From positions 1,668,147 to 1,732,146 of the forward strand of contig NZ_CP011070.1 of the NCBI RefSeq assembly GCF_000956175.1: DNA of 64,000 nt, in the 5' to 3' direction. This stretch comes from Nitrosopumilus adriaticus (GTDB lineage: Archaea; Thermoproteota; Nitrososphaeria; Nitrososphaerales; Nitrosopumilaceae). Below are positions 1 through 64,000 of the stretch, piece after piece. Within the stretch, counting starts at the first letter, position 1. Each line of letters begins with the position of its first letter. Below the pieces are notes generated by a model. It was not told the origin of the DNA, did not search any database, and worked only from the letters and a program-made list of their open reading frames with translations. Made by a program: the position numbers and the translations under genes.

Positions 1-5
1 ATAAA

Positions 6-920
6 TTAGATAAATGTCAACCATGGCAAAAATCTCTCATCTTTACCCATTACCACATCAGAAAATGATTTTTGTAGTGCTTTTGTTATGTTGCCCATCT
101 TTCCATTTCCAATTTTTACTTTATCTACCTGAGTCACAGATTTTACTTCAGCTGCAGTGCCAGTCATAAAAATTTCATCAGCTGAATAAAGATCATCTCT
201 TTCAAGATCTCGCTCTATAACAAAACCACTATTCTCTTCAATGATTTGAATAACACTGTCTCTAGTAATTCCTTCTAAACCACCCGCTGAAAGAGGAGGT
301 GTTTGAATAATGTCATCTTTTACTACGAATATGTTTTCAGCACTTCCTTCTGCAACGTTTCCATGTGAATTTAACATTATAGCTTCATCATATCCATTTT
401 CTAATGCTTCCATTCTTGCAAGTGCAGCATTTGCATAGTTTGATGCAGCTTTTGCTTGCATTGGTTGAGATCTTGAATCAATTTTCATCCAGCTTGACAT
501 TTTACATTTTGCTCCAGAGAATTTACCTGCTTTTGACTCACCCATTTTCCATTCCCAACATGCAATGGAAACATCTACTTTATTTTCAGTAGGAGTAAGC
601 CCCATTGTTCCGTATCCATAATATGCTAGTGGTCTAATGTATGATTCTTTTAGTCCGCTTGCTTTGACAGTTTTAATTATTGCATCTGAAATTTCTTTTT
701 TTGTAAATTGCATTTTCATTGAATATAGTTTTGCAGATTTGAAGAATCTATCAAGATGTTCAGGTAATCGAAATATTGCTGAACCGCTAGGAGTATCATA
801 GCAACGAATACCCTCAAAGATAGATGTGGAATAGTGTAATGCGTGAGTCAGTACATGGACTTTGGCATCTTTGAACGGTACCAATTTTCCATTCATCCAT
901 ATTTTACCAACTTCTTTCAT
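6..920 (-). CDS. ilvE: Branched-chain amino acid aminotransferase
   Basis: PLP fold-type IV aminotransferase that makes leucine, isoleucine and valine from their 2-oxo acids in the cytoplasm. Seen: the lysine expected to bind PLP is Lys157 in QAKAASNY, followed by EGSAENIF at about residues 191-198, a family signature. About 304 aa, full family length, with its stop codon inside the window. An in-frame TTG at 938 extends the frame, but the ATG at 920 is preferred because a TTTAAA box at 945-950 lies 25-30 nt upstream, fitting a leaderless archaeal transcript. Divergent from the next small gene. Confidence 0.93.
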   Translation of the reverse strand: MKEVGKIWMNGKLVPFKDAKVHVLTHALHYSTSIFEGIRCYDTPSGSAIFRLPEHLDRFFKSAKLYSMKMQFTKKEISDAIIKTVKASGLKESYIRPLAYYGYGTMGLTPTENKVDVSIACWEWKMGESKAGKFSGAKCKMSSWMKIDSRSQPMQAKAASNYANAALARMEALENGYDEAIMLNSHGNVAEGSAENIFVVKDDIIQTPPLSAGGLEGITRDSVIQIIEENSGFVIERDLERDDLYSADEIFMTGTAAEVKSVTQVDKVKIGNGKMGNITKALQKSFSDVVMGKDERFLPWLTFI

Positions 921-1017
921 AGGAGTCGAAAAAAACAATGCTAATTTAAAGAATTATCTTTTAATGGTATTTTGAGTGAATATGAAACTAAATATCTGAT
1001 GAAATACAAATAATTCT

Positions 1018-1224
1018 ATGAACTGGACTCTAGGCTTTGTATCAATTGTGCTTTTAGTAGTAGGCTTAGTAGGACAGGCTTTTGAAATGAGAAAAATTCG
1101 TTTGACTACATACAAGGATGAAGATGCAGGCTCGGCCAATATTTTCATGAATAAAAGAAATCTAAAATGGTATGCTATTTTGGGGGTTGGAATAATTTTG
1201 TGGTATATTTCTGAGCGTATGTAG
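1018..1224 (+). CDS. Small two-helix membrane protein
   Basis: 68 aa. Two hydrophobic segments (about residues 4-21 and 49-64) are separated by a charged loop with RKIRLTTYKDEDAG, so a short inner-membrane hairpin protein is likely. No catalytic motif is seen and no function is assigned. It is divergent from ilvE and has an AT-rich TATA-like stretch about 27 nt before the ATG. The good start context and clean two-helix pattern support a real gene. Confidence 0.7.
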   Translation: MNWTLGFVSIVLLVVGLVGQAFEMRKIRLTTYKDEDAGSANIFMNKRNLKWYAILGVGIILWYISERM

Positions 1225-1274
1225 ATTATCTATATAGATCAGCTCTATATACTAGAAATTGTAAGTTATAGTAT

Positions 1275-1373
1275 CGCGTGTTTAGGGTAACGCCCGGACT
1301 GAATCTAGATAATGGTCCAAGAACAAACCCTCGATGGCGCTTACAGGTGTAAAAACCCGTACGCCACACTTTT
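1275..1373 (+). ncRNA. Putative structured small RNA (H/ACA-like or orphan)
   Basis: In the 150-nt gap between two convergent genes. A TATA-like box (TCTATATAC, 1244-1252) sits about 25 nt upstream of the proposed start. Hairpin 1: AGGGT 1284-1288 pairs ACCCT 1327-1331, and after an internal loop GGAC 1296-1299 pairs GTCC 1315-1318. Hairpin 2: TGGCG 1335-1339 with CGCCA 1362-1366, TAC 1342-1344 with GTA 1359-1361, and GGT 1346-1348 with ACC 1355-1357. ACA follows (1366-1368), then TTTT. The pocketed first hairpin and the ACA after the second stem recall H/ACA guides, but no target was identified. Hairpin 2 plus the T-run could also just terminate transcription. Confidence 0.4.
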
Positions 1374-1374
1374 A

Positions 1375-2790
1375 CTAAATAAAATTAATATTTGAAATCT
1401 CTTGGTGTATTGCTTTGATTGCATTTTTTATATTGTCGCCAGCATCTTCTACAACAATAATAATTCGTGAAGTCTCTTCTTGTGCATCCATATTCAATAT
1501 GTTTAATCCAGCATCGCCAATCTTTGCACTTGTCCTTGATGCAACTTGCTGTACTCTCCACATCTCATCACCAATTAGCGTAATAACTCCTCGGTTGTAT
1601 GTAATTGTTGCAAGAGAATCAAATCCTAAAAGATATTTTTCATTTCTCTTAACATAATCTCCATCTAAAAATAAAATTCTAGAAAATTCAATTCCATCTT
1701 TTGTAAATGGAGATAATATTACAAACTCACTGTATCGCTTGTCTTTTTCTAATGAGATTAGTAATTTTTGAATGGAGCTAGTCTCAATTCTAAATATTGC
1801 GCAATTTTCTTTTCCAGTAACAATTTTGATGGGATGACCTTTTTGCTCATCCAATATTCTCTTTATGGTAGTAATTTTTTCAGGATTTTTCATATTTGTG
1901 ATTGTTATCGGAAGATCAACACCATTTTCTACAATTTCTTTAATTGCAATTGGATCTAATATTTTCATTCCAAACATTCCTGCAAGTCTTGCTTCATTGT
2001 ATGACAATTGAGATACTTCACGTAGATTAGTTTCTACAATTTTCGGATCAGCAGAAACTACTGCACTGTCTTTCTCAAAATCTATACTTGTTTCATATTT
2101 TTTATGAAATAATATTCCAAGATCTGCTGCCGTCCTATCAGAACCCCCACGCTCATATGTGGTTAAGACATCATCAATTGTTTTTCCAATAAATCCACCT
2201 ATAGTAACTACCTCATTTTCATCTACAAGTTGTGAAATTTTATCAATATTTTCTCTTGATTTAGATGCTAGGAAATTGGTAGATTCAATGTTATTATCTG
2301 TGATTATTGGCCAATCATCAAAATCTACAGAATCAGATTTCACACCATTACTTTTTAGAATGTAATTCATCATATGAGACATTAGTATCTCTCCAGAAAA
2401 TGCCAGTGCTCTTGAGCGTGTTTCATCCACAAATTCTTTGTTCCCAAATGCTTCATCTAGTGCTTTTTGTGCTTTTTCTAAATTCAAGTTTAGGATTTTT
2501 TTACAATTTTCAATATTTTCAGAATTTATCATTTCAAGAATTTTTTGATATGTCGATGCTACAATATCTAGAGAAGGAGTAATTCCATTCTGTGCATTTT
2601 CTCCCTGCTCCAAAATTACATCAGTTAATGACCGTTTTTTTCCATTGTGTATAGTCAATGGTGCAGAAAAAACGGCAATTACTTTTGATTCTTTTTTTAA
2701 ATTATTAATACGCTGAATAATTTTTGGAATTGATTCACCATTAGGGCCTATTGCACTGCCACCAAATTTTGCAACTACAAGTTTAGTCAT
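1375..2790 (-). CDS. lysC: Aspartate kinase
   Basis: Phosphorylates L-aspartate at the first step toward lysine, threonine and methionine. The N-terminal kinase domain (amino acid kinase fold) opens with KFGGSA at residues 8-13 and contains TTYERGGSDRTA, a typical aspartokinase substrate/nucleotide segment. The C-terminal ~150 residues hold two ACT regulatory domains (DGEMWRVQQVASRTSAKIG-type region), which suggests feedback control by an end-product amino acid. 471 aa, normal for monofunctional aspartokinases with ACT repeats. Convergent with the small RNA locus downstream. Confidence 0.9.
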   Translation of the reverse strand: MTKLVVAKFGGSAIGPNGESIPKIIQRINNLKKESKVIAVFSAPLTIHNGKKRSLTDVILEQGENAQNGITPSLDIVASTYQKILEMINSENIENCKKILNLNLEKAQKALDEAFGNKEFVDETRSRALAFSGEILMSHMMNYILKSNGVKSDSVDFDDWPIITDNNIESTNFLASKSRENIDKISQLVDENEVVTIGGFIGKTIDDVLTTYERGGSDRTAADLGILFHKKYETSIDFEKDSAVVSADPKIVETNLREVSQLSYNEARLAGMFGMKILDPIAIKEIVENGVDLPITITNMKNPEKITTIKRILDEQKGHPIKIVTGKENCAIFRIETSSIQKLLISLEKDKRYSEFVILSPFTKDGIEFSRILFLDGDYVKRNEKYLLGFDSLATITYNRGVITLIGDEMWRVQQVASRTSAKIGDAGLNILNMDAQEETSRIIIVVEDAGDNIKNAIKAIHQEISNINFI

Positions 2791-2835
2791 AGCACTTTAT
2801 CAAAACTCAGTGGCCTTCTATTAAGCATTTGATTT

Positions 2836-3849
2836 TTAGATTAATTTTTCAATAATATTTGATGCCGTTTTTGCACCATCGGAATTTACTGGATTTCTCT
2901 TTTCTTCAAGTTTTTCTAAAATTAGAGAATCTAATCTTTGAACATCATCAAAAACAAATCCTTGTTCTCTTGCATTATCTTCTTGTTCAAAATGACCTTT
3001 TATTGGAATAAATATTGCCGGAGTTCCATAAGCATTTGCCTCATCTATTGTAGATTTACCTGCCAATGAAATTAGTAAATCTGCTGCAAAAATCAATTCG
3101 TGTAAATTATCAACAAACCCCAAATTTGTGACATTTTCGAATTTTCTAGTAATTGCTGGACCAGATATCAAAATGACATCAATGTCTTGATTAATTTTTG
3201 AAATAGAATCTAATGCTTTTTCAATAAGAAAAACCCCTGCATCAGTTCCACCTATTGATACAACAATTGTTTTTCCTTTAAATGAGAATTTTTCTCGTAA
3301 TTCATCTCTTGAATGATTTGTAGTTCTAACGATTGGCCCAACTCTTTTGATATTATCAATATCATCTCCATGTTCAGGAAGAATAACTAGATCACATTTT
3401 CGAGATATTTCCTGCATTGACTTGTTCATTTTTTTCTCAATTAATAATGCTAGTCCTCTAGTAAAACGAGTCTCTAAGATATCAGTTATCAGAACTGTTG
3501 GAATTCCCATTGTTTGTGCAACAGTCAATGATGCAAAATCTTCATCACTTATCACCAAATTTGGATTATCAATGTACAGAATCTTCTCTGAGATGCTTTT
3601 GCAATCTTTGTAATATTTGTAATAATTCCAAAGCCACCTTGCAGGATTCTTTAGATTTCCATTTTCTACAATAAAAGATGGGGGTTCGTATACATCTCGA
3701 AAATTAAAATGTAAATTTCCCAGAATTTTAGCAGCTCCACTACCTGTTACAAAATTTGTAGATATTTTTTCAAAATTATTTACAATCGCAATATCTCTAG
3801 TTACATGGCCTAAACCAATAGGACTAGAAAAAAAATTACAAATATTCAT
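2836..3849 (-). CDS. GT-B (MurG/GT28-like) glycosyltransferase-family protein
   Basis: 337 aa with the GT-B two-domain layout. The N-terminal domain has GLGHVTRD (about 13-20), the glycine/histidine loop used by MurG-like enzymes. The C-terminal domain has IGGTDAG and AGKSTIDEANAYGTPAIFIP-type features of the nucleotide-sugar site. Probably transfers, or processes, a nucleotide sugar at the cytoplasmic face. PseG-type sugar-nucleotide hydrolases share this fold, so hydrolase activity cannot be excluded. Same strand as lysC, 45 nt upstream of it. Substrate unknown. Confidence 0.7.
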   Translation of the reverse strand: MNICNFFSSPIGLGHVTRDIAIVNNFEKISTNFVTGSGAAKILGNLHFNFRDVYEPPSFIVENGNLKNPARWLWNYYKYYKDCKSISEKILYIDNPNLVISDEDFASLTVAQTMGIPTVLITDILETRFTRGLALLIEKKMNKSMQEISRKCDLVILPEHGDDIDNIKRVGPIVRTTNHSRDELREKFSFKGKTIVVSIGGTDAGVFLIEKALDSISKINQDIDVILISGPAITRKFENVTNLGFVDNLHELIFAADLLISLAGKSTIDEANAYGTPAIFIPIKGHFEQEDNAREQGFVFDDVQRLDSLILEKLEEKRNPVNSDGAKTASNIIEKLI

Positions 3850-3928
3850 GAAATGCTTATTTTTTAATCAAATTTCTAGATTCTCCCATGTCTCAAAGTT
3901 TAAATGGATTTTAACAAGGTAGGTTTCT

Positions 3929-4003
3929 GGGCTCATAGTCCAGGTCGGTTATGACGTCGCCCTTACACGGCGAAGATCCGGGGTTCAAATCCCCGTGGGC
4001 CCA
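3929..4003 (+). tRNA. tRNA-Val (anticodon TAC)
   Basis: 75 nt cloverleaf. Acceptor GGGCTCA 3929-3935 pairs TGGGCCC 3996-4002 (one G-T pair), discriminator A4003, no encoded CCA. Anticodon stem TCGCC 3957-3961 pairs GGCGA 3969-3973, loop CTTACAC with anticodon TAC at 3964-3966. T-arm CGGGG-TTCAAAT-CCCCG is canonical. Its last 16 nt belong to the 17-bp attachment repeat, so integration left the tRNA intact. Confidence 0.97.
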
Positions 4004-4004
4004 T
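3988..4004 (+). repeat. attL: left 17-bp attachment repeat
   Basis: The last 16 nt of tRNA-Val plus one base. Identical to 15749-15765. This copy sits beside the integrase and keeps the tRNA functional. Confidence 0.9.
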
Positions 4005-4047
4005 ACCCTATATTGGGACTAAAATAGGACGCACTCGTGCCTAAAGT

Positions 4048-5238
4048 ATGGAAATATCCTTTGATGAAGTAAATTCCAGATCTGATCCTTACCAATTATT
4101 CTTGGATTCAATTCGTAGTCCTTCAACTCTACGTCGTTACAAGAATCTATTACAGACATTTCTCAAGCTTGTTCCAAACAAGTTCTATACAGAATCTCTA
4201 GGAAAAACTCCACAAGACAGAGAACCTGCAACTCTAGCTAAATTCTTTGTAGAGTTGGCAAGAAAAGATATGAAACTAGCTTCAAACATTATTGCTACAT
4301 TCATCAAAGCTGACAGAAAGCGAGTTGAATCTGGAGAGATTAGCTCACAAACCATTCCTAATCACATAAAACCAATCAAAGTTTTGCTTGATGCCAATAG
4401 TGTTCCAATCCACTGGAAGTCATTAAACAAACTACTCCCACGAAGAGAGGCAAAGTCAAAAGACAGGGCATACACCAAAGAGGAAATTCAAAAGATGTTT
4501 GAGGTTTCAAGCAACATTACAGACAGGGTTTTGATTTTGATGTTCTCATCAGGTGGTTTCAGATTGGAAGCTTGGGATTACTTTACTTGGAAAGATATCA
4601 TATTTTTCAAAAATGATGATGGTTCCTACAAAGGTGCTGCATTGCTAATCTACAGAGGAGATCCAGAAAGTTATTTTACATTTATCACTCCAGAAGCTTG
4701 TAAAGCACTAGAAGTTTATCGTGAAAATTGGAAAGCAGACATTGGTGTTTATCCAAAACCAGATGATCCTTTAATCAAGACAGTTGCATCCCCTATGATT
4801 CGAAGACTTGCTCAGAAAGGAGTAAGAAAGAGAATAGATAAAGTTGTGACCGATATTGGTTTGAGACCGCCACTACCTCTAGGAGTTAGAAGACATGAAG
4901 TCCAGCTTGATCATGGCTTTAGAAAATATTTCAATACAATGCTTAGACGTGCTAAAGTAGATTATTTGGATAAAGAAGACATGATGGGGCACAAAGTAGG
5001 TCTTGAAAAACACTATGAGAGATACCAAGAAGAAGATTTTGAGCGATTCCCCGAGTACCAAAAGGCAATTCCATTCTTGACCATCTCTGATGAAGAAAAG
5101 ATTAGATTTGAAAATGAAAAACTATTAGGGGAAAAATCTGATCTTGAGAAAAAGAATGAAGAGTTAATGAAAATGCAACTTGATATGGACAAAATCAAGC
5201 AAAGATTAGATATTTCTGAAAATTTTGAAAAAGTTTAA
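4048..5238 (+). CDS. Tyrosine recombinase (element integrase)
   Basis: Site-specific recombinase expected to catalyse integration and excision at the tRNA-Val repeats. 396 aa: N-terminal SAM-like core-binding region (about 15-130), catalytic domain (about 140-345) and a charged C-terminal coiled coil (about 350-395, heptad-like E/K/L). Catalytic set visible: Arg172 in GGFRLEAW, HxxR at 289-292 (HGFR), His315 in MGHK and nucleophile Tyr323 (HYERY; Tyr326 is an alternative). The gene starts 44 bp from the tRNA-Val end and reads away from it, the usual arrangement. The frame is intact, so the element may still be mobile. Confidence 0.93.
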   Translation: MEISFDEVNSRSDPYQLFLDSIRSPSTLRRYKNLLQTFLKLVPNKFYTESLGKTPQDREPATLAKFFVELARKDMKLASNIIATFIKADRKRVESGEISSQTIPNHIKPIKVLLDANSVPIHWKSLNKLLPRREAKSKDRAYTKEEIQKMFEVSSNITDRVLILMFSSGGFRLEAWDYFTWKDIIFFKNDDGSYKGAALLIYRGDPESYFTFITPEACKALEVYRENWKADIGVYPKPDDPLIKTVASPMIRRLAQKGVRKRIDKVVTDIGLRPPLPLGVRRHEVQLDHGFRKYFNTMLRRAKVDYLDKEDMMGHKVGLEKHYERYQEEDFERFPEYQKAIPFLTISDEEKIRFENEKLLGEKSDLEKKNEELMKMQLDMDKIKQRLDISENFEKV

Positions 5239-5448
5239 CTATTTTAATTACATACCTAGAATGTAAAAGTAATTTTTACAATAACCTTTCAAGACGACGC
5301 TTACCGTCGTGAGAATAGTTCTTTAAATACTATTTTAAAACTAGTTAGAATTTTCTTTTGAAATGTACATTTTGGATAATTTTATTTCAAATTCATTTTC
5401 AAATCTAAAGGTATCAAATTAGTTCCTTTAAACAAGTTAATTCATTTA

Positions 5449-5586
5449 ATGAATATGAATCCAAAATCTCACCATATTGTTGTATCTGAAATTAATTTTG
5501 AAAAACTAAAACTACTTGGAAACAAAGGTGATTCATTTGATAATATAATATCCAAACTTTTAGAGGTACAAAAGAATGATTTTTGA
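5449..5586 (+). CDS. Small VapB/ribbon-helix-helix-like protein
   Basis: 45 aa. The stretch VSEINFEKLKLLGNKGDSF followed by DNIISKLLE matches the pattern of short VapB-like/DUF7557 antitoxin-type proteins: a beta strand, a helix with KL..L, GDSF, then a helix. Likely a small DNA-binding regulator. Its stop overlaps the next start (ATG at 5576) by 11 nt, so it heads a three-gene translationally coupled unit with a zinc protein and an HNH nuclease. No PIN-domain toxin is adjacent, so a classical VapBC role is not supported. Family assignment is by eye. Confidence 0.6.
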   Translation: MNMNPKSHHIVVSEINFEKLKLLGNKGDSFDNIISKLLEVQKNDF

Positions 5587-5782
5587 ACCTATTTTTCGTT
5601 GTAAATGCAAAAAATCTAAAACAAATAGAATGATTCTTGATGGAGGAACAAAGGGGAATTATACTATTGAACTATGTTCTACTTGTTATAATAACCATAA
5701 TAAAAAATTCCTAATTTCTGAAGAAATAATTTCTAAATCAAACATTTCTCTCTCACAGAACCAAAATCAAGTGATACTATGA
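5576..5782 (+). CDS. Small zinc-ribbon-like protein
   Basis: 68 aa. Two cysteine pairs, C9-x-C11 and C34-x-x-C37 (CSTC), resemble a minimal zinc-binding knuckle. The rest is polar and lysine-rich and may bind nucleic acid. It overlaps the upstream small gene by 11 nt and the downstream HNH gene by 4 nt (ATGA), so co-translation is likely. No known family is recognised; a function tied to the HNH protein is inference. Confidence 0.6.
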   Translation: MIFEPIFRCKCKKSKTNRMILDGGTKGNYTIELCSTCYNNHNKKFLISEEIISKSNISLSQNQNQVIL

Positions 5783-6342
5783 ATAGAACTCTTACTGGAA
5801 AGATGAAAGTAGAATTTTTTCAGATTTTACTTCGACGTGATGGTGGATTCAATTGTTTCTATTGTAGATGTGATTTACTCAACATATCTTGGGTTTACGA
5901 GCACTTGGATAACAATTCTGCACATAGTCAAATTGAAAATATTGTTTTATCATGTCAATCATGTAATGTGAAAAAGAAAAATGATTTTGATATGCAATTA
6001 TTAGCATTAGAAAAGAAGAAACAGAATGAAAAATCAAACTATCCGTGTGAGAGAGAAAAGATAGAGAGATCAGGCCCAACTTTGAGTCCCGAAATGGATG
6101 CTAATCAACAAAATTTTGAAATTACTAAACAATATGTTTCAGAAATTATTGAAACAGATGGTTCTATTGAATTCAAAGATGCGATGGATTCTGTAGCTTA
6201 CACATGTTTTGAAAAAACAGGTACTGGTAGTCAAGTTTCAGTACGAAGATATCTTGATGCATTATGTTCACAAGCTGGACCATTCAAGATTATTGATAAT
6301 GAAAAGAAAAAACGCAGTATTGTAAAAAGAACCGGTCAGTAA
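5779..6342 (+). CDS. HNH endonuclease-domain protein
   Basis: 187 aa. HNH domain in residues 1-70: zinc cysteines C26/C29 and C59/C62, catalytic-type EHLD at 41-44 in place of the usual DHI/EHL, Asn54 and terminal Asn63 (SCQSCN). The C-terminal half (about 105-180) is a separate helical domain that could bind DNA or a partner. Likely a metal-dependent DNA nuclease, either for the element's mobility or for defence; it is not obviously a homing enzyme. Start ATG overlaps the upstream stop by 4 nt. Confidence 0.8.
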   Translation: MNRTLTGKMKVEFFQILLRRDGGFNCFYCRCDLLNISWVYEHLDNNSAHSQIENIVLSCQSCNVKKKNDFDMQLLALEKKKQNEKSNYPCEREKIERSGPTLSPEMDANQQNFEITKQYVSEIIETDGSIEFKDAMDSVAYTCFEKTGTGSQVSVRRYLDALCSQAGPFKIIDNEKKKRSIVKRTGQ

Positions 6343-6353
6343 TTTTGGCACAA

Positions 6354-6397
6354 TTACTGCCATTTCACGCCTAATTTTTGTTACAAAATGGCAGTAA
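6354..6397. repeat. Inverted repeat IR-A
   Basis: TTACTGCCATTT (6354-6365) and AAATGGCAGTAA (6386-6397), a perfect 12-bp inverted repeat. Its inner core fits ACTGYCATT-N22-AATGRCAGT, the same geometry as IR-C. Confidence 0.85.
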
Positions 6398-6440
6398 AAA
6401 TTAGAATCGTCATATTTTAAAAAAATTGAGACTAAATGTA

Positions 6441-6474
6441 TCACATTAGGCGTACTTTTTAGGCTAAAATGAGA
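6441..6474. repeat. Degenerate inverted repeat IR-B
   Basis: TCACATT (6441-6447) and AATGAGA (6468-6474) pair with one mismatch across a 20-nt spacer. The spacer shares AGGC and a T5 run with IR-A and IR-C, so this looks like a weaker family member. Confidence 0.5.
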
Positions 6475-6502
6475 CATAAATTTTTCAGAAAATGAGAAAA
6501 TC

Positions 6503-6542
6503 ACTGTCATTATAGGCACAATTTTTGCTCAAAAATGACAGT
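6503..6542. repeat. Inverted repeat IR-C
   Basis: ACTGTCATT (6503-6511) and AATGACAGT (6534-6542), a perfect 9-bp inverted repeat with a 22-nt spacer. The spacer contains AATTTTTG, as in IR-A; the whole 40-nt unit matches IR-A at about 30 positions. Confidence 0.8.
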
Positions 6543-6609
6543 AAGATTATCACAACCCTACGTTCCCAGGATTGTAAGGTCTAGGATGTTTTATCGTATC
6601 TAAAAAAAA

Positions 6610-6687
6610 TTATTGTTTGAGTACACTAGGATCTTGAAACACAGATCTAATTGTGTGTACCAGTACTGTAAGATTATCTGTGTCCAT
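6610..6687 (-). CDS. Possible 25-aa ORF (weak)
   Basis: ATG at 6687, stop at 6610-6612, 25 codons (MDTDNLTVLVHTI...). The frame stays open upstream to a stop near 6771. It is listed because the segment around its start is repeated near attR and the two copies also agree when translated (DSxTxLGxxMDxD). That suggests a short gene, or the remnant of one. No ribosome site is seen and no function can be given. Confidence 0.2.
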   Translation of the reverse strand: MDTDNLTVLVHTIRSVFQDPSVLKQ

Positions 6688-6714
6688 TTCTATCCCCAAA
6701 AAAGTAGCTGAGTC
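6675..6714 (+). repeat. 40-bp imperfect repeat, internal copy
   Basis: About 80% identical (8 mismatches in 40) to 15713-15752, which directly abuts the attR core. It may be an integrase arm site or the trace of an older attachment junction. Confidence 0.6.
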
Positions 6715-6786
6715 TCTAAAGAATTGGAATTGAAAACAATCTTTATGAGAAATTTGATTTTTGTTGAATTAACTAGTCTTTTAATA

Positions 6787-6808
6787 GATTCATAATCTAT
6801 TATGAATC
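6787..6808. promoter_or_regulatory. Perfect 10-bp palindrome, candidate operator
   Basis: GATTCATAAT (6787-6796), CT spacer, ATTATGAATC (6799-6808). It lies 48 bp before the ATG of the seven-helix membrane protein, at the place expected for promoter control by a dimeric regulator. Confidence 0.45.
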
Positions 6809-6856
6809 AAATAAATGAACATAAATTAAAAACAAAAGGAGTATCGAAAAACAAAC

Positions 6857-7717
6857 ATGTCCACGATCAATAATCAGTTTTATGATTTTCTAAAAAAATC
6901 ACAACCATTAGCTTTTCTAGGTTCATTTTCAATGTTAATTGCAGTTTTTGCTGAACCAAATGATGGGATGGAAGCAGTATATCAAAATGCAGCAATGGCA
7001 TCATTTGTATTTATTTTTTCATTTATTTTTTCATTACTTAGTCAATTTGCAATTCAAAGTGAAGAAAAAGAGGGAATAGAACCAACATTTATTCCAGAAT
7101 TTTTAAGATATGGAACATATGCATTGTTAGGAATTGGGATATTGTATCTTGTTTTGACAATTTTAGAATTTAAAGAAAATTTCCCGGCATTAGATGGAAT
7201 TATTGTAGGTTGGGTTTCATTATTTATTGGAATCGTATGGTTATATTCAGTAAAGGGATTTTATCTTTCAATAAAAAAATCTACAAACTTTTTTGGACCT
7301 ATATTCAAAATTGTAGGAGTTTTTGCTGGAATATCTGCTGCATGTTCACTTATAATTATTGGTGGAAGTGAAATATTTAGTGCAATGTATGGAATTGAAA
7401 TTCCTTGGATTTTCGTTTTTGCAATGATGTTCAGTGTAGCATATTTTGGTCTTGGATATGCAGTAATATTGTTAATCACTTCAATTTTAAGAAAAACATC
7501 AGAAGAGAAATATTCAGATTTTCCAGGAGTCTATGTTAAAAAACAAAGTAAAATTGGTAGAATTTACAGTATTGGGTTTACGGGAATAATGTTAATTTTT
7601 ATAATATCTTCAATATTCTCTATTAATTCTCTCAATTCAGTATTAGAAATTAATCTTGATGAATTTGTAACTATTACAGACAGCATTATAATAAATCAGT
7701 CTTCAGCAAATCCATAA
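6857..7717 (+). CDS. Polytopic membrane protein of unknown function
   Basis: 286 aa with about seven hydrophobic segments (near residues 17-33, 45-66, 86-105, 112-133, 148-170, 182-208, 236-256) and few charged loops. It opens with a short cytoplasmic helix (MSTINNQFYDFLKK). No transporter signature or catalytic motif is recognised. A GGAG sequence lies about 17 nt upstream, too far for a normal ribosome site, and a perfect palindrome lies 48 bp upstream. Codon use is AT-rich like its neighbours in the element. Confidence 0.75.
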   Translation: MSTINNQFYDFLKKSQPLAFLGSFSMLIAVFAEPNDGMEAVYQNAAMASFVFIFSFIFSLLSQFAIQSEEKEGIEPTFIPEFLRYGTYALLGIGILYLVLTILEFKENFPALDGIIVGWVSLFIGIVWLYSVKGFYLSIKKSTNFFGPIFKIVGVFAGISAACSLIIIGGSEIFSAMYGIEIPWIFVFAMMFSVAYFGLGYAVILLITSILRKTSEEKYSDFPGVYVKKQSKIGRIYSIGFTGIMLIFIISSIFSINSLNSVLEINLDEFVTITDSIIINQSSANP

Positions 7718-7882
7718 TGTTGGAGAAATTATAATCTCCAACTGATTTTGTAAATTCTTTCAAGGATTGGAGTTGATTATCTCCCAAGAAAGGTTCAAGC
7801 TTCAACTGGCTCATAATCTTTGATAGATTTTTTGTAATTGTTACCTGAAATTATCTTTGTGAGAGTCAAAAGAGGAATTGAT

Positions 7883-8134
7883 ATGATTGATTTTCTAATT
7901 GAATATGAAATAAAATTACAGAAAGGAATGACAGTTCCTACAAAATCCTGGAATGTTAGTTTTGATTGTATGAGAGAGTTAGCAACATCTCTTGCAAAAT
8001 CACATGAAGATAATGGACAAGTTTTGAATATTATCAAAAACGAACTCGTTGGAAAGTGCAAACATCCAAAGAATGTGAGAGATAAATCACCTAATGGTCA
8101 GTGGTATTGTATTAATTGTAACGTAGATCTTTAA
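7883..8134 (+). CDS. Small protein with C-terminal zinc knuckle
   Basis: 83 aa from the ATG at 7883, chosen because AGAGGA (7871-7876) lies 6 nt upstream; the longer frame from a TTG at 7838 has no such site. The N-terminal ~55 residues are alpha/beta, and the C-terminus carries C59-x-H61 and C76-x-x-C79 (CINC), a probable zinc site. This pattern recurs in small thaumarchaeal proteins of unknown role. No function is assigned. Confidence 0.65.
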   Translation: MIDFLIEYEIKLQKGMTVPTKSWNVSFDCMRELATSLAKSHEDNGQVLNIIKNELVGKCKHPKNVRDKSPNGQWYCINCNVDL

Positions 8135-8263
8135 TATTCTTCTTATGATATGAAAGTATTTTTTGGTATTAATATGATGTTAGATGATGCATGTTAATTA
8201 TTTTACATCTATATTCTATATTATGTTAATTAAAAATTAATAAGCACTTATTCCTTTATAATC

Positions 8264-8599
8264 ATGATTTACTTGAGTGTCGAAGATAATTTATGGGCAC
8301 ATTTAGCTAAAACAGCGATTCTACCATGTAATGATCGTAGTACTATAGAAACCGATCTTTCTGAACATCCATGGGTAGTTCATTCTTTTAGTTTTGATTG
8401 TATTACCATCAACGGTGTTATTTTTAGAGATGTGCATGCTACTGTTGATATCAATGGTGTTTCAGAAATAACTTTCACTGGCTTTGATTCTCCTGGACAT
8501 GTAGATCTTTCTTCTGCTTTACTTAACTTAGATGAGATGGAAGGTAATCTTAGAGAACAATTGCGATCATTTACTGAAAATAATGATGATTTAGTATAA
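8264..8599 (+). CDS. Unknown 111-aa protein
   Basis: Acidic, mostly beta-strand-like sequence (VVHSFSFDCITINGVIF, then DVHATVDINGVSEITFTGF) with a helical acidic C-terminus. No signal peptide, membrane helix or metal motif. Not recognised. A TATA-like AAATTAATAAG stretch precedes the start by about 25-30 nt, fitting a leaderless transcript. Convergent with the winged-helix gene that follows. Confidence 0.65.
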   Translation: MIYLSVEDNLWAHLAKTAILPCNDRSTIETDLSEHPWVVHSFSFDCITINGVIFRDVHATVDINGVSEITFTGFDSPGHVDLSSALLNLDEMEGNLREQLRSFTENNDDLV

Positions 8600-8618
8600 A
8601 GAATAAAATAGAAAATGA

Positions 8619-8975
8619 TTATGAATTAATCATTTTTTTAATTAATGGTAAATACTCCTCGAGCAATATCTCTTTGTCCTTTGTCAATGTAAACACTTTC
8701 ACTGCTCTTGTAACTTTTTTACCACCATTGTCTATGTGACGTACCTGCCATTCACTTGAAACTATTTTCAACTTCTCTAGACTTCGTAAAATTTCTTGTG
8801 TAGAGGTTTTACTGCCTGCAACTTTTCCTTGTATTTCATTGAAATACGATCCTTTTTTGTCACATAAAATGGAAATTATTTTTGCTGCTTTCCCATTTTT
8901 CAACACATATGCCAAAACCTTCATTTCTGATGTACCTAGATTTTTTGGCAATAATTTTGTGCTTGATGCTTCCAT
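8619..8975 (-). CDS. Winged helix-turn-helix regulator (leftward)
   Basis: 118 aa. Helix-rich N-terminal part with LGTSEMKVLAYVLKNGKAAK, then a recognition-helix-like KTSTQEILRSLEKLKIV and a wing (VRHIDNGGKKVTRAVKVFTL), the layout of archaeal winged-helix repressors. Faces the second winged-helix gene across 148 bp. The 12-mer ATACTTGAAGTA sits 2 nt before its ATG, and a TATA box (minus strand ATTTTTATAC, near 9001-9010) lies about 26-30 nt up. Likely part of the switch for the ubiquitin-like operon or for the element as a whole. Confidence 0.8.
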   Translation of the reverse strand: MEASSTKLLPKNLGTSEMKVLAYVLKNGKAAKIISILCDKKGSYFNEIQGKVAGSKTSTQEILRSLEKLKIVSSEWQVRHIDNGGKKVTRAVKVFTLTKDKEILLEEYLPLIKKMINS

Positions 8976-8976
8976 A

Positions 8977-8989
8977 ATACTTCAAGTAT
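8977..8989 (-). promoter_or_regulatory. Operator copy 1 (ATACTTGAAGTAT)
   Basis: Near-perfect 13-nt palindrome lying between the TATA box and the ATG of the leftward winged-helix gene, ending 1-2 nt before the ATG. Same 12-mer, same orientation and same spacing as the copy at 9110-9121. Confidence 0.65.
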
Positions 8990-9109
8990 CACGCTGATCA
9001 GTATAAAAATGCAATGATGTCATATTTGATCTTACAATCAATTTTTGTAATCTTTCTCTCTCTAGGCATGATTTAATCCTATATGTTTATATATATCGGT
9101 ATTCTAATA

Positions 9110-9121
9110 ATACTTGAAGTA
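9110..9121 (+). promoter_or_regulatory. Operator copy 2 (ATACTTGAAGTA)
   Basis: Sits between the TATA box (TTTATATATAT, about 9086-9096) and the ATG at 9124, 2 nt before it. A bound protein here would cover the expected transcription start of the ubiquitin-like operon. Confidence 0.65.
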
Positions 9122-9123
9122 CG

Positions 9124-9456
9124 ATGATGAAGTATGATTATGATACTGATGAAAAAAGAATAATTAAGCTAGTGACAAAACAGCCATGTTCATTTAATGA
9201 AATAAAATTAGTAGAATCAATTAACTCTCTACGTCTATCTGAAATTCTTCATGGTTTAGAAAAAGAAGGTTCAATCTATTCCATGTGGAAACATGAAAAA
9301 ATTTTGAAAGATGATAAACCGTATACAAGAATGAGACGCATTTATCTTATTTCTAATTTATTTCAGTTATCAAATAAACATGATAACACTGTCTCTGCAA
9401 TAAAGCCCTGCAGAACAATCAATTCAAGGATGTGTAACAATGCAAATAGAAAATGA
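9124..9456 (+). CDS. Winged helix-turn-helix protein leading the Ubl operon
   Basis: 110 aa. The N-terminal ~75 residues fit a winged helix: helices DTDEKRIIKLVTKQP and SFNEIKLVESI, a recognition helix near LRLSEILHGLEKEGSI, then a basic wing (KHEKILKDDKPYTRMRRIYLI). The C-terminal ~35 residues are low-complexity and may be disordered. It overlaps the ubiquitin-like gene by 17 nt, so it is the first cistron of that operon and probably its regulator. Transcript predicted to be nearly leaderless. Confidence 0.75.
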   Translation: MMKYDYDTDEKRIIKLVTKQPCSFNEIKLVESINSLRLSEILHGLEKEGSIYSMWKHEKILKDDKPYTRMRRIYLISNLFQLSNKHDNTVSAIKPCRTINSRMCNNANRK

Positions 9457-9700
9457 ACAATGCACCCGACACTTTAACATATTTGTTAATGCAAGGAGAC
9501 ATTCATGGGAAGACAAAACAATCAATTATTCACAAGTAGTTGATTTAGCATTTCCTCCTCCACATGGACCAAACGAAGTATTCACTGTACAATACAGTCG
9601 TGGTCCAAAGGAAAATCGTGAAGGTACTCTTGTAGAGGGACAGGAAGTTGAAATTAAGAGCGGAATGGTATTTGATGTCACTAGAACTGATAAATCGTAA
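9440..9700 (+). CDS. Multiubiquitin-type ubiquitin-like protein
   Basis: 86 aa, a single ubiquitin-like domain of the bacterial multiubiquitin type. Recognisable family blocks: FNIFVNARRHSWEDKTI at 12-28, YSQVVDLAFPPP at 30-41, EVFTVQYSRGP at 46-56, EGTLVEGQEVEIK at 61-73 and MVFDVTRTDKS at 76-86. Expected role: the small protein activated by the E1-like enzyme that overlaps its 3' end by 26 nt. Odd: the C-terminus is TRTDKS, not a di-glycine tail, so how it is attached (or whether it acts as a scaffold) is unclear. AAGGA at 9426-9430 is its ribosome site. Assignment is from remembered family patterns. Confidence 0.85.
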   Translation: MQIENEQCTRHFNIFVNARRHSWEDKTINYSQVVDLAFPPPHGPNEVFTVQYSRGPKENREGTLVEGQEVEIKSGMVFDVTRTDKS

Positions 9701-10861
9701 TTCTGATCTGCAACAACTTCAAAATGAAGGTTATGAGGTAGAATTTTTTAACATCTACCTCATGATCCATCATGTTCCATATGTGAATGACAAGAAACAA
9801 GTAGCATATGGAACATTAGTTTCAAAATCCAGCATATTAGAATCATCTGTAAAACCTGCAGATCATACAACACTTTGGATTGGAGATTTTCCATGTGATT
9901 GCAAAGGTTCACGATTACTCAAATTGGGGGATAATAGCGTACAAGAAAAAATTCGAGATGGATTAGTGGCTACTCGTATGTTTTCTCAAAAACCCAAAAC
10001 TTCCTCAGCAGCATATGCAAACTATCATGAAAAGATGACTACCTATGTTAGGATGTTGGAAGGTGAAGCCCGTGTTATAGATCCTAATGTAACTGCTAAA
10101 ACATTCTTACCTATTCAACCCACTAAGGAAGAATCTGTTTTTCATTATTTGGATACTGCTTCAACTCGTGCTGGAATTACTTTGATAAACGATAAACTAA
10201 AACAAGATCGAATTGCCATAGTAGGATTAGGCGGAACAGGCTCATATATCCTAGATTTTATGGCTAAAACCCCAGTAGGAGAAATTCACCTTTTTGATGG
10301 AGATAAATTTTATAACCATAATGCTTTTCGTTCTCCTGGAGCACCCACATATGATGAACTCTTAAACAACACAACTAAGGTAGAGTGGTTTACAGAAATT
10401 TATTCTCGTATGCGAAGAAATATCATTCCACATCCACAGATTATTGATGAAACAAACATTGGAGATTTGGATTCGATGGATTTTGTTTTTTATGTGTGGA
10501 TAAAGGAGAATCAAGGGAATTATTGGTAGAGCATCTAATAAAAAATAAAATTCATTTCATAGATGTTGGAATCGGTCTCATAAATGAAAATAATTCATTA
10601 ACAGGGTTGATTAGAACAACTTCTTATGATCCAATATTAAATAATAACATATCAGGAAAAATTCCTTTTGACAACAATGAAGATAATGAATATTCCACGA
10701 ACATTCAAGTTGCTGAGATGAATGCATTGAGTGCCATATTTGCAATTATCAAGTGGAAAAAGATCTGTGGTTTCTATCACAGTTTTCCAAATGAAAATCA
10801 TTCTGTTTATGGAATTTTTAGTAATACTTTAACAAATGAGGAGGTTGAAAATGAAGCGTAA
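9675..10861 (+). CDS. ThiF/E1-type ubiquitin-activating enzyme with N-terminal partner domain (one frameshift)
   Basis: About 395 aa once a frameshift is repaired. Residues 1-150 form the N-terminal domain that accompanies these E1s (LINRNSDLQQL, HHVPYVN, IGDFPCDC). I think this is the DUF6791-type region and possibly E2-like. Residues 175-395 are the Rossmann adenylation domain: GLGGTG 184-189, FDGD 207-210, Arg219 in NAFRSPG, and after the shift LCVDKGESR and NIQVAEMNALSAIFAIIKWKK. Expected chemistry: ATP-dependent adenylation of the Ubl C-terminus. The frame breaks at a T6 run (10486-10491); one more T gives continuous FVFLCVDKG. ATG 9675 matches family N-termini. Confidence 0.85.
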
Positions 10862-11222
10862 AATGATTCGACATAAGTTTGTTGATTTAATTCCAGACAT
10901 GGTAGAAGAAGGAGTAATTTACATATCTATTCCGTTTTCCACAGCTACTCACAAATGTGTATGTGGTTGTGGTGAAATTATTGTAACCCCAATCAAACCT
11001 ACTGATTGGGAAATTATCTGGAATGGAGACACAGTTTCACTAAACCCGTCAATTGGAAATTGGAGTCTTCCATGTCAATCTCATTATTGGATAGAAGAAA
11101 ATAAAATTATCTGGTCAAGAAAATGGAATGACTTAGAAATAGAAATAGGTCGTGAAAAAGACACAGTTGCAAAAGCTAAACATTATGGGAAATTTAGAAG
11201 GTGGCTTTCATGGATGAAGTAA
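10851..11222 (+). CDS. DUF6527-type metal-binding protein of Ubl operons
   Basis: 123 aa. Diagnostic core: TATHKCVCGCGEIIVTP (32-48), PTDWEI, SLNPSIGNWSLPCQSHYW (63-80). Potential metal ligands are H34, C36, C38, C40, C75 and H78. This family regularly sits next to multiubiquitin and ThiF genes in bacteria; its biochemical role is not known to me (a target-recognition or E3/peptidase-like function is speculation). The ATG at 10851 is preferred because GAGGAGGT (10838-10845) lies 5 nt before it; an ATG at 10836 overlaps that site. It overlaps the E1 stop by 11 nt. Confidence 0.85.
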   Translation: MKRKMIRHKFVDLIPDMVEEGVIYISIPFSTATHKCVCGCGEIIVTPIKPTDWEIIWNGDTVSLNPSIGNWSLPCQSHYWIEENKIIWSRKWNDLEIEIGREKDTVAKAKHYGKFRRWLSWMK

Positions 11223-11521
11223 AACGAACTCATAGTTGGATTTTTGGAGCTTTTGTTGGTGGACTCTTCTATGCTATATTAACAAGAACTGGAATAGATA
11301 TCTCCCCATCTGGGATTGGCTTGACAATTTTGAGAGCATTTGAGCCATATGTAATTGAGCAAAGCAGAATTGTGTTTAATATTGGAGAAATTGTTTTGTA
11401 TGCTATTCCAGTGATATCACTTTTAGCTATATGGTATCATCATGGAAGAAATGGATTCATAGCTTATGTGATTGTTATGATTCTAAGCTATGCATTCTTT
11501 CTTTATTTTTGGAAAGTGTAA
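11210..11521 (+). CDS. Small membrane protein, last gene of the Ubl operon
   Basis: 103 aa from ATG 11210 (AAGGTGG at 11199-11205 is its ribosome site; a GTG at 11201 is less likely). Three hydrophobic segments: about 10-28, 52-73 and 78-101. It overlaps the DUF6527 gene by 13 nt, so it belongs to the same message. No family recognised. It could place the conjugation machinery or its target at the membrane, or act as the effector of a defence module; both are inference. Confidence 0.65.
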   Translation: MDEVKRTHSWIFGAFVGGLFYAILTRTGIDISPSGIGLTILRAFEPYVIEQSRIVFNIGEIVLYAIPVISLLAIWYHHGRNGFIAYVIVMILSYAFFLYFWKV

Positions 11522-11606
11522 TTCACACATATCAGTGGTATTGTATGAACTGTAATTCTGATCTGTAATTACAATATGCTTAAGTTCATAAAATACTCTG
11601 AGAGAT

Positions 11607-11879
11607 ATGGCTGAAAAGATAATTCATAATGAAAGAATTTTGATTATTATGGCACTTATCCCAATATGGCCCGTACAGCTATATTCTTTTTACATGATCG
11701 AAAAAACTAGAAAGTACGGTTTAATCTTACTTGGTATTTTAGCCATATCCATTACTTGTCAAATGGTTCTTCCATTCCCTTATGGTCTTGCAGTAGCATT
11801 ACCAATTACAATTGCAATTCCTGGTTATTACATGAAAAAATGGGTCAGACAATGGAATGCAAAATTAAATTCATCTTAA
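11607..11879 (+). CDS. Small membrane protein
   Basis: 90 aa with three hydrophobic stretches (about 12-30, 35-52, 56-73) and a basic C-terminus (MKKWVRQWNAKLNSS). CATAAAATAC (about 11587-11596) may be its TATA box, so it likely has its own promoter, separate from the Ubl operon. No recognised function. Confidence 0.65.
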   Translation: MAEKIIHNERILIIMALIPIWPVQLYSFYMIEKTRKYGLILLGILAISITCQMVLPFPYGLAVALPITIAIPGYYMKKWVRQWNAKLNSS

Positions 11880-11912
11880 TATCTTTAAGAACTTCATAAA
11901 ATTTAGAATATT

Positions 11913-12794
11913 ATGGGCTGTAGTCACAACTATGTTTTCACTCAAGGGTATTTCGTATGCACAAAGTGTGGTAAACGCTCCTATGGACGTTCTTACAAGA
12001 GAAAACAAGGAAAGAAAGTTACTGTAGGTGTAATCGTTGTACTAATAGTTGGGATTGCAATATTGGGATTCTCAAATGAAATATTTGAGATTAATCAAAA
12101 TAATTTAGAACAGTCAATTCAAAATATGCCCCAAAGCATTCAAGAAGTTGGAGAAACTGCCAAAGATTTTGCATCTGATACGACTATCATTCTAAGAGAA
12201 ACAATTGATAAACAACTAGACAATGTAAAAATGGAACCAATCGATATTCCAGTAGATGATATTCAAAGTGTTCCACAAATAATTCAAAACAATAACCCTA
12301 CTAATAAAAAACCAATCATTGATAAACTAAAACTTGAACGACAAGTACATCTTCTCACCAACCAATATCGTATTGAACATGGACTTTCTCAATTAACGTG
12401 GGATGATAATTTGGCAAATATTGCAAGACATCACAGTCAAGATATGGCAATAAGAAATTACTTCTCACATGATACGCCTGAAGGAAAAGATCCTACTGAT
12501 AGAGCAACATCACAAGGATATCATTGTCAAAAAAGAGTTGGAAATCTAATTTACAGTGGAATTGCTGAAAACATATTCCAAAATAATCTGTATGATACTG
12601 TATGGTATACTAATGGCATTCCATCATCCTATGACTGGAATAATTTGGATGAACTTGCTACATCAACTGTAGATGGTTGGATGGATTCTCCAGGTCATAG
12701 AGAAAACATACTAACTGCAATGTATGATAAAGAAGGTATAGGTGTAGAGATTTCCTCTGATGACAAGGTGTACATTACTCAAAATTTCTGTTGA
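11913..12794 (+). CDS. Membrane-anchored CAP/SCP-domain protein with zinc ribbon
   Basis: 293 aa. N-terminal cytoplasmic zinc knuckle (C3, H5, C16, C19), a single transmembrane helix (about 36-54), a flexible acidic linker, then an extracellular CAP (SCP/PR-1) domain from about 145. CAP signatures visible: LTNQYRIEHGLSQLTWDDNL, HHSQDMAIRNYFSH, the AENI box and SPGHRENIL. CAP domains are secreted proteins whose archaeal role is unclear (lipid binding or proteolysis are proposed elsewhere). It is 34 nt after the previous gene and 6 nt before the 2H gene. Cargo of the element. Confidence 0.85.
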   Translation: MGCSHNYVFTQGYFVCTKCGKRSYGRSYKRKQGKKVTVGVIVVLIVGIAILGFSNEIFEINQNNLEQSIQNMPQSIQEVGETAKDFASDTTIILRETIDKQLDNVKMEPIDIPVDDIQSVPQIIQNNNPTNKKPIIDKLKLERQVHLLTNQYRIEHGLSQLTWDDNLANIARHHSQDMAIRNYFSHDTPEGKDPTDRATSQGYHCQKRVGNLIYSGIAENIFQNNLYDTVWYTNGIPSSYDWNNLDELATSTVDGWMDSPGHRENILTAMYDKEGIGVEISSDDKVYITQNFC

Positions 12795-12800
12795 TGTAAA

Positions 12801-13421
12801 ATGTTGAGACCATATCTAATTGAAATTCGCTTAATGGGGGAATCAAAAAATCTAACAAAGAAGCTAATCTATGACATATTTCACAAATTTAGAGTTAAAG
12901 GTCAGGTAAGAAAAAGACCTGTTCCACATGTAACTTTGTTTGGACCCTTTGCATGCAAGGGTATTCGTCAAGTAATTCATGACATTGGTGAAGTTGGTTC
13001 AGAATACGCCGAGTTACCATATGAGATTGATGGATTTGATTATTTTGAATTAAAGAAAAAATTTCTATTCATTACTACTGCATCAAAGAAAAATGTCATC
13101 TATCTAAAAATAATCCCCAGTGAAGATCTTAAAGATTTTAGGCATAGGTTAGCAAAAAAATTACTCAAGTATACTGACGCAGTAGAATCTTCTCATGATT
13201 CAAAAAATAAATTCAAATATCATGCAACTATTGCAATGAAGGATATACATCATAAGTTTGATGAAATTTGGGAATATCTCAAAGGATATGACATTAAAAC
13301 AAAGGGAATGTGTTATAGAATTACTCTACTTAAACAAGGCAAAATTATGTATGAATATGATTTACCTACGAAAAGATTGCTTAATCGTAGACAGTCATTG
13401 GGTAGAAGAAAAAGAAGATGA
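12801..13421 (+). CDS. 2H phosphoesterase (2'-5' RNA ligase-like)
   Basis: 206 aa. Two H-x-T motifs define the 2H superfamily: HVTLFGPF with His43/Thr45 and YHATIAM with His141/Thr143. The family hydrolyses or ligates 2',5' or cyclic phosphates in RNA or nucleotides. In a mobile element, degradation of cyclic-nucleotide or 2-5A-type signals is a possible role, but tRNA processing is equally plausible. The basic tail (RRQSLGRRKRR) suggests RNA contact. It starts 6 nt after the CAP gene. Confidence 0.82.
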   Translation: MLRPYLIEIRLMGESKNLTKKLIYDIFHKFRVKGQVRKRPVPHVTLFGPFACKGIRQVIHDIGEVGSEYAELPYEIDGFDYFELKKKFLFITTASKKNVIYLKIIPSEDLKDFRHRLAKKLLKYTDAVESSHDSKNKFKYHATIAMKDIHHKFDEIWEYLKGYDIKTKGMCYRITLLKQGKIMYEYDLPTKRLLNRRQSLGRRKRR

Positions 13422-13530
13422 TGGTTCCTTTCCCTAAGGCATGATTTTTAGACTTAGAATTTTCTATTACATAATTATTGGTTAAAAATTAAGATCAGAT
13501 TTAATAATGAATAATTCTTGAAAAAAATAC

Positions 13531-14946
13531 TTGAGAATTTCATATTATATTATTCTGGTTTTGGGACTCAGTTTGTTTTTTAGTGCAGATTATGTCTTTG
13601 CAGATCATTTAGAAGTTACAATTGTACCAGCAGTAGGTTCTGGTGCACCAGGTTGTGAAGAAACCGCAGATGGATGTTACATTCCAAGTACTGTAACAGT
13701 TGATGTAGGTGGCGTTGTAATAATGTCAAACACAGATACAGCAGCACATACATTTACAGCAGGAACAGGAAGTGATGGTCCAAGTGGGGAATTTGATACT
13801 GGTTTGTTAATGGCAGGAAATTCATTTGAATATTCTCCAGATACAGTAGGTGAAATCCCTTATTTCTGTATGGTTCATCCATGGATGCAAGGTTTGATTG
13901 TTGTCAAAGAATCATCTTCTGGAACTTCATATCCAACTCCTGCTCCAACTCCCGCTCCAACTCCATCATATTCTATTCCAAGAGGTACTGATGTTACAAT
14001 TGCAGTAGGTTCTGGTGCTCCAGGATGTGAAAAACAAAATCTTTGTTATGCACCATACAAATTCACAACTTTTACTGGAAAAGCAATTGATTGGTTCAAT
14101 GCAGATTCTGCAGCACATACTGTTACTGCAGGAACTCCTGAAGATGGCCCAAGTGGGGAATTTGATAGTGGTTTGTTTATGGGCGGTACTTCTTTTAGTT
14201 ATACTCCTGACACAGTAGGTGAAATCCCTTACTTCTGTATGGTTCATCCTTGGATGACGGGTTTGATTGTTGTCAAAGACTTGAGCTCACCAACTCCTAC
14301 ACCAACACCAACCGCCGCAATTTCAGTTTCTACTGATGATTCTCAATACAGTCCTAATGATTTGGTAACAATCAAAGTTTCTACTTCAAAAAGTGCAAAT
14401 GTTGCAATTAGTGTAGTTGGTCCTGGAGGAGACAGTATCGTATCTCGATCAGTTTCAACGGATTCTAGAGGGAATGGTTCACTTCAATTCAAATTACCTG
14501 ATTCTTCTCAGAATGGAACATATCGTGTAGATTCAACTGCTACTATTTCTGGAAGTAAGGTATCAGACATTACAACATTCACCGTAAAATCTACGTCTGC
14601 TAGAGTCAGTATTGTTTCATTACAGCCAACTGATCAACAGGGTAATGCTGTTTCTTCATTTACAAAAGGCAAATTAGGATTTGTCAAAGTTGTGCTAAAC
14701 TCTGATTCTAGTATTAATTCTCTTGTAACTATCAATCTATTTGATTCAGAGTTGACTAGTTTGGGTATTGGTTCGTTTAAAACCACTCTTGGTTCTGGTT
14801 CTTCTGAAATGACATTATCTTTCTTTATTCCAAATGATGCAAAGCTTGGAAGTGGCGATATTTATGCAAATGTATTTTCTGATTGGCCTAGTCAAGGCGG
14901 TGTTCCATTAACAGGTGAATCTGCAACACAGGTGAGAATTCAATGA
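13531..14946 (+). CDS. Secreted two-domain blue copper (plastocyanin-like) protein with Ig-like C-terminus
   Basis: 471 aa. Signal peptide (about 1-24), two cupredoxin domains (about 28-130 and 150-250), each with AAHT as first copper His and FCMVHPWM supplying Cys, His and Met ligands, then a PTPTPT linker and Ig/macroglobulin-like beta domains to the end. Likely electron carrier or copper store outside the membrane. The two cupredoxin repeats are near-identical even at DNA level, implying a recent internal duplication. The start is a TTG at 13531; no in-frame ATG fits the signal peptide. Overlaps the next gene by 4 nt. Confidence 0.88.
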   Translation: MRISYYIILVLGLSLFFSADYVFADHLEVTIVPAVGSGAPGCEETADGCYIPSTVTVDVGGVVIMSNTDTAAHTFTAGTGSDGPSGEFDTGLLMAGNSFEYSPDTVGEIPYFCMVHPWMQGLIVVKESSSGTSYPTPAPTPAPTPSYSIPRGTDVTIAVGSGAPGCEKQNLCYAPYKFTTFTGKAIDWFNADSAAHTVTAGTPEDGPSGEFDSGLFMGGTSFSYTPDTVGEIPYFCMVHPWMTGLIVVKDLSSPTPTPTPTAAISVSTDDSQYSPNDLVTIKVSTSKSANVAISVVGPGGDSIVSRSVSTDSRGNGSLQFKLPDSSQNGTYRVDSTATISGSKVSDITTFTVKSTSARVSIVSLQPTDQQGNAVSSFTKGKLGFVKVVLNSDSSINSLVTINLFDSELTSLGIGSFKTTLGSGSSEMTLSFFIPNDAKLGSGDIYANVFSDWPSQGGVPLTGESATQVRIQ

Positions 14947-15701
14947 AAATAGTGTTGTTTTTGTTTGTGATATTTACATTGTTCACAATTCCTGTTGCAT
15001 TTTCTGAGACTATAACAATTAACACTAACAAGGAACAATTTACAGGAGGAGACACTGTAGAAATCAACGGTGTTGTAGAAAATGGAGATGCTGGAGATTT
15101 TGTTGCATTGGAAATCAAAGATCCTAACAATGAAACAATTCTGATTAGAACCGTTACACTTGGTGACGGGGGAACATTTTATCTTAAATTCAAAATTCCA
15201 GAATCGGGTCAATCTGGAAGTTATAATATTGTAGCAAATTCAGAACAAGATGGACAAACCGTTACTGAAACAAAAACTATCTCTAAGACAACCATTTCTG
15301 AATCATCCAATTCTGAAAAAACCCCAAAAGGTGGTGGATGTTTAATTGCAACAGCAGCTTATGGGACTGAATTAGCACCACAAGTTCAATTCCTCAGAGA
15401 AATTAGAGATAATACTGTCATGAGTACAACATCAGGTGCAACATTCATGTCTGGATTTAACCAATTGTACTATTCATTCTCACCAACAATTGCTGATATG
15501 GAAAGAGAAAACCCAATGTTCCAAGAAGCTGTTAGGATATTTATCACTCCAATGATTTCAACATTGTCAATTATGACATTGGCAGACGATGGTTCAGAAG
15601 TCGAAGTGTTAGGGTTGGGAATATCTGTAATTGCACTTAACTTGGGAATGTACATTGCAGCACCTGCAGTTGTTGCATGGCAAGTTAAAAAACGAGTTTA
15701 G
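14943..15701 (+). CDS. CFI-box-CTERM surface protein
   Basis: 252 aa. Signal peptide (about 1-20), an Ig-like beta domain (22-95), a serine/lysine linker, the CFI-box (GGGCLIATAAYGTELAPQVQ, about 130-149) and a C-terminal hydrophobic segment before RV. CFI-box proteins are common on thaumarchaeal surfaces and probably undergo a processing or anchoring step at the Cys. Coupled to the copper protein by an ATGA overlap, so the two likely work together at the cell surface. Last gene before attR. Confidence 0.85.
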   Translation: MKIVLFLFVIFTLFTIPVAFSETITINTNKEQFTGGDTVEINGVVENGDAGDFVALEIKDPNNETILIRTVTLGDGGTFYLKFKIPESGQSGSYNIVANSEQDGQTVTETKTISKTTISESSNSEKTPKGGGCLIATAAYGTELAPQVQFLREIRDNTVMSTTSGATFMSGFNQLYYSFSPTIADMERENPMFQEAVRIFITPMISTLSIMTLADDGSEVEVLGLGISVIALNLGMYIAAPAVVAWQVKKRV

Positions 15702-15712
15702 TTTTCTGTGCC

Positions 15713-15752
15713 TATCTGCGTCCATTTTCATACCCAAAATGGTAGGTGAATC
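15713..15752 (+). repeat. 40-bp imperfect repeat, attR-side copy
   Basis: Matches 6675-6714 with 8 mismatches and runs straight into the attR core. In the excised circle it would form one arm beside the crossover site. Confidence 0.6.
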
Positions 15753-15765
15753 CCCGTGGGCCCAT
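15749..15765 (+). repeat. attR: right 17-bp attachment repeat
   Basis: Exact copy of 3988-4004, standing alone without the rest of a tRNA, 47 bp after the last cargo gene. Confidence 0.9.
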
Positions 15766-15796
15766 TTATTCTAAAAATTATCATTATTAGAGAAGC

Positions 15797-15822
15797 AATT
15801 CAGAGATGATCATCCCTGAATT
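15797..15822. promoter_or_regulatory. 26-nt palindrome upstream of cheY-like gene
   Basis: AATTCAG (15797-15803) and CTGAATT (15816-15822) flank a self-complementary GATGATCATC core, with one mismatched pair. It shares GATGATCAT with the second palindrome 49 bp on. Confidence 0.4.
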
Positions 15823-15849
15823 ATCAGCTAAATCTAATATAGTATAATG

Positions 15850-15869
15850 GTATGATGATCATATCATAC
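15850..15869. promoter_or_regulatory. 20-nt palindrome abutting the cheY-like start
   Basis: GTATGAT (15850-15856), GATCAT spacer, ATCATAC (15863-15869), ending one base before the ATG at 15871. A bound protein would cover the predicted transcription start. Confidence 0.4.
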
Positions 15870-15870
15870 T

Positions 15871-16254
15871 ATGACTAAAAGCAATATGAATTACAAAGTA
15901 ATGATAGTAGATGATTCATCATTTATGAGAACATTGCTTTCAAAAATTTTTTCAAATACGTCAGGGGTAGGAGAGATTTATCAGGCAAATAATGGTGCAG
16001 AAGCTCTAACAACTTACAAGGACAAAAAACCAGATTTGGTAACCATGGATATTGACATGCCAGAAATGGATGGAATTGAGGCTGCAAAGCGAATAAAGTC
16101 AATTGATCCAAATGCAAAGATTGTGATGGTTTCATCATCTGATAAAAAAAATACCAGGGATGAAGCTGCAAAAATCGGAGTTTCTCAATACATAAGAAAA
16201 CCATTTGATCGCCTGGAAATAAAAAGAACAATTGAGAGTCTCTCAAACGAGTAG
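15871..16254 (+). CDS. CheY-like response regulator (receiver only)
   Basis: 127 aa single receiver domain. Acidic pocket Asp14/Asp15 (VDDS), phospho-acceptor Asp60 in LVTMDIDMPEMDG, SSS near 90 in the Thr/Ser position and Lys in IRKPF. No output domain, so it works by protein-protein contact, as CheY does. First chromosomal gene beyond attR, followed by a CheB-receiver-like gene. An ATG at 15886 is an alternative start. Confidence 0.88.
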   Translation: MTKSNMNYKVMIVDDSSFMRTLLSKIFSNTSGVGEIYQANNGAEALTTYKDKKPDLVTMDIDMPEMDGIEAAKRIKSIDPNAKIVMVSSSDKKNTRDEAAKIGVSQYIRKPFDRLEIKRTIESLSNE

Positions 16255-16300
16255 AATCCTGCAAAATTTGAGAATATCAGTATGTTAGAAATGATCACAC

Positions 16301-16316
16301 AAGATTATCTAATCTT
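16301..16316. promoter_or_regulatory. Small palindrome before receiver gene
   Basis: AAGATTA-TC-TAATCTT, perfect 7-bp arms, 26 bp upstream of the ATG at 16343, overlapping the expected promoter. Confidence 0.3.
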
Positions 16317-16342
16317 GAAAGCAGATATCAGTTTATTGTGAA

Positions 16343-16762
16343 ATGAAAATTATAATTATTAATGATTCAAGAGCGATGCGGCTCTTTATTGAAGAAACGA
16401 TAAAATCATTTTCAGAGTGCCAGATTATTGGATCATATTTTAATGCAGAGCATGCATTAGATAATATTCAGTTTAATGAACCAGATGTGATAATTTTAGA
16501 CCTTGAAATGCCTAAAATGGATGGAATCACATTTCTTGAAAGATTGAATGATGGTAAAATGTACCCTACAATTGTATTGAGTAATTATGCTACAGAAGGC
16601 TCCAAGATTGTCAATGATGCGATTTCTTTAGGCGCTGTTGATTCACTATTACCGCCTTTATCAAATAGGGATATAGACATTAAAGCATTCAAAATCATGC
16701 TTCGTCATAAAATAATAAAAGCATCATTGAGATCTAAACGATACTCTTTATCTTGTCAATAA
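16343..16762 (+). CDS. CheB-type receiver-domain protein
   Basis: 139 aa. Receiver domain most like the N-terminus of CheB: INDSRAMR start, phospho-acceptor Asp53 in ILDLEMPKMDG, TIVLSNYATEGS and GAVDSLLPP. The first pocket Asp is Asn7 (IND), a mild deviation. No methylesterase domain follows; the protein ends in a basic tail. Likely a stand-alone phospho-signalling partner of the preceding CheY-like protein. Confidence 0.82.
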   Translation: MKIIIINDSRAMRLFIEETIKSFSECQIIGSYFNAEHALDNIQFNEPDVIILDLEMPKMDGITFLERLNDGKMYPTIVLSNYATEGSKIVNDAISLGAVDSLLPPLSNRDIDIKAFKIMLRHKIIKASLRSKRYSLSCQ

Positions 16763-16826
16763 ATTACGAAACAGAATTTGAGATTTATTTTTAATTGATT
16801 TGCAGTATGAATTATTCTAAACCAAA

Positions 16827-17192
16827 TCATACCATGCTAAGAGATTTCAAAACAAGATCAAGTTGTGTTAATGAACATGGTTTTTCCATGATTTTAGACA
16901 CATCAAATGGTCTAATTTTTTCTCTATTCTTTTCATTATAGTGTCCAGTTAATATTATGACTTTGGCATTGGGATTAATTTTTTTGATATTTTCTAGGCC
17001 ATAAATTCCATCATAGTTAGGCATCGAAAGATCTAGTAAGACCACATCTGGTCTGTACTCTTCATACAATTGAACTGCTTCTAATCCATTGTGACCGCAT
17101 CCTAGAATGTTAAATCCTTTCATCTGAAGAAATTCACTGAGAGATTCAAGCAAGTCGTCATTATCATCTACTAGTACGACTGAGCCATTCAT
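16827..17192 (-). CDS. Response regulator receiver-domain protein
   Basis: 121 aa receiver. Asp9/Asp10 (VDDNDD), phospho-acceptor Asp54 in VLLDLSMPNYDG, ILTGH with Thr, and KIMEKP with the conserved Lys. No output domain. Convergent with the CheB-type receiver and divergent from the small kinase-like gene at 17296. Three lone receivers in 1.4 kb suggest a local signalling set whose kinases are elsewhere. Confidence 0.87.
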   Translation of the reverse strand: MNGSVVLVDDNDDLLESLSEFLQMKGFNILGCGHNGLEAVQLYEEYRPDVVLLDLSMPNYDGIYGLENIKKINPNAKVIILTGHYNEKNREKIRPFDVSKIMEKPCSLTQLDLVLKSLSMV

Positions 17193-17295
17193 AAGATTAG
17201 AAAGGCAAAAAATTTCTTATAGGTATGAGTATGTATTTTTTAAGACACACTTTTGACATATAACATAAGTATCAGATAAACAGTGAGATAATTAG

Positions 17296-17493
17296 ATGGA
17301 TGATGAGATAGATTTTGAGAAGTGTGCAGATCCTTTAATGATTATTCAAAATTCATTGGAATTAATCAAACTTCAATATGACGGAGTAATGGATGAAGGA
17401 ATCAAGGCTTACCTAAATCGTATTGACAAGTCTGCACAAAAAATAGAAAATCTACTCAAAGAATTGAAATTAAAACATAAAATTTACAATTAG
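17296..17493 (+). CDS. Histidine-kinase dimerisation-like mini-protein
   Basis: 65 aa. The pattern DPLMIIQNSLELIK...INRIDKSAQKIENLLKEL-like helices resembles the two-helix HisKA dimerisation domain of thaumarchaeal sensor kinases (H-D-x-x-N-P-L followed by a helical hairpin). The phospho-accepting His is absent (position near Cys10-Ala11) and there is no ATPase domain. It may be an anti-sensor or docking module for the adjacent receivers. Speculative but sequence-supported. Confidence 0.55.
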   Translation: MDDEIDFEKCADPLMIIQNSLELIKLQYDGVMDEGIKAYLNRIDKSAQKIENLLKELKLKHKIYN

Positions 17494-17561
17494 GATTTTC
17501 AGGATTTTTAATCAATAAAGTAAGATTATTTTTTATTCAAATTCATTGTTAGGATATAGAG

Positions 17562-17635
17562 CGGGTCTAAAGGGATTCGGACCCTTGACAACCGGATTAA
17601 GAGTCCGGTGCGCTACCTGGCTGCGCCATAGACCC
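17562..17635 (-). tRNA. tRNA-Lys (anticodon CTT)
   Basis: On the minus strand: acceptor GGGTCTA (17629-17635) pairs TAGACCC (17563-17569), discriminator G. D-stem GCGC/GCGC; anticodon stem CCGGA/TCCGG with loop CTCTTAA, anticodon CTT. T-stem AAGGG/CCCTT. The T-loop reads TCCGAAT, with C where the near-universal T55 is expected. Confidence 0.93.
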
Positions 17636-17694
17636 ACCAAAATTGATATGCCCAGAGTTGTTATTAATCTTAAGATTTTAAAATAAAGTAAAAT

Positions 17695-18297
17695 TTAGTT
17701 TTGGGTTTTTGCTTCAATTTCATTGTACTTTTCAATGATTGCTGTAAGTGCAGTTGAAACTGGAACGTCGTTCATCTTTTTCTTTTCGGCAAGAAGTTTT
17801 TGGTATGCATCTAGTGTAATGTAAACTGGAATTGAACCATTTCCTTCTAGTAAACCTCTAACGTTGTAAAGAGCAGTCTCCATTCCTTTTTCAGCAGATT
17901 TTGCAAATTTTGCTTTATCCAAGATTGCTCCTAATGGACCAAATGGCATTTCATAATCTACTGACATGGTTACTCTAGTGAGATTATTTCCTAATGCTTT
18001 GAATTCATTTGTGATTTGCCATTTCTTAAATGGGCCTTCAATTTGTACGGCTGAAATTTTCTCGTTTCTAATGAATTCAGTTGTCTCACAATCCCACTCT
18101 AGACGTTTTCCGCTAAAGTCACCGATAATTCTAAAGGTTGTACCAACACCCATTCCTTCTTTGATATCCATAGGAACTACAGTCATACCTACGGTGTCAT
18201 TTTTGATTTGATCAGAAACATGTTCTGGTCTTGCAAAGTAGGTGAAAACATTCTCTACGGGTGTTTTAATATCGATTGATTTTGTAACGAGGGTCAA
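17695..18297 (-). CDS. SRPBCC (START-like) domain protein with RHH-like tail
   Basis: 200 aa. Residues 1-145 form an SRPBCC/polyketide-cyclase-like hydrophobic ligand-binding fold: TKSIDIKTPVENVFTYFARPEH start, a central FRIIGDFSGKRLEWDC and a long final helix. Residues 155-195 (IPVYITLDAYQKLLAEKKK...VSTALTAIIEKY) resemble a ribbon-helix-helix strand-helix-helix. The combination would suit a ligand-responsive DNA-binding protein, but the tail assignment is tentative. Confidence 0.75.
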   Translation of the reverse strand: MTLVTKSIDIKTPVENVFTYFARPEHVSDQIKNDTVGMTVVPMDIKEGMGVGTTFRIIGDFSGKRLEWDCETTEFIRNEKISAVQIEGPFKKWQITNEFKALGNNLTRVTMSVDYEMPFGPLGAILDKAKFAKSAEKGMETALYNVRGLLEGNGSIPVYITLDAYQKLLAEKKKMNDVPVSTALTAIIEKYNEIEAKTQN

Positions 18298-18393
18298 CGA
18301 TTGAGATTCTTGCCAATAAGGATTTAAAGGTTTTGAAGATTTTCGTATAATAATTGATTTACAATATATTCATCTAAATTTTATATTATTTGA

Positions 18394-18915
18394 ATGGCCA
18401 AAAAGCGATCAGTTTTTTTGATCTTGATTTTGATATTTTCATCTGCCTCAATATTTGATGACGCATATGCCCATTCTATGTTTAATTCTTCAGAGAAATT
18501 TGAGGCAGGATATAGAGTACAGGTTGCAACATCACCAGAATTTCCACAAATTAATGAGCCCTCACAATTTTTAGTCAGGGTAACTGATGGAGACTTTAAT
18601 GAGGTAGAGAGATTCACTATGGGAATTAGAGTATATTTTCATGATCAACAAGTTGATGCAATTCCGCCAAAGTCAATTGAGGGTGCTCATTGGGATTTTG
18701 ATTATGTTTGGAGACAACAAGGAAATCATATTGTAAAGATTGATTTGTATGATATGGGAGGAAATGATGGAATTATTACTTATACATTTAACATGGGGAC
18801 ACAGAGTCCATTTGGAATAATTTTCTTTAGTGCAATAATTGTAGGTGCCCTAGTTTTTACGGGTATGATGATCTACATCTATTTGCCAAAAATGTTCAAA
18901 AAATCTAAACTGTAG
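18394..18915 (+). CDS. Exported membrane-anchored protein near cox genes
   Basis: 173 aa. Signal peptide (about 1-26), an all-beta extracytoplasmic domain with HSMFNSSEKFEAGYRVQVATSPEFP-type opening and WDFDYVWRQQGNHIVKIDLYD, then a C-terminal transmembrane helix (about 140-165) and KMFKKSKL. The fold pattern recalls FixH/CopC-like domains seen next to oxidases. The His at the mature N-terminus (AHS) could bind copper, as in CopC-type proteins. Overlaps tail-to-tail with the COX15-like gene by 11 nt. Confidence 0.65.
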   Translation: MAKKRSVFLILILIFSSASIFDDAYAHSMFNSSEKFEAGYRVQVATSPEFPQINEPSQFLVRVTDGDFNEVERFTMGIRVYFHDQQVDAIPPKSIEGAHWDFDYVWRQQGNHIVKIDLYDMGGNDGIITYTFNMGTQSPFGIIFFSAIIVGALVFTGMMIYIYLPKMFKKSKL

Positions 18916-19348
18916 ATTTTAAAGATATTTTAGAAATTCTAAATGCGAATATCACAGTCAGCAAAACCATAGCAAACAACCAAATCCCAATTCCTAAATG
19001 AATTGCAACTAGGACGGCATGAAGTTTGGTATCAATGACTAATGCCCCTAGAGTGATTTGTGTAATGACTAAAGCAGTAGCAAGGGAGCTAGTAATTTTT
19101 ATTTTAATGTTAGAATTCTTGTTAATCAGACTTGCAACCATAGTTGAGATTACTAATACTCCAGTTGTGGCAGCAATAGTTCTATGAATCCATTCAATTA
19201 GATATTCTTCTGATGGCATTACTCCATTAGGACACAATGGCCATTCAGGGCAAGTTAATCCTAATCCTGCTGCTGAAATATATCCACCAATAAACATCAA
19301 TGAATACAAAACTATCAATGTAGTTAATGCTAGATATTGAATTGCCAA
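18905..19348 (-). CDS. COX15/CtaA-like haem A synthase, half-length
   Basis: 147 aa, four transmembrane helices, half of the usual eight-helix enzyme. Family features: a cysteine pair in GLTCPEWPLCPNG, the haem-ligand region EWIHRTIAA and a second His helix (HAVLVAIHLG). Expected to hydroxylate/oxidise haem O to haem A for the terminal oxidase encoded just upstream in the same direction; half-size forms are known in archaea and probably dimerise. Lies 2 nt after the cupredoxin gene. Confidence 0.85.
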   Translation of the reverse strand: MAIQYLALTTLIVLYSLMFIGGYISAAGLGLTCPEWPLCPNGVMPSEEYLIEWIHRTIAATTGVLVISTMVASLINKNSNIKIKITSSLATALVITQITLGALVIDTKLHAVLVAIHLGIGIWLFAMVLLTVIFAFRISKISLKSTV

Positions 19349-19350
19349 AA

Positions 19351-20313
19351 TTATTCTACGATAAAGCTACCTTGCATGCCTTGTAGTGCATGTCCTGGAA
19401 CAGTACAAATGTAATAGTAAGTTCCGGGTGCACCAGCAGTAAATGTAACACTACCACCTTCACCTGGTTTTAATGGGTTTGATGCCGATGCAATTGCTGA
19501 ATCCATTACTATGCTGTTAAAGTCTTCAGGATTTGTAACTACTCCAAATGCGTGAAATGATTTACCCAAATTATCTGAAGTCACAGTAACCTCATCGCCA
19601 GAATTTACGCGAATTTCTGGGTTATGTCCATCTTCGCCAGGTAATGCGTTAAATGCCAGAGTTCTGAAATCACTAGATTCTACAAAGTCCAAAGTAAAGT
19701 CATGAGATACACCTGTTGGTGCAGCTGCGGCTTGTGAGCCACCACCTTGTGATGGTCCAACAATAATCTCTCCAACCATTCCTTGTTCTCTATGACCAGG
19801 AACGGTACAAATGTAATAGTAAGTTCCTTCCTCACCTGCGATAAATTCAGCTGTGCCACTCTCGCCTGGTTTTAATGGGTTTGATGGAGATGCTACTTCA
19901 CTTCCTGGAATTAATCCGCCAAAACCTTCAGTATCTTTTGTAACACCAAATGCATGAAATGATTTTCCAGCATTGTCAACATTAAAGATTATTTTGTCTC
20001 CAACATTCATGTTAATAGTTGGATTGTTATCAGGTTCTCCAGGCAATGCATTAAATGCCAAAGTCCTAAAATCGGATGATTCAACAAATACAAGATCTTG
20101 TGTTATTGTTTTTCCAGTTTGTGCTGCTGGTGCTGCAAGATCTTTGTCTCCTGCCATCATTGCTACAACTGGAGGAGCTTCTGAAATCCAATAATCCCAC
20201 ATTGCAAAGAATATGACTCCACCAACAATACAAATGCCTAGCATGATAGCCATCATTTTTCCAGTTCTAGCTGGTGTCGTTCTGTAAATTGTTTGTTGAT
20301 TATCGTGACTCAT
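19351..20313 (-). CDS. Membrane-anchored two-domain cupredoxin of the oxidase locus
   Basis: 320 aa. N-terminal transmembrane anchor (about 19-40) followed by two cupredoxin domains (about 70-185 and 205-320). Each has SFHAFGV (first His) and YYYICTVPGH...GM supplying Cys, His and Met, so two type-1 copper sites. Probable electron donor to the oxidase CuA domain, replacing cytochrome c, as expected in ammonia-oxidising archaea. Placed 12 nt after subunit I. Confidence 0.9.
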   Translation of the reverse strand: MSHDNQQTIYRTTPARTGKMMAIMLGICIVGGVIFFAMWDYWISEAPPVVAMMAGDKDLAAPAAQTGKTITQDLVFVESSDFRTLAFNALPGEPDNNPTINMNVGDKIIFNVDNAGKSFHAFGVTKDTEGFGGLIPGSEVASPSNPLKPGESGTAEFIAGEEGTYYYICTVPGHREQGMVGEIIVGPSQGGGSQAAAAPTGVSHDFTLDFVESSDFRTLAFNALPGEDGHNPEIRVNSGDEVTVTSDNLGKSFHAFGVVTNPEDFNSIVMDSAIASASNPLKPGEGGSVTFTAGAPGTYYYICTVPGHALQGMQGSFIVE

Positions 20314-20325
20314 TTCATTTATCTC

Positions 20326-21852
20326 CTAATGTGATGGATTCTTTGCCTCAAATGGATAGTAATACTTGCCACCTACTCCAAATGGATCCTCGGTATTTGC
20401 AAGTTTTCCTTTTCCAGAACTGTAGATCATGTTTGCCAAGAAAATTGCCATACTGACACCAATAATCATGGCACCAACTGTTGCAATCTGGTTCATAGCA
20501 ATCCATTCTGGGATTGGCGGATAATCGAAAATTCTTCTTGGCATACCATACAATCCAAGAACATGTTGTGTAAAGAATACCAAGATTGTTCCTATAAATG
20601 ACATTACAAAATGTACCTTACCCAATGTTTCATTATACATTCTACCAGTTACATATGGGAACATGTAGTATAGGAATCCAATTGAGCCAAATGCAATAGT
20701 ACCCATGACAAAGAGATGGAAGTGTCCAACTACCCAGTATGTGTCATGTGTTGAAAAGTCCAAAGGCATTGCACTATTTACTACACCGCCAGCTCCTGCT
20801 CCAAAGAATAATGCAATTCCACCAACTGACCACATCATTGGTGATAAGAATTTGATTCTGCCATTCCACATTGTTGCAATAAAGTTAAAGACGTGCATTG
20901 CAGATGCAGGTACTGCTGCAAGAGTTCCTACCATAAAGACGGTTTTTTCAGTAAAAGACATTCCGGTTGCAAACATGTGATGTGCCCAAGATGAGAAACC
21001 TACAATTGATAACAAAACAAAGGCAAAGATTCCAGAGTTGTAGCTGTAAATTGGTTTTCTTGAAAATCTTGGAATAATTTCATACATCATACCAATTGCC
21101 GGGATAACAAGTACGTATACTTCAGGATGGAATGTAAACCAAAACAAATGAGCATATGCAATAGGATCCCCTCCCATTGCAGGATTGAAGAATCCACTAA
21201 CTCCTAATCTATCAGTAAGTAACATTAGAAGTGCAGCTGCGAATGTTGGAATTGCAACAAGTATAATCAAAGATGATGAAAGGTATGACCAAGCCAATAA
21301 TGGAACTTGTCCAATAGACATGTCTGGATGTTTACATTTGAGAATGGTAACTACAAAATTAATTGCACCAAGGACTGATGAAATACCAAGAATTTTGAGG
21401 CCAAAGATCCACATGTCTGCGGCAGGACCGGGGGCACTAATTATAGAATAGGGCGGAGTAGCATACCAAGTAAAGTCTGCAAAGCCTAACCAAATCAGTG
21501 CACCTGATGGAGGAATCATCCAAAATGCAATTGCATTAAGTTTTGGATATGCCATGTCTTTGTATCGAACCATAATTGGAACGTAATAGTTTCCAACTGC
21601 AGATGCAAATGGAAGTATAAACAAGAAAATCAAAGTAGTGCCGTGAACAGTAAAGATTCTGTTAAAGGTCATTGCATCTGTAATAATTTGTGCACCAGGC
21701 AAAAATAATTCTGCTCTAATTGCAAGTGCTAATGAACCACCTAAGAATAAGAATCCTAGTGAAGTAATTAGATAAAGTAGGCCAACATCAGTATGATGTG
21801 TTGAAAACATTATTTGCCAAATTGGACGTGGCTTTTGTAATTCTAGAACCAT
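20326..21852 (-). CDS. coxA: Haem-copper terminal oxidase subunit I
   Basis: 508 aa, about 12 transmembrane helices. Active-site motifs: HHTDVG near the N-terminus, HPEVYVLVIPAIGM (CuB His and the cross-linked Tyr), SWAHHMF (two CuB His) and GHFHLFVMGT (haem ligands). Reduces oxygen to water and pumps protons in the cytoplasmic membrane. The HPEVY tyrosine marks an A-type oxidase. Transcribed after the two subunit II pieces and before cupredoxin and COX15. Confidence 0.95.
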   Translation of the reverse strand: MVLELQKPRPIWQIMFSTHHTDVGLLYLITSLGFLFLGGSLALAIRAELFLPGAQIITDAMTFNRIFTVHGTTLIFLFILPFASAVGNYYVPIMVRYKDMAYPKLNAIAFWMIPPSGALIWLGFADFTWYATPPYSIISAPGPAADMWIFGLKILGISSVLGAINFVVTILKCKHPDMSIGQVPLLAWSYLSSSLIILVAIPTFAAALLMLLTDRLGVSGFFNPAMGGDPIAYAHLFWFTFHPEVYVLVIPAIGMMYEIIPRFSRKPIYSYNSGIFAFVLLSIVGFSSWAHHMFATGMSFTEKTVFMVGTLAAVPASAMHVFNFIATMWNGRIKFLSPMMWSVGGIALFFGAGAGGVVNSAMPLDFSTHDTYWVVGHFHLFVMGTIAFGSIGFLYYMFPYVTGRMYNETLGKVHFVMSFIGTILVFFTQHVLGLYGMPRRIFDYPPIPEWIAMNQIATVGAMIIGVSMAIFLANMIYSSGKGKLANTEDPFGVGGKYYYPFEAKNPSH

Positions 21853-21901
21853 TAGTTAATCTCCTCACTTGCAACAATAGAAAGTTGTGATAAAAGCGTT
21901 A

Positions 21902-22330
21902 TCAAGCTGGATCCTCCACATATAATGTTCCTCGCATGTTGTAGTGAATTAATCCACAGTATTCTCTGCATTGAATATCATGTACTCCTGGTGCGTCTGG
22001 TGCAAACCATACAGTGTTAACTCTACCAGGAATTGCATCCATCAAAACAACATAATCGTGAATATTAAAAGAATGATTAACATCTTTAGAGACTATTTCA
22101 AATTTGTAAGCTTTGCCTGTTTCAACATGAAGCTCACCAATTTCTTTTGTACCGTCTTCATGTTCAAAAGTCCAGAACCATTGTTGACCGGTAACTATGA
22201 TAGTTTCTGCATCTTCAGGAACGTGTTCAACTAATCTTTCAGCTTCCCAAGCTTCTGCCCCTACCCAAGTCATTAAAGCAATAACGATACCGACGTAAAT
22301 CCATTCAGGCCAGTTAGAGTGTCCACCCAT
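21902..22330 (-). CDS. coxB: Oxidase subunit II, CuA domain part
   Basis: 142 aa. One N-terminal transmembrane helix (about 8-26), then the CuA cupredoxin: TGQQWFWTFEH, NHSFNIHDYVV (first His) and CREYCGLIHYNMRG (both Cys, Glu, His and Met ligands). Accepts electrons from small copper proteins. Ordinary subunit II has two helices; here the first is encoded by the separate upstream gene ending 2 nt earlier, so the two products must assemble together. Confidence 0.93.
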   Translation of the reverse strand: MGGHSNWPEWIYVGIVIALMTWVGAEAWEAERLVEHVPEDAETIIVTGQQWFWTFEHEDGTKEIGELHVETGKAYKFEIVSKDVNHSFNIHDYVVLMDAIPGRVNTVWFAPDAPGVHDIQCREYCGLIHYNMRGTLYVEDPA

Positions 22331-22332
22331 TT

Positions 22333-22593
22333 CTACCAGTCAGTCCCCTCATATGGAGTTGGTTTTGCTTTTGGATGAGATTCTCTAAATCTCCAAACTT
22401 GCCAAATCATTGTTCCTGCTACAACGGCTCCAACAGTAAAAGCAACAGTCATCATTCTAAAGAATAAATTCCAAATTACAACTCTACGATCAAGATATTC
22501 GCCAGGCTCATCACCTGCAGCAAATGCTGACTCTATAGCTGGAATAACTACTATAACTGCCAATACTAAGAATAATCCGACCAATTTCTTCAT
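22333..22593 (-). CDS. Oxidase subunit II, N-terminal helix part
   Basis: 86 aa. Signal peptide (about 1-25), YLDRRVVIWNLFFRMM and one transmembrane helix (about 45-67), ending WRFRESHPKAKPTPYEGTDW. This equals the first-helix portion of cytochrome oxidase subunit II. Two nt separate it from the CuA gene, so the split is at gene level and not an assembly break: both have proper starts and stops. First gene of the oxidase operon. Confidence 0.85.
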   Translation of the reverse strand: MKKLVGLFLVLAVIVVIPAIESAFAAGDEPGEYLDRRVVIWNLFFRMMTVAFTVGAVVAGTMIWQVWRFRESHPKAKPTPYEGTDW

Positions 22594-22652
22594 TAGCGAT
22601 TGAATGACGTGGCCTATAATTTCTATTTAAGGGTTTTCAAGATTATTAGATG

Positions 22653-23273
22653 CTAACGTAGATCGAATCTTGATGGATGCATTACATTAAGTCCCGAAAG
22701 AGAAAACTTTCGATCTTTTTCTCGAAATAGATTAAGAGATGCATTCTCTATAATTAGCTCAAATAGATTGGTAGGTGATAGATCAACTATAGTAGAGAGC
22801 ATTGCTTTGATTGGATCCATATGTGTAACAAGAACTACATTTTCATCTGGATGCTTTTCAATGACATGATCAACTATTCCCAAAACCCGTTTTTTAACTT
22901 CTGAGAAGGTTTCCACTCCATTATGAGCAATTTCTAATTCCCCGTTGTAAAATTTCATAAAGACATTTCCATGACTAGTAAAAATTTCATCATATGGAAC
23001 ACCAGTGAATTTTCCCATATCAAGCTCAATTAGACGATCATCAATGGTTACATCAAGCGAGTTATGTTTTCCAACAATTTCTGCAGTGTGTTTTGCCCGC
23101 TGAATTGGACTAGAATAGATTGCAGAGACATTCATGTGTTCAAGTAGTTGAGCAGTATGTTCTGCTTGTTTTATTCCAACATCAGTTAGTGGAACTCCTT
23201 CTGTCCTACCTGCTAAAATTCGCTCAGTGTTGTTTTTTGCCTGACCATGTCTTAGGAAAATTATATGTCCCAA
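22653..23273 (-). CDS. Histidine phosphatase (phosphoglycerate mutase-like)
   Basis: Cytoplasmic phosphohydrolase or mutase of the RHG family: FLRHGQAKNN with the catalytic His near the N-terminus, AGRTEGVPLTDVG, SPIQRAKHTAEIV and VTHMDPIKA with the second His. Closest in feel to alpha-ribazole/sugar phosphatases; substrate unknown. The frame extends to an ATG at 23327, but that overlaps the divergent F420 reductase ATG at 23326 and adds a hydrophobic stretch not typical of the family; a TTG at 23273 gives the expected start just before GHIIFLRHG. Confidence 0.82.
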   Translation of the reverse strand: MGHIIFLRHGQAKNNTERILAGRTEGVPLTDVGIKQAEHTAQLLEHMNVSAIYSSPIQRAKHTAEIVGKHNSLDVTIDDRLIELDMGKFTGVPYDEIFTSHGNVFMKFYNGELEIAHNGVETFSEVKKRVLGIVDHVIEKHPDENVVLVTHMDPIKAMLSTIVDLSPTNLFELIIENASLNLFREKDRKFSLSGLNVMHPSRFDLR

Positions 23274-23325
23274 CTTGATCGGAAATTCAAATAAAGATAA
23301 TAATAAGATTATCAGATGAATTATC

Positions 23326-23997
23326 ATGAAAGTAGGAATTATTGGCGGAACAGGTGGGATGGGAAAAGGTTTTGCTCTAAGATGGTCACAAAATCATGAT
23401 GTTTTAATTGGCTCTAGAGATGCTGCAAGAGCATCAGAATCAGCAGTTGAATATACAAATCTTGCAAAAGAAGCATTTGGTGAAATCAAAGGAACAATTT
23501 CTGGAAATGATAATGTTTCAGTTGCAAAAGAAAGTGATGTTTTGATTTTATCAATTCCTTATGAAAATATTGATTCTGTATGTTCTGGAATATTACCTGA
23601 AGTCAAAGACAGTTGTGTTGTAGTATCTCCAATTGTTCCAATGACAAAGACAGATGTTGGGTTTGAATGCATCTCAATTAAAGAAAACAAACCATTTTCA
23701 TACAAACTCGTACTAAACCATATGAAAAATAAATCAAAATTGGTTTCAGCATTCCATGTGATTTCTGAGAAAAAACTAGTAAATCCAACATTAGAACTTG
23801 ATTACGACATATTTGTTTGCGGAGATGACAATGATTCAGTTCAAGTGGTTAATACTTTGATTGATGAAATCAAAGGCCTAAGATCAATTTACTTGGGTCC
23901 AATAGAATTATCATATCTTGCAGAAATGTCTACACCATTGCTACTTAATGCAATGATTAAAAACAAGATAAAAAATCCAGGTATCAAAATCATCTAA
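23326..23997 (+). CDS. npdG: F420-dependent NADP reductase
   Basis: 223 aa. Transfers hydride between reduced F420 and NADP+. Rossmann glycine loop GIIGGTGGMGKGFALRW at about 4-20, SRDAARA for NADP phosphate binding, VLILSIPYENI, and a helical C-terminal half. Matches the length and N-terminal signature of archaeal NpdG/Fno. Thaumarchaeota use F420, and a PPOX/FDOR-like protein is encoded two genes on, which fits an F420 neighbourhood. Confidence 0.9.
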   Translation: MKVGIIGGTGGMGKGFALRWSQNHDVLIGSRDAARASESAVEYTNLAKEAFGEIKGTISGNDNVSVAKESDVLILSIPYENIDSVCSGILPEVKDSCVVVSPIVPMTKTDVGFECISIKENKPFSYKLVLNHMKNKSKLVSAFHVISEKKLVNPTLELDYDIFVCGDDNDSVQVVNTLIDEIKGLRSIYLGPIELSYLAEMSTPLLLNAMIKNKIKNPGIKII

Positions 23998-24013
23998 GTC
24001 CATTTCATTTATC

Positions 24014-24247
24014 ATGAGTCACGAATACTATAGACGTGGTAGAAATTGGTTTACTGCAATTGGAGTTTTATTTTGTGTGATGGGCGGAATAGTTCTAATT
24101 CAGCAGTTATTGATTTGGGGAATAGAATTTGTAGAGGAGTTTTTGGTAAATGCAGAATTTACTAATGAGAAGGTATCTGTTGGAATGCTAGGCTTTGGGA
24201 TATTTATGATAGTGTTGGGATTTAGAAAACATGAACAAAAGAGATGA
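24014..24247 (+). CDS. Small two-helix membrane protein
   Basis: 77 aa. Two hydrophobic segments (about 14-34 and 54-70) separated by an acidic loop; N-terminus YYRRGRNW suggests cytoplasmic basic residues. It starts 16 nt after npdG and overlaps the PPOX gene by 17 nt, so it belongs to that operon. Not recognised. Confidence 0.65.
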   Translation: MSHEYYRRGRNWFTAIGVLFCVMGGIVLIQQLLIWGIEFVEEFLVNAEFTNEKVSVGMLGFGIFMIVLGFRKHEQKR

Positions 24248-24632
24248 TTTTCTAAAATCTCAGAAAATATTACGATTATCTACAATTGCTAAAAACAAAA
24301 CACCTCACATTGTTCCTGTTTGGTATAGATATAGTGGAAAAAAATTCTATATTGGAACAAACACAAAAACTGAAAAAGCTAAAAATGCCAAGAGAAACCC
24401 ACATGTTGCATTTTGTGTTGATGTAGGTGTAAAATCTCCAGACATTTATGGGCTGATGGGACAGGGAGATGCTAATTTGATTTTAGAGAAAACCAAAGTG
24501 AAATCAATTGCAAAAAAGATTCTCTTGCGATACTTTGATTCATTGGAAAACAAGTCTGCAAAAGAACTGCTAGAGGATACTGACTGTATTATAGAAATTA
24601 TTCCAAAAAAGATTTCAGTTTGGAGTTACTGA
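24231..24632 (+). CDS. Pyridoxamine-phosphate-oxidase-like flavin/F420-binding protein
   Basis: 133 aa split-barrel protein: LRLSTIAKNKTPHIVPVWYRYSGKKFYIGTN opening, TEKAKNAKRNPHVAFCVD and GLMGQGDA, which are the PPOX/FDOR fold hallmarks. Members bind FMN or F420 and reduce or oxidise small molecules. Co-transcribed with npdG, so an F420 role is favoured over pyridoxamine oxidation. Tail-to-tail 7-nt overlap with the aminotransferase gene. Confidence 0.8.
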   Translation: MNKRDDFLKSQKILRLSTIAKNKTPHIVPVWYRYSGKKFYIGTNTKTEKAKNAKRNPHVAFCVDVGVKSPDIYGLMGQGDANLILEKTKVKSIAKKILLRYFDSLENKSAKELLEDTDCIIEIIPKKISVWSY

Positions 24633-25801
24633 CTAACAAAGTCTTGGATTTTGTTCATTGCAGAGTCTAGGATTTCAAGACTTGGAAGATAGACCAGTCT
24701 GAAATGTCCACTACCATACTGTTCTCCAAATCCTGAACCATGAACTGTTAGAACACCTTTGGTTTCCAATAATTTGGTTACAAATTCTTTGTCTGTTCCA
24801 AATTTGTTGTCTTCAATCTTTGGAAATGCATAAAATGCACCTTTTGGATTAGGGCATGAGAGTCCAGGCATTTCGTTTAGTCGTTTTACAACCAAGTCTC
24901 GTCGTTTTTTGATTTCAGAGACAAATTCATTAATGTAATTTTGAGGACCACGAAGGGATTCCAAAGCTGCGTATTGAACTGGAAGACTAGTGGCAATTCT
25001 CACTCTGGCTAATTTTGGAAGATGCTCTCGTAATGCATCAAGTTTTGATGATTGATTAAATGCAATGTATCCAATTCTCCAGCCAGACATTAGATGGACT
25101 TTGGAGAAACCATTAAGGACAATTACCGGTGAATCTCCTGCAACTTTACCAATTCCTACAAATTTATCATCAAAAATTATTTGATCATAAATTTCATCAC
25201 AAATGATGTATAGATTATTTTGATTTGCAATATTTACTAGTTCTTTGAGGGATTTTTCATTGAATACAACACCAGTTGGATTATTTGGACTGATAAGACA
25301 AATTGCTACAGTCTTTGCAGTGATTTTAGATTTTATATCATCGATGTCAGGTGTTGAGTTTTCCAAGTCAACTGCAAATTCTATTGGTATTCCACCATGA
25401 AGTCTAACATAGGAGGCATATGGTGGATAATATGGTCCAGGTAACAATACTTCATCTCCTTCTTCTACAATTGACGAAATTACCATGTCCAGTCCTTCAG
25501 ATACTCCATTTGTAACTAGAATTTCATCTGCACCAATTGAGAGTCCCTTTGCATTTTCTTTTTTGGCAATTTCTTCTCTTAATTCCAAGAGACCTTCTGA
25601 TGTAGAGTAATAATTTTCACCCTTGTTAATTGCATCAATCAAAGCTTGTTTTACATTGTCAGGTGGCTGAAATCCAAACTGTACAGGATCACCAATGTTT
25701 AGATAATCAACTTGCATTCCTTTCTGCTGGACTTTACGTGCAGCAACTACAATATCTCGAATTGCATATTCAACACCTACGACTTTTTTTGATACTTTCA
25801 A
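24626..25801 (-). CDS. Class I/II aminotransferase (aspartate/alanine type)
   Basis: About 391 aa PLP enzyme. GDPVQFGFQPP near the N-terminus, NGVSEGLD, LISPNNPTGVVF, CDEIYDQIIFD and NGFSKVHLMSGWRIGY containing the PLP lysine. Transfers amino groups to 2-oxoglutarate; aspartate or alanine is the likely substrate. The open frame runs to 25858 inside tRNA-Arg, so that start is rejected; a TTG at 25801 gives the LKVSKKV start expected for the archaeal family. A palindrome GATACTTTCAAAGTATC (25791-25807) covers this start. Confidence 0.88.
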   Translation of the reverse strand: MKVSKKVVGVEYAIRDIVVAARKVQQKGMQVDYLNIGDPVQFGFQPPDNVKQALIDAINKGENYYSTSEGLLELREEIAKKENAKGLSIGADEILVTNGVSEGLDMVISSIVEEGDEVLLPGPYYPPYASYVRLHGGIPIEFAVDLENSTPDIDDIKSKITAKTVAICLISPNNPTGVVFNEKSLKELVNIANQNNLYIICDEIYDQIIFDDKFVGIGKVAGDSPVIVLNGFSKVHLMSGWRIGYIAFNQSSKLDALREHLPKLARVRIATSLPVQYAALESLRGPQNYINEFVSEIKKRRDLVVKRLNEMPGLSCPNPKGAFYAFPKIEDNKFGTDKEFVTKLLETKGVLTVHGSGFGEQYGSGHFRLVYLPSLEILDSAMNKIQDFVSQ

Positions 25802-25845
25802 AGTATCTAGACAGATATTTAGGCCTGTTAAATTCTTACTTGTTT

Positions 25846-25920
25846 GGACTCGTTGCACAGCCTGGATAGTGCGAGCGGCTTCGAACCGCTAGGTCGAGGG
25901 ATCGAAGCCCTCCGAGCCCT
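25846..25920 (+). tRNA. tRNA-Arg (anticodon TCG), atypical T-loop
   Basis: Acceptor GGACTCG (25846-25852) against CGAGCCC (25913-25919) with an A-C mismatch at pair 3. D-stem GCAC/GTGC, anticodon stem AGCGG/CCGCT, loop CTTCGAA with anticodon TCG at 25881-25883. T-stem GAGGG/CCCTC, but the T-loop is ATCGAAG, not TTCGAAT. Probably functional or recently decayed; the cloverleaf is otherwise intact. Confidence 0.85.
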
Positions 25921-25941
25921 TTAGATTATCTTATAAAGTAA

Positions 25942-26454
25942 ATGAATAGTCAGTATGGTGAAATGAAAGTATCACCATTGATTGTATCATTAATGTTGGT
26001 GATTATTGGAATGGTTTGGGTAACAGGAGTTTTTTATGAAACTGAAAAAACACATGATTTGATTTTATTAAAAGAATCAGATTCTTTTGAATTAAAATCA
26101 GAATTTTTAGGTGAGGGTATTGGATATTATAAGATGTACATGCCTGAATTTTCTGGAGAGACAATATTTGTTCAGATATTAGATACTAAAAATAACATAA
26201 TTCAAGAAGAAAAAATTCAGACAAAACTCTCAGTAGGTTATTTTGATTTTAATGATGATGGTACACATATTTTAAAAATTACAAATATTTCAAATAATTC
26301 AATTAACTTAGAAACAGAATTTGGTGATACAAATTCTCAAAATATGCTCCTTCCAGGAATAATGATACTAGTAGGTTCTGTGATTATGATGATTACATTA
26401 TATTTTAAAATAAAGAATTACAGAATAGAGCAGCCTGAAGAAAATATTTCATAG
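25942..26454 (+). CDS. Membrane protein with extracytoplasmic beta domain
   Basis: 170 aa. Transmembrane helix near 11-32, an outside domain (about 35-125) with beta-strand pattern (IFVQILDTKNNIIQEEKIQTK), a second helix (about 132-152) and a polar tail. Possibly a sensor or assembly factor; no family recognised. It overlaps the convergent gene's end by 37 nt. Confidence 0.65.
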   Translation: MNSQYGEMKVSPLIVSLMLVIIGMVWVTGVFYETEKTHDLILLKESDSFELKSEFLGEGIGYYKMYMPEFSGETIFVQILDTKNNIIQEEKIQTKLSVGYFDFNDDGTHILKITNISNNSINLETEFGDTNSQNMLLPGIMILVGSVIMMITLYFKIKNYRIEQPEENIS

Positions 26455-27020
26455 ATTTGGATACATTGAATGGTATGACCAAAAAACAAAACCACATTAA
26501 AAATCAGCCAAGTTGCAAAAAACAAGAATGCAATAATTGAGAAGGGAAGGAATATTTTGAGTTTAGTGTGTTCTCTATTTTTTAATATTAAAACTGCCCC
26601 TAATGATGCAAGTACTAGTCCTAATTCAAGAGGTTGGTGTGACCAGGATATCAATCCATCAATGCCAAAAATATCATGAGATAAAGAATCTCCAAAACCC
26701 GAGACAATTTGTAAAATAGATCCAATAATTACCAGTTTGATTCCAGTTTTAAGAGATCCATGAACTGATTTTCTAAATATTAGCATGCAACCCATTATTG
26801 CAGCACAAGCAGTCATTGAGACCCCAAAGTATACTACCATATGAGAAGGACTCCAGAAAAATTCTGGTTCTTGTTGGAGATGCGATATTGCATCCCAAAA
26901 TCCTGCTGAGACTATAACAATAGGACCAATAACTGCGAGAATTGATACTAGAGAAACTAGAGTAGAGGATTTTGCAAGTGTGGAATTTGATAATCTTTGA
27001 ATTAGTTTCATTTTATTCAT
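26418..27020 (-). CDS. Polytopic membrane protein, histidine-rich helices
   Basis: 200 aa, about five transmembrane segments. Conserved-looking polar positions lie inside or beside helices: FWDAISHLQQEPEFFWSPSH and GDSLSHDIFG...SWSHQPLELG. Repeated D-x-x-S-H/W-S-x-H motifs suggest metal or haem binding in the membrane, but this is inference. Convergent with the preceding gene. Confidence 0.65.
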   Translation of the reverse strand: MNKMKLIQRLSNSTLAKSSTLVSLVSILAVIGPIVIVSAGFWDAISHLQQEPEFFWSPSHMVVYFGVSMTACAAIMGCMLIFRKSVHGSLKTGIKLVIIGSILQIVSGFGDSLSHDIFGIDGLISWSHQPLELGLVLASLGAVLILKNREHTKLKIFLPFSIIAFLFFATWLIFNVVLFFGHTIQCIQIYEIFSSGCSIL

Positions 27021-27127
27021 TCAAAGTATTTGGGTTATTTGTAATATTGTAAGAATATTAGAAAAATTCAACATTATGGGTAATTTTGTGAATTAACTAT
27101 ATTAGATGAAACAATGAAAGGAATTGT

Positions 27128-27367
27128 ATGAGTCCAGGAATAGGGTTAATGAAAAGACGGTTAGAGAAAGAAAAAGATGCAATAGCTTTGGCGGTATCAG
27201 GTGTTGCAAAAAAATATGATGTAAAACCAGATGACATTCAGACTTTGGAGACAAAATACCATGATGATGCAGGTGATTGGTATGTTGCATTAGGATGGAA
27301 TGAAAAAAAGGCAGTTATCCAGATGGATTCAGTGTTAGGCACAATTACAGAAATTAAAGAAATTTAA
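27128..27367 (+). CDS. Small conserved-type hypothetical protein
   Basis: 79 aa soluble alpha/beta protein: a basic helix (MKRRLEKEKDAIALAVSGVAKKY) followed by strands WYVALGWNEKKAVIQMDSVLGTITEIKEI. The strand part looks like a PepSY-like or DUF-type small domain, though this is unsure. Followed 26 nt later by the SDR gene in the same direction. Confidence 0.6.
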   Translation: MSPGIGLMKRRLEKEKDAIALAVSGVAKKYDVKPDDIQTLETKYHDDAGDWYVALGWNEKKAVIQMDSVLGTITEIKEI

Positions 27368-27393
27368 TTATCCATAAAGATTTTGAGAGTATT

Positions 27394-28041
27394 ATGACAA
27401 GTGCAATTGTTCTTGGAGGTTCGAGAGGAATAGGAAAAGCAATCGCGGATTCTCTAAAATCCATAGGAATCGATGTGTTTGCAACGTCAAAAAAAGATAT
27501 TGACACTTCAGATTTAGACAGTGTAAAACAATTTCTTGAAAATCATAATCAAACTGATATTTTAGTACTAAATACAGGTGGGCCTGCTCCAATACCATTT
27601 TCTGAAATAACACAAGAGGATTGGACACTATACCACAATCAATTGTTTCTAGGATTTTGCACCATTTTACAAAATATCAAAATTAGTAATGGAGGATACA
27701 TCTTTTTGATCAGTTCAAATGTAATTAAAGAACCAAATATGAAATTAATAATTTCTTCAGCTTATCGTGCTGCATTTAGTGAAGTTTTCAAAGTATTAAG
27801 TAAAGAATATGCACAAAATGATATCAGTTGTATCAACATAGCACCAGGCCCAATTAATACAGATAGAACTAAAGAATTAATAGAAAATGTTCAAGAATTT
27901 GTTAAATCACTTCCAATGAAAAGATTAGGGGAGCCTGATGAAATTGGAAATTTTGTGAAAGCTATAATTGAAAATAAAATTAAGTATCTATCAGGCGTTA
28001 CAATAAATTTTGATGGTGCAAATTCCAATTTCATTCATTAA
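27394..28041 (+). CDS. Short-chain dehydrogenase/reductase family protein, atypical active site
   Basis: 215 aa Rossmann protein. Cofactor loop GGSRGIGKAIA at 8-18, LNTGGPAP in place of the NNAG motif, ISSN for the catalytic Ser and APGPINTDRT after. At the YxxxK position 13 residues beyond that Ser the sequence reads SSAYR, so neither Tyr nor Lys is in register. The GGPxP variant is known in a subgroup related to FabG. It may be an altered reductase or a non-catalytic binder. Confidence 0.78.
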   Translation: MTSAIVLGGSRGIGKAIADSLKSIGIDVFATSKKDIDTSDLDSVKQFLENHNQTDILVLNTGGPAPIPFSEITQEDWTLYHNQLFLGFCTILQNIKISNGGYIFLISSNVIKEPNMKLIISSAYRAAFSEVFKVLSKEYAQNDISCINIAPGPINTDRTKELIENVQEFVKSLPMKRLGEPDEIGNFVKAIIENKIKYLSGVTINFDGANSNFIH

Positions 28042-28107
28042 TCGATTAAATTTTGATTTTTAAGATTAAAATAATGTTAAATGCTAGATTTTTTGTATTA
28101 ATTTAAT

Positions 28108-29046
28108 ATGGAAGAAAACTACGAACTACTTGAATCTAAACTCAAACATTATTTGAGTCTGTATTGGTTACGACCAGAAAATGGACTTATCACAACCTTC
28201 AAAAGTAAAGCATTTGAGAATTTAAAAATTGAATCACCATCATTGGATTTGAGTTGTGGAGATGGAATGTATATGGCAATACATTTAGGAGCTGAATTTG
28301 ACTTTGATTTTGATTTTTTTAAGTCCACTAAAGCCAAAGAGTTTAGTCATTCTAAATTCATCGATATTTATGATGTATTTGATAAGAATTATGAAGTAGA
28401 CTTTGTAAAAAAACCTTCAATGCAAATTGACTATGGAGCAGATTGGAAACAAGCAATGTTAGATAAAGCAGAAAAAACTAAAGTTTACAAAAATTTAGTT
28501 CATCATGATAACAATAAACTTCCTTTACCATTTGCTGACAATTATTTTAAGAGTATTCACAGTAATTCAGTTTATTGGGTCAATGAACCTGATAAGTTAA
28601 TTTCAGACATATATCGTATTACTGCTCCAGGTGGAAATGTTGCCTTAGAACTTTTAACTCCACATAGATATGAAACTCTTGTACAATTAGAAAAATTTCT
28701 TTCTCATGAAGCAATAGAAATTTTAGATAGAAAACGTAGAGCAAATACCACTGGAATGAGAGAGTATTCAGAATGGAAAGAAATTATTGAAAATGCAGGA
28801 TTTAAAATTAAACAAGTCAACTCAGTATATCCTGATAAATTAATTATGGATATATGGAATATTGGCTTAAGACCAATTGCTCATTTATTAATCCAAATGG
28901 CAGAGGCATTAGATAAAGAAGATCGTATTAGAATTAAAGAAGAATGGGTAGAAATATTCTTTAAATTATTCAAACCATTTCTTAAGATAAATACATCATA
29001 TACTATTGATAATGCACCATATTTAGCATTCTTACTTGAAAAATAA
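28108..29046 (+). CDS. Class I SAM-dependent methyltransferase
   Basis: 312 aa. SAM motif I as LDLSCGDGMYMA (about 47-58), motif II/III region KLPLPFADNYFKSIHSNSVYWVN with a UbiE-like post-loop, and APGGNVALELL. Probably methylates a sugar, lipid or glycan. First gene of the long surface-glycan region and 47 nt before a polysaccharide deacetylase in the same direction. Substrate unknown. Confidence 0.8.
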   Translation: MEENYELLESKLKHYLSLYWLRPENGLITTFKSKAFENLKIESPSLDLSCGDGMYMAIHLGAEFDFDFDFFKSTKAKEFSHSKFIDIYDVFDKNYEVDFVKKPSMQIDYGADWKQAMLDKAEKTKVYKNLVHHDNNKLPLPFADNYFKSIHSNSVYWVNEPDKLISDIYRITAPGGNVALELLTPHRYETLVQLEKFLSHEAIEILDRKRRANTTGMREYSEWKEIIENAGFKIKQVNSVYPDKLIMDIWNIGLRPIAHLLIQMAEALDKEDRIRIKEEWVEIFFKLFKPFLKINTSYTIDNAPYLAFLLEK

Positions 29047-29093
29047 TCATAATTAAAGAAGTAATTAAACAAGATTATCAGGTAAGAGATAAC

Positions 29094-30059
29094 ATGCAAC
29101 AATTTACATCACTGTGCTATCATTATATTCGTACAAAAAATAATCAATTTCCAAGAATTTTGGGGAATGATATTGATGAGTTTATAGATCATATCAAGAT
29201 GTTACAAAAAAAATACTCAATTATCTCAGCGAATGATGTTCTTAATTTTTATTATAATAATCAAAGCTTCAAAAATAATAAAAATATTCTTATCACTTTT
29301 GATGATGGATTATCAGATCATTTTGAAGCAGCAAAAATTCTTCACGAGAATGATATCAAAGCTATGTTTTTTGTTCCAACATGCATTTTAGATGAAAAAT
29401 TACCAGCTAATCCTATGATCATACATTATTGTATTGCAGAATTTGGAATAACAAATTTTTTGGGTACATTTTATGATATAATAGAGGAGTTGAAAGTGTC
29501 TAATAACATAGATTTTAGCATTAATCATTTTAACGAATTTAACAATAGATGGGATAAAATTAGTCAGATAAAAAATATGTTTAAATATAAAATTCAATAT
29601 TCATTATCACGAAAAATTCTAATTAAGATCTTCCAAAAATTATTTTTAGAAAAATATCCAAATGGTTTGGACATAATACATTTGAATGAAAATAAAATCA
29701 GAGATATGATCAAAATGGGACATACAATAGGAACTCATACTCACACACATTTATCTATTGGTGCAACAAAATTAAATTCTAATGATTTTAAAAAAGAAGT
29801 GATCAATCCAAAAAAAATTTTAGAAAAAAGATTTGATTTAGAAATTTTTTCATTCAGTTATCCTTTTGGAGAAAAACAAGATTGCTTATCATCAGCAGAA
29901 TTGCTTAAGAATACAAAAGAATACAAAATAGCTTTTACAGTAGAAGAAAATAAGAATACCAAAAAAACATCCCCATTATTGTTAGGACGATATATGCCTA
30001 CAAGTAAAGATTCAGCGAAAAAACTATCATTGAAAATTGAAAAAATTTTCAATAGTTAA
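29094..30059 (+). CDS. Polysaccharide deacetylase (NodB-like)
   Basis: 321 aa. Family CE4: catalytic/metal TFDDG at 68-72, GTHTHTH at 213-219 supplying metal His residues, and SYPFG near residue 258. Removes N- or O-acetyl groups from a surface glycan or a lipid-linked sugar. No signal peptide, so it may act at the cytoplasmic face during synthesis. It is tail-to-tail with a sulfotransferase gene. Confidence 0.85.
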   Translation: MQQFTSLCYHYIRTKNNQFPRILGNDIDEFIDHIKMLQKKYSIISANDVLNFYYNNQSFKNNKNILITFDDGLSDHFEAAKILHENDIKAMFFVPTCILDEKLPANPMIIHYCIAEFGITNFLGTFYDIIEELKVSNNIDFSINHFNEFNNRWDKISQIKNMFKYKIQYSLSRKILIKIFQKLFLEKYPNGLDIIHLNENKIRDMIKMGHTIGTHTHTHLSIGATKLNSNDFKKEVINPKKILEKRFDLEIFSFSYPFGEKQDCLSSAELLKNTKEYKIAFTVEENKNTKKTSPLLLGRYMPTSKDSAKKLSLKIEKIFNS

Positions 30060-30077
30060 GAAAGTCTAGATTTATTA

Positions 30078-30938
30078 TTAAAAATTTTCCCATGGAATGT
30101 TTTTTCCCAATAAATTTTTCAATTGATTTACATCATTTTGATAAAAATTTATTAAATCTTGTTTTTCTTGTTCCGAGATTTTTGGTTTTTTTCCAGACTC
30201 TAAATATTTATTCTCCAGGTTTTTTCTATTCGGTAAAAATGGGAATGTAGATTTTATTCCCATTTTCCATAGTATATCATCAATAGATAAAACTAATTTT
30301 GAAGTTTTATTTTTGGGTTTTTTGTATTCGTTAAATATTGTGTTAATTATTTTTGGAGGTTCACTTTTGATATCTAAATATTTTAGTAAATCTTTAAATT
30401 GATTTTTTATGTCTGGGAAAAATTCTTCAAAGAATAAAATTTTAACAGAATTTTGTCCAAATGTATTAAGATATCGTTTTACATGTTCAAAATACATTCC
30501 TCCTTTTACTACAAGATGTAAGAGATAATCTCCGGATAGATCAGTTTCTAGGGATTTTTTTACTACCATATTAAATGGTTCATTTTTTTCTCTTCTAAGA
30601 TAATAAAGATAACTTGAGAATGCACGTTCAACTGGATCCCTTAGAACAATAATAATTTTAGCGTTAGGAATCTTATTTTTTATTAAAGAGGGTGATTTTG
30701 GATCAATAAAATATCTTGTACTTGCTTCACCAATTGCTTGCTCAGGTTTTGCATCATTAAATAAATTAAGATAGTCATGTTCATTTTGAATTGGTTTTCT
30801 ACGATTAATGGAAACAGAAAAAAATGCAGGTTCTTTAATTGATGACATAAAAACACCATTAGTTTCATTCAAATATTCATAAAGTGAGCTAGTTCCACAT
30901 CTAGTTGCACCTACAATGAAAAAATTTGGCCAAGGCAA
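30078..30938 (-). CDS. PAPS-dependent sulfotransferase
   Basis: 286 aa. 5'-phosphosulfate loop GATRCGTSSLYEYL (about 10-23) and 3'-phosphate site VLRDPVERAFSSYLYYLRRE (about 100-119); RYF and KEPAFFS also fit heparan-type sulfotransferases. Transfers sulfate from PAPS to a sugar or glycan. Archaeal S-layer N-glycans can carry sulfated sugars, and its place in this cluster supports that role. Confidence 0.85.
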   Translation of the reverse strand: MPWPNFFIVGATRCGTSSLYEYLNETNGVFMSSIKEPAFFSVSINRRKPIQNEHDYLNLFNDAKPEQAIGEASTRYFIDPKSPSLIKNKIPNAKIIIVLRDPVERAFSSYLYYLRREKNEPFNMVVKKSLETDLSGDYLLHLVVKGGMYFEHVKRYLNTFGQNSVKILFFEEFFPDIKNQFKDLLKYLDIKSEPPKIINTIFNEYKKPKNKTSKLVLSIDDILWKMGIKSTFPFLPNRKNLENKYLESGKKPKISEQEKQDLINFYQNDVNQLKNLLGKNIPWENF

Positions 30939-31110
30939 TTTTATAAAATCCTGATTAAATCATCGTTTACCAAGATCAAAAATCTAAATTCTAATTCATC
31001 ATTATTGAATGAAAATGAATTTTTAGTAAATTTATAGGAAATTTGTTTATTCATCATTATTATTTAAAATAATTAATTAGATTTAATCTCATTGGTTTTA
31101 AAGCCAAAAT

Positions 31111-31749
31111 TTATTTTTTAAATTCGACATTTGGTGCATCAGGCTGTCCAACAATAGCAATTAATCCACCTTCACGTAATTGTTGTAGTAACTGCATAAC
31201 TTCTTTTTCTACTTGATTTCTTTGTAATCCAGTTTGCTGCGCAAATATCTCAACTAATTCTGTAACTTTACGTTGACCATTACAGGATTTCCAAAAATCT
31301 ACGATTGCTTGATTTACCATAAATCCTTGTTCATGTTCGTTTGCCAATACCATAGAACCATCTTCCTGTTGGACTAGTTTACCAACTCCTTGTGGTAATG
31401 CAGTTTCATAGTTAATTGGTGCCGGAGTATTCATGGTAGAACCCATATTTTTTAATTTCATTTTCCCCTCTTCAGTCATTTTATCCATTGACCATGCAGG
31501 TTCCCATACAATATCTATTTTGACATTATTCACACCTGGAACTTTTTTAGCATATCTTGTTGCATCTTGAACTAAAGTTTCATGAAGTGGACAACCCTGA
31601 GTAGTCATTGTCATCTTGATATTTACATCATTATTTTCTGCTACATCAATGCCATAAATTAACCCCATTTCAACTATATTAAGAGGAACTTCTGGATCCA
31701 TACATTGTTTTAAAGAATCTTCAATAGCTTGAGCAGAAACTGTATTCAT
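31111..31749 (-). CDS. MIP18/DUF59 iron-sulfur assembly protein fused to a PqqD-like domain
   Basis: 212 aa. Residues 1-105: MIP18 (SufT/PaaD-like) domain with DPEVPLNIVEMGLIY and MTTQGCPLH, containing the conserved Cys. Residues about 125-198: PqqD-like winged helix (VNQAIVDFWKSCNGQRKVTELVEIF...QLREGGLIA). MIP18 proteins aid Fe-S cluster assembly; PqqD domains recognise peptide substrates for radical-SAM enzymes. The fusion suggests targeted Fe-S delivery. Two short genes and mtnA lie upstream in the same direction. Confidence 0.82.
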   Translation of the reverse strand: MNTVSAQAIEDSLKQCMDPEVPLNIVEMGLIYGIDVAENNDVNIKMTMTTQGCPLHETLVQDATRYAKKVPGVNNVKIDIVWEPAWSMDKMTEEGKMKLKNMGSTMNTPAPINYETALPQGVGKLVQQEDGSMVLANEHEQGFMVNQAIVDFWKSCNGQRKVTELVEIFAQQTGLQRNQVEKEVMQLLQQLREGGLIAIVGQPDAPNVEFKK

Positions 31750-31872
31750 ATTCTATGTTAAAGTTTGAAAAACAATAAAAACTTTCTATTAATTAGCTCA
31801 AATTAACTTATTTTGGCAAATTGGATTTACATGATAATTTATGAAATCATTTTTCAGTTTAAGATTTAGGAT

Positions 31873-32007
31873 TTAAACCTCAATCATTGTTCTCTTACTT
31901 GGCAGATGACCAATATGAGATCCATTAACAATTTCACCATATTGAGGAGGATTGTATAGTCTCTCTATTTTTTTAATGTCAAAATCATTTTTATTTGGAT
32001 TATTCAT
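31873..32007 (-). CDS. 44-aa small protein downstream of mtnA
   Basis: ATG at 32007, TAA at 31873-31875. Charged helix (NDFDIKKIERLY), then PPQYGEIVNGSHIGHLPSKR, a proline/glycine-rich block with polar residues typical of conserved short proteins. It begins 31 nt after mtnA ends and shares its strand, so co-transcription is likely. No family recognised; the non-random composition makes it a plausible gene. Confidence 0.5.
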   Translation of the reverse strand: MNNPNKNDFDIKKIERLYNPPQYGEIVNGSHIGHLPSKRTMIEV

Positions 32008-32038
32008 ATTCCTAAAATTATTTATCTCATTAAAAATC

Positions 32039-33067
32039 TTAATTAAATAATTTTTTTATAGATTCCTCATAAGGAGGTTTTACAATCCCTTTTTCAGTAA
32101 TTATTCCAGAAATTAATTCAGGAGGTGTCATATCAAATGCAGGATTAATAACATTGATGTCATCAGGTGCAGTTTTCGTATCACCCATTCCTGTAACTTC
32201 AGTTCCTTTTCTCATTTCAATAATTACATCTTCAGCATCACTTTTCATGTCAAATGTTGAAAGTGGAGCTGCGACATAAAACGGAATTCCATGTTGTTTT
32301 GCCATTGTAGCTACTTGATAAGTACCAATTTTATTAAAAACATGGCCTGTTTGAACTATTCTATCTGCTCCAACTACCACTTTGTTTACTAATCCATTAG
32401 CCATTGTATATCCAACTGCAGTGTCAGGAATAAGACTTACATCAAATCCATCATGTTTTAGCTCAAATGCTGTTAATCTTGAGCCTTGTTGAACAGGTCT
32501 TGTTTCTGTTGCAATAACTTTAACATTTTTTCCACTTTCTTTTGTAGCTCTAATAACTCCTAATGCAGTACCATATCCTACTGTTGCAAGTGCTCCAGCG
32601 TTACAGTGAGTCATTATTGTATCATTGTTTTGAAAAAGTTCTGAACCATTTTTACCCATTTTTTTATTGATTGTAATATCATCTTCTGCCATTTTTTTAG
32701 AAACCTCAATCAGAGAATTTTTAATTTCAGAAATGGTTTTTCCTTGTTTAGCAATATCTAGGGTTTTCTCCAATCCCCATTTGAGATTTACAGCAGTAGG
32801 TCTAGTTTGAAGTAAGATTTGGTATGCAGTTTCCAAATCAACAATAAGTTCTTCTTTTGTCATAGCATTGCTTTGTTGGGCAGCTAAAGCCATACCAAAA
32901 GCACCTGACACTCCAATTGCAGGTGCTCCACGAACAACCAAGTTTTTGATAGCTTCAGCAACATCACGATAATCAGTATACTCAACAAAAATTAGTTCAT
33001 TTGGTAGTTTGGTTTGATCTATCATTATCACAGAATTATCCTTCCATTCTACAGTTTTCATATCCAT
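32039..33067 (-). CDS. mtnA: S-methyl-5-thioribose-1-phosphate isomerase (eIF2B-like)
   Basis: 342 aa. Isomerises methylthioribose-1-phosphate in methionine salvage. Signature blocks: VVRGAPAIGVSGAFG, THCNAGALATVGYGTALG with the catalytic Cys, ETRPVQQGSRLTAFEL and GADRIVQTGHVFNKIGTYQ with the catalytic Asp. In archaea the same fold includes ribose-1,5-bisphosphate isomerase, but the length and motifs fit MtnA. Divergent from the phosphosugar isomerase gene. Confidence 0.9.
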   Translation of the reverse strand: MDMKTVEWKDNSVIMIDQTKLPNELIFVEYTDYRDVAEAIKNLVVRGAPAIGVSGAFGMALAAQQSNAMTKEELIVDLETAYQILLQTRPTAVNLKWGLEKTLDIAKQGKTISEIKNSLIEVSKKMAEDDITINKKMGKNGSELFQNNDTIMTHCNAGALATVGYGTALGVIRATKESGKNVKVIATETRPVQQGSRLTAFELKHDGFDVSLIPDTAVGYTMANGLVNKVVVGADRIVQTGHVFNKIGTYQVATMAKQHGIPFYVAAPLSTFDMKSDAEDVIIEMRKGTEVTGMGDTKTAPDDINVINPAFDMTPPELISGIITEKGIVKPPYEESIKKLFN

Positions 33068-33160
33068 AAAGAATGAAAATTTTTGAGAGCTTATATTGCT
33101 TACCGATAAAATGTTAAAATGGACTATTTTTATTGTCGTGTAATATTCATTGATTGATTA

Positions 33161-34189
33161 ATGGATAAAAAATTACTTGATGAAATAGATTCAAAAAAAA
33201 TGTATAAAGTATATGATGACTGGCCTCAAATAGCAAAATCATGTTTTGGACAGGAAATTAAAAAGATTAAATCTTCTGAAATTGATCATGTGATATTTGC
33301 AGGAATGGGTGGTTCGGGAGCTTTAGGTGACGTTTTTTCATCGATTTTATCTAAAACAGACATTCATGTTTGTGTAGTTAAAGGGTATCATTTACCAAAA
33401 ACAGTAGATTCAAAAACATTAGTTGTGATAATTAGTATTTCAGGAAATACAGATGAAACGTTAAGTATTTTGAAATCTGCTCAAAAACAAAATTGTAAAC
33501 TAATATGTTTTTCATCAGGAGGATTAATGGAAGAAATTTGTAAAAAGCAAGAAGTCGAATATAGAAAAATTGAACAATTTCATTCTCCAAGAGCTTCTTT
33601 TACATCATTTTTATTTTCTATTTTGAATGTTTTATCTCCCATACTTCCAATTAAAAAAGAAGATGTTTTACAATCAATAGAATTTTTAGGATTAATTCAA
33701 AATGAAATATCATCAAGTAATCTTAATAAAATGAATCCAGCATTAAATTTAGCAGAATGTATTAAAAAAATTCCATTAATTTATTATCCATGGGGATTGC
33801 AATCAGCAGCTATAAGATTTAAAAATTCACTTCAAGAGAATTCTAAATTACATGTGATTGTTGAAGACGTTGTTGAATCTTCTCATAATGGAATTGTTGC
33901 ATGGGAAAAGAAATCAAGTGTTCAACCAATTTTCATTAGAGGATTAGAAGATCACATAAAAACTAAAGAAAAATTTCAAATACTATCAGAATATTTTGAG
34001 AAAAAGAAAATTCAATATAAAGAAATTTTTTCAGTTGATGGAAATATTCTGTCAAAAATTATTTGTTTGATTTATGTTTTAGATTATTGTTCAATTTACA
34101 AGGCTGTTTTAGATGGAATAGATCCATCTCCAGTTGAATCAATTGATTTTGTGAAAAAAAAGATCAGAGATACAGATGAATATATTTAA
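33161..34189 (+). CDS. Bifunctional phosphoglucose/phosphomannose isomerase
   Basis: 342 aa SIS-domain protein. GMGGSGALGD at about 48-57, SISGNTDETLS near 93 and a C-terminal ESSHNGIVAWE with the catalytic residues: the crenarchaeal-type bifunctional PGI/PMI. Interconverts glucose-6-P, fructose-6-P and mannose-6-P, which feeds sugar-nucleotide synthesis in the adjacent cluster. Confidence 0.88.
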   Translation: MDKKLLDEIDSKKMYKVYDDWPQIAKSCFGQEIKKIKSSEIDHVIFAGMGGSGALGDVFSSILSKTDIHVCVVKGYHLPKTVDSKTLVVIISISGNTDETLSILKSAQKQNCKLICFSSGGLMEEICKKQEVEYRKIEQFHSPRASFTSFLFSILNVLSPILPIKKEDVLQSIEFLGLIQNEISSSNLNKMNPALNLAECIKKIPLIYYPWGLQSAAIRFKNSLQENSKLHVIVEDVVESSHNGIVAWEKKSSVQPIFIRGLEDHIKTKEKFQILSEYFEKKKIQYKEIFSVDGNILSKIICLIYVLDYCSIYKAVLDGIDPSPVESIDFVKKKIRDTDEYI

Positions 34190-34245
34190 AGAAAAGAAAT
34201 TGATTACTTTGATTAACATATATCCAATGAATTTTTCATGAAATT

Positions 34246-35151
34246 ATGAATATTTTAGTAACTGGAGGGGCAGGATTTATTGGGACTCACCTGGTGAGTA
34301 ATTTATTAAAAAATAATTTTAAAGTTAGAATTTTTGAAAATTTTTCTAATTCTAAAAAAGAATCAATTTCTAATTTGATTGATTTGGGTGCAGAAATTAT
34401 TGAGGGAGACATAACAAACCTTACGGAGGTTCTTGATGCGTCAAAAGATCAAGAAGTAATTATTCATTTAGCTGCAATTATATCAGTCGAAGAATCAATT
34501 AAAAATCCAAAAAGAACATTTGAAGTAAATGTTCAGGGAACAAAAAACATCCTGGAAGCGTGTAAACGAAATAATATAAAAAAACTTGTAGTGGCTTCAT
34601 CATCAGCTGTTTATGGGGAAAGTTCTGAAAATCAAAAATTAACAGAAAATTCAAATTTAAATCCGATTTCACCATATGGTGAAAGTAAATTAAGAATGGA
34701 ACAAGAAATAAACAATTTTGTTATAAAAAATAAGATTAATGTTATCATTCTCAGATTTTTTAATATTTTTGGAATTGGTCAATCATCAGAATATGCTGGA
34801 GTAATAACAAAATTTGTAGATAGAATTAGAGAAAACAAATCTCTAGAGATATTTGGGGATGGAAAGCAAACAAGAGATTTTGTATCTGTTAATGATGTTG
34901 TGAATTCAATCAAAATTTCTATAACAACAAAAAATACTGGAATTTTTAATATTGCAAGTGAAAAAGCAATAACAATTAAAGAGCTTGCAAATAAAATGAT
35001 TGAATTATCTGGAAAGACACTCAATATCATATTTCTTCCAGCAAAAAAAGGGGATATTAAATTCAGTCAGGCAGATATATCATTAGCAAGAACCATGTTA
35101 GGATATTCACCAAAATTTGAACTAAATGAAATCAAAAACTTGTTTGACTAA
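34246..35151 (+). CDS. NAD-dependent sugar-nucleotide epimerase/dehydratase
   Basis: 301 aa extended SDR. GGAGFIGTHL at 7-16, SSSAVYGES, YGESK for the YxxxK pair and RFFNIFG. Probably a UDP-sugar 4-epimerase (GalE-like); the product may feed the NeuB/PseB-type pathway downstream. Codon use is AT-rich like the rest of the cluster. Confidence 0.83.
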   Translation: MNILVTGGAGFIGTHLVSNLLKNNFKVRIFENFSNSKKESISNLIDLGAEIIEGDITNLTEVLDASKDQEVIIHLAAIISVEESIKNPKRTFEVNVQGTKNILEACKRNNIKKLVVASSSAVYGESSENQKLTENSNLNPISPYGESKLRMEQEINNFVIKNKINVIILRFFNIFGIGQSSEYAGVITKFVDRIRENKSLEIFGDGKQTRDFVSVNDVVNSIKISITTKNTGIFNIASEKAITIKELANKMIELSGKTLNIIFLPAKKGDIKFSQADISLARTMLGYSPKFELNEIKNLFD

Positions 35152-35211
35152 TTTTCGTTCAATAAAATACTGGGAAATAGATAATTTATAGCAGATTTTA
35201 AAGAAAAAGTG

Positions 35212-36003
35212 ATGATTGGTTGTATTATTCAGGCAAGAATGGGTTCTTCAAGATTGCCTGGCAAGGTAATGAAAAAAATTTTTGAGAGTCATACGGTTCT
35301 TGATTTTGTTCTAAAACAACTTAGTTTTTCTAAAAAAATTGAAAAAATTATTGTAGCAACAACTAATCTAAAAGAAGATGATATCATTTGTAATTATTTA
35401 AAAGCAAAAAAAATTGAGTTTTTTAGAGGATCTTCTGATGATGTATTAGATAGATATTTTCAATGCGCACAAAAATTTTCTTTTGAGGTAATAGTTAGAA
35501 TCACTGCAGATAATCCTTTAGTAGATCCTGAAATTGTAGATAATGTAATTGAAAAGTTTTTAAATAATAAGTGTGATTTTGCTTCAAATACATTAATCAG
35601 AACTTTCCCTTATGGTACAGAAGTAGAAGTATTTTCAATTGAGTCACTCGAAAAAGCTTGGCAAAATGCTGTTAAACCGTCAGAAAGAGAGCACGTTACA
35701 CCATTTATTCAAGATCCTAAAAATAAATTTAATCTAGTAAATTTAGAACACAAAAATGATCAATCATTTTTACGATTAACTGTGGACAGGAGTAAAGATC
35801 TAAAATTAGTTCAAGAAATTTTGAAAAATATTTCTAAACAACCAATTCTAATGAATGATATAATCAATCTGTATAAAAATAAACCAGATATTTTTGAGAT
35901 AAATAAAAATGTCAAGCATGATGGGTATATTTCATCTCTAAAAAGAGATGAGGAATTCTTAAAATCAAAAGAATTGGAAAAGAGTCAAAATGTCAAAAAT
36001 TAA
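35212..36003 (+). CDS. SpsF-like cytidylyltransferase
   Basis: 263 aa. IIQARMGSSRLPGKVM at about 4-19 is the nucleotide-binding start of CMP-sugar synthetases in the SpsF/NeuA/KdsB group; DNPLVDP supplies a metal Asp. Likely activates a sugar acid or amino sugar with CTP. ATG 35212 is chosen over the adjacent GTG at 35209. Overlaps the DegT aminotransferase by 14 nt, so the two are coupled. Confidence 0.82.
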   Translation: MIGCIIQARMGSSRLPGKVMKKIFESHTVLDFVLKQLSFSKKIEKIIVATTNLKEDDIICNYLKAKKIEFFRGSSDDVLDRYFQCAQKFSFEVIVRITADNPLVDPEIVDNVIEKFLNNKCDFASNTLIRTFPYGTEVEVFSIESLEKAWQNAVKPSEREHVTPFIQDPKNKFNLVNLEHKNDQSFLRLTVDRSKDLKLVQEILKNISKQPILMNDIINLYKNKPDIFEINKNVKHDGYISSLKRDEEFLKSKELEKSQNVKN

Positions 36004-37072
36004 ATTATTTGATCCATTTGTGGATGAATCAGAAACGCGAGCAATAAAGAGAGTGCTAGATAGCCATTTTTGGGCATCAGGAGCAGGAAGTGGAAATGTA
36101 AAAAGATTTGAGATGAAATTTGCAAAATATATTGGATCTAAAAATTGTGTTGCCGTAAACAGTGGAACAGCAGCACTAAATCTTGCATTATCAATGATTG
36201 ATATCAAAGGAAAAGAAGTAATTCTACCTTCATTATCTTTTGTGTCTACTGCAAATGCAGTAATTGAAAATGGCGGAATTCCCAAATTTGTAGACATAGA
36301 GGAAAAAACACTATGTATAGACTATACAAAAATTTGTGATGCCATTTCTAAAAAGACAAAAATAATTTTGCCAGTACATTTTGCAGGTTATGTTTCAAAT
36401 CTTGAAAAAATTGCCTCATTATGTAAAAAATTCAATATTGATTTAATTGAGGATGCAGCTCATGCTGCAGGTTCATCATATAATAATAAAAAAATTGGGT
36501 CTCATGGAAAATTTGTATGTTTTAGCTTTCATCCAGTAAAAAATCTAGCAATGCCCACAGGAGGATTAATAGCAATAAATCAAAAGAGTTCTAGTAATAT
36601 TTCAAGAATTCTAAAGGCAAAACGTTGGTGTGGAATTACAAATAGAAGAAATTCGAAATATGATATAAAAGATCTTGGTTGGAATTATTATATGAATGAA
36701 TTTTCAGCAGCTATAGGATTAGAACAATTAAAAAAATTAGATTGGACGAATAAACAAAGACAAAAAAATGGAAAGAGATACTTTAATGAAATTTCAATTA
36801 AAGAAAAAATGCCTTTTGATAAAGGATGCTCTTATCATTTTTACTGGATCAGAGTAAAAAATAGACAAAAATTCAGAAAGAAAATGTTTGAGAAGGGGAT
36901 TGAAACGGGAACTCATTATGAACCAATTCATAAGTTTAGTTTCTACAAATCAAAAATTAAGCTTCCAATAACTGAAAAGGTTTCAAAGGAAATTGTTACT
37001 TTACCAACTCATCCTAATCTTTCAGATTATGATATAGATAAAATCATAAAAACTGTGAATGGATTGTCTTAG
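35990..37072 (+). CDS. DegT/DnrJ/EryC1 sugar aminotransferase
   Basis: 360 aa PLP enzyme. NSGTAALNLAL (about 50-60), EDAAHAAGSSY, SFHPVKNLAMPTGG with the PLP lysine and GWNYYMNEFSAAIG. The ending THYEPIHKFSFYK matches PseC-like enzymes that aminate 4-keto sugar nucleotides. Substrate probably the 4-keto product of the 4,6-dehydratase at 38290. Confidence 0.87.
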   Translation: MSKIKLFDPFVDESETRAIKRVLDSHFWASGAGSGNVKRFEMKFAKYIGSKNCVAVNSGTAALNLALSMIDIKGKEVILPSLSFVSTANAVIENGGIPKFVDIEEKTLCIDYTKICDAISKKTKIILPVHFAGYVSNLEKIASLCKKFNIDLIEDAAHAAGSSYNNKKIGSHGKFVCFSFHPVKNLAMPTGGLIAINQKSSSNISRILKAKRWCGITNRRNSKYDIKDLGWNYYMNEFSAAIGLEQLKKLDWTNKQRQKNGKRYFNEISIKEKMPFDKGCSYHFYWIRVKNRQKFRKKMFEKGIETGTHYEPIHKFSFYKSKIKLPITEKVSKEIVTLPTHPNLSDYDIDKIIKTVNGLS

Positions 37073-37079
37073 AAAAAAT

Positions 37080-37811
37080 CTAAAAACTTGCTTTTTCAAT
37101 AATTCGAATGTGATGTATCAAGTCAGATAATTGAATTATATCAATAGAAGTAGAAGCATCAGGGCCTTTGGATGTAGGTAATTTCACATGTTTTTCAATT
37201 AAGATGTTTTTAGAATTTTGTTGTTTTTTTAATATTGAAAATAAAATTGGAGCTGTTATTCCCATTGTATGATCAGAAAAGCCATCAAAAGTAGTTGCTT
37301 TTTTCCAATTTATTTTGTTAAATTTTAAAGGATAATCGGAAATGCAATAACAGAAAGTAGTTTTATTCTTAGAAAAGATATTCTTAATTTTTTTCTTATT
37401 ACCTCCCATTCCCATACTTATGATTAGTGGTTTGTTTGAGTTAGCTTTGGATTTTAAAGTTTCCAAAGAAAATGGATCTTTTAATAAACAAGTCCTAGAG
37501 GCTATTTTGAATCTTTTTACATTTAGAGATTCTAGGAATTGAACTCCCTCAGGAAAAAAGACACTACATATGAATTCAATTTTTAATTCATCACAAATTT
37601 TTTTTAATTTTTTTGCTTTCTCAAACGTTAACTCAGATTTTTTGATAACTTTCCAATCAGGATGTTTTTCTGAATAAAGATCTTTTGCTCGCCACATTTG
37701 AAATTTTACAGCATCAGCACCTGCTTTTTTACATTCAGAAATAATTTTTTGAGCAATAATTAGACTTCCTTCCCAGTTTGAGCCTATTTCTGCCACAATT
37801 GTTGTCTTCAA
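37080..37811 (-). CDS. NeuB-like sialic/pseudaminic acid synthase without SAF domain
   Basis: 243 aa TIM-barrel: VAEIGSNWEGSLIIAQKII, AGADAVKFQMWRA, RFKIASR, SDHTMGI and IEKHVKL, all NeuB/PseI/SpsE-type blocks. Condenses a hexosamine with phosphoenolpyruvate. The C-terminal antifreeze-like (SAF) domain (about 60-90 aa) that closes the active site in ordinary NeuB is missing. Such short forms exist, so function is possible. It is encoded opposite to its neighbours. Confidence 0.82.
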   Translation of the reverse strand: MKTTIVAEIGSNWEGSLIIAQKIISECKKAGADAVKFQMWRAKDLYSEKHPDWKVIKKSELTFEKAKKLKKICDELKIEFICSVFFPEGVQFLESLNVKRFKIASRTCLLKDPFSLETLKSKANSNKPLIISMGMGGNKKKIKNIFSKNKTTFCYCISDYPLKFNKINWKKATTFDGFSDHTMGITAPILFSILKKQQNSKNILIEKHVKLPTSKGPDASTSIDIIQLSDLIHHIRIIEKASF

Positions 37812-37870
37812 CTATTTTTCCTTAGAAAAGAAAAATTTAACTGTTTTAAAAATCAAAATTTAGAATATTA

Positions 37871-38293
37871 ATGAAAAAAGAAAATGGAACAATAAGACTT
37901 CATACTGTAAAAAAATCAGATATACAATTTCTTTATGATTTACTTAAAGAAAGGGATCCCAAAGCCAATATTTCTCATAAAAAAATGCCAACTTTTGCCC
38001 AACATGAGAAATTTGTAAATTCGAGGCCATATTCTAAGTGGTATGTAATTTCAGATTCTGGAAAAAATGTTGGTTCCATCTATTTAACAAAAGAAAATGA
38101 AATTGGGATTTTCATTAAAAAAAATACACAAAATAAAGGGATTGGGGTTAGTGCAATAACTAAAATGATGGAAAAAAATCCACGTTCAAGATATCTAGCA
38201 AATGTAAATCCCAAGAACAAAAAATCTATTCAATTTTTTAAAAAAAATGGTTTTAAATTACTTCAATATACATTTGAATTAGAAAAATCTTAA
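37871..38293 (+). CDS. GNAT N-acetyltransferase
   Basis: 140 aa. Acetyl-CoA loop KNTQNKGIGVSAITKMM (about 92-108), then NVNPKNKKSIQFFKKNGF, the classic GNAT motif B. In a pseudaminic-type pathway it would be the PseH-like enzyme that acetylates the 4-amino sugar. Tail-to-tail 4-nt overlap with the PseB-like gene. Confidence 0.83.
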   Translation: MKKENGTIRLHTVKKSDIQFLYDLLKERDPKANISHKKMPTFAQHEKFVNSRPYSKWYVISDSGKNVGSIYLTKENEIGIFIKKNTQNKGIGVSAITKMMEKNPRSRYLANVNPKNKKSIQFFKKNGFKLLQYTFELEKS

Positions 38294-39300
38294 CAATCTA
38301 CTGATTCAGAATTTTTTATCATTGTGATAAGATCATTTTTTGAAATTCTTTCTGCAATATCAGAAGAATAATTTTTTAAATTTTCAATTTTTTTAATATT
38401 TGGATAAATTTCATTAATCTTATTTGCGTGGAAAAGTGGATACAAAGGATTTGTGATCATATACATGTCATTATATTCCCATGTGTGTCGGATTTCATCA
38501 TCGCCAATTAACACTTCATGAAGTTTTTCACCGAGGCGTATTCCGATAATTTCTTCATCAAAATTACCATATAATTCGTGTAAAGCATCTTTAACATCCA
38601 TAATATTATATGCACGCATTTTAGGAACAAAAATTTCAGAACCCAATCCAGATTTAGTGGCATTTAGAATAAAATCAAGAGCTTCACACATTGTGATACT
38701 AAATCTTGTCATTTCTGGGTCAGTAATTGTTATTTTTTGGTGATTCTTAATTTGTTCAATAAACTTGGGAATTACAGAGCCACTACTACCCATGACATTT
38801 CCATATCGAACAGCAACATATTTGGTGGGATGTATTTTAGGATCTTGATAATTGTTAGCAGTTACAAATAATTTTTCCATCAATAATTTTGTTGCCCCAT
38901 AAGTGTTTAATGGAGAAACTGATTTGTCAGTTCCAATACAAACAGCTTTTTCAACATTATTTTTTAAACATGCATCTAAAACATTTTGAGAACCAATAAC
39001 ATTGGTGTTAATTGCCTCAAATGGGTTATATTCAATTTTTGGCACATGTTTAAGAGCAGCAGTATGAAAAACAATATCAATATCTTCAGTTGCACGAATT
39101 AATCTTTCCCGATCTCTTATATCACCTAGTAAAAATCTTAAACGTTCATCATTGAATTTAGACTCCATTTCAATTTGTTGGCTTTCGTTTCTACTGAATA
39201 TTCTAATAGTATCTATATTAAATTCCAATAACCGCTGTGTTAGAGCTCTCCCTAATGAGCCAGTACCTCCAGTAATTAGAATTTTTTTTCCATCAAACAT
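38290..39300 (-). CDS. PseB/CapD-type UDP-GlcNAc 4,6-dehydratase
   Basis: 336 aa extended SDR. GGTGSLG at 11-17, TDK at 124-126 and Y134xxxK138: the inverting UDP-N-acetylglucosamine 4,6-dehydratase arrangement (PseB/FlaA1). Also HTAALKHVPKIE and GEKLHEVLI. Makes the 4-keto-6-deoxy sugar that the DegT enzyme aminates. Same strand as the amidotransferase next door. Confidence 0.88.
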   Translation of the reverse strand: MFDGKKILITGGTGSLGRALTQRLLEFNIDTIRIFSRNESQQIEMESKFNDERLRFLLGDIRDRERLIRATEDIDIVFHTAALKHVPKIEYNPFEAINTNVIGSQNVLDACLKNNVEKAVCIGTDKSVSPLNTYGATKLLMEKLFVTANNYQDPKIHPTKYVAVRYGNVMGSSGSVIPKFIEQIKNHQKITITDPEMTRFSITMCEALDFILNATKSGLGSEIFVPKMRAYNIMDVKDALHELYGNFDEEIIGIRLGEKLHEVLIGDDEIRHTWEYNDMYMITNPLYPLFHANKINEIYPNIKKIENLKNYSSDIAERISKNDLITMIKNSESVDC

Positions 39301-39370
39301 GATATCGTATCATTAAATTGAATAAATTGGTAGATAATAAATTAACTAAACATTTTGCGCATAAAAAATC

Positions 39371-40510
39371 TTAATTATCAAAAGAAATTTTTTCGATATT
39401 TCCTTCCTGATCACGTAAAAGTTTGCCATTTTCATCTTTTTTAAACAAATCTAAGTTAGTAAATTTGTCACAGATTTCTATAAATTGTTCACGAGAAAGT
39501 TCTGCTTGTTCTAGAAATTCAGAAAGGTATTTGGTAGGAATTTTGCCTTCATGTTTTTTTACTAATTCTAATCCTTGGTGACGTGTTATTCTGCCATGAC
39601 GGATTTCTATTGAAGCATGATCTGTTGCACGTCCAAATCCAAATTTAAGGAATTTAAAGTAGTCATGAAAAGAAGTGAATTTTACATCAAGATTTTCCCA
39701 ACTATCATAAGTTCCTTCACGAATTTCACTGTCTTCAGAAAAGCCTAATTTTTTAACGATTTCAAGTTGTTTGAAAATATTCCATTCGATATAAGTACCA
39801 AGGAAAATTCCAGTTACACCAACTTCTCGAATTTCTTCATCAGATGGATAAATGTAGGGTTTTAGATCCATTAGATCAAAACCATATTTTGTCATATCTT
39901 GAGGTTTTATTTTATCTAAAAAATAGCCACCATTTTTTTCATTCCATTCCTTATCAAGTAAAGTTTGTTTTGAAATGTCAGTTGGCTTTCCATATTCAAA
40001 TTGAGGGTTTTCCCCCCAAATGATTAAAGGAATTTTATTTTTTACTGCAATTTGAATAGGAATTGTAAATATTCCAATGTGTTCGGGCCATTGATAATCA
40101 CCCAATTCCATCAATCCAAATTTAGCTAATTTTTTGTAAATTATTGGGTTTGGTGAAAATTCAATACAATCAACACCTAAGTTTTTTAGATTTTCAAGAT
40201 TCTTTTTTCCAAGATTTGTTTGATCAAGAGGATGAAAATTAATAACTAGGGGATTATAACCCAATTCTTCTTTAATGAAATAAGTTTGGAAAGTTGAATC
40301 TTTTCCTCCACTAACAGGAATTATACAATCATAATTGGAACTATCTTTACTTGAAAATTTTTTAAGAATTTCTTCAAGTTCTTTTCGTTTTTGTTCCCAA
40401 TTAATTTCAGATTTTTTCTTAAAATTGGTACAAGCACTACAAATTCCATCATTATTAAATTCTAATTGTGGTTTAGTATCTGGATAAAGACATAATTTGC
40501 AATATTTCAT
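39371..40510 (-). CDS. N-acetyl sugar amidotransferase (PseA/WbpG-like)
   Basis: 379 aa. N-terminal zinc-type cysteines (CKLC and CSAC) and a PP-loop VSGGKDSTFQ near residue 66, then HASIEIRHGRITR near 293-305. These are the features of the WbpG/PseA/LegA family that make acetamidino sugars using ammonia supplied by a HisH-like partner. No such glutaminase is in this window. The link to nonulosonate chemistry strengthens the pathway call. Confidence 0.83.
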   Translation of the reverse strand: MKYCKLCLYPDTKPQLEFNNDGICSACTNFKKKSEINWEQKRKELEEILKKFSSKDSSNYDCIIPVSGGKDSTFQTYFIKEELGYNPLVINFHPLDQTNLGKKNLENLKNLGVDCIEFSPNPIIYKKLAKFGLMELGDYQWPEHIGIFTIPIQIAVKNKIPLIIWGENPQFEYGKPTDISKQTLLDKEWNEKNGGYFLDKIKPQDMTKYGFDLMDLKPYIYPSDEEIREVGVTGIFLGTYIEWNIFKQLEIVKKLGFSEDSEIREGTYDSWENLDVKFTSFHDYFKFLKFGFGRATDHASIEIRHGRITRHQGLELVKKHEGKIPTKYLSEFLEQAELSREQFIEICDKFTNLDLFKKDENGKLLRDQEGNIEKISFDN

Positions 40511-40537
40511 AAATTTATAAATTAATTCGTCTGTTAA

Positions 40538-42424
40538 TTAGTTTTCTAAGATGGAGATAAGATTTTTTACAAATATTTCAGAGGCATTTCCAGGTTCATG
40601 CAAATAAGATTTTATGAATTTCTGTCCATTTTTAATTAAATCATTTCTATAATTCTCATTGAATACTAATTTTTCAACACAATCGTTCAAATCTGATTTT
40701 TCTGAGGCTATTAAAATGGCATTCTGTTGAACATATGGGAAATCATAGAAATGATTGTCAAGGATGATATTCATTATAGGTTTTTGGAGAATCATGGATT
40801 CCAAGATAATAGTTGAGGGCCCCCACCCTTCAGGCGTTATTGTAATAACAGAATCAGATACTTGGATTAAATCTACAATCGAAGTCATTAGATGAATAGT
40901 GATATTTGGATCCAAATTTTTAGCTAGATTTTTTATTATTTCATTATGAAATGATTGACTAGGATGAAGTTTTAAAATAATTTCAATGTTTCTGTTTTTT
41001 AAAATTGAACATAATTCTGTAAATATTTTTTCAAATTTTAGATGGAATTTTGTTTCATCAAATCCTTGAATTTGTGTAATAGGTGTAGGTGCAATTAATA
41101 TCCGGTGGGATTTATTTTTTTGTTTAATTGTTTTTGTGAATAATTTATCATGTCGAGGACTTCCTGAAACAATGATTTTTTCAGATTTAGTTTTCAAATT
41201 TTTCTCAAGAAAATCTTTTTGACTTAAACTCCATACTGCAATTTTATCAGTAAATGAAGGATAATTTGATAGAGTAGAAAATCTTGTTGATTCCGGTAAA
41301 AAAATTGCAAAACCATGTTCCAAAACTATTGAAGGAATTTTATTTTTATTAGCAGCTAGAAAAATTTTTTCAGTTTCTCCGACTTCATTTAAAGTCATTA
41401 TAAATTTAATATTAATTTGTTTAAGAATTTTTTTAGAAATATAATATGTTAAAAGATATTCATGAATTCTTGTTTGATAAATTTTAATTAGTTGGTTTTT
41501 GATAATATTCCATAAAGAAAAATCTTCCACTACAAAAATATTTTCAAAGATTTTTTGATTTGAAAATATATGATTTAATTTTTCAATTAATCCTTTCTCT
41601 ATAGATTTAATAGAATCTTTTTCATTTGATTTTAGTATTTCATCATAATTGATGATTTTTACACCTAAATCCTTTAAAAGATTAATAGATTTTTTATCGG
41701 AAATAGCTGGTCTACGTCGATTTAAAAAAATCACATTATAGCCAATTTTAATAAAATTTGAAATTAATTTTTCGTATAACGGAGGATAGAATTCTAAAAA
41801 AATTACAGTTTTCTTGTCTGCATCTTTAAAATTAAACCATAACTTGTAAAAAGAGCCAATAGATTTCTCCCAAAAAGATTTTACTTTATGATAATTTTTT
41901 CGAGAAAGATTAAAAGAAATTGGTAATTTTCCAATATTTTGTTTTATTTGAATATCTTCCCAAAGTAATTTTTCTGATGAAATAATATCTTTAATTTCAA
42001 ATTCAAAATCAAATTTTTGATTTAATGTATGTAAAATTTCTGAAAATTTTTCTGTGGAAATAATTTTTTTAGGTTTTATTTTATTTATGATATTCCTTGT
42101 TGTAAAAAAATTGATGAATTCATTCATCAAATGTGTATGAAACTCAATAGTGTCAAAAAATCTAAAAAAATTGACTTCATCAAATTCTACTTCTTTTAAT
42201 TCGCTATTTTTATACCAATGATGAAAACTGGAAACTTGATCAAAAATCTTTAATCTTTCATTTTCTATAAGAAATTCTTCTGCAATTTTATGAGGGATTT
42301 TTTTCTCCTCAAGAAGTTTATGTGCACTAATACTAAATGAATAAACATCATTTTCAAAAAATAGCTTCTCATCAATGGATGAAAAATCATTTGCATCTTT
42401 AACTAAAATTATAGAATTTGGCAT
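40538..42424 (-). CDS. Large GT-B-like capsule/surface glycan transferase
   Basis: 628 aa. C-terminal half looks like CDP-glycerol/polysialyltransferase-type GT-B enzymes: VLEHGFAIFLPES, IAVWSLSQKD, IIVSGSPRHDKLF, LKLHPSQSFHNE and a donor-site ITPEGWGPSTIILESM. The N-terminal ~250 residues are family-specific. A soluble or peripheral glycosyl- or polymer-phosphate transferase is likely, substrate unknown. Begins 28 nt upstream of the amidotransferase gene. Confidence 0.65.
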   Translation of the reverse strand: MPNSIILVKDANDFSSIDEKLFFENDVYSFSISAHKLLEEKKIPHKIAEEFLIENERLKIFDQVSSFHHWYKNSELKEVEFDEVNFFRFFDTIEFHTHLMNEFINFFTTRNIINKIKPKKIISTEKFSEILHTLNQKFDFEFEIKDIISSEKLLWEDIQIKQNIGKLPISFNLSRKNYHKVKSFWEKSIGSFYKLWFNFKDADKKTVIFLEFYPPLYEKLISNFIKIGYNVIFLNRRRPAISDKKSINLLKDLGVKIINYDEILKSNEKDSIKSIEKGLIEKLNHIFSNQKIFENIFVVEDFSLWNIIKNQLIKIYQTRIHEYLLTYYISKKILKQINIKFIMTLNEVGETEKIFLAANKNKIPSIVLEHGFAIFLPESTRFSTLSNYPSFTDKIAVWSLSQKDFLEKNLKTKSEKIIVSGSPRHDKLFTKTIKQKNKSHRILIAPTPITQIQGFDETKFHLKFEKIFTELCSILKNRNIEIILKLHPSQSFHNEIIKNLAKNLDPNITIHLMTSIVDLIQVSDSVITITPEGWGPSTIILESMILQKPIMNIILDNHFYDFPYVQQNAILIASEKSDLNDCVEKLVFNENYRNDLIKNGQKFIKSYLHEPGNASEIFVKNLISILEN

Positions 42425-42520
42425 TTTTTTTCACTGTTATTATAAAACAAAATAATTGAAATCATTATTATCCCAGAATCTAAGATAAGTATAAGAAATT
42501 TTCTAGGGATTGAATCATTT

Positions 42521-43531
42521 TTAATTTATTTTGATAATATTTCTTTTAATTCGTTCATTAGATAACCTTTCATAGGCATTTTTTGTCAAACCTATAACAG
42601 TATACCCATTTGGTTCATAAACTAGATCTAAGATACGGTATTTTTCAAGAGTGCTCAGAGATTTAAATTTTGACAATGTAAAATTATTTTTGAAAAATTC
42701 TGAGATATTTGTTTGTGGCATAGAAAGTTTTTTCTTTGATTGAATGGAAGTATCAAAAAGTAAGCCATTTTTATCTTTGGATATTCCAAAAATAGCAAAT
42801 CCATAAAGACCCGAATTTTTAAATAAATTTTTTATGTCTTTGCAATCATAAAGGGTTTCATTAGCATGAAGTAAAGAATCAACAATTAGTGAATCTTCTT
42901 CATCTTTAGTTTTAAAATTTAGATTCCAACCATAATCAAATTTGTTTAATCCAAGATCTCTAACTAATTTAATTCCTAATTCATAATTTGATTTCTCTTT
43001 CCCTAACAAAATTGATACAAGTTCTTTATTGAGCATTCTTTTATGCCCCCCTAATTTTCCATATAAATAAAGGAAAATCATTCCATCTTTTTGTAAAGAA
43101 CTTACTAAATTTTGTAAACCATTTTCAGGACTGGAAAGATGATGTAAAACACCCATACAAAGAATAAGATCAAATTTTCCTAAACTTTGAACATCATTCA
43201 TAATATTATGCTGAATGAATTTAATGTTGCCAATTTTTTTTAATTCTTTTAATTTATTTGCAATTTGTAATGATGTTTCAGAAATATCAATTCCAATAAA
43301 ATCACATTTTTTAAAATGACTTGCTACATTTGTAATTCTATGTCCACTTCCCGAACCTGCATCTAAAATAATTTTATTTTCCAGTTTGATATCGCTTTCT
43401 AATTCAAAAATTCTTAAAAGATTTAGTAGTTCATTTGTTTGAGTAATTTCAGTAGATGGTGATGGATATGGATATTTTTTATACATATTTTTTACATTTT
43501 TAGTAATGGGATCATCATTATTCATAAGCAA
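42521..43531 (-). CDS. SAM-dependent methyltransferase
   Basis: 336 aa. SAM motif ILDAGSGSGHRITNVA (about 54-69), then FIGIDISETSLQIA, FDLILCMGVLHHLS and GMIFLYLYGKLGG. The C-terminal ~130 residues form a separate domain, as in methyltransferases that act on carrier-bound sugars or lipids. The ATG lies opposite the NAD synthase-like gene across 65 nt. Confidence 0.8.
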   Translation of the reverse strand: MLMNNDDPITKNVKNMYKKYPYPSPSTEITQTNELLNLLRIFELESDIKLENKIILDAGSGSGHRITNVASHFKKCDFIGIDISETSLQIANKLKELKKIGNIKFIQHNIMNDVQSLGKFDLILCMGVLHHLSSPENGLQNLVSSLQKDGMIFLYLYGKLGGHKRMLNKELVSILLGKEKSNYELGIKLVRDLGLNKFDYGWNLNFKTKDEEDSLIVDSLLHANETLYDCKDIKNLFKNSGLYGFAIFGISKDKNGLLFDTSIQSKKKLSMPQTNISEFFKNNFTLSKFKSLSTLEKYRILDLVYEPNGYTVIGLTKNAYERLSNERIKRNIIKIN

Positions 43532-43596
43532 TCACGTAACATACTAAGAGATGATTCATCCACATATTTAATTAATCATTATTTCAAAGTAATCTA

Positions 43597-44571
43597 ATGG
43601 AATCTATTCTAGACATACTAAAAATTAGAAACGAAAATGAAACTGTGAAAAGGATTTGTGATTTTATTAAAAATGAAATCTCAGAAGATTTTAAAAAGAC
43701 AGGAGCTGTAGTTGGGTTAAGTGGAGGTATTGATTCTGCAGTAACTGCTGCTCTTTGTGAAAGAGCATTAGGTGCAGACAAAGTTTTAGGTATAATATTG
43801 CCTGAAAATGAATCAGACTCAGAAAGTGTTAATGATGCAGAAAATATTGCTAGAAAATATAATATTAAAACAGAAATAATTGATATAACTTCAATATTAA
43901 ATTCTTGTGGAGTATATCAAACCAAGGAAAAAATCATAAAAGAAAAATTTCCAAATTTTAATTCTAATTGTAAGTATAGAATAGCTGTTCCTTCTAATAC
44001 AAAGAATTCAATTGGAATGCCATTTTTAGAAATACTAGATGATCAGAATAATGTACATAAATTGAAAATTTCATCTTCTGAATTTCTTACCGTTACAGCT
44101 GCTACATCTATTAAACATAGAATCAGAATGACAATGCTATATTTTCATGCAGAAAAAAATAATTTTTGTGTTATAGGAACTACAAATAAATCTGAATACC
44201 TACAAGGATATTTTGTAAAATATGGTGATGGCGGAACAGACATAGAGCCTTTAGTTAATCTCTATAAGTCTCAAGTCTATCAATTAGGGAAATTTCTTGA
44301 AGTTACTGATGAAATAATATCTAAAGATGCATCACCTGATGTGTGGAGTTATAAAACAAATGATGAAGAATTTTTTTATAGTGTACCTTATCACATTGTT
44401 GATTTAATTTTATACTCAAGAGAGAATAATCTACCTGTTAAAGATATTCAACAGATTTCAAATTTATCAGTAGACGAAATTGAAAAATTAGTTAAAACTC
44501 AAAAACAAAAACAAATCAATAGTCAACATATGAGAGAAACACCTCATGGATGGGTACCAGATTTTACTTAA
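43597..44571 (+). CDS. nadE: NAD synthase-family (NadE) protein in glycan cluster
   Basis: 324 aa, longer than typical ammonia-dependent NadE (about 250-275). PP-loop SGGIDS at 42-47, GTTNKSEYLQGYFVKYGDGGTDIEPL and DASPDVW are NadE blocks. Extra ~60 residues (about 110-170, around VPSNTKNSIGMPFLEILDD) interrupt the fold. It sits among sugar genes, so it may be the cell's NAD synthase placed here or a variant that amidates a carboxylated sugar; motifs favour real NAD synthase. Confidence 0.83.
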   Translation: MESILDILKIRNENETVKRICDFIKNEISEDFKKTGAVVGLSGGIDSAVTAALCERALGADKVLGIILPENESDSESVNDAENIARKYNIKTEIIDITSILNSCGVYQTKEKIIKEKFPNFNSNCKYRIAVPSNTKNSIGMPFLEILDDQNNVHKLKISSSEFLTVTAATSIKHRIRMTMLYFHAEKNNFCVIGTTNKSEYLQGYFVKYGDGGTDIEPLVNLYKSQVYQLGKFLEVTDEIISKDASPDVWSYKTNDEEFFYSVPYHIVDLILYSRENNLPVKDIQQISNLSVDEIEKLVKTQKQKQINSQHMRETPHGWVPDFT

Positions 44572-44612
44572 TAGATAATAATTACATAAATTTTAAAGAG
44601 TTAAGAAATTGC

Positions 44613-45692
44613 ATGAACAAAATTAATCAAAATAAAAATTCAGGAGTAAATATTACAAATCCGCTAGTAAGTATTATCATTCTAAATTATAATGCGGGAA
44701 ATTTGTTATTAGATTGTGTTAGTTCCATTCAAAAAACTACCTATGCAAATTTTGAAGTGATTCTAGTAGATAATGCTTCAGAGGATAAGAGCCACATAGA
44801 ATGTAAAGAAAAGTTTCAAAGTATCAAATTAATAGAAAATCCTCAAAATTTAGGCTATTGTGAAGGGAATAATATAGGATTAAGAGTTGCTAGAGGACAA
44901 TTTTCTGTGATTTTAAATCCAGATACAATTGTAGATCCTCATTGGTTAGAAGAATTACTAAAAGCTTACAAAGAAAATGGTAGGGGGTTTTATCAACCAA
45001 AATTTTTAGCTACTTCAGATAATTCAATGTTATTAAGTACAGGAAATATGATTCAAATTTTTGGATTTGGGTTTTCACGTTCTAAAGGAAATGCTGATGT
45101 GGGAAAATTTGAAAAGTTTGAAAAAATAAATTATGCATCTGGCACATGTCTCTTTACTTCAAAAGAAGTTTTAGAAGAAACTGGTCTTCTTGATCCTTTT
45201 TTATTTGCATTTCATGATGATTTGGAATTATGCTGGCGTGGTGCATTAATCAAAATAAATTCTTACTATGTACCAAAATCAATTGTTTATCATCCAATTG
45301 AAGGTTCCAGTTTCAAATGGAGTCCTATTAAATTCAAATTAATGGAACGAAACAGAAAATATTGTTTGCTTACATTATACGATCGAAGTACTTTAATCAA
45401 AATGATTCCAGCTTTATTTTTAGTAGATATTGCGGTGTTTTTTTTCTATTTAAGTAAAGGATTACTAAAAGTGAAGATTTCAGCAGATCTTGAGATTCTA
45501 AAAAATATGAAACTGATAAATAAAAAATATGAAGAAAATCAAAAAATCAAAGAGGTGTCAGACAATGAGATCATTCAACAATTTGAAAACCAGGTAAATG
45601 TTCCACATTGGGTTGTAAATAATAAAACAAATCAATTTTTTAATAATTTTCTTGAAAAGATATCAAAAATTACAAGAAGATTTCTTAACTAA
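44613..45692 (+). CDS. GT2 family glycosyltransferase
   Basis: About 359 aa. GT-A fold: VSIIILNYNAGNLLLDCV opening, VDNASED with acidic residue, NLGYCEGNN, NPDTIVDP (DxD-like) and LFAFHDDLELCWRGALIK near 190-210. Short hydrophobic helix near the C-terminus (MIPALFLVDIAVFFFYLS). Resembles rhamnosyl- or WcaA-type enzymes. The frame extends to ATG 44550 inside nadE, but ATG 44613 gives a family-like N-terminus. Confidence 0.82.
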   Translation: MNKINQNKNSGVNITNPLVSIIILNYNAGNLLLDCVSSIQKTTYANFEVILVDNASEDKSHIECKEKFQSIKLIENPQNLGYCEGNNIGLRVARGQFSVILNPDTIVDPHWLEELLKAYKENGRGFYQPKFLATSDNSMLLSTGNMIQIFGFGFSRSKGNADVGKFEKFEKINYASGTCLFTSKEVLEETGLLDPFLFAFHDDLELCWRGALIKINSYYVPKSIVYHPIEGSSFKWSPIKFKLMERNRKYCLLTLYDRSTLIKMIPALFLVDIAVFFFYLSKGLLKVKISADLEILKNMKLINKKYEENQKIKEVSDNEIIQQFENQVNVPHWVVNNKTNQFFNNFLEKISKITRRFLN

Positions 45693-45693
45693 A

Positions 45694-46041
45694 CTAACGT
45701 TTTTCAGAGACTACAACAGCAACTGCATTATTTTTTTCGTGGCTAACGGAAACAAGGAAGTTGTAAGATAGATTATTCAATAAGGAAACTGTTGGTTTAG
45801 AATCTTGATGTTCAGTCATAATATCAAGAAACTCAATTTTTTCATTTATCGACTTTATAACAGATTCCTTTATTGCAAATTTTGCAGCAAATGATTGTGA
45901 TGAATTATTATTATTAAGACAATATTCAATTTCTGAATTATGAAAAATTTTTTTATAAAAATTTTCATTGTTTTCATAAGGTTTTTCGTTAAATCGATGA
46001 ATTTCTATTATGTCAATTCCTATTCCAATTTTCTCAATCAT
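45694..46041 (-). CDS. acpS: Holo-acyl-carrier-protein synthase (4'-phosphopantetheinyl transferase)
   Basis: 115 aa from ATG 46041 (a TTG six nt earlier is less likely). AcpS features: GIGIDIIEIHRF with the first metal Asp10, SQSFAAKFAIKESVIK with the conserved Glu/Lys, and SVSHEKNNAVAVVV. Transfers phosphopantetheine to the carrier protein, whose gene starts 52 bp away on the other strand. AcpS is uncommon in archaea; together with a carrier and ligase it forms a working module. Confidence 0.87.
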   Translation of the reverse strand: MIEKIGIGIDIIEIHRFNEKPYENNENFYKKIFHNSEIEYCLNNNNSSQSFAAKFAIKESVIKSINEKIEFLDIMTEHQDSKPTVSLLNNLSYNFLVSVSHEKNNAVAVVVSEKR

Positions 46042-46093
46042 ATACAAAATATCGAGAAGGTTTATTTATTATCTATTGGTTTTCGCAAATGTA

Positions 46094-46342
46094 TTGACAA
46101 GTGATGGAGGGTTAAAAGAAAAAATCAAAGATATTTTCTTTGAAGTGTTTCCTAATATGAATAAAAATGATTTTTTATGGGAAAAAGAACAAAAAGATTA
46201 TGAAAATTGGGATTCATTTGCTCAATTAAATATAATTACTTTTGCAGAAGCAAAGTTTGACATTGAATTTACGTTGGAAGAATCTTTAGAGATAAAATCT
46301 CCAAATGATCTTCTCAAATCGGTTCAATCACATTTATCATGA
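46094..46342 (+). CDS. Acyl/peptidyl carrier protein (DltC-like)
   Basis: 82 aa from a TTG at 46094, chosen because TTTATTTATT (46061-46070) lies about 25-30 nt upstream and the longer frame would add a hydrophobic tail opposite acpS. Four-helix carrier pattern with the phosphopantetheine site WDSFAQLNIIT (Asp40-Ser41) and acidic helices. Its stop overlaps the ligase start by 4 nt. Holds the acyl group made by the ligase as a thioester. Confidence 0.82.
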   Translation: MTSDGGLKEKIKDIFFEVFPNMNKNDFLWEKEQKDYENWDSFAQLNIITFAEAKFDIEFTLEESLEIKSPNDLLKSVQSHLS

Positions 46343-47775
46343 ATATAATTAATCATATTAAAAATAATGCAGATAAACATCCTGCAAAAATAGCTGTAAT
46401 AGATGAACAAAGGCAAATAACTTTCAATGAGTTGTATCAAAAAATACAAAATTTTTCTACAATATTTTCGTCGAAAAACCAGAAGATAATAAGTTTAGTA
46501 TCAGAAAATTCTATTTCATTTCTTATTTCATATCTAGGATTGATAAATTCGGGGAAAACTGTACACCTAATCCCACCTAAAATTTCTCAAGACAATCTGC
46601 TAAATCAAATAAATTCTTCAGAATCAGGAGCAATAATTTGTCCTAAAATAATAAAAAATGAATGGAAAGAGAATGACTCAACAAATATTCCAATTTTTGA
46701 ATTTGGGGAAAACATATCAATAAAAGGAAATGATGATAATGAATTAAAAAAGAATGAACTAGCATATCTAATATACACCTCAGGAACTACATCCGAACCA
46801 AAAGGTGTTGCAATATCACATTCAATGATAGAATTTACAACAAAAAATATTATTAATGTTTTAGGATATACAAATCAGGATATAGATTTACTACCATTAC
46901 CACTTCATCATTCTTTTGGTTTGGGATGTGTTCATTCTTCATTAAATGTAGGTTCGACACTTATTTTGTTAAAAAATGCAAGTAATTTAGAACAACTACT
47001 TGAATCAATAAAAAAATTTAATGCCACAACATTAGCAGTAATTCCAGCAACATTAACAAAATTGTTGATGTTTGATAAATATATTCTAGAAGATTATTTT
47101 ACAGATCTACGATTAATTATTACTAATAGTACTTCAATTCCAAAAGATACTGTACAGAATTTTAAAAAAATTATGAAAAAAGGAAATTTAGCAACATACT
47201 ATGGTCTAACTGAAGCTTCTCGCTCAACTTTTATGATTTTTGATAATGACAATAACAGAGAGGAGTCAGTTGGAAAAGCTGCACCAGACGTTGAAATAAA
47301 GATCGATACAAATGATCAAGATGGTATAAACATTGGAGAAATTTTGATTAAAGGAAAAAATGTTATTCAAAATTATTGGAAGAATAGTGAAGCTGATAAA
47401 AAAATAGTTAATGGATGGTTACGAACTGGAGATCTTGGATTTTTAGATGAAGAAAAATATCTTTTTCTAAAAGGACGTCATGATGAAATTATTAACATTG
47501 GAGGTGAAAAGGTATCACCACTCGAAATTGAAGGGGTTGTTAAAAAACTATCAGGAGTTGAAGATATTGCAGCATTTGGGATAGAGCATAAGATTTTTGG
47601 TCAAACCATTAAAGTTAATATTGTAAAAACGAAAAATTCAGATTTAGATAAATCTCAAGTTTTGAGTTATTGTATTAAAAATCTTGAAAAATATAAAATT
47701 CCATCAAAAATTGAATTTGTAGAAAAAATTCCCAAAACAGACTACGGAAAAGTTAAACGTTTTATGCTAAAATAA
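46339..47775 (+). CDS. AMP-forming acyl/amino-acid ligase (DltA-like)
   Basis: 478 aa ANL superfamily. Phosphate loop YTSGTTSEPKG at 146-156, LPLHHSFGLG, YYGLTEASR, GWLRTGDLG and C-terminal KTDYGKVKRFMLK with the catalytic lysine. Activates a carboxylate as acyl-AMP and loads it on the carrier protein encoded immediately upstream. The substrate (fatty, hydroxy or amino acid) cannot be read by eye; DltA-type D-alanine activation is one option. Confidence 0.87.
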   Translation: MNIINHIKNNADKHPAKIAVIDEQRQITFNELYQKIQNFSTIFSSKNQKIISLVSENSISFLISYLGLINSGKTVHLIPPKISQDNLLNQINSSESGAIICPKIIKNEWKENDSTNIPIFEFGENISIKGNDDNELKKNELAYLIYTSGTTSEPKGVAISHSMIEFTTKNIINVLGYTNQDIDLLPLPLHHSFGLGCVHSSLNVGSTLILLKNASNLEQLLESIKKFNATTLAVIPATLTKLLMFDKYILEDYFTDLRLIITNSTSIPKDTVQNFKKIMKKGNLATYYGLTEASRSTFMIFDNDNNREESVGKAAPDVEIKIDTNDQDGINIGEILIKGKNVIQNYWKNSEADKKIVNGWLRTGDLGFLDEEKYLFLKGRHDEIINIGGEKVSPLEIEGVVKKLSGVEDIAAFGIEHKIFGQTIKVNIVKTKNSDLDKSQVLSYCIKNLEKYKIPSKIEFVEKIPKTDYGKVKRFMLK

Positions 47776-47786
47776 CTATAGACATC

Positions 47787-48317
47787 ATGACTAATTCTGA
47801 CAATTTTAAGACTAATGAACGAGAATTAATGGAATATTATGGGCATAAAGGAATTAGTGGTAAAATCAAACTTCGAATGAAATTTTTAAAAAGTTGGATT
47901 TTTCATTCATTAGCATATTCTTCTCCTTTACCATCTTGGAGTATTAAATTTCAAAGAATTAGAGGTGTAAGGATTGGGGAAAATTGTCATATTTCTCCAT
48001 ATGTGCTAATTGATCTGTTACATCCCGAATTAATCAAGATTGAAGATAATGTAACAATTAGTTCTAATTCAATGATCTTTGCTCATGTAAATCCTTCAGC
48101 TAATGATTTTTTGAAAAACCACGGATACCCTAGAACAATAAAGCCGATAACAATCAAAAAAGGAGCCGTCATAAGTGTTGGTTGTATAATTATTGCAGGA
48201 ATCACGATAGGAGAAAACGCAATAGTTGGTGCTGGAAGTGTTGTAACACAAGATGTTCCTGATTATTGTGTTGTTGTAGGAAATCCAGCAAGGGTTGTTA
48301 AAAAAATCGATCATTAA
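47787..48317 (+). CDS. Hexapeptide-repeat O-acyltransferase
   Basis: 176 aa. Left-handed beta-helix repeats: IGENCHISPYVLID, IKIEDNVTISSN, AVISVGCIIIAGITIGENAIVGAGSVVTQDVP; His near HVNP may be the catalytic base. N-terminal ~50 residues are amphipathic/hydrophobic. Similar to maltose/galactoside/serine O-acetyltransferases. In this operon it may acetylate the same glycan as the MBOAT. Confidence 0.83.
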   Translation: MTNSDNFKTNERELMEYYGHKGISGKIKLRMKFLKSWIFHSLAYSSPLPSWSIKFQRIRGVRIGENCHISPYVLIDLLHPELIKIEDNVTISSNSMIFAHVNPSANDFLKNHGYPRTIKPITIKKGAVISVGCIIIAGITIGENAIVGAGSVVTQDVPDYCVVVGNPARVVKKIDH

Positions 48318-48340
48318 TTTTAAAAAAAGTGAGAAAATAA

Positions 48341-49336
48341 ATGATTTCAGAAAATAAAAAAATTACTTTTGCAATTACGTTTGTTTTAGTTTTTACAATT
48401 TCAATGTTAATCGCATATGAAAAAATAGTTGACCCATCACACGCAAATGATAGAAAAAGAGAACAAAATTTGCTTCTTAATAATCATATGACTAGTCAGG
48501 ATTTTTTTTCAAGTGATTTTTCAGATGCAAATGTTGTATTTTTAATTGGTTCTAGTCATTTAGGTTCAGCAAATGTTACATCAATTAATCAATTAGTTTT
48601 CTCTGAAACGAAGAACTCAGATTCTCCTATTACAGTTTACAATCTTGCAGCTTTTGGAGATTATCCTACAAAGAGAGCAGAATCCATGGAAAACATTATT
48701 TCAACATCCCCTAAAGTAATTTTTTACCAGATTTCATACAGAGATTTTCAATTTCCTTATAAAGAAAATAAAGATATCATTCCTATTAATTTTAAAGAAC
48801 TTATTTTTTCAAAAATATTTTCAATTTTCATAAATCATATTCCTGTAAATCCTCAAGAACTCCTTTTTTCAGTTCTAAGACCAATACAGGATAGTATTTC
48901 TCCAACATTAGAAGAGTCACTAATCACTAATGCTAAAACACCCTTTTATCATTATACAAAATTTAAGATTAAAACTCAAGAGGAATTAAAAAGTGAGTTA
49001 TCTCCAGTTACAGAATGGAATAATGCGGAAATAGCAAATGAAAATTATAGGGCATTAAAAAAAATTATCGAAGATGCTAAAAAAAGTAATATCAAGATAG
49101 TTATTTTCACATCCCCATTACACGAATATTATTTAGAAACTCTTAGCCAAAAACAAAAAAAAGATTTCTCTAGAATACTAAATAATTTAGAAGTTGAATA
49201 TGACTTAAAAATTTATAATTTCGAAGATAGATATCATGATTTAGATTTATGGGGGAATATTTCCCACATATCATATCACAAAAATGTTACAATTTACAAT
49301 GAAGACATTGCAAAAATGATTATCGAGGAAACATAA
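48341..49336 (+). CDS. DltD/SGNH-like membrane-anchored protein
   Basis: 331 aa. N-terminal transmembrane helix (about 8-26), then an extracytoplasmic domain with IGSSHLGSANV (69-79, candidate nucleophile Ser71/Ser72), FYQISYRDFQF and a C-terminal DLWGNISHISYHKN (Asp/His pair), the arrangement of SGNH esterases such as DltD and AlgJ/X. It shares one base (TAATG) with the MBOAT gene, a typical AlgI/DltB partner pairing. Confidence 0.75.
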   Translation: MISENKKITFAITFVLVFTISMLIAYEKIVDPSHANDRKREQNLLLNNHMTSQDFFSSDFSDANVVFLIGSSHLGSANVTSINQLVFSETKNSDSPITVYNLAAFGDYPTKRAESMENIISTSPKVIFYQISYRDFQFPYKENKDIIPINFKELIFSKIFSIFINHIPVNPQELLFSVLRPIQDSISPTLEESLITNAKTPFYHYTKFKIKTQEELKSELSPVTEWNNAEIANENYRALKKIIEDAKKSNIKIVIFTSPLHEYYLETLSQKQKKDFSRILNNLEVEYDLKIYNFEDRYHDLDLWGNISHISYHKNVTIYNEDIAKMIIEET

Positions 49337-50802
49337 TGCTTTTCAATTCCCCTGATTTCATCATCTTTTTCATTTTTGTAGTATCAGTAGTTGTAATTTT
49401 CAAATATAGAAAGTTTCAACATCTCTTCTTACTTGTTGCATCTTACTTTTTCTTTTATTATACCAGTAACTATCTGATTATTCTACTGATATTTTCTACA
49501 CTTCTTGATTTTTATGCAGGTAGAGAAATTTGGAAATCACAAAATATTACCCGCAAAAAAATAATATTCTCAATCAGTCTTGCTGGAAACCTTGGATTAT
49601 TGGGATTCTTCAAGTATGCTGATTTTGGAATATCTCAAATCAATGCAGTGGGAAGTTCGTTAGGATACGAATCAATTCCATTTCTCAATCTTGCATTACC
49701 CATAGGAATTTCATTTTACACGTTTCAAACAATTAGTTATACTGCAGATATCTATCGAGGGAAATTAGAGCCTAGTAAAACATTAAGAGAATTTGCTTTG
49801 TTTGTGGCATTTTTCCCACAGCTAGTTGCAGGACCCATTGTAAGAGCCAAGGACTTTTTGCCCCAACTAAGAGAAAAGATGGAGAACTTTGGAACCAACA
49901 GACTATCTCTGATCTCAATTCATGACAGAAATCTCAAACTAGGCATAACAATTATGGCGTTTGGCTTTCTTAAGAAAATGTTTTTTGCAGATAATATCGC
50001 ACCTATGGTAAATACTATTTTTCAGGATCCAATTGGAGCGAGTACTTTTGAAATTTGGTTGGGTGCAATAGGTTTTGCATTTCAAATCTATGGGGATTTT
50101 TCAGGTTATTCTGACATTGCAATTGGTGCAGCGTTAATTCTTGGATTTAAGATACCAATCAACTTTAACAAACCGTATTTTGCAACCTCTCCATCAGATT
50201 TTTGGAGAAGATGGCACATCTCACTGTCAAGCTGGCTTCGTGATTATCTGTACATTCCTTTAGGTGGAAACAAGAAATCATCAGGCAGAACATATTTCAA
50301 TTTGATAGCTGTGATGTTTTTGGGGGGATTATGGCATGGAGCATCATGGAATTTTGTTGTCTGGGGATTATTACACGGATTATATCTTACAGTTCACAAA
50401 TTAATTCTAAATAAATTCCCAATTCTTAAAAACAATTCATTTTTCAAATCAAAAATAGGAAAAATAGTTTCAATATCAGTCACACAGTATTTTGTGTTTC
50501 TAGCATGGATTCCATTTAGAGTAAGAGATGTGGACAGTATGATGTATTCAATTGAAAAATATGTTTTGATAGATTTACAGTTTAGTGAAATAGCAGATGT
50601 TATTTTATCTCATAAATTACCAGTTTTGTTTTTATCATTATTCATAATTTTACATTTTATTTCATATAGAAAAGAAAATATGATTGATAGAATTTCAAAA
50701 TTTAGTATCAAATATTGGGTAATAGTATTAACAATAATTGCATTGATGATTACTTTTACTTATAGTATTAATTCTCAAGACTTTATTTATTTCAAATTTT
50801 AA
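49336..50802 (+). CDS. MBOAT-family membrane O-acyltransferase (DltB/AlgI-like)
   Basis: 488 aa, about ten transmembrane helices. Family signatures: LPIGISFYTFQTISYTADIYRG, FFPQLVAGPIVRA, DFWRRWHISLSSWLRDYLYIPLGG and FLGGLWHGASWNFVVWG with the catalytic His. Moves acyl groups across the membrane onto extracellular polymers. With the carrier protein, ligase and DltD-like partner it completes a Dlt/Alg-type cassette. Codon use here is somewhat less AT-rich than in flanking genes. Confidence 0.9.
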   Translation: MLFNSPDFIIFFIFVVSVVVIFKYRKFQHLFLLVASYFFFYYTSNYLIILLIFSTLLDFYAGREIWKSQNITRKKIIFSISLAGNLGLLGFFKYADFGISQINAVGSSLGYESIPFLNLALPIGISFYTFQTISYTADIYRGKLEPSKTLREFALFVAFFPQLVAGPIVRAKDFLPQLREKMENFGTNRLSLISIHDRNLKLGITIMAFGFLKKMFFADNIAPMVNTIFQDPIGASTFEIWLGAIGFAFQIYGDFSGYSDIAIGAALILGFKIPINFNKPYFATSPSDFWRRWHISLSSWLRDYLYIPLGGNKKSSGRTYFNLIAVMFLGGLWHGASWNFVVWGLLHGLYLTVHKLILNKFPILKNNSFFKSKIGKIVSISVTQYFVFLAWIPFRVRDVDSMMYSIEKYVLIDLQFSEIADVILSHKLPVLFLSLFIILHFISYRKENMIDRISKFSIKYWVIVLTIIALMITFTYSINSQDFIYFKF

Positions 50803-50852
50803 GCAATTTACACCATGAAAATACATTTATCATTATAATTTATTAGAATAAC

Positions 50853-51401
50853 ATGGTTTTTACTTTTAAGAGATTAGAAATTAAAGATCTTATATTAATA
50901 GAGCCAACATTGTATTCAGATAATAGAGGATTTTTTTATGAAAATTTTAAAGAATCAGATTTTATTCAATATGGAATTTCTGATAAATTTGTTCAAGAGA
51001 ATTTTTCACATTCAGTAAAAAATGTAATTAGAGGATTACATTTTCAAAAAAAACCCAAGTCTCAGGCAAAGCTTGTTTCAGTAGTTAAAGGTAAGATTTT
51101 TGATGTTGGTGTAGATATTAGAAAAAATTCATCTACCTATGGAAAATGGGTAGGGGAAATCCTCTCAGAAAAAAATCATAGATCATTATACATTCCAGAA
51201 GGATTTGCACATGGTTTTTGTGTTTTGAGCGATGAAGCAGATGTAAGTTATAAAGTAAATAACGAATTTTCTCCAGAAAATGATAGAGGGGTGATTTGGA
51301 ATGATTCAAAAATCAACGTCATGTGGCCGATTGAAAAACCAATAATATCAAAAAAGGACAGTCAGCTGCCTACGCTGGATGAATCTGATAATAATTTTTA
51401 A
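50853..51401 (+). CDS. rfbC: dTDP-4-dehydrorhamnose 3,5-epimerase
   Basis: 182 aa cupin. Catalytic blocks: DNRGFFYENF, QENFSHSVKNVIRGLHFQ with active His, KLVSVVKGKIFDVGVDIR and YIPEGFAHGFCVLSD. Third step of L-rhamnose synthesis. Head of the rfbC-rfbB-rfbD run. Confidence 0.92.
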   Translation: MVFTFKRLEIKDLILIEPTLYSDNRGFFYENFKESDFIQYGISDKFVQENFSHSVKNVIRGLHFQKKPKSQAKLVSVVKGKIFDVGVDIRKNSSTYGKWVGEILSEKNHRSLYIPEGFAHGFCVLSDEADVSYKVNNEFSPENDRGVIWNDSKINVMWPIEKPIISKKDSQLPTLDESDNNF

Positions 51402-51451
51402 TGAAATAAAAAATACATTAGAGTTAAATAATTAATTTTAAATTCGTAATC

Positions 51452-52453
51452 ATGAAAATTTTAGTTTGTGGTGGTGCAGGATTTATTGGTAGCGCATTCA
51501 TCAGAAATTATTTTAAAAATCATCCTAATGACGAGATAATAAATTTAGATTCATTGACTATAGGTTCTAATTTAGAAAATCTTAAAGAGATTGATAAAAA
51601 TGAAAATTATTCTTTTTTTAAAGAAGATATTAAAAATGAAAAAATCATTGATAAATTAACAAGTAGTGTAGATACCGTAGTAAATTTTGCAGCAGAATCT
51701 CATGTAGATAGAAGTATTTCTAATCCAGAGCCATTTATTATGACAAATGTATATGGAACATACATTCTACTTGAGGCAGCAAAAAAACATGACAAATTAT
51801 TCGTTCATATTTCAACAGATGAAGTTTATGGTGATGCAGAAAATTTAGATTCATTCACTGAAGAATCTTTGATAAAACCTAGTAATCCTTATTCAGCTAC
51901 AAAGGCTTCTGCAGATCATTTAGTTGCAGCATATCAGAGAACATACAATATGAAATGTATCACAACAAGATGCACCAATAATTTTGGACCTTTTCAATTT
52001 CCAGAGAAGCTAATTCCTAAAACTATCATTAGAGCAAAAAAAGATCTAAAAATTCCATTATATGGAGATGGAGAACAAATTAGAAGCTGGATATATGTAT
52101 ATGATCATGTTCAAGCTATTGAAGATTTAATTTTCAAAGGTATTTTCGGTAAACAATATAACATTACAGCGTGGAATGAAATTTCTAACATAAAAATTGT
52201 AGAAAAAATACTTGAATTGCTTGGAAAATCACGAGATTTAATAGAGTTTGTAAAAGATAGACCTGGTCACGATAAGAGATATTCCATTGATTCATCAAAA
52301 ATTCAAAATGAAATAGGATGGAAACCAAGATATGGATTTGATGAAGCTTTGAGTGAAACGGTTGAATGGTATGAAGAAAATCAAACGTGGTGGGAACCAT
52401 TGGTTGATGACAAATCATTACATCCACAGCCTTGGACCTTAAACTGGAAATGA
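51452..52453 (+). CDS. rfbB: dTDP-glucose 4,6-dehydratase
   Basis: 333 aa extended SDR. GGAGFIGSAFIRNY at the N-terminus, FAAESHVDRSI, STDEVYGDA and PYSATKASADHL with YxxxK, then TRCTNNFGPFQFPEKLIP, all typical of RmlB. Makes the 4-keto-6-deoxy intermediate. Stop overlaps rfbD start by 4 nt (ATGA). Confidence 0.93.
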   Translation: MKILVCGGAGFIGSAFIRNYFKNHPNDEIINLDSLTIGSNLENLKEIDKNENYSFFKEDIKNEKIIDKLTSSVDTVVNFAAESHVDRSISNPEPFIMTNVYGTYILLEAAKKHDKLFVHISTDEVYGDAENLDSFTEESLIKPSNPYSATKASADHLVAAYQRTYNMKCITTRCTNNFGPFQFPEKLIPKTIIRAKKDLKIPLYGDGEQIRSWIYVYDHVQAIEDLIFKGIFGKQYNITAWNEISNIKIVEKILELLGKSRDLIEFVKDRPGHDKRYSIDSSKIQNEIGWKPRYGFDEALSETVEWYEENQTWWEPLVDDKSLHPQPWTLNWK

Positions 52454-53343
52454 CTAAAATTTTAGTGACGGGTTCGGCTGGGTTAGTTGGAATACAAGTT
52501 GTAAAAGATCTTGTTAGAGAAAATTTTGATGTTTATGCATGTTATAATGAGACAAAGATACAATTTGGCGTACCAACACATTTAGATCTAACAAAAAAAG
52601 ACATGATAATAGATGTTTTTCATACAATAAATCCAGATTTAGTAATTCATCTTGCTGCTAAAACAGATGTAGAAAAATGTGAACTTCAAAAAGAAGAAAC
52701 GACTCTTATCAATACAATCGCTACTGAAATTTTAGCGAGAGAGTCAGCCAAACAAAATGCATTTTTTATTTATGTATCAACAGATTATGTTTTTGATGGA
52801 GAAGAAGGTTTAAAAAAAGAAAATGACATTTGTGATCCAAAAAATTTTTACGGTAAATCAAAATTGAATGGGGAAAATACAGTAAAAAAATTTGCATCAC
52901 AATATCTAATTATAAGAACAAGTACACCATTTGGAATACATTCAACGAAAAAAAGCTTTCCAATATGGGTTAAAGAAAATCTTGAATCGGGAAAGGAAAT
53001 ATCAGTTTTGACTGATCAATTTACTTCACCAACATTCGTTCCAAATTTTTCAAAAATGCTTTTAGAGGTTATTAAAAAAAGAATTACTGGAACAATTCAT
53101 TTAGCAGGTGCAACAAGAATTTCTAGGTATGAATTTGCTAAAATGATTGCAAAAAAACTTAAACTTGATACTATGTTATTAAAAAAATCAGAAATTCAAG
53201 AAATGGGTTGGAATGCAACTAGACCCAAAGATTCTTCCCTTGATGTTTCAAAAGCTAACAAAATTTTAGATAACAAGCCTCTAAAAATTGAGATCAGTTT
53301 AGAATTATTTTTAGAGCAAATCAAAAATTCTACAAAGTTTTAA
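52450..53343 (+). CDS. rfbD: dTDP-4-dehydrorhamnose reductase
   Basis: 297 aa from ATG 52450, which overlaps the rfbB stop and gives the expected MTKILVTGSAGLVG start. STDYVFDGEEG, FYGKSKLNGEN (YxxxK) and a C-terminal sugar-binding part (SRYEFAKMIAKKL). Reduces the last intermediate to dTDP-L-rhamnose using NAD(P)H. Confidence 0.9.
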   Translation: MTKILVTGSAGLVGIQVVKDLVRENFDVYACYNETKIQFGVPTHLDLTKKDMIIDVFHTINPDLVIHLAAKTDVEKCELQKEETTLINTIATEILARESAKQNAFFIYVSTDYVFDGEEGLKKENDICDPKNFYGKSKLNGENTVKKFASQYLIIRTSTPFGIHSTKKSFPIWVKENLESGKEISVLTDQFTSPTFVPNFSKMLLEVIKKRITGTIHLAGATRISRYEFAKMIAKKLKLDTMLLKKSEIQEMGWNATRPKDSSLDVSKANKILDNKPLKIEISLELFLEQIKNSTKF

Positions 53344-53352
53344 TTAAAAAAA

Positions 53353-54231
53353 TTACCTGTTTTCTCTTACAACACTTACAATAGAATAAAGAATTGTAGC
53401 TGTAATAAGTAAAATCGTTCCTAGAATAACCCCCCCAATACCAATCAGAGCAATGTTGGTCATGACAACTCGCTCTTCAGAATATATTTGCATTGTCCAA
53501 GCTCCAAAAATTAAACCTAAAATCAGAAAACATAATCCAGTAACTCCATAATACAAAAGTGGACGTTCAATTGCCACGTGTTTTAGTGTACTCATTACTA
53601 CAGATGTGCCATGGCGTATCGGCTCTTGAGAATGTGAATTATCGGTATAAGAAATTATAATTGGAACTTCGGTAATTCTTAGTTGCTTTTTTGAAGCTTT
53701 GATTAAGATTTCTGTAGATATACCCATACCAGATTCAGTAGGAGTAATTTCATCTAAGGCTTTTTTTCCATATGCACGAAAACCACTTTGTGAATCAGTT
53801 ATTTTAGAACCTGTTACAACATTAGTCAATCCAGTTATTGTTTTAATTCCAATTTTTCTATATCTGGGTAAATCTTTTGTTTTTCCTAGAAATCTTGAAC
53901 CGATTACAATATCTGCATTATTTTCGGATATTGGTTTTATCAATGAATCAATTTCTGAAATTTGATGTTGTCCATCAGCATCAAAAGTAACTAAAATATC
54001 ACAATCACTGTTTTTTGCTTCATTAAAAATAGTTTTTATTGCAGAACCATACCCCATATTTTTTTCATGTTTTACAACATGGGCTCCCATTGATGAAGCA
54101 ATTGTAGAAGTCATATCAGATGAACCATCATCACAAACAATGATCTTTGCATATTTTTGAGATAATTTTGCAACAATTGAACCAATATTTTTTTCTTCGT
54201 TAAATGCTGGGATTCCTACTATTATCTTCAT
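53353..54231 (-). CDS. GT2 polyprenyl/dolichol-phosphate sugar synthase-like protein
   Basis: 292 aa. GT-A core: VGIPAFNEEKNIGSIV, CDDGSSDMT, KHEKNMGYGSAIKT and DADGQHQ (DxD), then GSRFLGKTKDLPRYRK. C-terminal two transmembrane helices (about 232-252 and 262-284). Likely charges a polyprenyl phosphate with a sugar for use outside the membrane. Tail-to-tail with rfbD (9-nt gap). Confidence 0.85.
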   Translation of the reverse strand: MKIIVGIPAFNEEKNIGSIVAKLSQKYAKIIVCDDGSSDMTSTIASSMGAHVVKHEKNMGYGSAIKTIFNEAKNSDCDILVTFDADGQHQISEIDSLIKPISENNADIVIGSRFLGKTKDLPRYRKIGIKTITGLTNVVTGSKITDSQSGFRAYGKKALDEITPTESGMGISTEILIKASKKQLRITEVPIIISYTDNSHSQEPIRHGTSVVMSTLKHVAIERPLLYYGVTGLCFLILGLIFGAWTMQIYSEERVVMTNIALIGIGGVILGTILLITATILYSIVSVVRENR

Positions 54232-54253
54232 GTGAAATTTCTATCTTGTGTGA

Positions 54254-55762
54254 TTATTTAAGGGGTATGTCAGTTTCTAAAGAAATTATTTTCAAATGGG
54301 CTTTAACAAGTTCAGATAACATATTTTTGTTATCATCAAGGAATTGAACCATATCTTTTTCATAAATAGGAACATTTGAGAAAATATCACCAGTAAAAAA
54401 AGCCTTGTTTCGTTTAATATGATATTCCAATGTATTACATTTAAAACCTCTATCACCAATTATTTTCTCGTATTGTTCATATTCTGATGGATCTACATTA
54501 TGATTTAATGCTGATTTAATTAAATCAGGTAGCAAAGTTACATTTTCTACAGTGAATACAGAGGGCATAATCTGAAATGGTATATCGCCAAAAACAATCA
54601 AAGGTTTACCAAATTTAATAGATTTAAAAGCTGATGTACCTCTTAATGTAGCAACAATTTTTGAGTTTTTCATCAGTTCATCATTATCAGCATTAGGATG
54701 AATTAGTTTTACATTTGGAATTTGCAATATTTCTGAATAATAATCAGTTGAGTTCCAACCTCGGATTCTAGCTCCTTTATGCTCTTTAACATAAAGTGTG
54801 AAATCTACAGGGATTGATTTTGCTACATGTCTAATAACTTCTAATTGATCAGTAAAAAACGGGGCATAGTGAAGTAAATTGTATTCCTCAACAACATTCA
54901 TTGGAAAATAAACATATGGAATGTTAAGATTAGGGGACAATATTGCATATTTTTGTAGAAAATGAAAATTTTTCTTTCTTTTAATTTCTAATGAAATTGC
55001 ATCTTTAACAACTTTGAACTTAGTTCTACCATAATACATAAAATTAGATTTAATCAATTCAGAATCAGATGTAAGTAGATAATCTTTTAATGCAATTAAT
55101 TTATTTATAAAATTTGTATTACGATTTTCAAGAAAATTTGAAAATAGTGAATCATACACATTAGTTTCTTTATTGATAGAATGATTATTTTTATCAAAAT
55201 TTAGATTAGAATTTGGTTTTAATTCAAATGTAGCTCCATCATCAGAAAGGATCATTTTATCCCTTATACCAGTAAAATATACTACTAAGACTCTAATTCC
55301 TTTAGCCCTACAAAGATCTTGCAATAATTTTTGATGGTGAAAAACAGGAACAAAAGTCAGAAAATAATCTGGTTTTGATTCATTCAAAATATTTTCAAAT
55401 AATTTTAGTTCCTGTTCAAGGATTGATAAAATTTCATTTTTTGAAAAATTGTAAAAACGATTATGTAGATAGAAAAATCTTTCATTAATTACATGTTTCC
55501 ATAAATCAATTTTGTATTTTTTCTCAAAATTTGATAAATAGTTTAGATCAGGTTCTTGTAACGTTTTTTTAATATGATCATGGAGAAACCAATTTTTTTT
55601 AAAATTTACGAGTTTTTGCTCTTCAAAAAATTTTTTTGGTTTTGAATTAATATCTATTAATCCAAAAAAATTCCCATCAAAATGAGGTTGTAAATAATAT
55701 GCAAGACAGAAATGTAAAAGAAATCCATCAAGCGAGAATAAGATATTAGGCTTAGATTTCAT
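54254..55762 (-). CDS. Capsule-synthesis-like glycosyltransferase, paralogue A
   Basis: 502 aa, soluble. C-terminal region with DFTLYVKEHKGARIRGWN, IPNVKLIHPNADNDELMKNS and TSAFKSIKFGKPLIVFG resembles Kps/polysialyl-type capsule export-synthesis enzymes. Clear paralogue of the protein at 61337-62884: both share the INxxxW(K/L)xV..ER.FY pattern near residues 105-125 and the VKEH...IPNVKL(I/V)HP block. Substrate unknown. Confidence 0.7.
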   Translation of the reverse strand: MKSKPNILFSLDGFLLHFCLAYYLQPHFDGNFFGLIDINSKPKKFFEEQKLVNFKKNWFLHDHIKKTLQEPDLNYLSNFEKKYKIDLWKHVINERFFYLHNRFYNFSKNEILSILEQELKLFENILNESKPDYFLTFVPVFHHQKLLQDLCRAKGIRVLVVYFTGIRDKMILSDDGATFELKPNSNLNFDKNNHSINKETNVYDSLFSNFLENRNTNFINKLIALKDYLLTSDSELIKSNFMYYGRTKFKVVKDAISLEIKRKKNFHFLQKYAILSPNLNIPYVYFPMNVVEEYNLLHYAPFFTDQLEVIRHVAKSIPVDFTLYVKEHKGARIRGWNSTDYYSEILQIPNVKLIHPNADNDELMKNSKIVATLRGTSAFKSIKFGKPLIVFGDIPFQIMPSVFTVENVTLLPDLIKSALNHNVDPSEYEQYEKIIGDRGFKCNTLEYHIKRNKAFFTGDIFSNVPIYEKDMVQFLDDNKNMLSELVKAHLKIISLETDIPLK

Positions 55763-55819
55763 GGTACTGACTTTTTGTGTAAATATATTAAAGATTGCTT
55801 ATATTATTTTTAGAATTTT

Positions 55820-56953
55820 TTATGATGATTTATTAGAGTGTAATTTTTCAAATTTAATGATTAAGCTTGATGATTCAGCTATCGTTGCTAGTAGATAACT
55901 AAATGCAAGACCAATAATTCCATAAAAAGGGCCTAAAATCAAAATAGATATTATGAAAGTAGCTATTGAGACAATTTTACTTAAAACAATTCGTTTATTT
56001 TTTTCTCGACCTAGTAATTTGGATGAATATGTAGATGTGATTGTCATAGGTATAAGACTAAAACTGATAATTCTAATCGCATCAATTGCTTCAATGTATT
56101 GTGGGAAAAAAATTGGAATAACATAGGGTGCAATAAACATTCCAAACAAAGCAATAATTATTGAAATTATAACTGCAAGTTTTTTTAATTTTTTATTTTC
56201 CTGTCCTTGTGCATCATGTGAAATGGTATACTTGAAAACAATCATGGTAAAGATCATCCCTATGTTAACAATTTGTAAGGATAATGAAAAATTTCCCAAA
56301 ACAGTAAAGCCCAAAAGAGGTACAATAATGAATTTGTTGAGATGCGCATTAATTTTTGTCAAAATATCAATTGCATAGTTGTTAACAATGAAAGTTGAAC
56401 GATTTTTCAACAACTTGAAATTAATTTTTGTATCTCTAAATTTTCTAAATATTACTATAATGAAAAATATGTATGAGAGTGCAAGTGCATAAAGAATTCC
56501 TTCACTTCCAAAAATTATAAAGAACAGAATTCCTAAAGATAGGGTTAATCCTTTTTGTAATAACATATATTTTGAATATAAAGAAAAAGATTTGTTTCCC
56601 AAAAGTTGACCTATAGCAAGTGTATTAATGATGTATCCAAATAAAAGAAAAATTGTATCAACTCTGTAAAACAATATCATTATGATAAAAGAAGCTACTA
56701 CACCTAACATCAGAGAAATAAAATATAATGTGGATTCAATTTGGATTTTCTTTGATACGTAAACAATTAACGTATTTTGATTTCCAAAAAGAACAAATGC
56801 GCTTGCAGTTGCAACAATTCCAATAAAATAGAATAATTCACCGTATTGATCTGGAGGAATTTGTGAAGATAGAAAAAGCCAAAAAAATGCAGTTATTGCA
56901 TTTCCCATTATATCGGCACTCCCTATTTGAGATAATTCTTTTAGTTTTTTCAA
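55820..56953 (-). CDS. Oligosaccharide flippase (Wzx/MATE-like)
   Basis: 377 aa, about 10-12 transmembrane helices; starts MKKLKELSQIGSADIMGNAITAFFWLFLSSQIPPDQYG, the polysaccharide-transporter N-terminus. YSSKLLGREKNKR near residue 305 matches the flippase consensus. Moves lipid-linked glycan units across the membrane. Slightly short for the family (usually 400-480 aa), but the frame has no visible break. Confidence 0.85.
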   Translation of the reverse strand: MKKLKELSQIGSADIMGNAITAFFWLFLSSQIPPDQYGELFYFIGIVATASAFVLFGNQNTLIVYVSKKIQIESTLYFISLMLGVVASFIIMILFYRVDTIFLLFGYIINTLAIGQLLGNKSFSLYSKYMLLQKGLTLSLGILFFIIFGSEGILYALALSYIFFIIVIFRKFRDTKINFKLLKNRSTFIVNNYAIDILTKINAHLNKFIIVPLLGFTVLGNFSLSLQIVNIGMIFTMIVFKYTISHDAQGQENKKLKKLAVIISIIIALFGMFIAPYVIPIFFPQYIEAIDAIRIISFSLIPMTITSTYSSKLLGREKNKRIVLSKIVSIATFIISILILGPFYGIIGLAFSYLLATIAESSSLIIKFEKLHSNKSS

Positions 56954-57008
56954 TTTTTATAAAATTTCTAATTATGAGTATAATTTATGGAGTTTGATAA
57001 TTAATATT

Positions 57009-57659
57009 TCATATTTTTCGTATAACGCCTAATCCATTATTATGAAAAAATTTGTAGAATCTTAGATCTTTTCTACCTAAGATATAATCATTAATAGCAT
57101 CTAAAACAGGTGGACAGGACACAATATCGTGTAGAGTAATAAGCCCACCTTTTTTCACATAGGGTTCAAATTTTTTGAATTCAGATATAGTATGATCATA
57201 TGTATGAGATGTGTCAATAAAGAGATGATCAATTTCATCATTCCAATCTAAAGTCAAATCGTCTTGTTGGATAAAATTCCAAAAAGAATCTATTCCTAAT
57301 TTTTTTACATTTTTCTTGGCTTCTTCACATGGATCAATATCAACACTAGTAACTTTTCCATTTAATTCTCTTGCAGCAAGTAGAAAAGCAACCGTAGATT
57401 CACCTGTTCGAGTTCCTAATTCAAGAATGTTTTTTAGATTAAGTTCTATTGTAAGCATATGCAATGTTTGAAGATGTTCATGAATATCAGTAGGTTGAAT
57501 CATTTGAGATTCTAAAGGTGTTTGAGTTTTTTTGATTGAAAAACAAGAATGATTACTAATGTTTTGTAATGTATTGAAGTTTTTGTCACCCAAGATAATG
57601 TATTCTAATCCTTTTTTAGGATCTTTTAACCCATTTTTTAATTTAGAGATAATACTCAA
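57009..57659 (-). CDS. Class I SAM methyltransferase (cephalosporin-hydroxylase-like)
   Basis: 216 aa. NILELGTRTGESTVAFLLAA near residue 75-94, VTSVDIDPCEEAKKN, DHLFIDTSHTYDHTISEF and GGLITLHDIVS. This subgroup methylates sugars on glycans. The SAM loop and acidic SVDID are clear. Encoded 56 nt from the flippase gene on the same strand. Confidence 0.8.
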   Translation of the reverse strand: MSIISKLKNGLKDPKKGLEYIILGDKNFNTLQNISNHSCFSIKKTQTPLESQMIQPTDIHEHLQTLHMLTIELNLKNILELGTRTGESTVAFLLAARELNGKVTSVDIDPCEEAKKNVKKLGIDSFWNFIQQDDLTLDWNDEIDHLFIDTSHTYDHTISEFKKFEPYVKKGGLITLHDIVSCPPVLDAINDYILGRKDLRFYKFFHNNGLGVIRKI

Positions 57660-57801
57660 TATTTTTTATAAAAAAATACAAGAATAAAAGTGCAGTCTTC
57701 TTTTTTGGCAATAAATTACAAAAATCCAATTTTTGAGAGTTTTCACACTTAAGAAATAAGATAAGAATAAGTAATATGATTTTTTCTTTGAGGTAAACAA
57801 A

Positions 57802-59321
57802 ATGATGAATTCAGATTTAATTGTAAATGATAAAAAAATCATATTTTCATTTTTATCGATTTTTTTTATGGGATTAGGAATTAGGATTTTTTATTTTCCA
57901 TTCGAATTACCGTTGATAATAGATGCAATGGATAATTTTACTTATGCAACTGCAATCAATTACTACGGGTATTTACCAACAGAAGGATCACCTGCCAATA
58001 ATGGATGGCCAATATTTCTTTCATTTTGGTTTTCAATTTTGAGTTTTGAAAACACACATGATTTTATGCAAATCCAGAGAATGATTTCAGTTATTTTATC
58101 AAGTTTAATCATAATCCCTGTTTATTTTTTGTGTAAAAAATTTTTTGACGATAAAATTGCTTTAGTAGGTGCGGCAATTTTTGCATTTGACCCAAGAATA
58201 ATTCTTAATTCATTATTAGGAATAACAGAACCATTATTCATATTATTAGGAATTTTGTCCCTAGTAGTTTTTTTAAAATATGATAGAAAATTAATGTTCA
58301 TAGCTTTTGCTCTTTCAGCTTTTGCGACCATAGTAAGATCCGAAGGAATTTTTCTTTTTTTTGGAATATCAATACTATTTTTTCTAAAATATAGAATTTC
58401 CAAAGATATTGTTAAAACATACTTACCTTGTGTGATAATTTTTCTAATTATTCTTTTTCCAATAATGAATTACAAAATTGAAGTTACTGGATATGATGGA
58501 ATATTTCAAAGAGTTGCTTATGGAACAGGTGAAATTTTAACAATTTCAAATCAAGATAATTCTAATAGCATATTCGAGGGAATAGAGCTTTTTGTGAAAT
58601 ATTTAGGATGGGTAATGATCCCGATTTTTTTGTTTTTGTTCCTTATGGGTTTATAGAATATCTAAAAAATAGAAAAAAAGAAACAAATTTTATTTTAGTT
58701 TTTTTGATAATCCCCTCATTACCAATTTTGTATGCATATATTGTTCAAGCACAAGATACCAGATATTTGTATATTCTATATCCGATTTTTTGTTTAATTT
58801 CTCTTTTTGCTGTTAAAAGTTACATTTCAAAATTTTCTAGAAAAAATTTAGTGTTATTATTAATCATTATAGGAATTTTTGTTGGTTCAATTGGGTTTTA
58901 TGAATATAAAAAAATAGACTATCAAAAGGAAATTGAGATGTATAAAATTGCTAAAATTATTACAGATACATCTTCTGGATTAAATTTTCATCCTTCAGAA
59001 ACAAAATACATTAGAGCTGCAGAGCTACCTGAAAAGTGGCCATTTTTGTTTTTTGGTTCAGGAGTTCATGAAATAAAATCTATTTCAACAACAAATCATA
59101 AAAATTTGGAGAGTTTCATTTCAAATTCTAGGGAAGAGTTGACTCATATTTTGGTAGATGATGATTCAAAACTTCCAAAATTTTTGAAAGAGGTATATCA
59201 AAATTATGAAGAGTATGAATATTTGAGAAAAGTCTTTGATTCAAAAGATCATGGTTTTGAGCATCAAATAATGCTTTTTGAAATTGATTTTGAAAAATTT
59301 GATTCCATTAGTGAAGGATGA
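57802..59321 (+). CDS. Polytopic glycosyltransferase (GT39/ArnT-like), frameshifted
   Basis: Two overlapping frames, 57802-58656 and about 58608-59321, read as one about 506-aa membrane protein. The N-terminal half has a DAMDNFTYATAIN motif and FAFDPRIILNSLLGITEP, as in lipid-sugar-using GT-C enzymes; the C-terminal half has AQDTRYLYILYPIF and a soluble tail. The break is at a T7 run (58625-58631): one more T gives continuous IPIFFVFVPYGFIEYLK. No other damage is seen, so an assembly miscall is the simplest reading. Confidence 0.78.
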
Positions 59322-59363
59322 TTTTACAAATCTTATTTATAGCCAGATAAGAGAAATTATCTA

Positions 59364-59753
59364 ATGAAAGTTGGATGGGCAAGAAGACGATGGTGGGAAT
59401 TTCGACAGGGACACAGTGTTTATCTAATTTTTGTTTTAACTTTCATTAATTTTATTCTTATTTCTTATAGATTACTTATTGAAAGAGTTTCAATTTTCAA
59501 GGAAATGGTACCTGAATTGTGGATTTTTGCATTTATGTTTATTTTAATTTATGTTCCTACTGCAGTACTAGTTGGTTATTGGCATAGGAAAACTCAATTG
59601 AGAGTTGAAACAACTCTTGTTCATCAACAAAATCCCATATTGGCAAAAATGATTAGAACATTATTAGATGTTCAAACTGGTACAGCAACAAAAGATGAAA
59701 TTGAAGAATTTAGAAAAATGTTATCAAAAATAGAAAAAAAGATGGATAATTAA
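59364..59753 (+). CDS. Small membrane protein, tandem copy 1
   Basis: 129 aa. Two transmembrane helices (about 19-37 and 50-70), then GYWHRKTQLRVETT and an acidic, helical C-terminus (ATKDEIEEFRKMLSKIEKK). Clearly homologous to the next gene (GHSxYLxFVLTFxNFIL, WHxKTQ, RxLLD..TGxATxDEI shared). Conserved WHRKTQ near the second helix suggests a functional site at the membrane surface. Unknown role in the glycan region. Confidence 0.7.
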   Translation: MKVGWARRRWWEFRQGHSVYLIFVLTFINFILISYRLLIERVSIFKEMVPELWIFAFMFILIYVPTAVLVGYWHRKTQLRVETTLVHQQNPILAKMIRTLLDVQTGTATKDEIEEFRKMLSKIEKKMDN

Positions 59754-59754
59754 A

Positions 59755-60156
59755 ATGATTTTAAGAAAAAATTTTATTCGAAAACTTTGGATGGACGGAA
59801 GAGTAGGGCACAGTACATATCTTATGTTTGTACTTACATTTACAAATTTTATTTTAATTACATTCAATTTTTTCCTTGAAGATAACAATATGTTAAAAAA
59901 TATTATATCTGATTTATGGATATTTTCCATCATATTTGTAATATTTTATTTTCCCATTTCTACATTAATTGGTAGGTGGCACACAAAAACTCAGATAAGT
60001 GTAGATAACACAATGAGATTAGAAGAAGATCCAGTACGAGCAAGAATGATAAGAATATTATTGGATACATATACAGGAAGAGCAACAGAAGATGAGATAA
60101 AAAAAATTAGAAAATTTATGCTAAAAATTGAAAAAACAGATATCAAAGAATTCTAG
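59755..60156 (+). CDS. Small membrane protein, tandem copy 2
   Basis: 133 aa. Same build as copy 1: GHSTYLMFVLTFTNFILITF helix, second helix before GRWHTKTQISVDNT and a helical tail (RATEDEIKKIRKFMLKIEKT). It starts 1 nt after copy 1 ends, so the pair is co-translated. Divergence suggests an old duplication kept because both are needed. Confidence 0.7.
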   Translation: MILRKNFIRKLWMDGRVGHSTYLMFVLTFTNFILITFNFFLEDNNMLKNIISDLWIFSIIFVIFYFPISTLIGRWHTKTQISVDNTMRLEEDPVRARMIRILLDTYTGRATEDEIKKIRKFMLKIEKTDIKEF

Positions 60157-60250
60157 AAAATGAAGAAATTCAGAAAATCAACTTCCAATTAAACATCAAA
60201 ACGGGTTCTATAATAGATTCATTAAATTATAAGAATTTTTTCATGATAAT

Positions 60251-61315
60251 ATGAAAGGGATAATTTTACATGGTGGACATGGAACACGTTTACGTCCTCT
60301 TACACATACTGGTCCAAAACAATTACTTCCTATTGCAAATAAACCAATGTCACAATATTGTGTTGAAGCCCTAGTTCAGGCAGGGATTATTGATATTGCT
60401 ATTGTTATTGGGGGTATTGGTTCAAACAAAGTTAAAGAGTATTATGGAAATGGGGAAAAATTTGGTGCTAAATTTTCATACATAGAACAAGATTATCCTA
60501 AAGGAATATCACACGCCATATCATTATGTCAAGATTTTATAAAAAATGAAAAATTTGTTGTGTTTTTGGGTGATAATATTATCCAAAATAAAATAAATGA
60601 GTATGTTTCAAATTTTCAATCATCAAATGCTGAAGCATCTTTATTGTTATGTGAGGTAAATAATCCATCACAATTTGGGGTAGCTGAGATAAAAGATAAA
60701 AAAATAGTTAATATTGTTGAAAAACCAAAAAACCCAACATCAAACTTGGTAGTAACAGGAATTTATTTTCTTACTCCATACATCTTTGAAATAATTAAAA
60801 AATTAAAACCTTCATGGAGAAATGAATTAGAAATTGCAGATGCATTACAAATGTTAATTGACGAAAAAAGAGAAATAATTTATGAGATAATTACTGATTT
60901 TTGGAAAGATACAGGAACTCCTATTGATATTATAGATGCAAATAAAACCATACTTGAAAACATGAGAGAGTCATTTCAAGGAAAAAAAGAAGGGAATGTG
61001 TTCATAGAAGGAAAAGTATTGGTTGGAAAAGGAACTATTATAAAAAATAATGTAAAAATTAAAGGACCTACAATTATTGGGGATGATTGTATTATTGATG
61101 AGAACACTACTATCGGGGAAAATACAAGTATTGGAGATAATTCTCATCTGAGCAACTGTATCGTTTCAAATTCAATTATCATGTCTGATTGTACTATTGT
61201 AGGAAAAATGAATATCAATCAAAGTATAATCGCATCAAACTCGAAGATTTTAAGAAAACAGGGAGAAACAGAAAAAAAATTTCTTTTAGGTGAAGGAACT
61301 CAAATTTTTATTTAA
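60251..61315 (+). CDS. rfbA: Glucose-1-phosphate thymidylyltransferase
   Basis: 354 aa. Nucleotidyltransferase domain with GGHGTRLRPLTHTGPKQLLPIANKP (about 8-32; listed as family start), FLGDNI metal Asp and EKPKNPTSNL. C-terminal ~110 residues are hexapeptide repeats (VLVGKGTIIKNNVKI, IIGDDCIIDENTTIG), the long archaeal RmlA form. Supplies dTDP-glucose to rfbB/C/D 7 kb away. Confidence 0.9.
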   Translation: MKGIILHGGHGTRLRPLTHTGPKQLLPIANKPMSQYCVEALVQAGIIDIAIVIGGIGSNKVKEYYGNGEKFGAKFSYIEQDYPKGISHAISLCQDFIKNEKFVVFLGDNIIQNKINEYVSNFQSSNAEASLLLCEVNNPSQFGVAEIKDKKIVNIVEKPKNPTSNLVVTGIYFLTPYIFEIIKKLKPSWRNELEIADALQMLIDEKREIIYEIITDFWKDTGTPIDIIDANKTILENMRESFQGKKEGNVFIEGKVLVGKGTIIKNNVKIKGPTIIGDDCIIDENTTIGENTSIGDNSHLSNCIVSNSIIMSDCTIVGKMNINQSIIASNSKILRKQGETEKKFLLGEGTQIFI

Positions 61316-61336
61316 AAATAGAATTTGAACCTGAAA

Positions 61337-62884
61337 TTAATATTTTTTAGAATAGATTTTTGAAAAAATATCAGCAGCAATTAATTCAAAATATTTTTTA
61401 TATGTATCATAAAATTTTTTGAATTCCTTTTCTGTTAATGATAAGTCATTTTCATATCTTTGAATAGAGGATATTACATTTCCATCTTTTAACATTGAAC
61501 TGTATGGTACTAAAAGAGACAAATCATCATATACCTTCATTAAAGCATTAAGTTCAATAGGTTCAAATTTAAAATTTTGAATAAAATTATGAATAGTATT
61601 TGGTAGATGATTGAATGATTCAATTTTTTTTACCATTGACAAAGGATCATAGTGTTCATTCGAAAATAAAATTACTGGTTTTTTATGAAATAGTGCTTCA
61701 AAACCAGTTGATCCAGAAATTACTATTACACCAAGACTTTTAGAAGTTAATTCTTGATTATTAGTACTTGGATGTACAAGTTTTACATTTGGAATTGATG
61801 AAATTCTTTTGTAATCCTTTATTGATCTCCATAATTTTGCCTTTTGGACTGGATGTTCTTTAACATACAATACAGTATCAATGGGTATAGATTTTGCAAT
61901 ATTTTCTGCAAGGGTAATTTGATTGGAAAAAAATGATGAATTTGTTAGAATATGTGCTTCTGGTTCACTTGCTAAAGGGAAATACATGAATTTTTTATCT
62001 TCAATTGATTTTATCGAATGTTCGTCTAAATACTGTTTCCTATGCTTTACTTCAAAATAATTCATAATTCTATATTGAAGCATTCTAAAACGTGTTTTAC
62101 CTATATTTTTGTAAATTTTTTCAGAATTATGAAAGATTTTTCCAATTAAATATTTCATTTTTTTTGACATACTTGAGATTTCATAATGATAACTTAATTT
62201 GATTTTTAGTGATTCAGTATGATCTAGATTTTTGATATATTCATCATCATAAATTTCAGAAGAATCATTAAAATTAGAAATTATTTGATTGAATTTATCA
62301 GAGATTTCAGAATTTGTAAGATTGTTTGAAATGAGTATTCTATTTTTCATATGTAATACATTTGGCATTAATGTTGTTATTGACATCTTTTTTGCAATTC
62401 GATAAAGTAACAGATTAGAAATATTCTCTCCTGCTTGTTGCATAAATACTAATTTTGGTCTATAAGTTTCAAGTACATCCACAAAAAATTCAATAGAATT
62501 TTCAATAATAGGAAAAATTTCTTCTTTTGAAAATTTATGGAATTCAGTCCAATATTTATAAAAACTTCGTTCGGTAAAAACATCTAACCATAAATTAAGA
62601 TTAAATTCCTTTTCAAATTTCTTTATTTTATCTATATTAAAAAAGGGTTTATTTTGATAACATGTTGGATAATAAATCAATTTTTTAAAAGGAATTAATT
62701 TTTGATTTTTAAAGAAACTGATGTCTTGTTGCGTAGTTACAATACCTATAAAATTAAATTTTTTTACTTTTGATAATGCAAGTATTATTCCAAAATTTGT
62801 ATATGCATAAGTATCAAAATCCAACCATACTACAATATTTGGATTTTCTTCATCAATTTTGTTATCTTTGATAGGTGTATTCAT
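61337..62884 (-). CDS. Capsule-synthesis-like glycosyltransferase, paralogue B
   Basis: 515 aa. Paralogue of 54254-55762: shared FNLNLWLDVFTERSFYKYW, VLYVKEHPVQKAKLW, IPNVKLVHPSTNNQEL and STGFEALFHKKPVILFS blocks. No membrane helix or signal. The duplicated pair flanks the flippase, GT39-like and rfbA genes, suggesting two related but distinct linkages. Confidence 0.7.
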   Translation of the reverse strand: MNTPIKDNKIDEENPNIVVWLDFDTYAYTNFGIILALSKVKKFNFIGIVTTQQDISFFKNQKLIPFKKLIYYPTCYQNKPFFNIDKIKKFEKEFNLNLWLDVFTERSFYKYWTEFHKFSKEEIFPIIENSIEFFVDVLETYRPKLVFMQQAGENISNLLLYRIAKKMSITTLMPNVLHMKNRILISNNLTNSEISDKFNQIISNFNDSSEIYDDEYIKNLDHTESLKIKLSYHYEISSMSKKMKYLIGKIFHNSEKIYKNIGKTRFRMLQYRIMNYFEVKHRKQYLDEHSIKSIEDKKFMYFPLASEPEAHILTNSSFFSNQITLAENIAKSIPIDTVLYVKEHPVQKAKLWRSIKDYKRISSIPNVKLVHPSTNNQELTSKSLGVIVISGSTGFEALFHKKPVILFSNEHYDPLSMVKKIESFNHLPNTIHNFIQNFKFEPIELNALMKVYDDLSLLVPYSSMLKDGNVISSIQRYENDLSLTEKEFKKFYDTYKKYFELIAADIFSKIYSKKY

Positions 62885-63010
62885 GATTATAATATTTATT
62901 GTTTTGAATATATAGCGCTATATTAAGAATTAAAATACTATCTAGCAAAAACAATTTTAAACTAATAAAAGAGTCAAACAAAAAATCTTAGGTTAAAAAT
63001 ATTGAGATCA

Positions 63011-63882
63011 TTAATTATGAATTTTAGATATATACGAATCAAATCTAGTAAATTCAAATTCATTCAATAGTTTTTCCATTTTAGAAAATGTTTTTTCAAT
63101 TTTATGAAAAGTTATAAAATGATTTTTTGTTGGTAATTTTATTTTAGGTATTAATTCTGGAGTCAATTCCCATGAATGAATATAAAAACTCCCAGGGATT
63201 TCTTTACGTTCATAAGATTTTATGGCATTTTTAATAATTTTCAAAGGTAGTGTTCTTAAGTAAAATCCTCCAGCTGCAGGTATAGTTTTACCTAAAAATT
63301 TTGTAACCAATAAAGGAAATTCTATTAATTTTCCATTATCATTATCTTTATCTAAATTAGAATTAGAAATCATGTAAGGGGACTTGGGTGCTTGTGGCAT
63401 TCCATACATACTAGTTTTTGCAGGAATTATACTACTATCATATTTGTAATTAGAATTTAATAACTCGTCAATAACCCAAGAACTTTTTTCATTCAAAGAA
63501 AATGTAGGTGCTCTAAAACCTATGGATTTTTTTGAAGTTAGTTTTTCAAATTTTTTAATTCTTCTTTAAATTTAGATTGAAAATCAAGAGAATCTAATCT
63601 AGTATGTTTCATAGTGTGAAAGCCAATCTCATGTCCTTCGGAAATTATATCATCAAGCATTTCAGGATTAAATTCTAACAGCTCTCCTACAAGAAAAAAA
63701 GTAGCTTTAGAATTAGTTTTTCTCAAAAGATTCAAAATTTTATCAAGTCCTTTATACATTATAGGAATTTTTTCTTTTTCCGAAACGAAAGGTTCTACAA
63801 GTTGTGGATGATACCAATCCTCAAAATCTATTCCAAGTAAATTCAAATTATATGATCTCCTATTTGTAGTAAAATTTACCAA
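63011..63882 (-). CDS. Polysaccharide deacetylase, frameshifted
   Basis: Two frames (63882-63538 and about 63544-63011) make one about 290-aa CE4 deacetylase. IDFEDWYHPQ (metal Asp), ATFFLVGELLE, GHEIGFHTMKHTRLDSLD (metal His pair); then, after the shift, IGFRAPTFSLNEKSSWVIDELL and HSWELTPELIPK. The break is at a T5 run on the plus strand (63542-63546); one extra base restores LKKLTSKKSIGFRAP. The gene lies at the window's end among glycan genes. Confidence 0.8.
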
Positions 63883-63978
63883 GATTTATTTTCAACTATG
63901 CATTCTTATTTGTATAATTTTCTTTGAATTTGAAAATGATTAAAAAGACTTTAATTAAAAATTTGTTTATATAGAAAA

Positions 63979-64000
63979 ATGACTAAAGTTTTCATGATCA
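63979..64000 (+). CDS. Start of a gene running off the window
   Basis: ATG at 63979 followed by MTKVFMI, open to the window edge. GTTTATATAG just upstream is too close to be its TATA box, and the preceding 90 nt are AT-rich and non-coding. Too short to identify; the position suggests another glycan gene. Confidence 0.3.

Follow-up and report, generated by a model that had tools for sequence, protein, structure and literature searches.

Paired palindromes at the predicted starts of two divergent winged-helix-type genes, candidate operators at the head of an archaeal Ubl operon

The window, a 64,000-nt stretch of the genome of Nitrosopumilus adriaticus, an archaeon of the ammonia-oxidising type (NZ_CP011070.1, positions 1,668,147 to 1,732,146), contains two divergent open reading frames, wHTH1 on the minus strand and wHTH2 on the plus strand, with a 148-bp spacer between them (8976–9123). 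Genes of a ubiquitin-like (Ubl) operon for protein tagging follow wHTH2. The locus was compared with that of JARPSM01 ("Nitrososphaerota archaeon isolate OTU3"; G200), which belongs to the same genus. Among 250 genomes of the family, wHTH1 and full-length wHTH2 were found only in N. adriaticus itself (G000) and in G200. The features are as follows.

8619–8975, minus strand: wHTH1, a 118-aa winged-helix protein, the proposed repressor
8977–8989, no strand: left palindrome ATACTT-C-AAGTAT, containing the repeated 12-mer on the minus strand
9002–9009, minus strand: TATA box upstream of wHTH1, TTTTTATA, at −34 to −27; TATAAAA kept in G200
9086–9093, plus strand: TATA box upstream of wHTH2, TTTATATA, at −38 to −31 from ATG 9124; inside a block conserved at 19/20 positions
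9097–9103, plus strand: CGGTATT, between TATA box and palindrome; 7/7 in G200
9110–9121, plus strand: right 12-mer, ATACTTGAAGTA, holding an 11-bp palindrome (9111–9121) and covering the TATA-predicted start near 9116
9124–9456, plus strand: wHTH2, 110 aa and winged-helix-like, the first gene and ahead of the Ubl genes; start shared with G200 at ATG 9127
9440–9700, plus strand: multiubiquitin-domain protein (PF14452, E 7.3e-18), its start overlapping the wHTH2 stop
9663–10529, plus strand: E1-like protein, N-terminal part (DUF6791, PF20590, E 8.5e-49; start of ThiF, PF00899, E 2.3e-8)
10496–10861, plus strand: E1-like protein, C-terminal part, in a different frame (NF004805 positions 273–390)
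10845–11222, plus strand: DUF6527 protein (PF20137, E 3.7e-23)

As the sequence-only reading had it, the 12-mer ATACTTGAAGTA is present exactly on both strands, at 8978–8989 (minus) and 9110–9121 (plus), and on each side it is separated by 2 nt from the first ATG (8976–8977 before the minus-strand ATG at 8975; 9122–9123 before the plus-strand ATG at 9124). Its core, TACTT-S-AAGTA, is an odd palindrome, of which the left copy spans 13 bp and the right one 11 bp. The same orientation of the 12-mer relative to each gene had been taken as the mark of a mirror-image switch. The orientation is as described but nearly uninformative: since the core is palindromic, a matching orientation is almost automatic, and every palindrome has such a mirror image. 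This argument for a switch was therefore discarded.

The spacer is A+T-rich, and odd palindromes of the same arm length occur 2.3 times per kb of the window. When the spacer was shuffled with preservation of its dinucleotides, a non-overlapping inverted match of at least 12 nt was obtained in 40 of 20,000 shuffles. A second test, on the outer 20-nt ends, gave a 12-mer match between them in 8 of 150,000 shuffles and a palindrome in both in 64 of 150,000; it was designed post hoc, so that the exact value is not to be pressed. Twin 12-mers at either end of the spacer are far more than chance would be expected to yield. TGAAGTA-type half-sites with a period of 13 nt were also seen at 9116–9150; they extend into the beginning of the wHTH2 coding sequence and are nearly unchanged in G200.

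A TATA box in front of each gene had likewise been proposed, and TATA-like octamers are found upstream of both at the positions listed. Octamers of this kind were found to cluster at −26 to −35 when 38 upstream regions from the window were compared, a distance that suits messages with a short leader or none. The usual archaeal distance from TATA box to start is about 26 nt, so that the predicted transcription starts lie inside or beside the palindromes. At each of the two promoters the palindromic site is located downstream of the TATA box, and a protein sitting on it would block initiation. A search for thaumarchaeal start-site mapping in the literature found nothing useful. The right open reading frame of G200 opens with ATG-ATA-ATG-AAG; the start common to both genomes is thus ATG 9127, at 5 nt from the site, and this codon, the next after ATG 9124, is probably the conserved start of wHTH2.

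Comparison of the spacers of N. adriaticus and G200, a single pairwise footprint, showed the right 12-mer to be kept at all 12 positions and the block 9084–9103, comprising the TATA box and CGGTATT, at 19 of 20. In the left half, the TATA region is kept at 7 of 9 positions, and the palindrome is preserved in its gene-proximal half including the centre base (7/7) but not in its distal half (3/6). The mid-spacer has diverged, with only 33 of 74 positions identical, which points to constraint on the promoters and palindromes, the left palindrome being only half kept. Due to the loss in its distal half, autoregulation of wHTH1 at this site may be weak or absent in G200. CGGTATT (reverse complement AATACCG) is a possible additional half-site.

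That both genes encode winged-helix proteins, as had been read from their translations, holds well for one of them. The best of five AlphaFold models of wHTH1 reached a pLDDT of 83.7 (the other four remained below 46) and shows a helix-turn-helix followed by a two-stranded wing, i.e. a winged helix. Foldseek matched it to ArsR/MarR-type regulators and to TFE/TFIIE (best E 2.8e-4, probability 1.00). For wHTH2 the model has only the right order of elements (H-H-H-strand-strand) at low confidence (pLDDT 54.5), and profile searches gave weak PadR-like matches to it (E 0.011). In fold, wHTH1 is like the ArsR/MarR/PadR-type regulators; no Pfam or NCBIfam model scored above its cut-off for either protein. 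The two share 29% identity (E 4e-5; hhalign P 9.5e-6). Other matches of the wHTH2 profile are weak and generic; wHTH1 itself is among them (E 5.3e-4), a match in favour of paralogy, and judging by these alignments the two are distant paralogues.

The G200 orthologues are 74% (wHTH1) and 64% (wHTH2) identical to the N. adriaticus proteins. In the recognition helix, 12 of 15 residues are kept in wHTH1 and only 6 of 16 in wHTH2; parts of the wing and C-terminal tail of wHTH2 are invariant. With the right operator unchanged, the helix of wHTH2 diverged and that of wHTH1 kept, wHTH1 appears, from these two sequences of each protein, the more likely reader of the operator. A 57-nt stretch (9390–9446), which consists largely of the last part of wHTH2 and reaches the start of the multiubiquitin gene, is identical in both genomes, and wHTH2 upstream of it shows only about 55–75% identity. 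This stretch is possibly a second signal or the trace of a recent exchange.

A search of the host genome for further copies, which the sequence-only reading had proposed, brought the exact 11-bp palindromes in its 1.80 Mb to four. Besides the two described here, two lie inside open reading frames and neither is at a gene start; one is in a histidine kinase gene and the other in an NADH-dehydrogenase-like gene, as judged from its frame and neighbours. Ten relatives of the same genus carry one to four exact copies each, with or without the regulators, and hence do not point to a wider regulon. Counts that allowed up to two mismatches equalled those of a reversed-pattern control. These counts speak against a genome-wide regulon, and control would be local if the site is an operator. 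An operator common to other thaumarchaeal Ubl operons was dismissed, since the operon starts of G008 and G416 gave no match within two mismatches.

The genes behind wHTH2 may form a Bub-type ubiquitination-like operon; multiubiquitin, DUF6791-ThiF and DUF6527 are all present, and neither an E2 nor a JAB gene of its own was recognised at the locus. The order multiubiquitin-E1-DUF6527 is common to G008, G013, G200, G346 and G416, and among these five only G200 has the wHTH pair upstream. Compared with the other operons of this kind, the present one thus shares the gene order and differs in its wHTH pair, found in G000 and G200, and in its frameshifted E1. The two E1 parts match positions 1–271 and 273–390 of the NCBIfam model NF004805, respectively, and the frame is lost near 10490 in a T run (window 10480–10530). 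In G200 the E1 gene is also frameshifted, elsewhere and again in a T run (L021 4975–5020); it is intact in G416 and G008. The break may represent a sequencing error, phase variation or decay. As E1 is frameshifted in both genomes carrying the wHTH pair, the operon may be decaying, and decay in both, if true, would make it less likely that the circuit is still of importance.

A tyrosine-integrase-like gene (4048–5238) lies 3.4 kb from the wHTH pair. In G008 an integrase-like protein with 34% identity to it (L014 7856–9148) is encoded directly divergent from the Ubl operon, and the occurrence of such genes near the operon in two genomes suggests mobility. Subtilase-family proteins (PF00082) are encoded near multiubiquitin-E1-DUF6527 in G416 and G346 (L019 1941–3617; L013 4705–6876), and none was noticed beside the operon of the window. 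N. adriaticus and G200 have the same two neighbours near the Ubl locus, a glycosyltransferase-like gene and an aspartokinase gene (window 2836–3849 and 1375–2790; L015 4587–7064), and in G212 and G080 the alignable DNA ends just upstream of the glycosyltransferase-like gene. Searches returned no relatives of wHTH1 or wHTH2 in IMG/VR viral contigs, none of wHTH2 in a phage collection and none of wHTH1 or the spacer DNA on plasmids; the idea that the two genes came from a phage or plasmid was accordingly rejected.

We propose with moderate confidence that the two palindromes are operators of a local winged-helix repressor that covers both starts, autoregulating its own gene and silencing the rightward unit. 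From the sequence we infer that a dimer, most likely of wHTH1, would bind TACTT-S-AAGTA at each predicted start. Being placed just downstream of each TATA box, the bound protein would then block initiation, whereby wHTH1 would limit its own synthesis and keep off wHTH2-multiubiquitin-E1-DUF6527, presumably transcribed as one unit. The diverged paralogue wHTH2, encoded by the first gene of this unit, probably modulates the repressor, for example by forming a mixed dimer or by sensing the inducing signal. Of the mutual or self-repression suggested earlier, it is the latter that fits better: a shared candidate operator, paralogous proteins and a start-covering position suit self- and common repression, and mutual repression finds no such backing. 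Activation from the position of the palindrome, instead of repression, is possible. It also counts against our proposal that the palindrome, with 11 bp in all and 5 bp in each arm, is short for binding a winged-helix dimer unless there are extra half-sites.

The proteins could be arranged differently on the same sites. In one such arrangement wHTH2 would repress or activate both promoters, with wHTH1 as the modulator. The first gene of an operon often encodes its regulator, the best conserved palindrome sits at the promoter of wHTH2, and parts of its wing and of its C-terminal tail are invariant; given its diverged recognition helix and low-confidence model, we nevertheless hold this to be unlikely. 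We regard as quite unlikely a two-way switch, in which the shared operator would be read by both proteins and each would repress the other, so that two stable states result. Two winged-helix-like paralogues and an identical sequence at both promoters would be in keeping with it, but the recognition helix of wHTH2 has changed at 10 of 16 positions with the operator unchanged in G200, and one operator class at equal positions favours common repression over mutually exclusive states. Since bistability requires two mutually repressing regulators, the divergence of wHTH2 next to its own fully conserved operator (12/12) argues against it. The lysis-lysogeny type of switch envisaged in the sequence-only reading is possible but unsupported. 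Its phage or provirus setting was not found either: IMG/VR scans gave no relatives of either protein and the phage collection none of wHTH2, and the adjacent Ubl set has homologues in the chromosomes of relatives, though the integrase-like gene does lie 3.4 kb away.

Other explanations do without an operator. The repeat could be a start-region signal for initiation or translation, with TGAAGTA before the ATG, and in G200 it is indeed the gene-proximal TGAAGTA by the start that both sides retain. This is improbable in our view, as the sequence is rare in the genome with its other exact copies away from gene starts, is unlike a Shine-Dalgarno sequence at usable spacing, and is kept as an entire palindrome on the right. 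Still less probable is a functionless chance similarity: short palindromes are common in such A+T-rich DNA and other genomes contain a few copies, but shuffles seldom put such sites at both ends, and the sites, not the mid-spacer, are kept in G200. We give hardly any weight to the notion of an invertible promoter segment of 145 bp that has the 12-bp inverted repeats as its borders and is turned round by a site-specific recombinase. Such repeats do flank two promoters, and the integrase-like gene and its relative beside the G008 operon speak for it; however, both genomes have the same orientation, G200 lacks the distal half of the left repeat, and palindromic form alone accounts for the inverted match.

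The closest counterpart to the proposed local repressor in its way of working appears to be YtrASa of Sulfolobus acidocaldarius, a GntR-type winged-helix repressor of only two loci, its own included, whose operator is a 14-bp semi-palindrome located over the transcription start and downstream of BRE/TATA, with flanking half-sites (PMC6746942). Common to both would be an archaeal winged-helix regulator, a palindromic site over the (here predicted) start, candidate half-sites nearby and possibly a very small regulon to which the regulator's own gene belongs. YtrASa, however, is a single regulator acting at two separate loci, whereas here two paralogues face each other across one spacer; it is of a different winged-helix type and targets membrane proteins rather than a Ubl operon. 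The likeness is one of mode of working, and no sequence relation is claimed.

In biological setting, the regulators of bacterial Bub operons seem closest. Bacterial ubiquitin-like operons often have dedicated local repressors with a link to DNA damage; CapK with CapS, CapW, and CapH with CapP are regulators beside Bub/Bil/CBASS operons, and CapS has a wHTH domain that binds TTAA palindromes (half-sites) at its own and the operon promoter (PMC13373217). The resemblance lies in local DNA-binding proteins beside a ubiquitin-like conjugation operon. The WYL, STAS, GHKL kinase and peptidase domains of the Cap proteins were absent from wHTH1 and wHTH2 (Pfam, NCBIfam, PADLOC), which are therefore not filed with the Cap regulators. 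Unlike these, they are single-domain proteins of 110–118 aa encoded by divergent genes with archaeal promoters.

We tentatively raise the possibility, doubtful as it is, that the two paralogues, each with a single winged-helix domain, make up a private two-component repressor/antirepressor circuit, different from CapW, CapHP and CapKS, which occludes both leaderless starts of an archaeal Ubl operon through a shared palindrome. If such control holds, archaea would have an unrelated solution made up of a start-site palindrome and two small winged-helix paralogues. It would constitute a compact and easily testable promoter module, and would hint that archaeal Ubl operons, too, stay off until a signal arrives.
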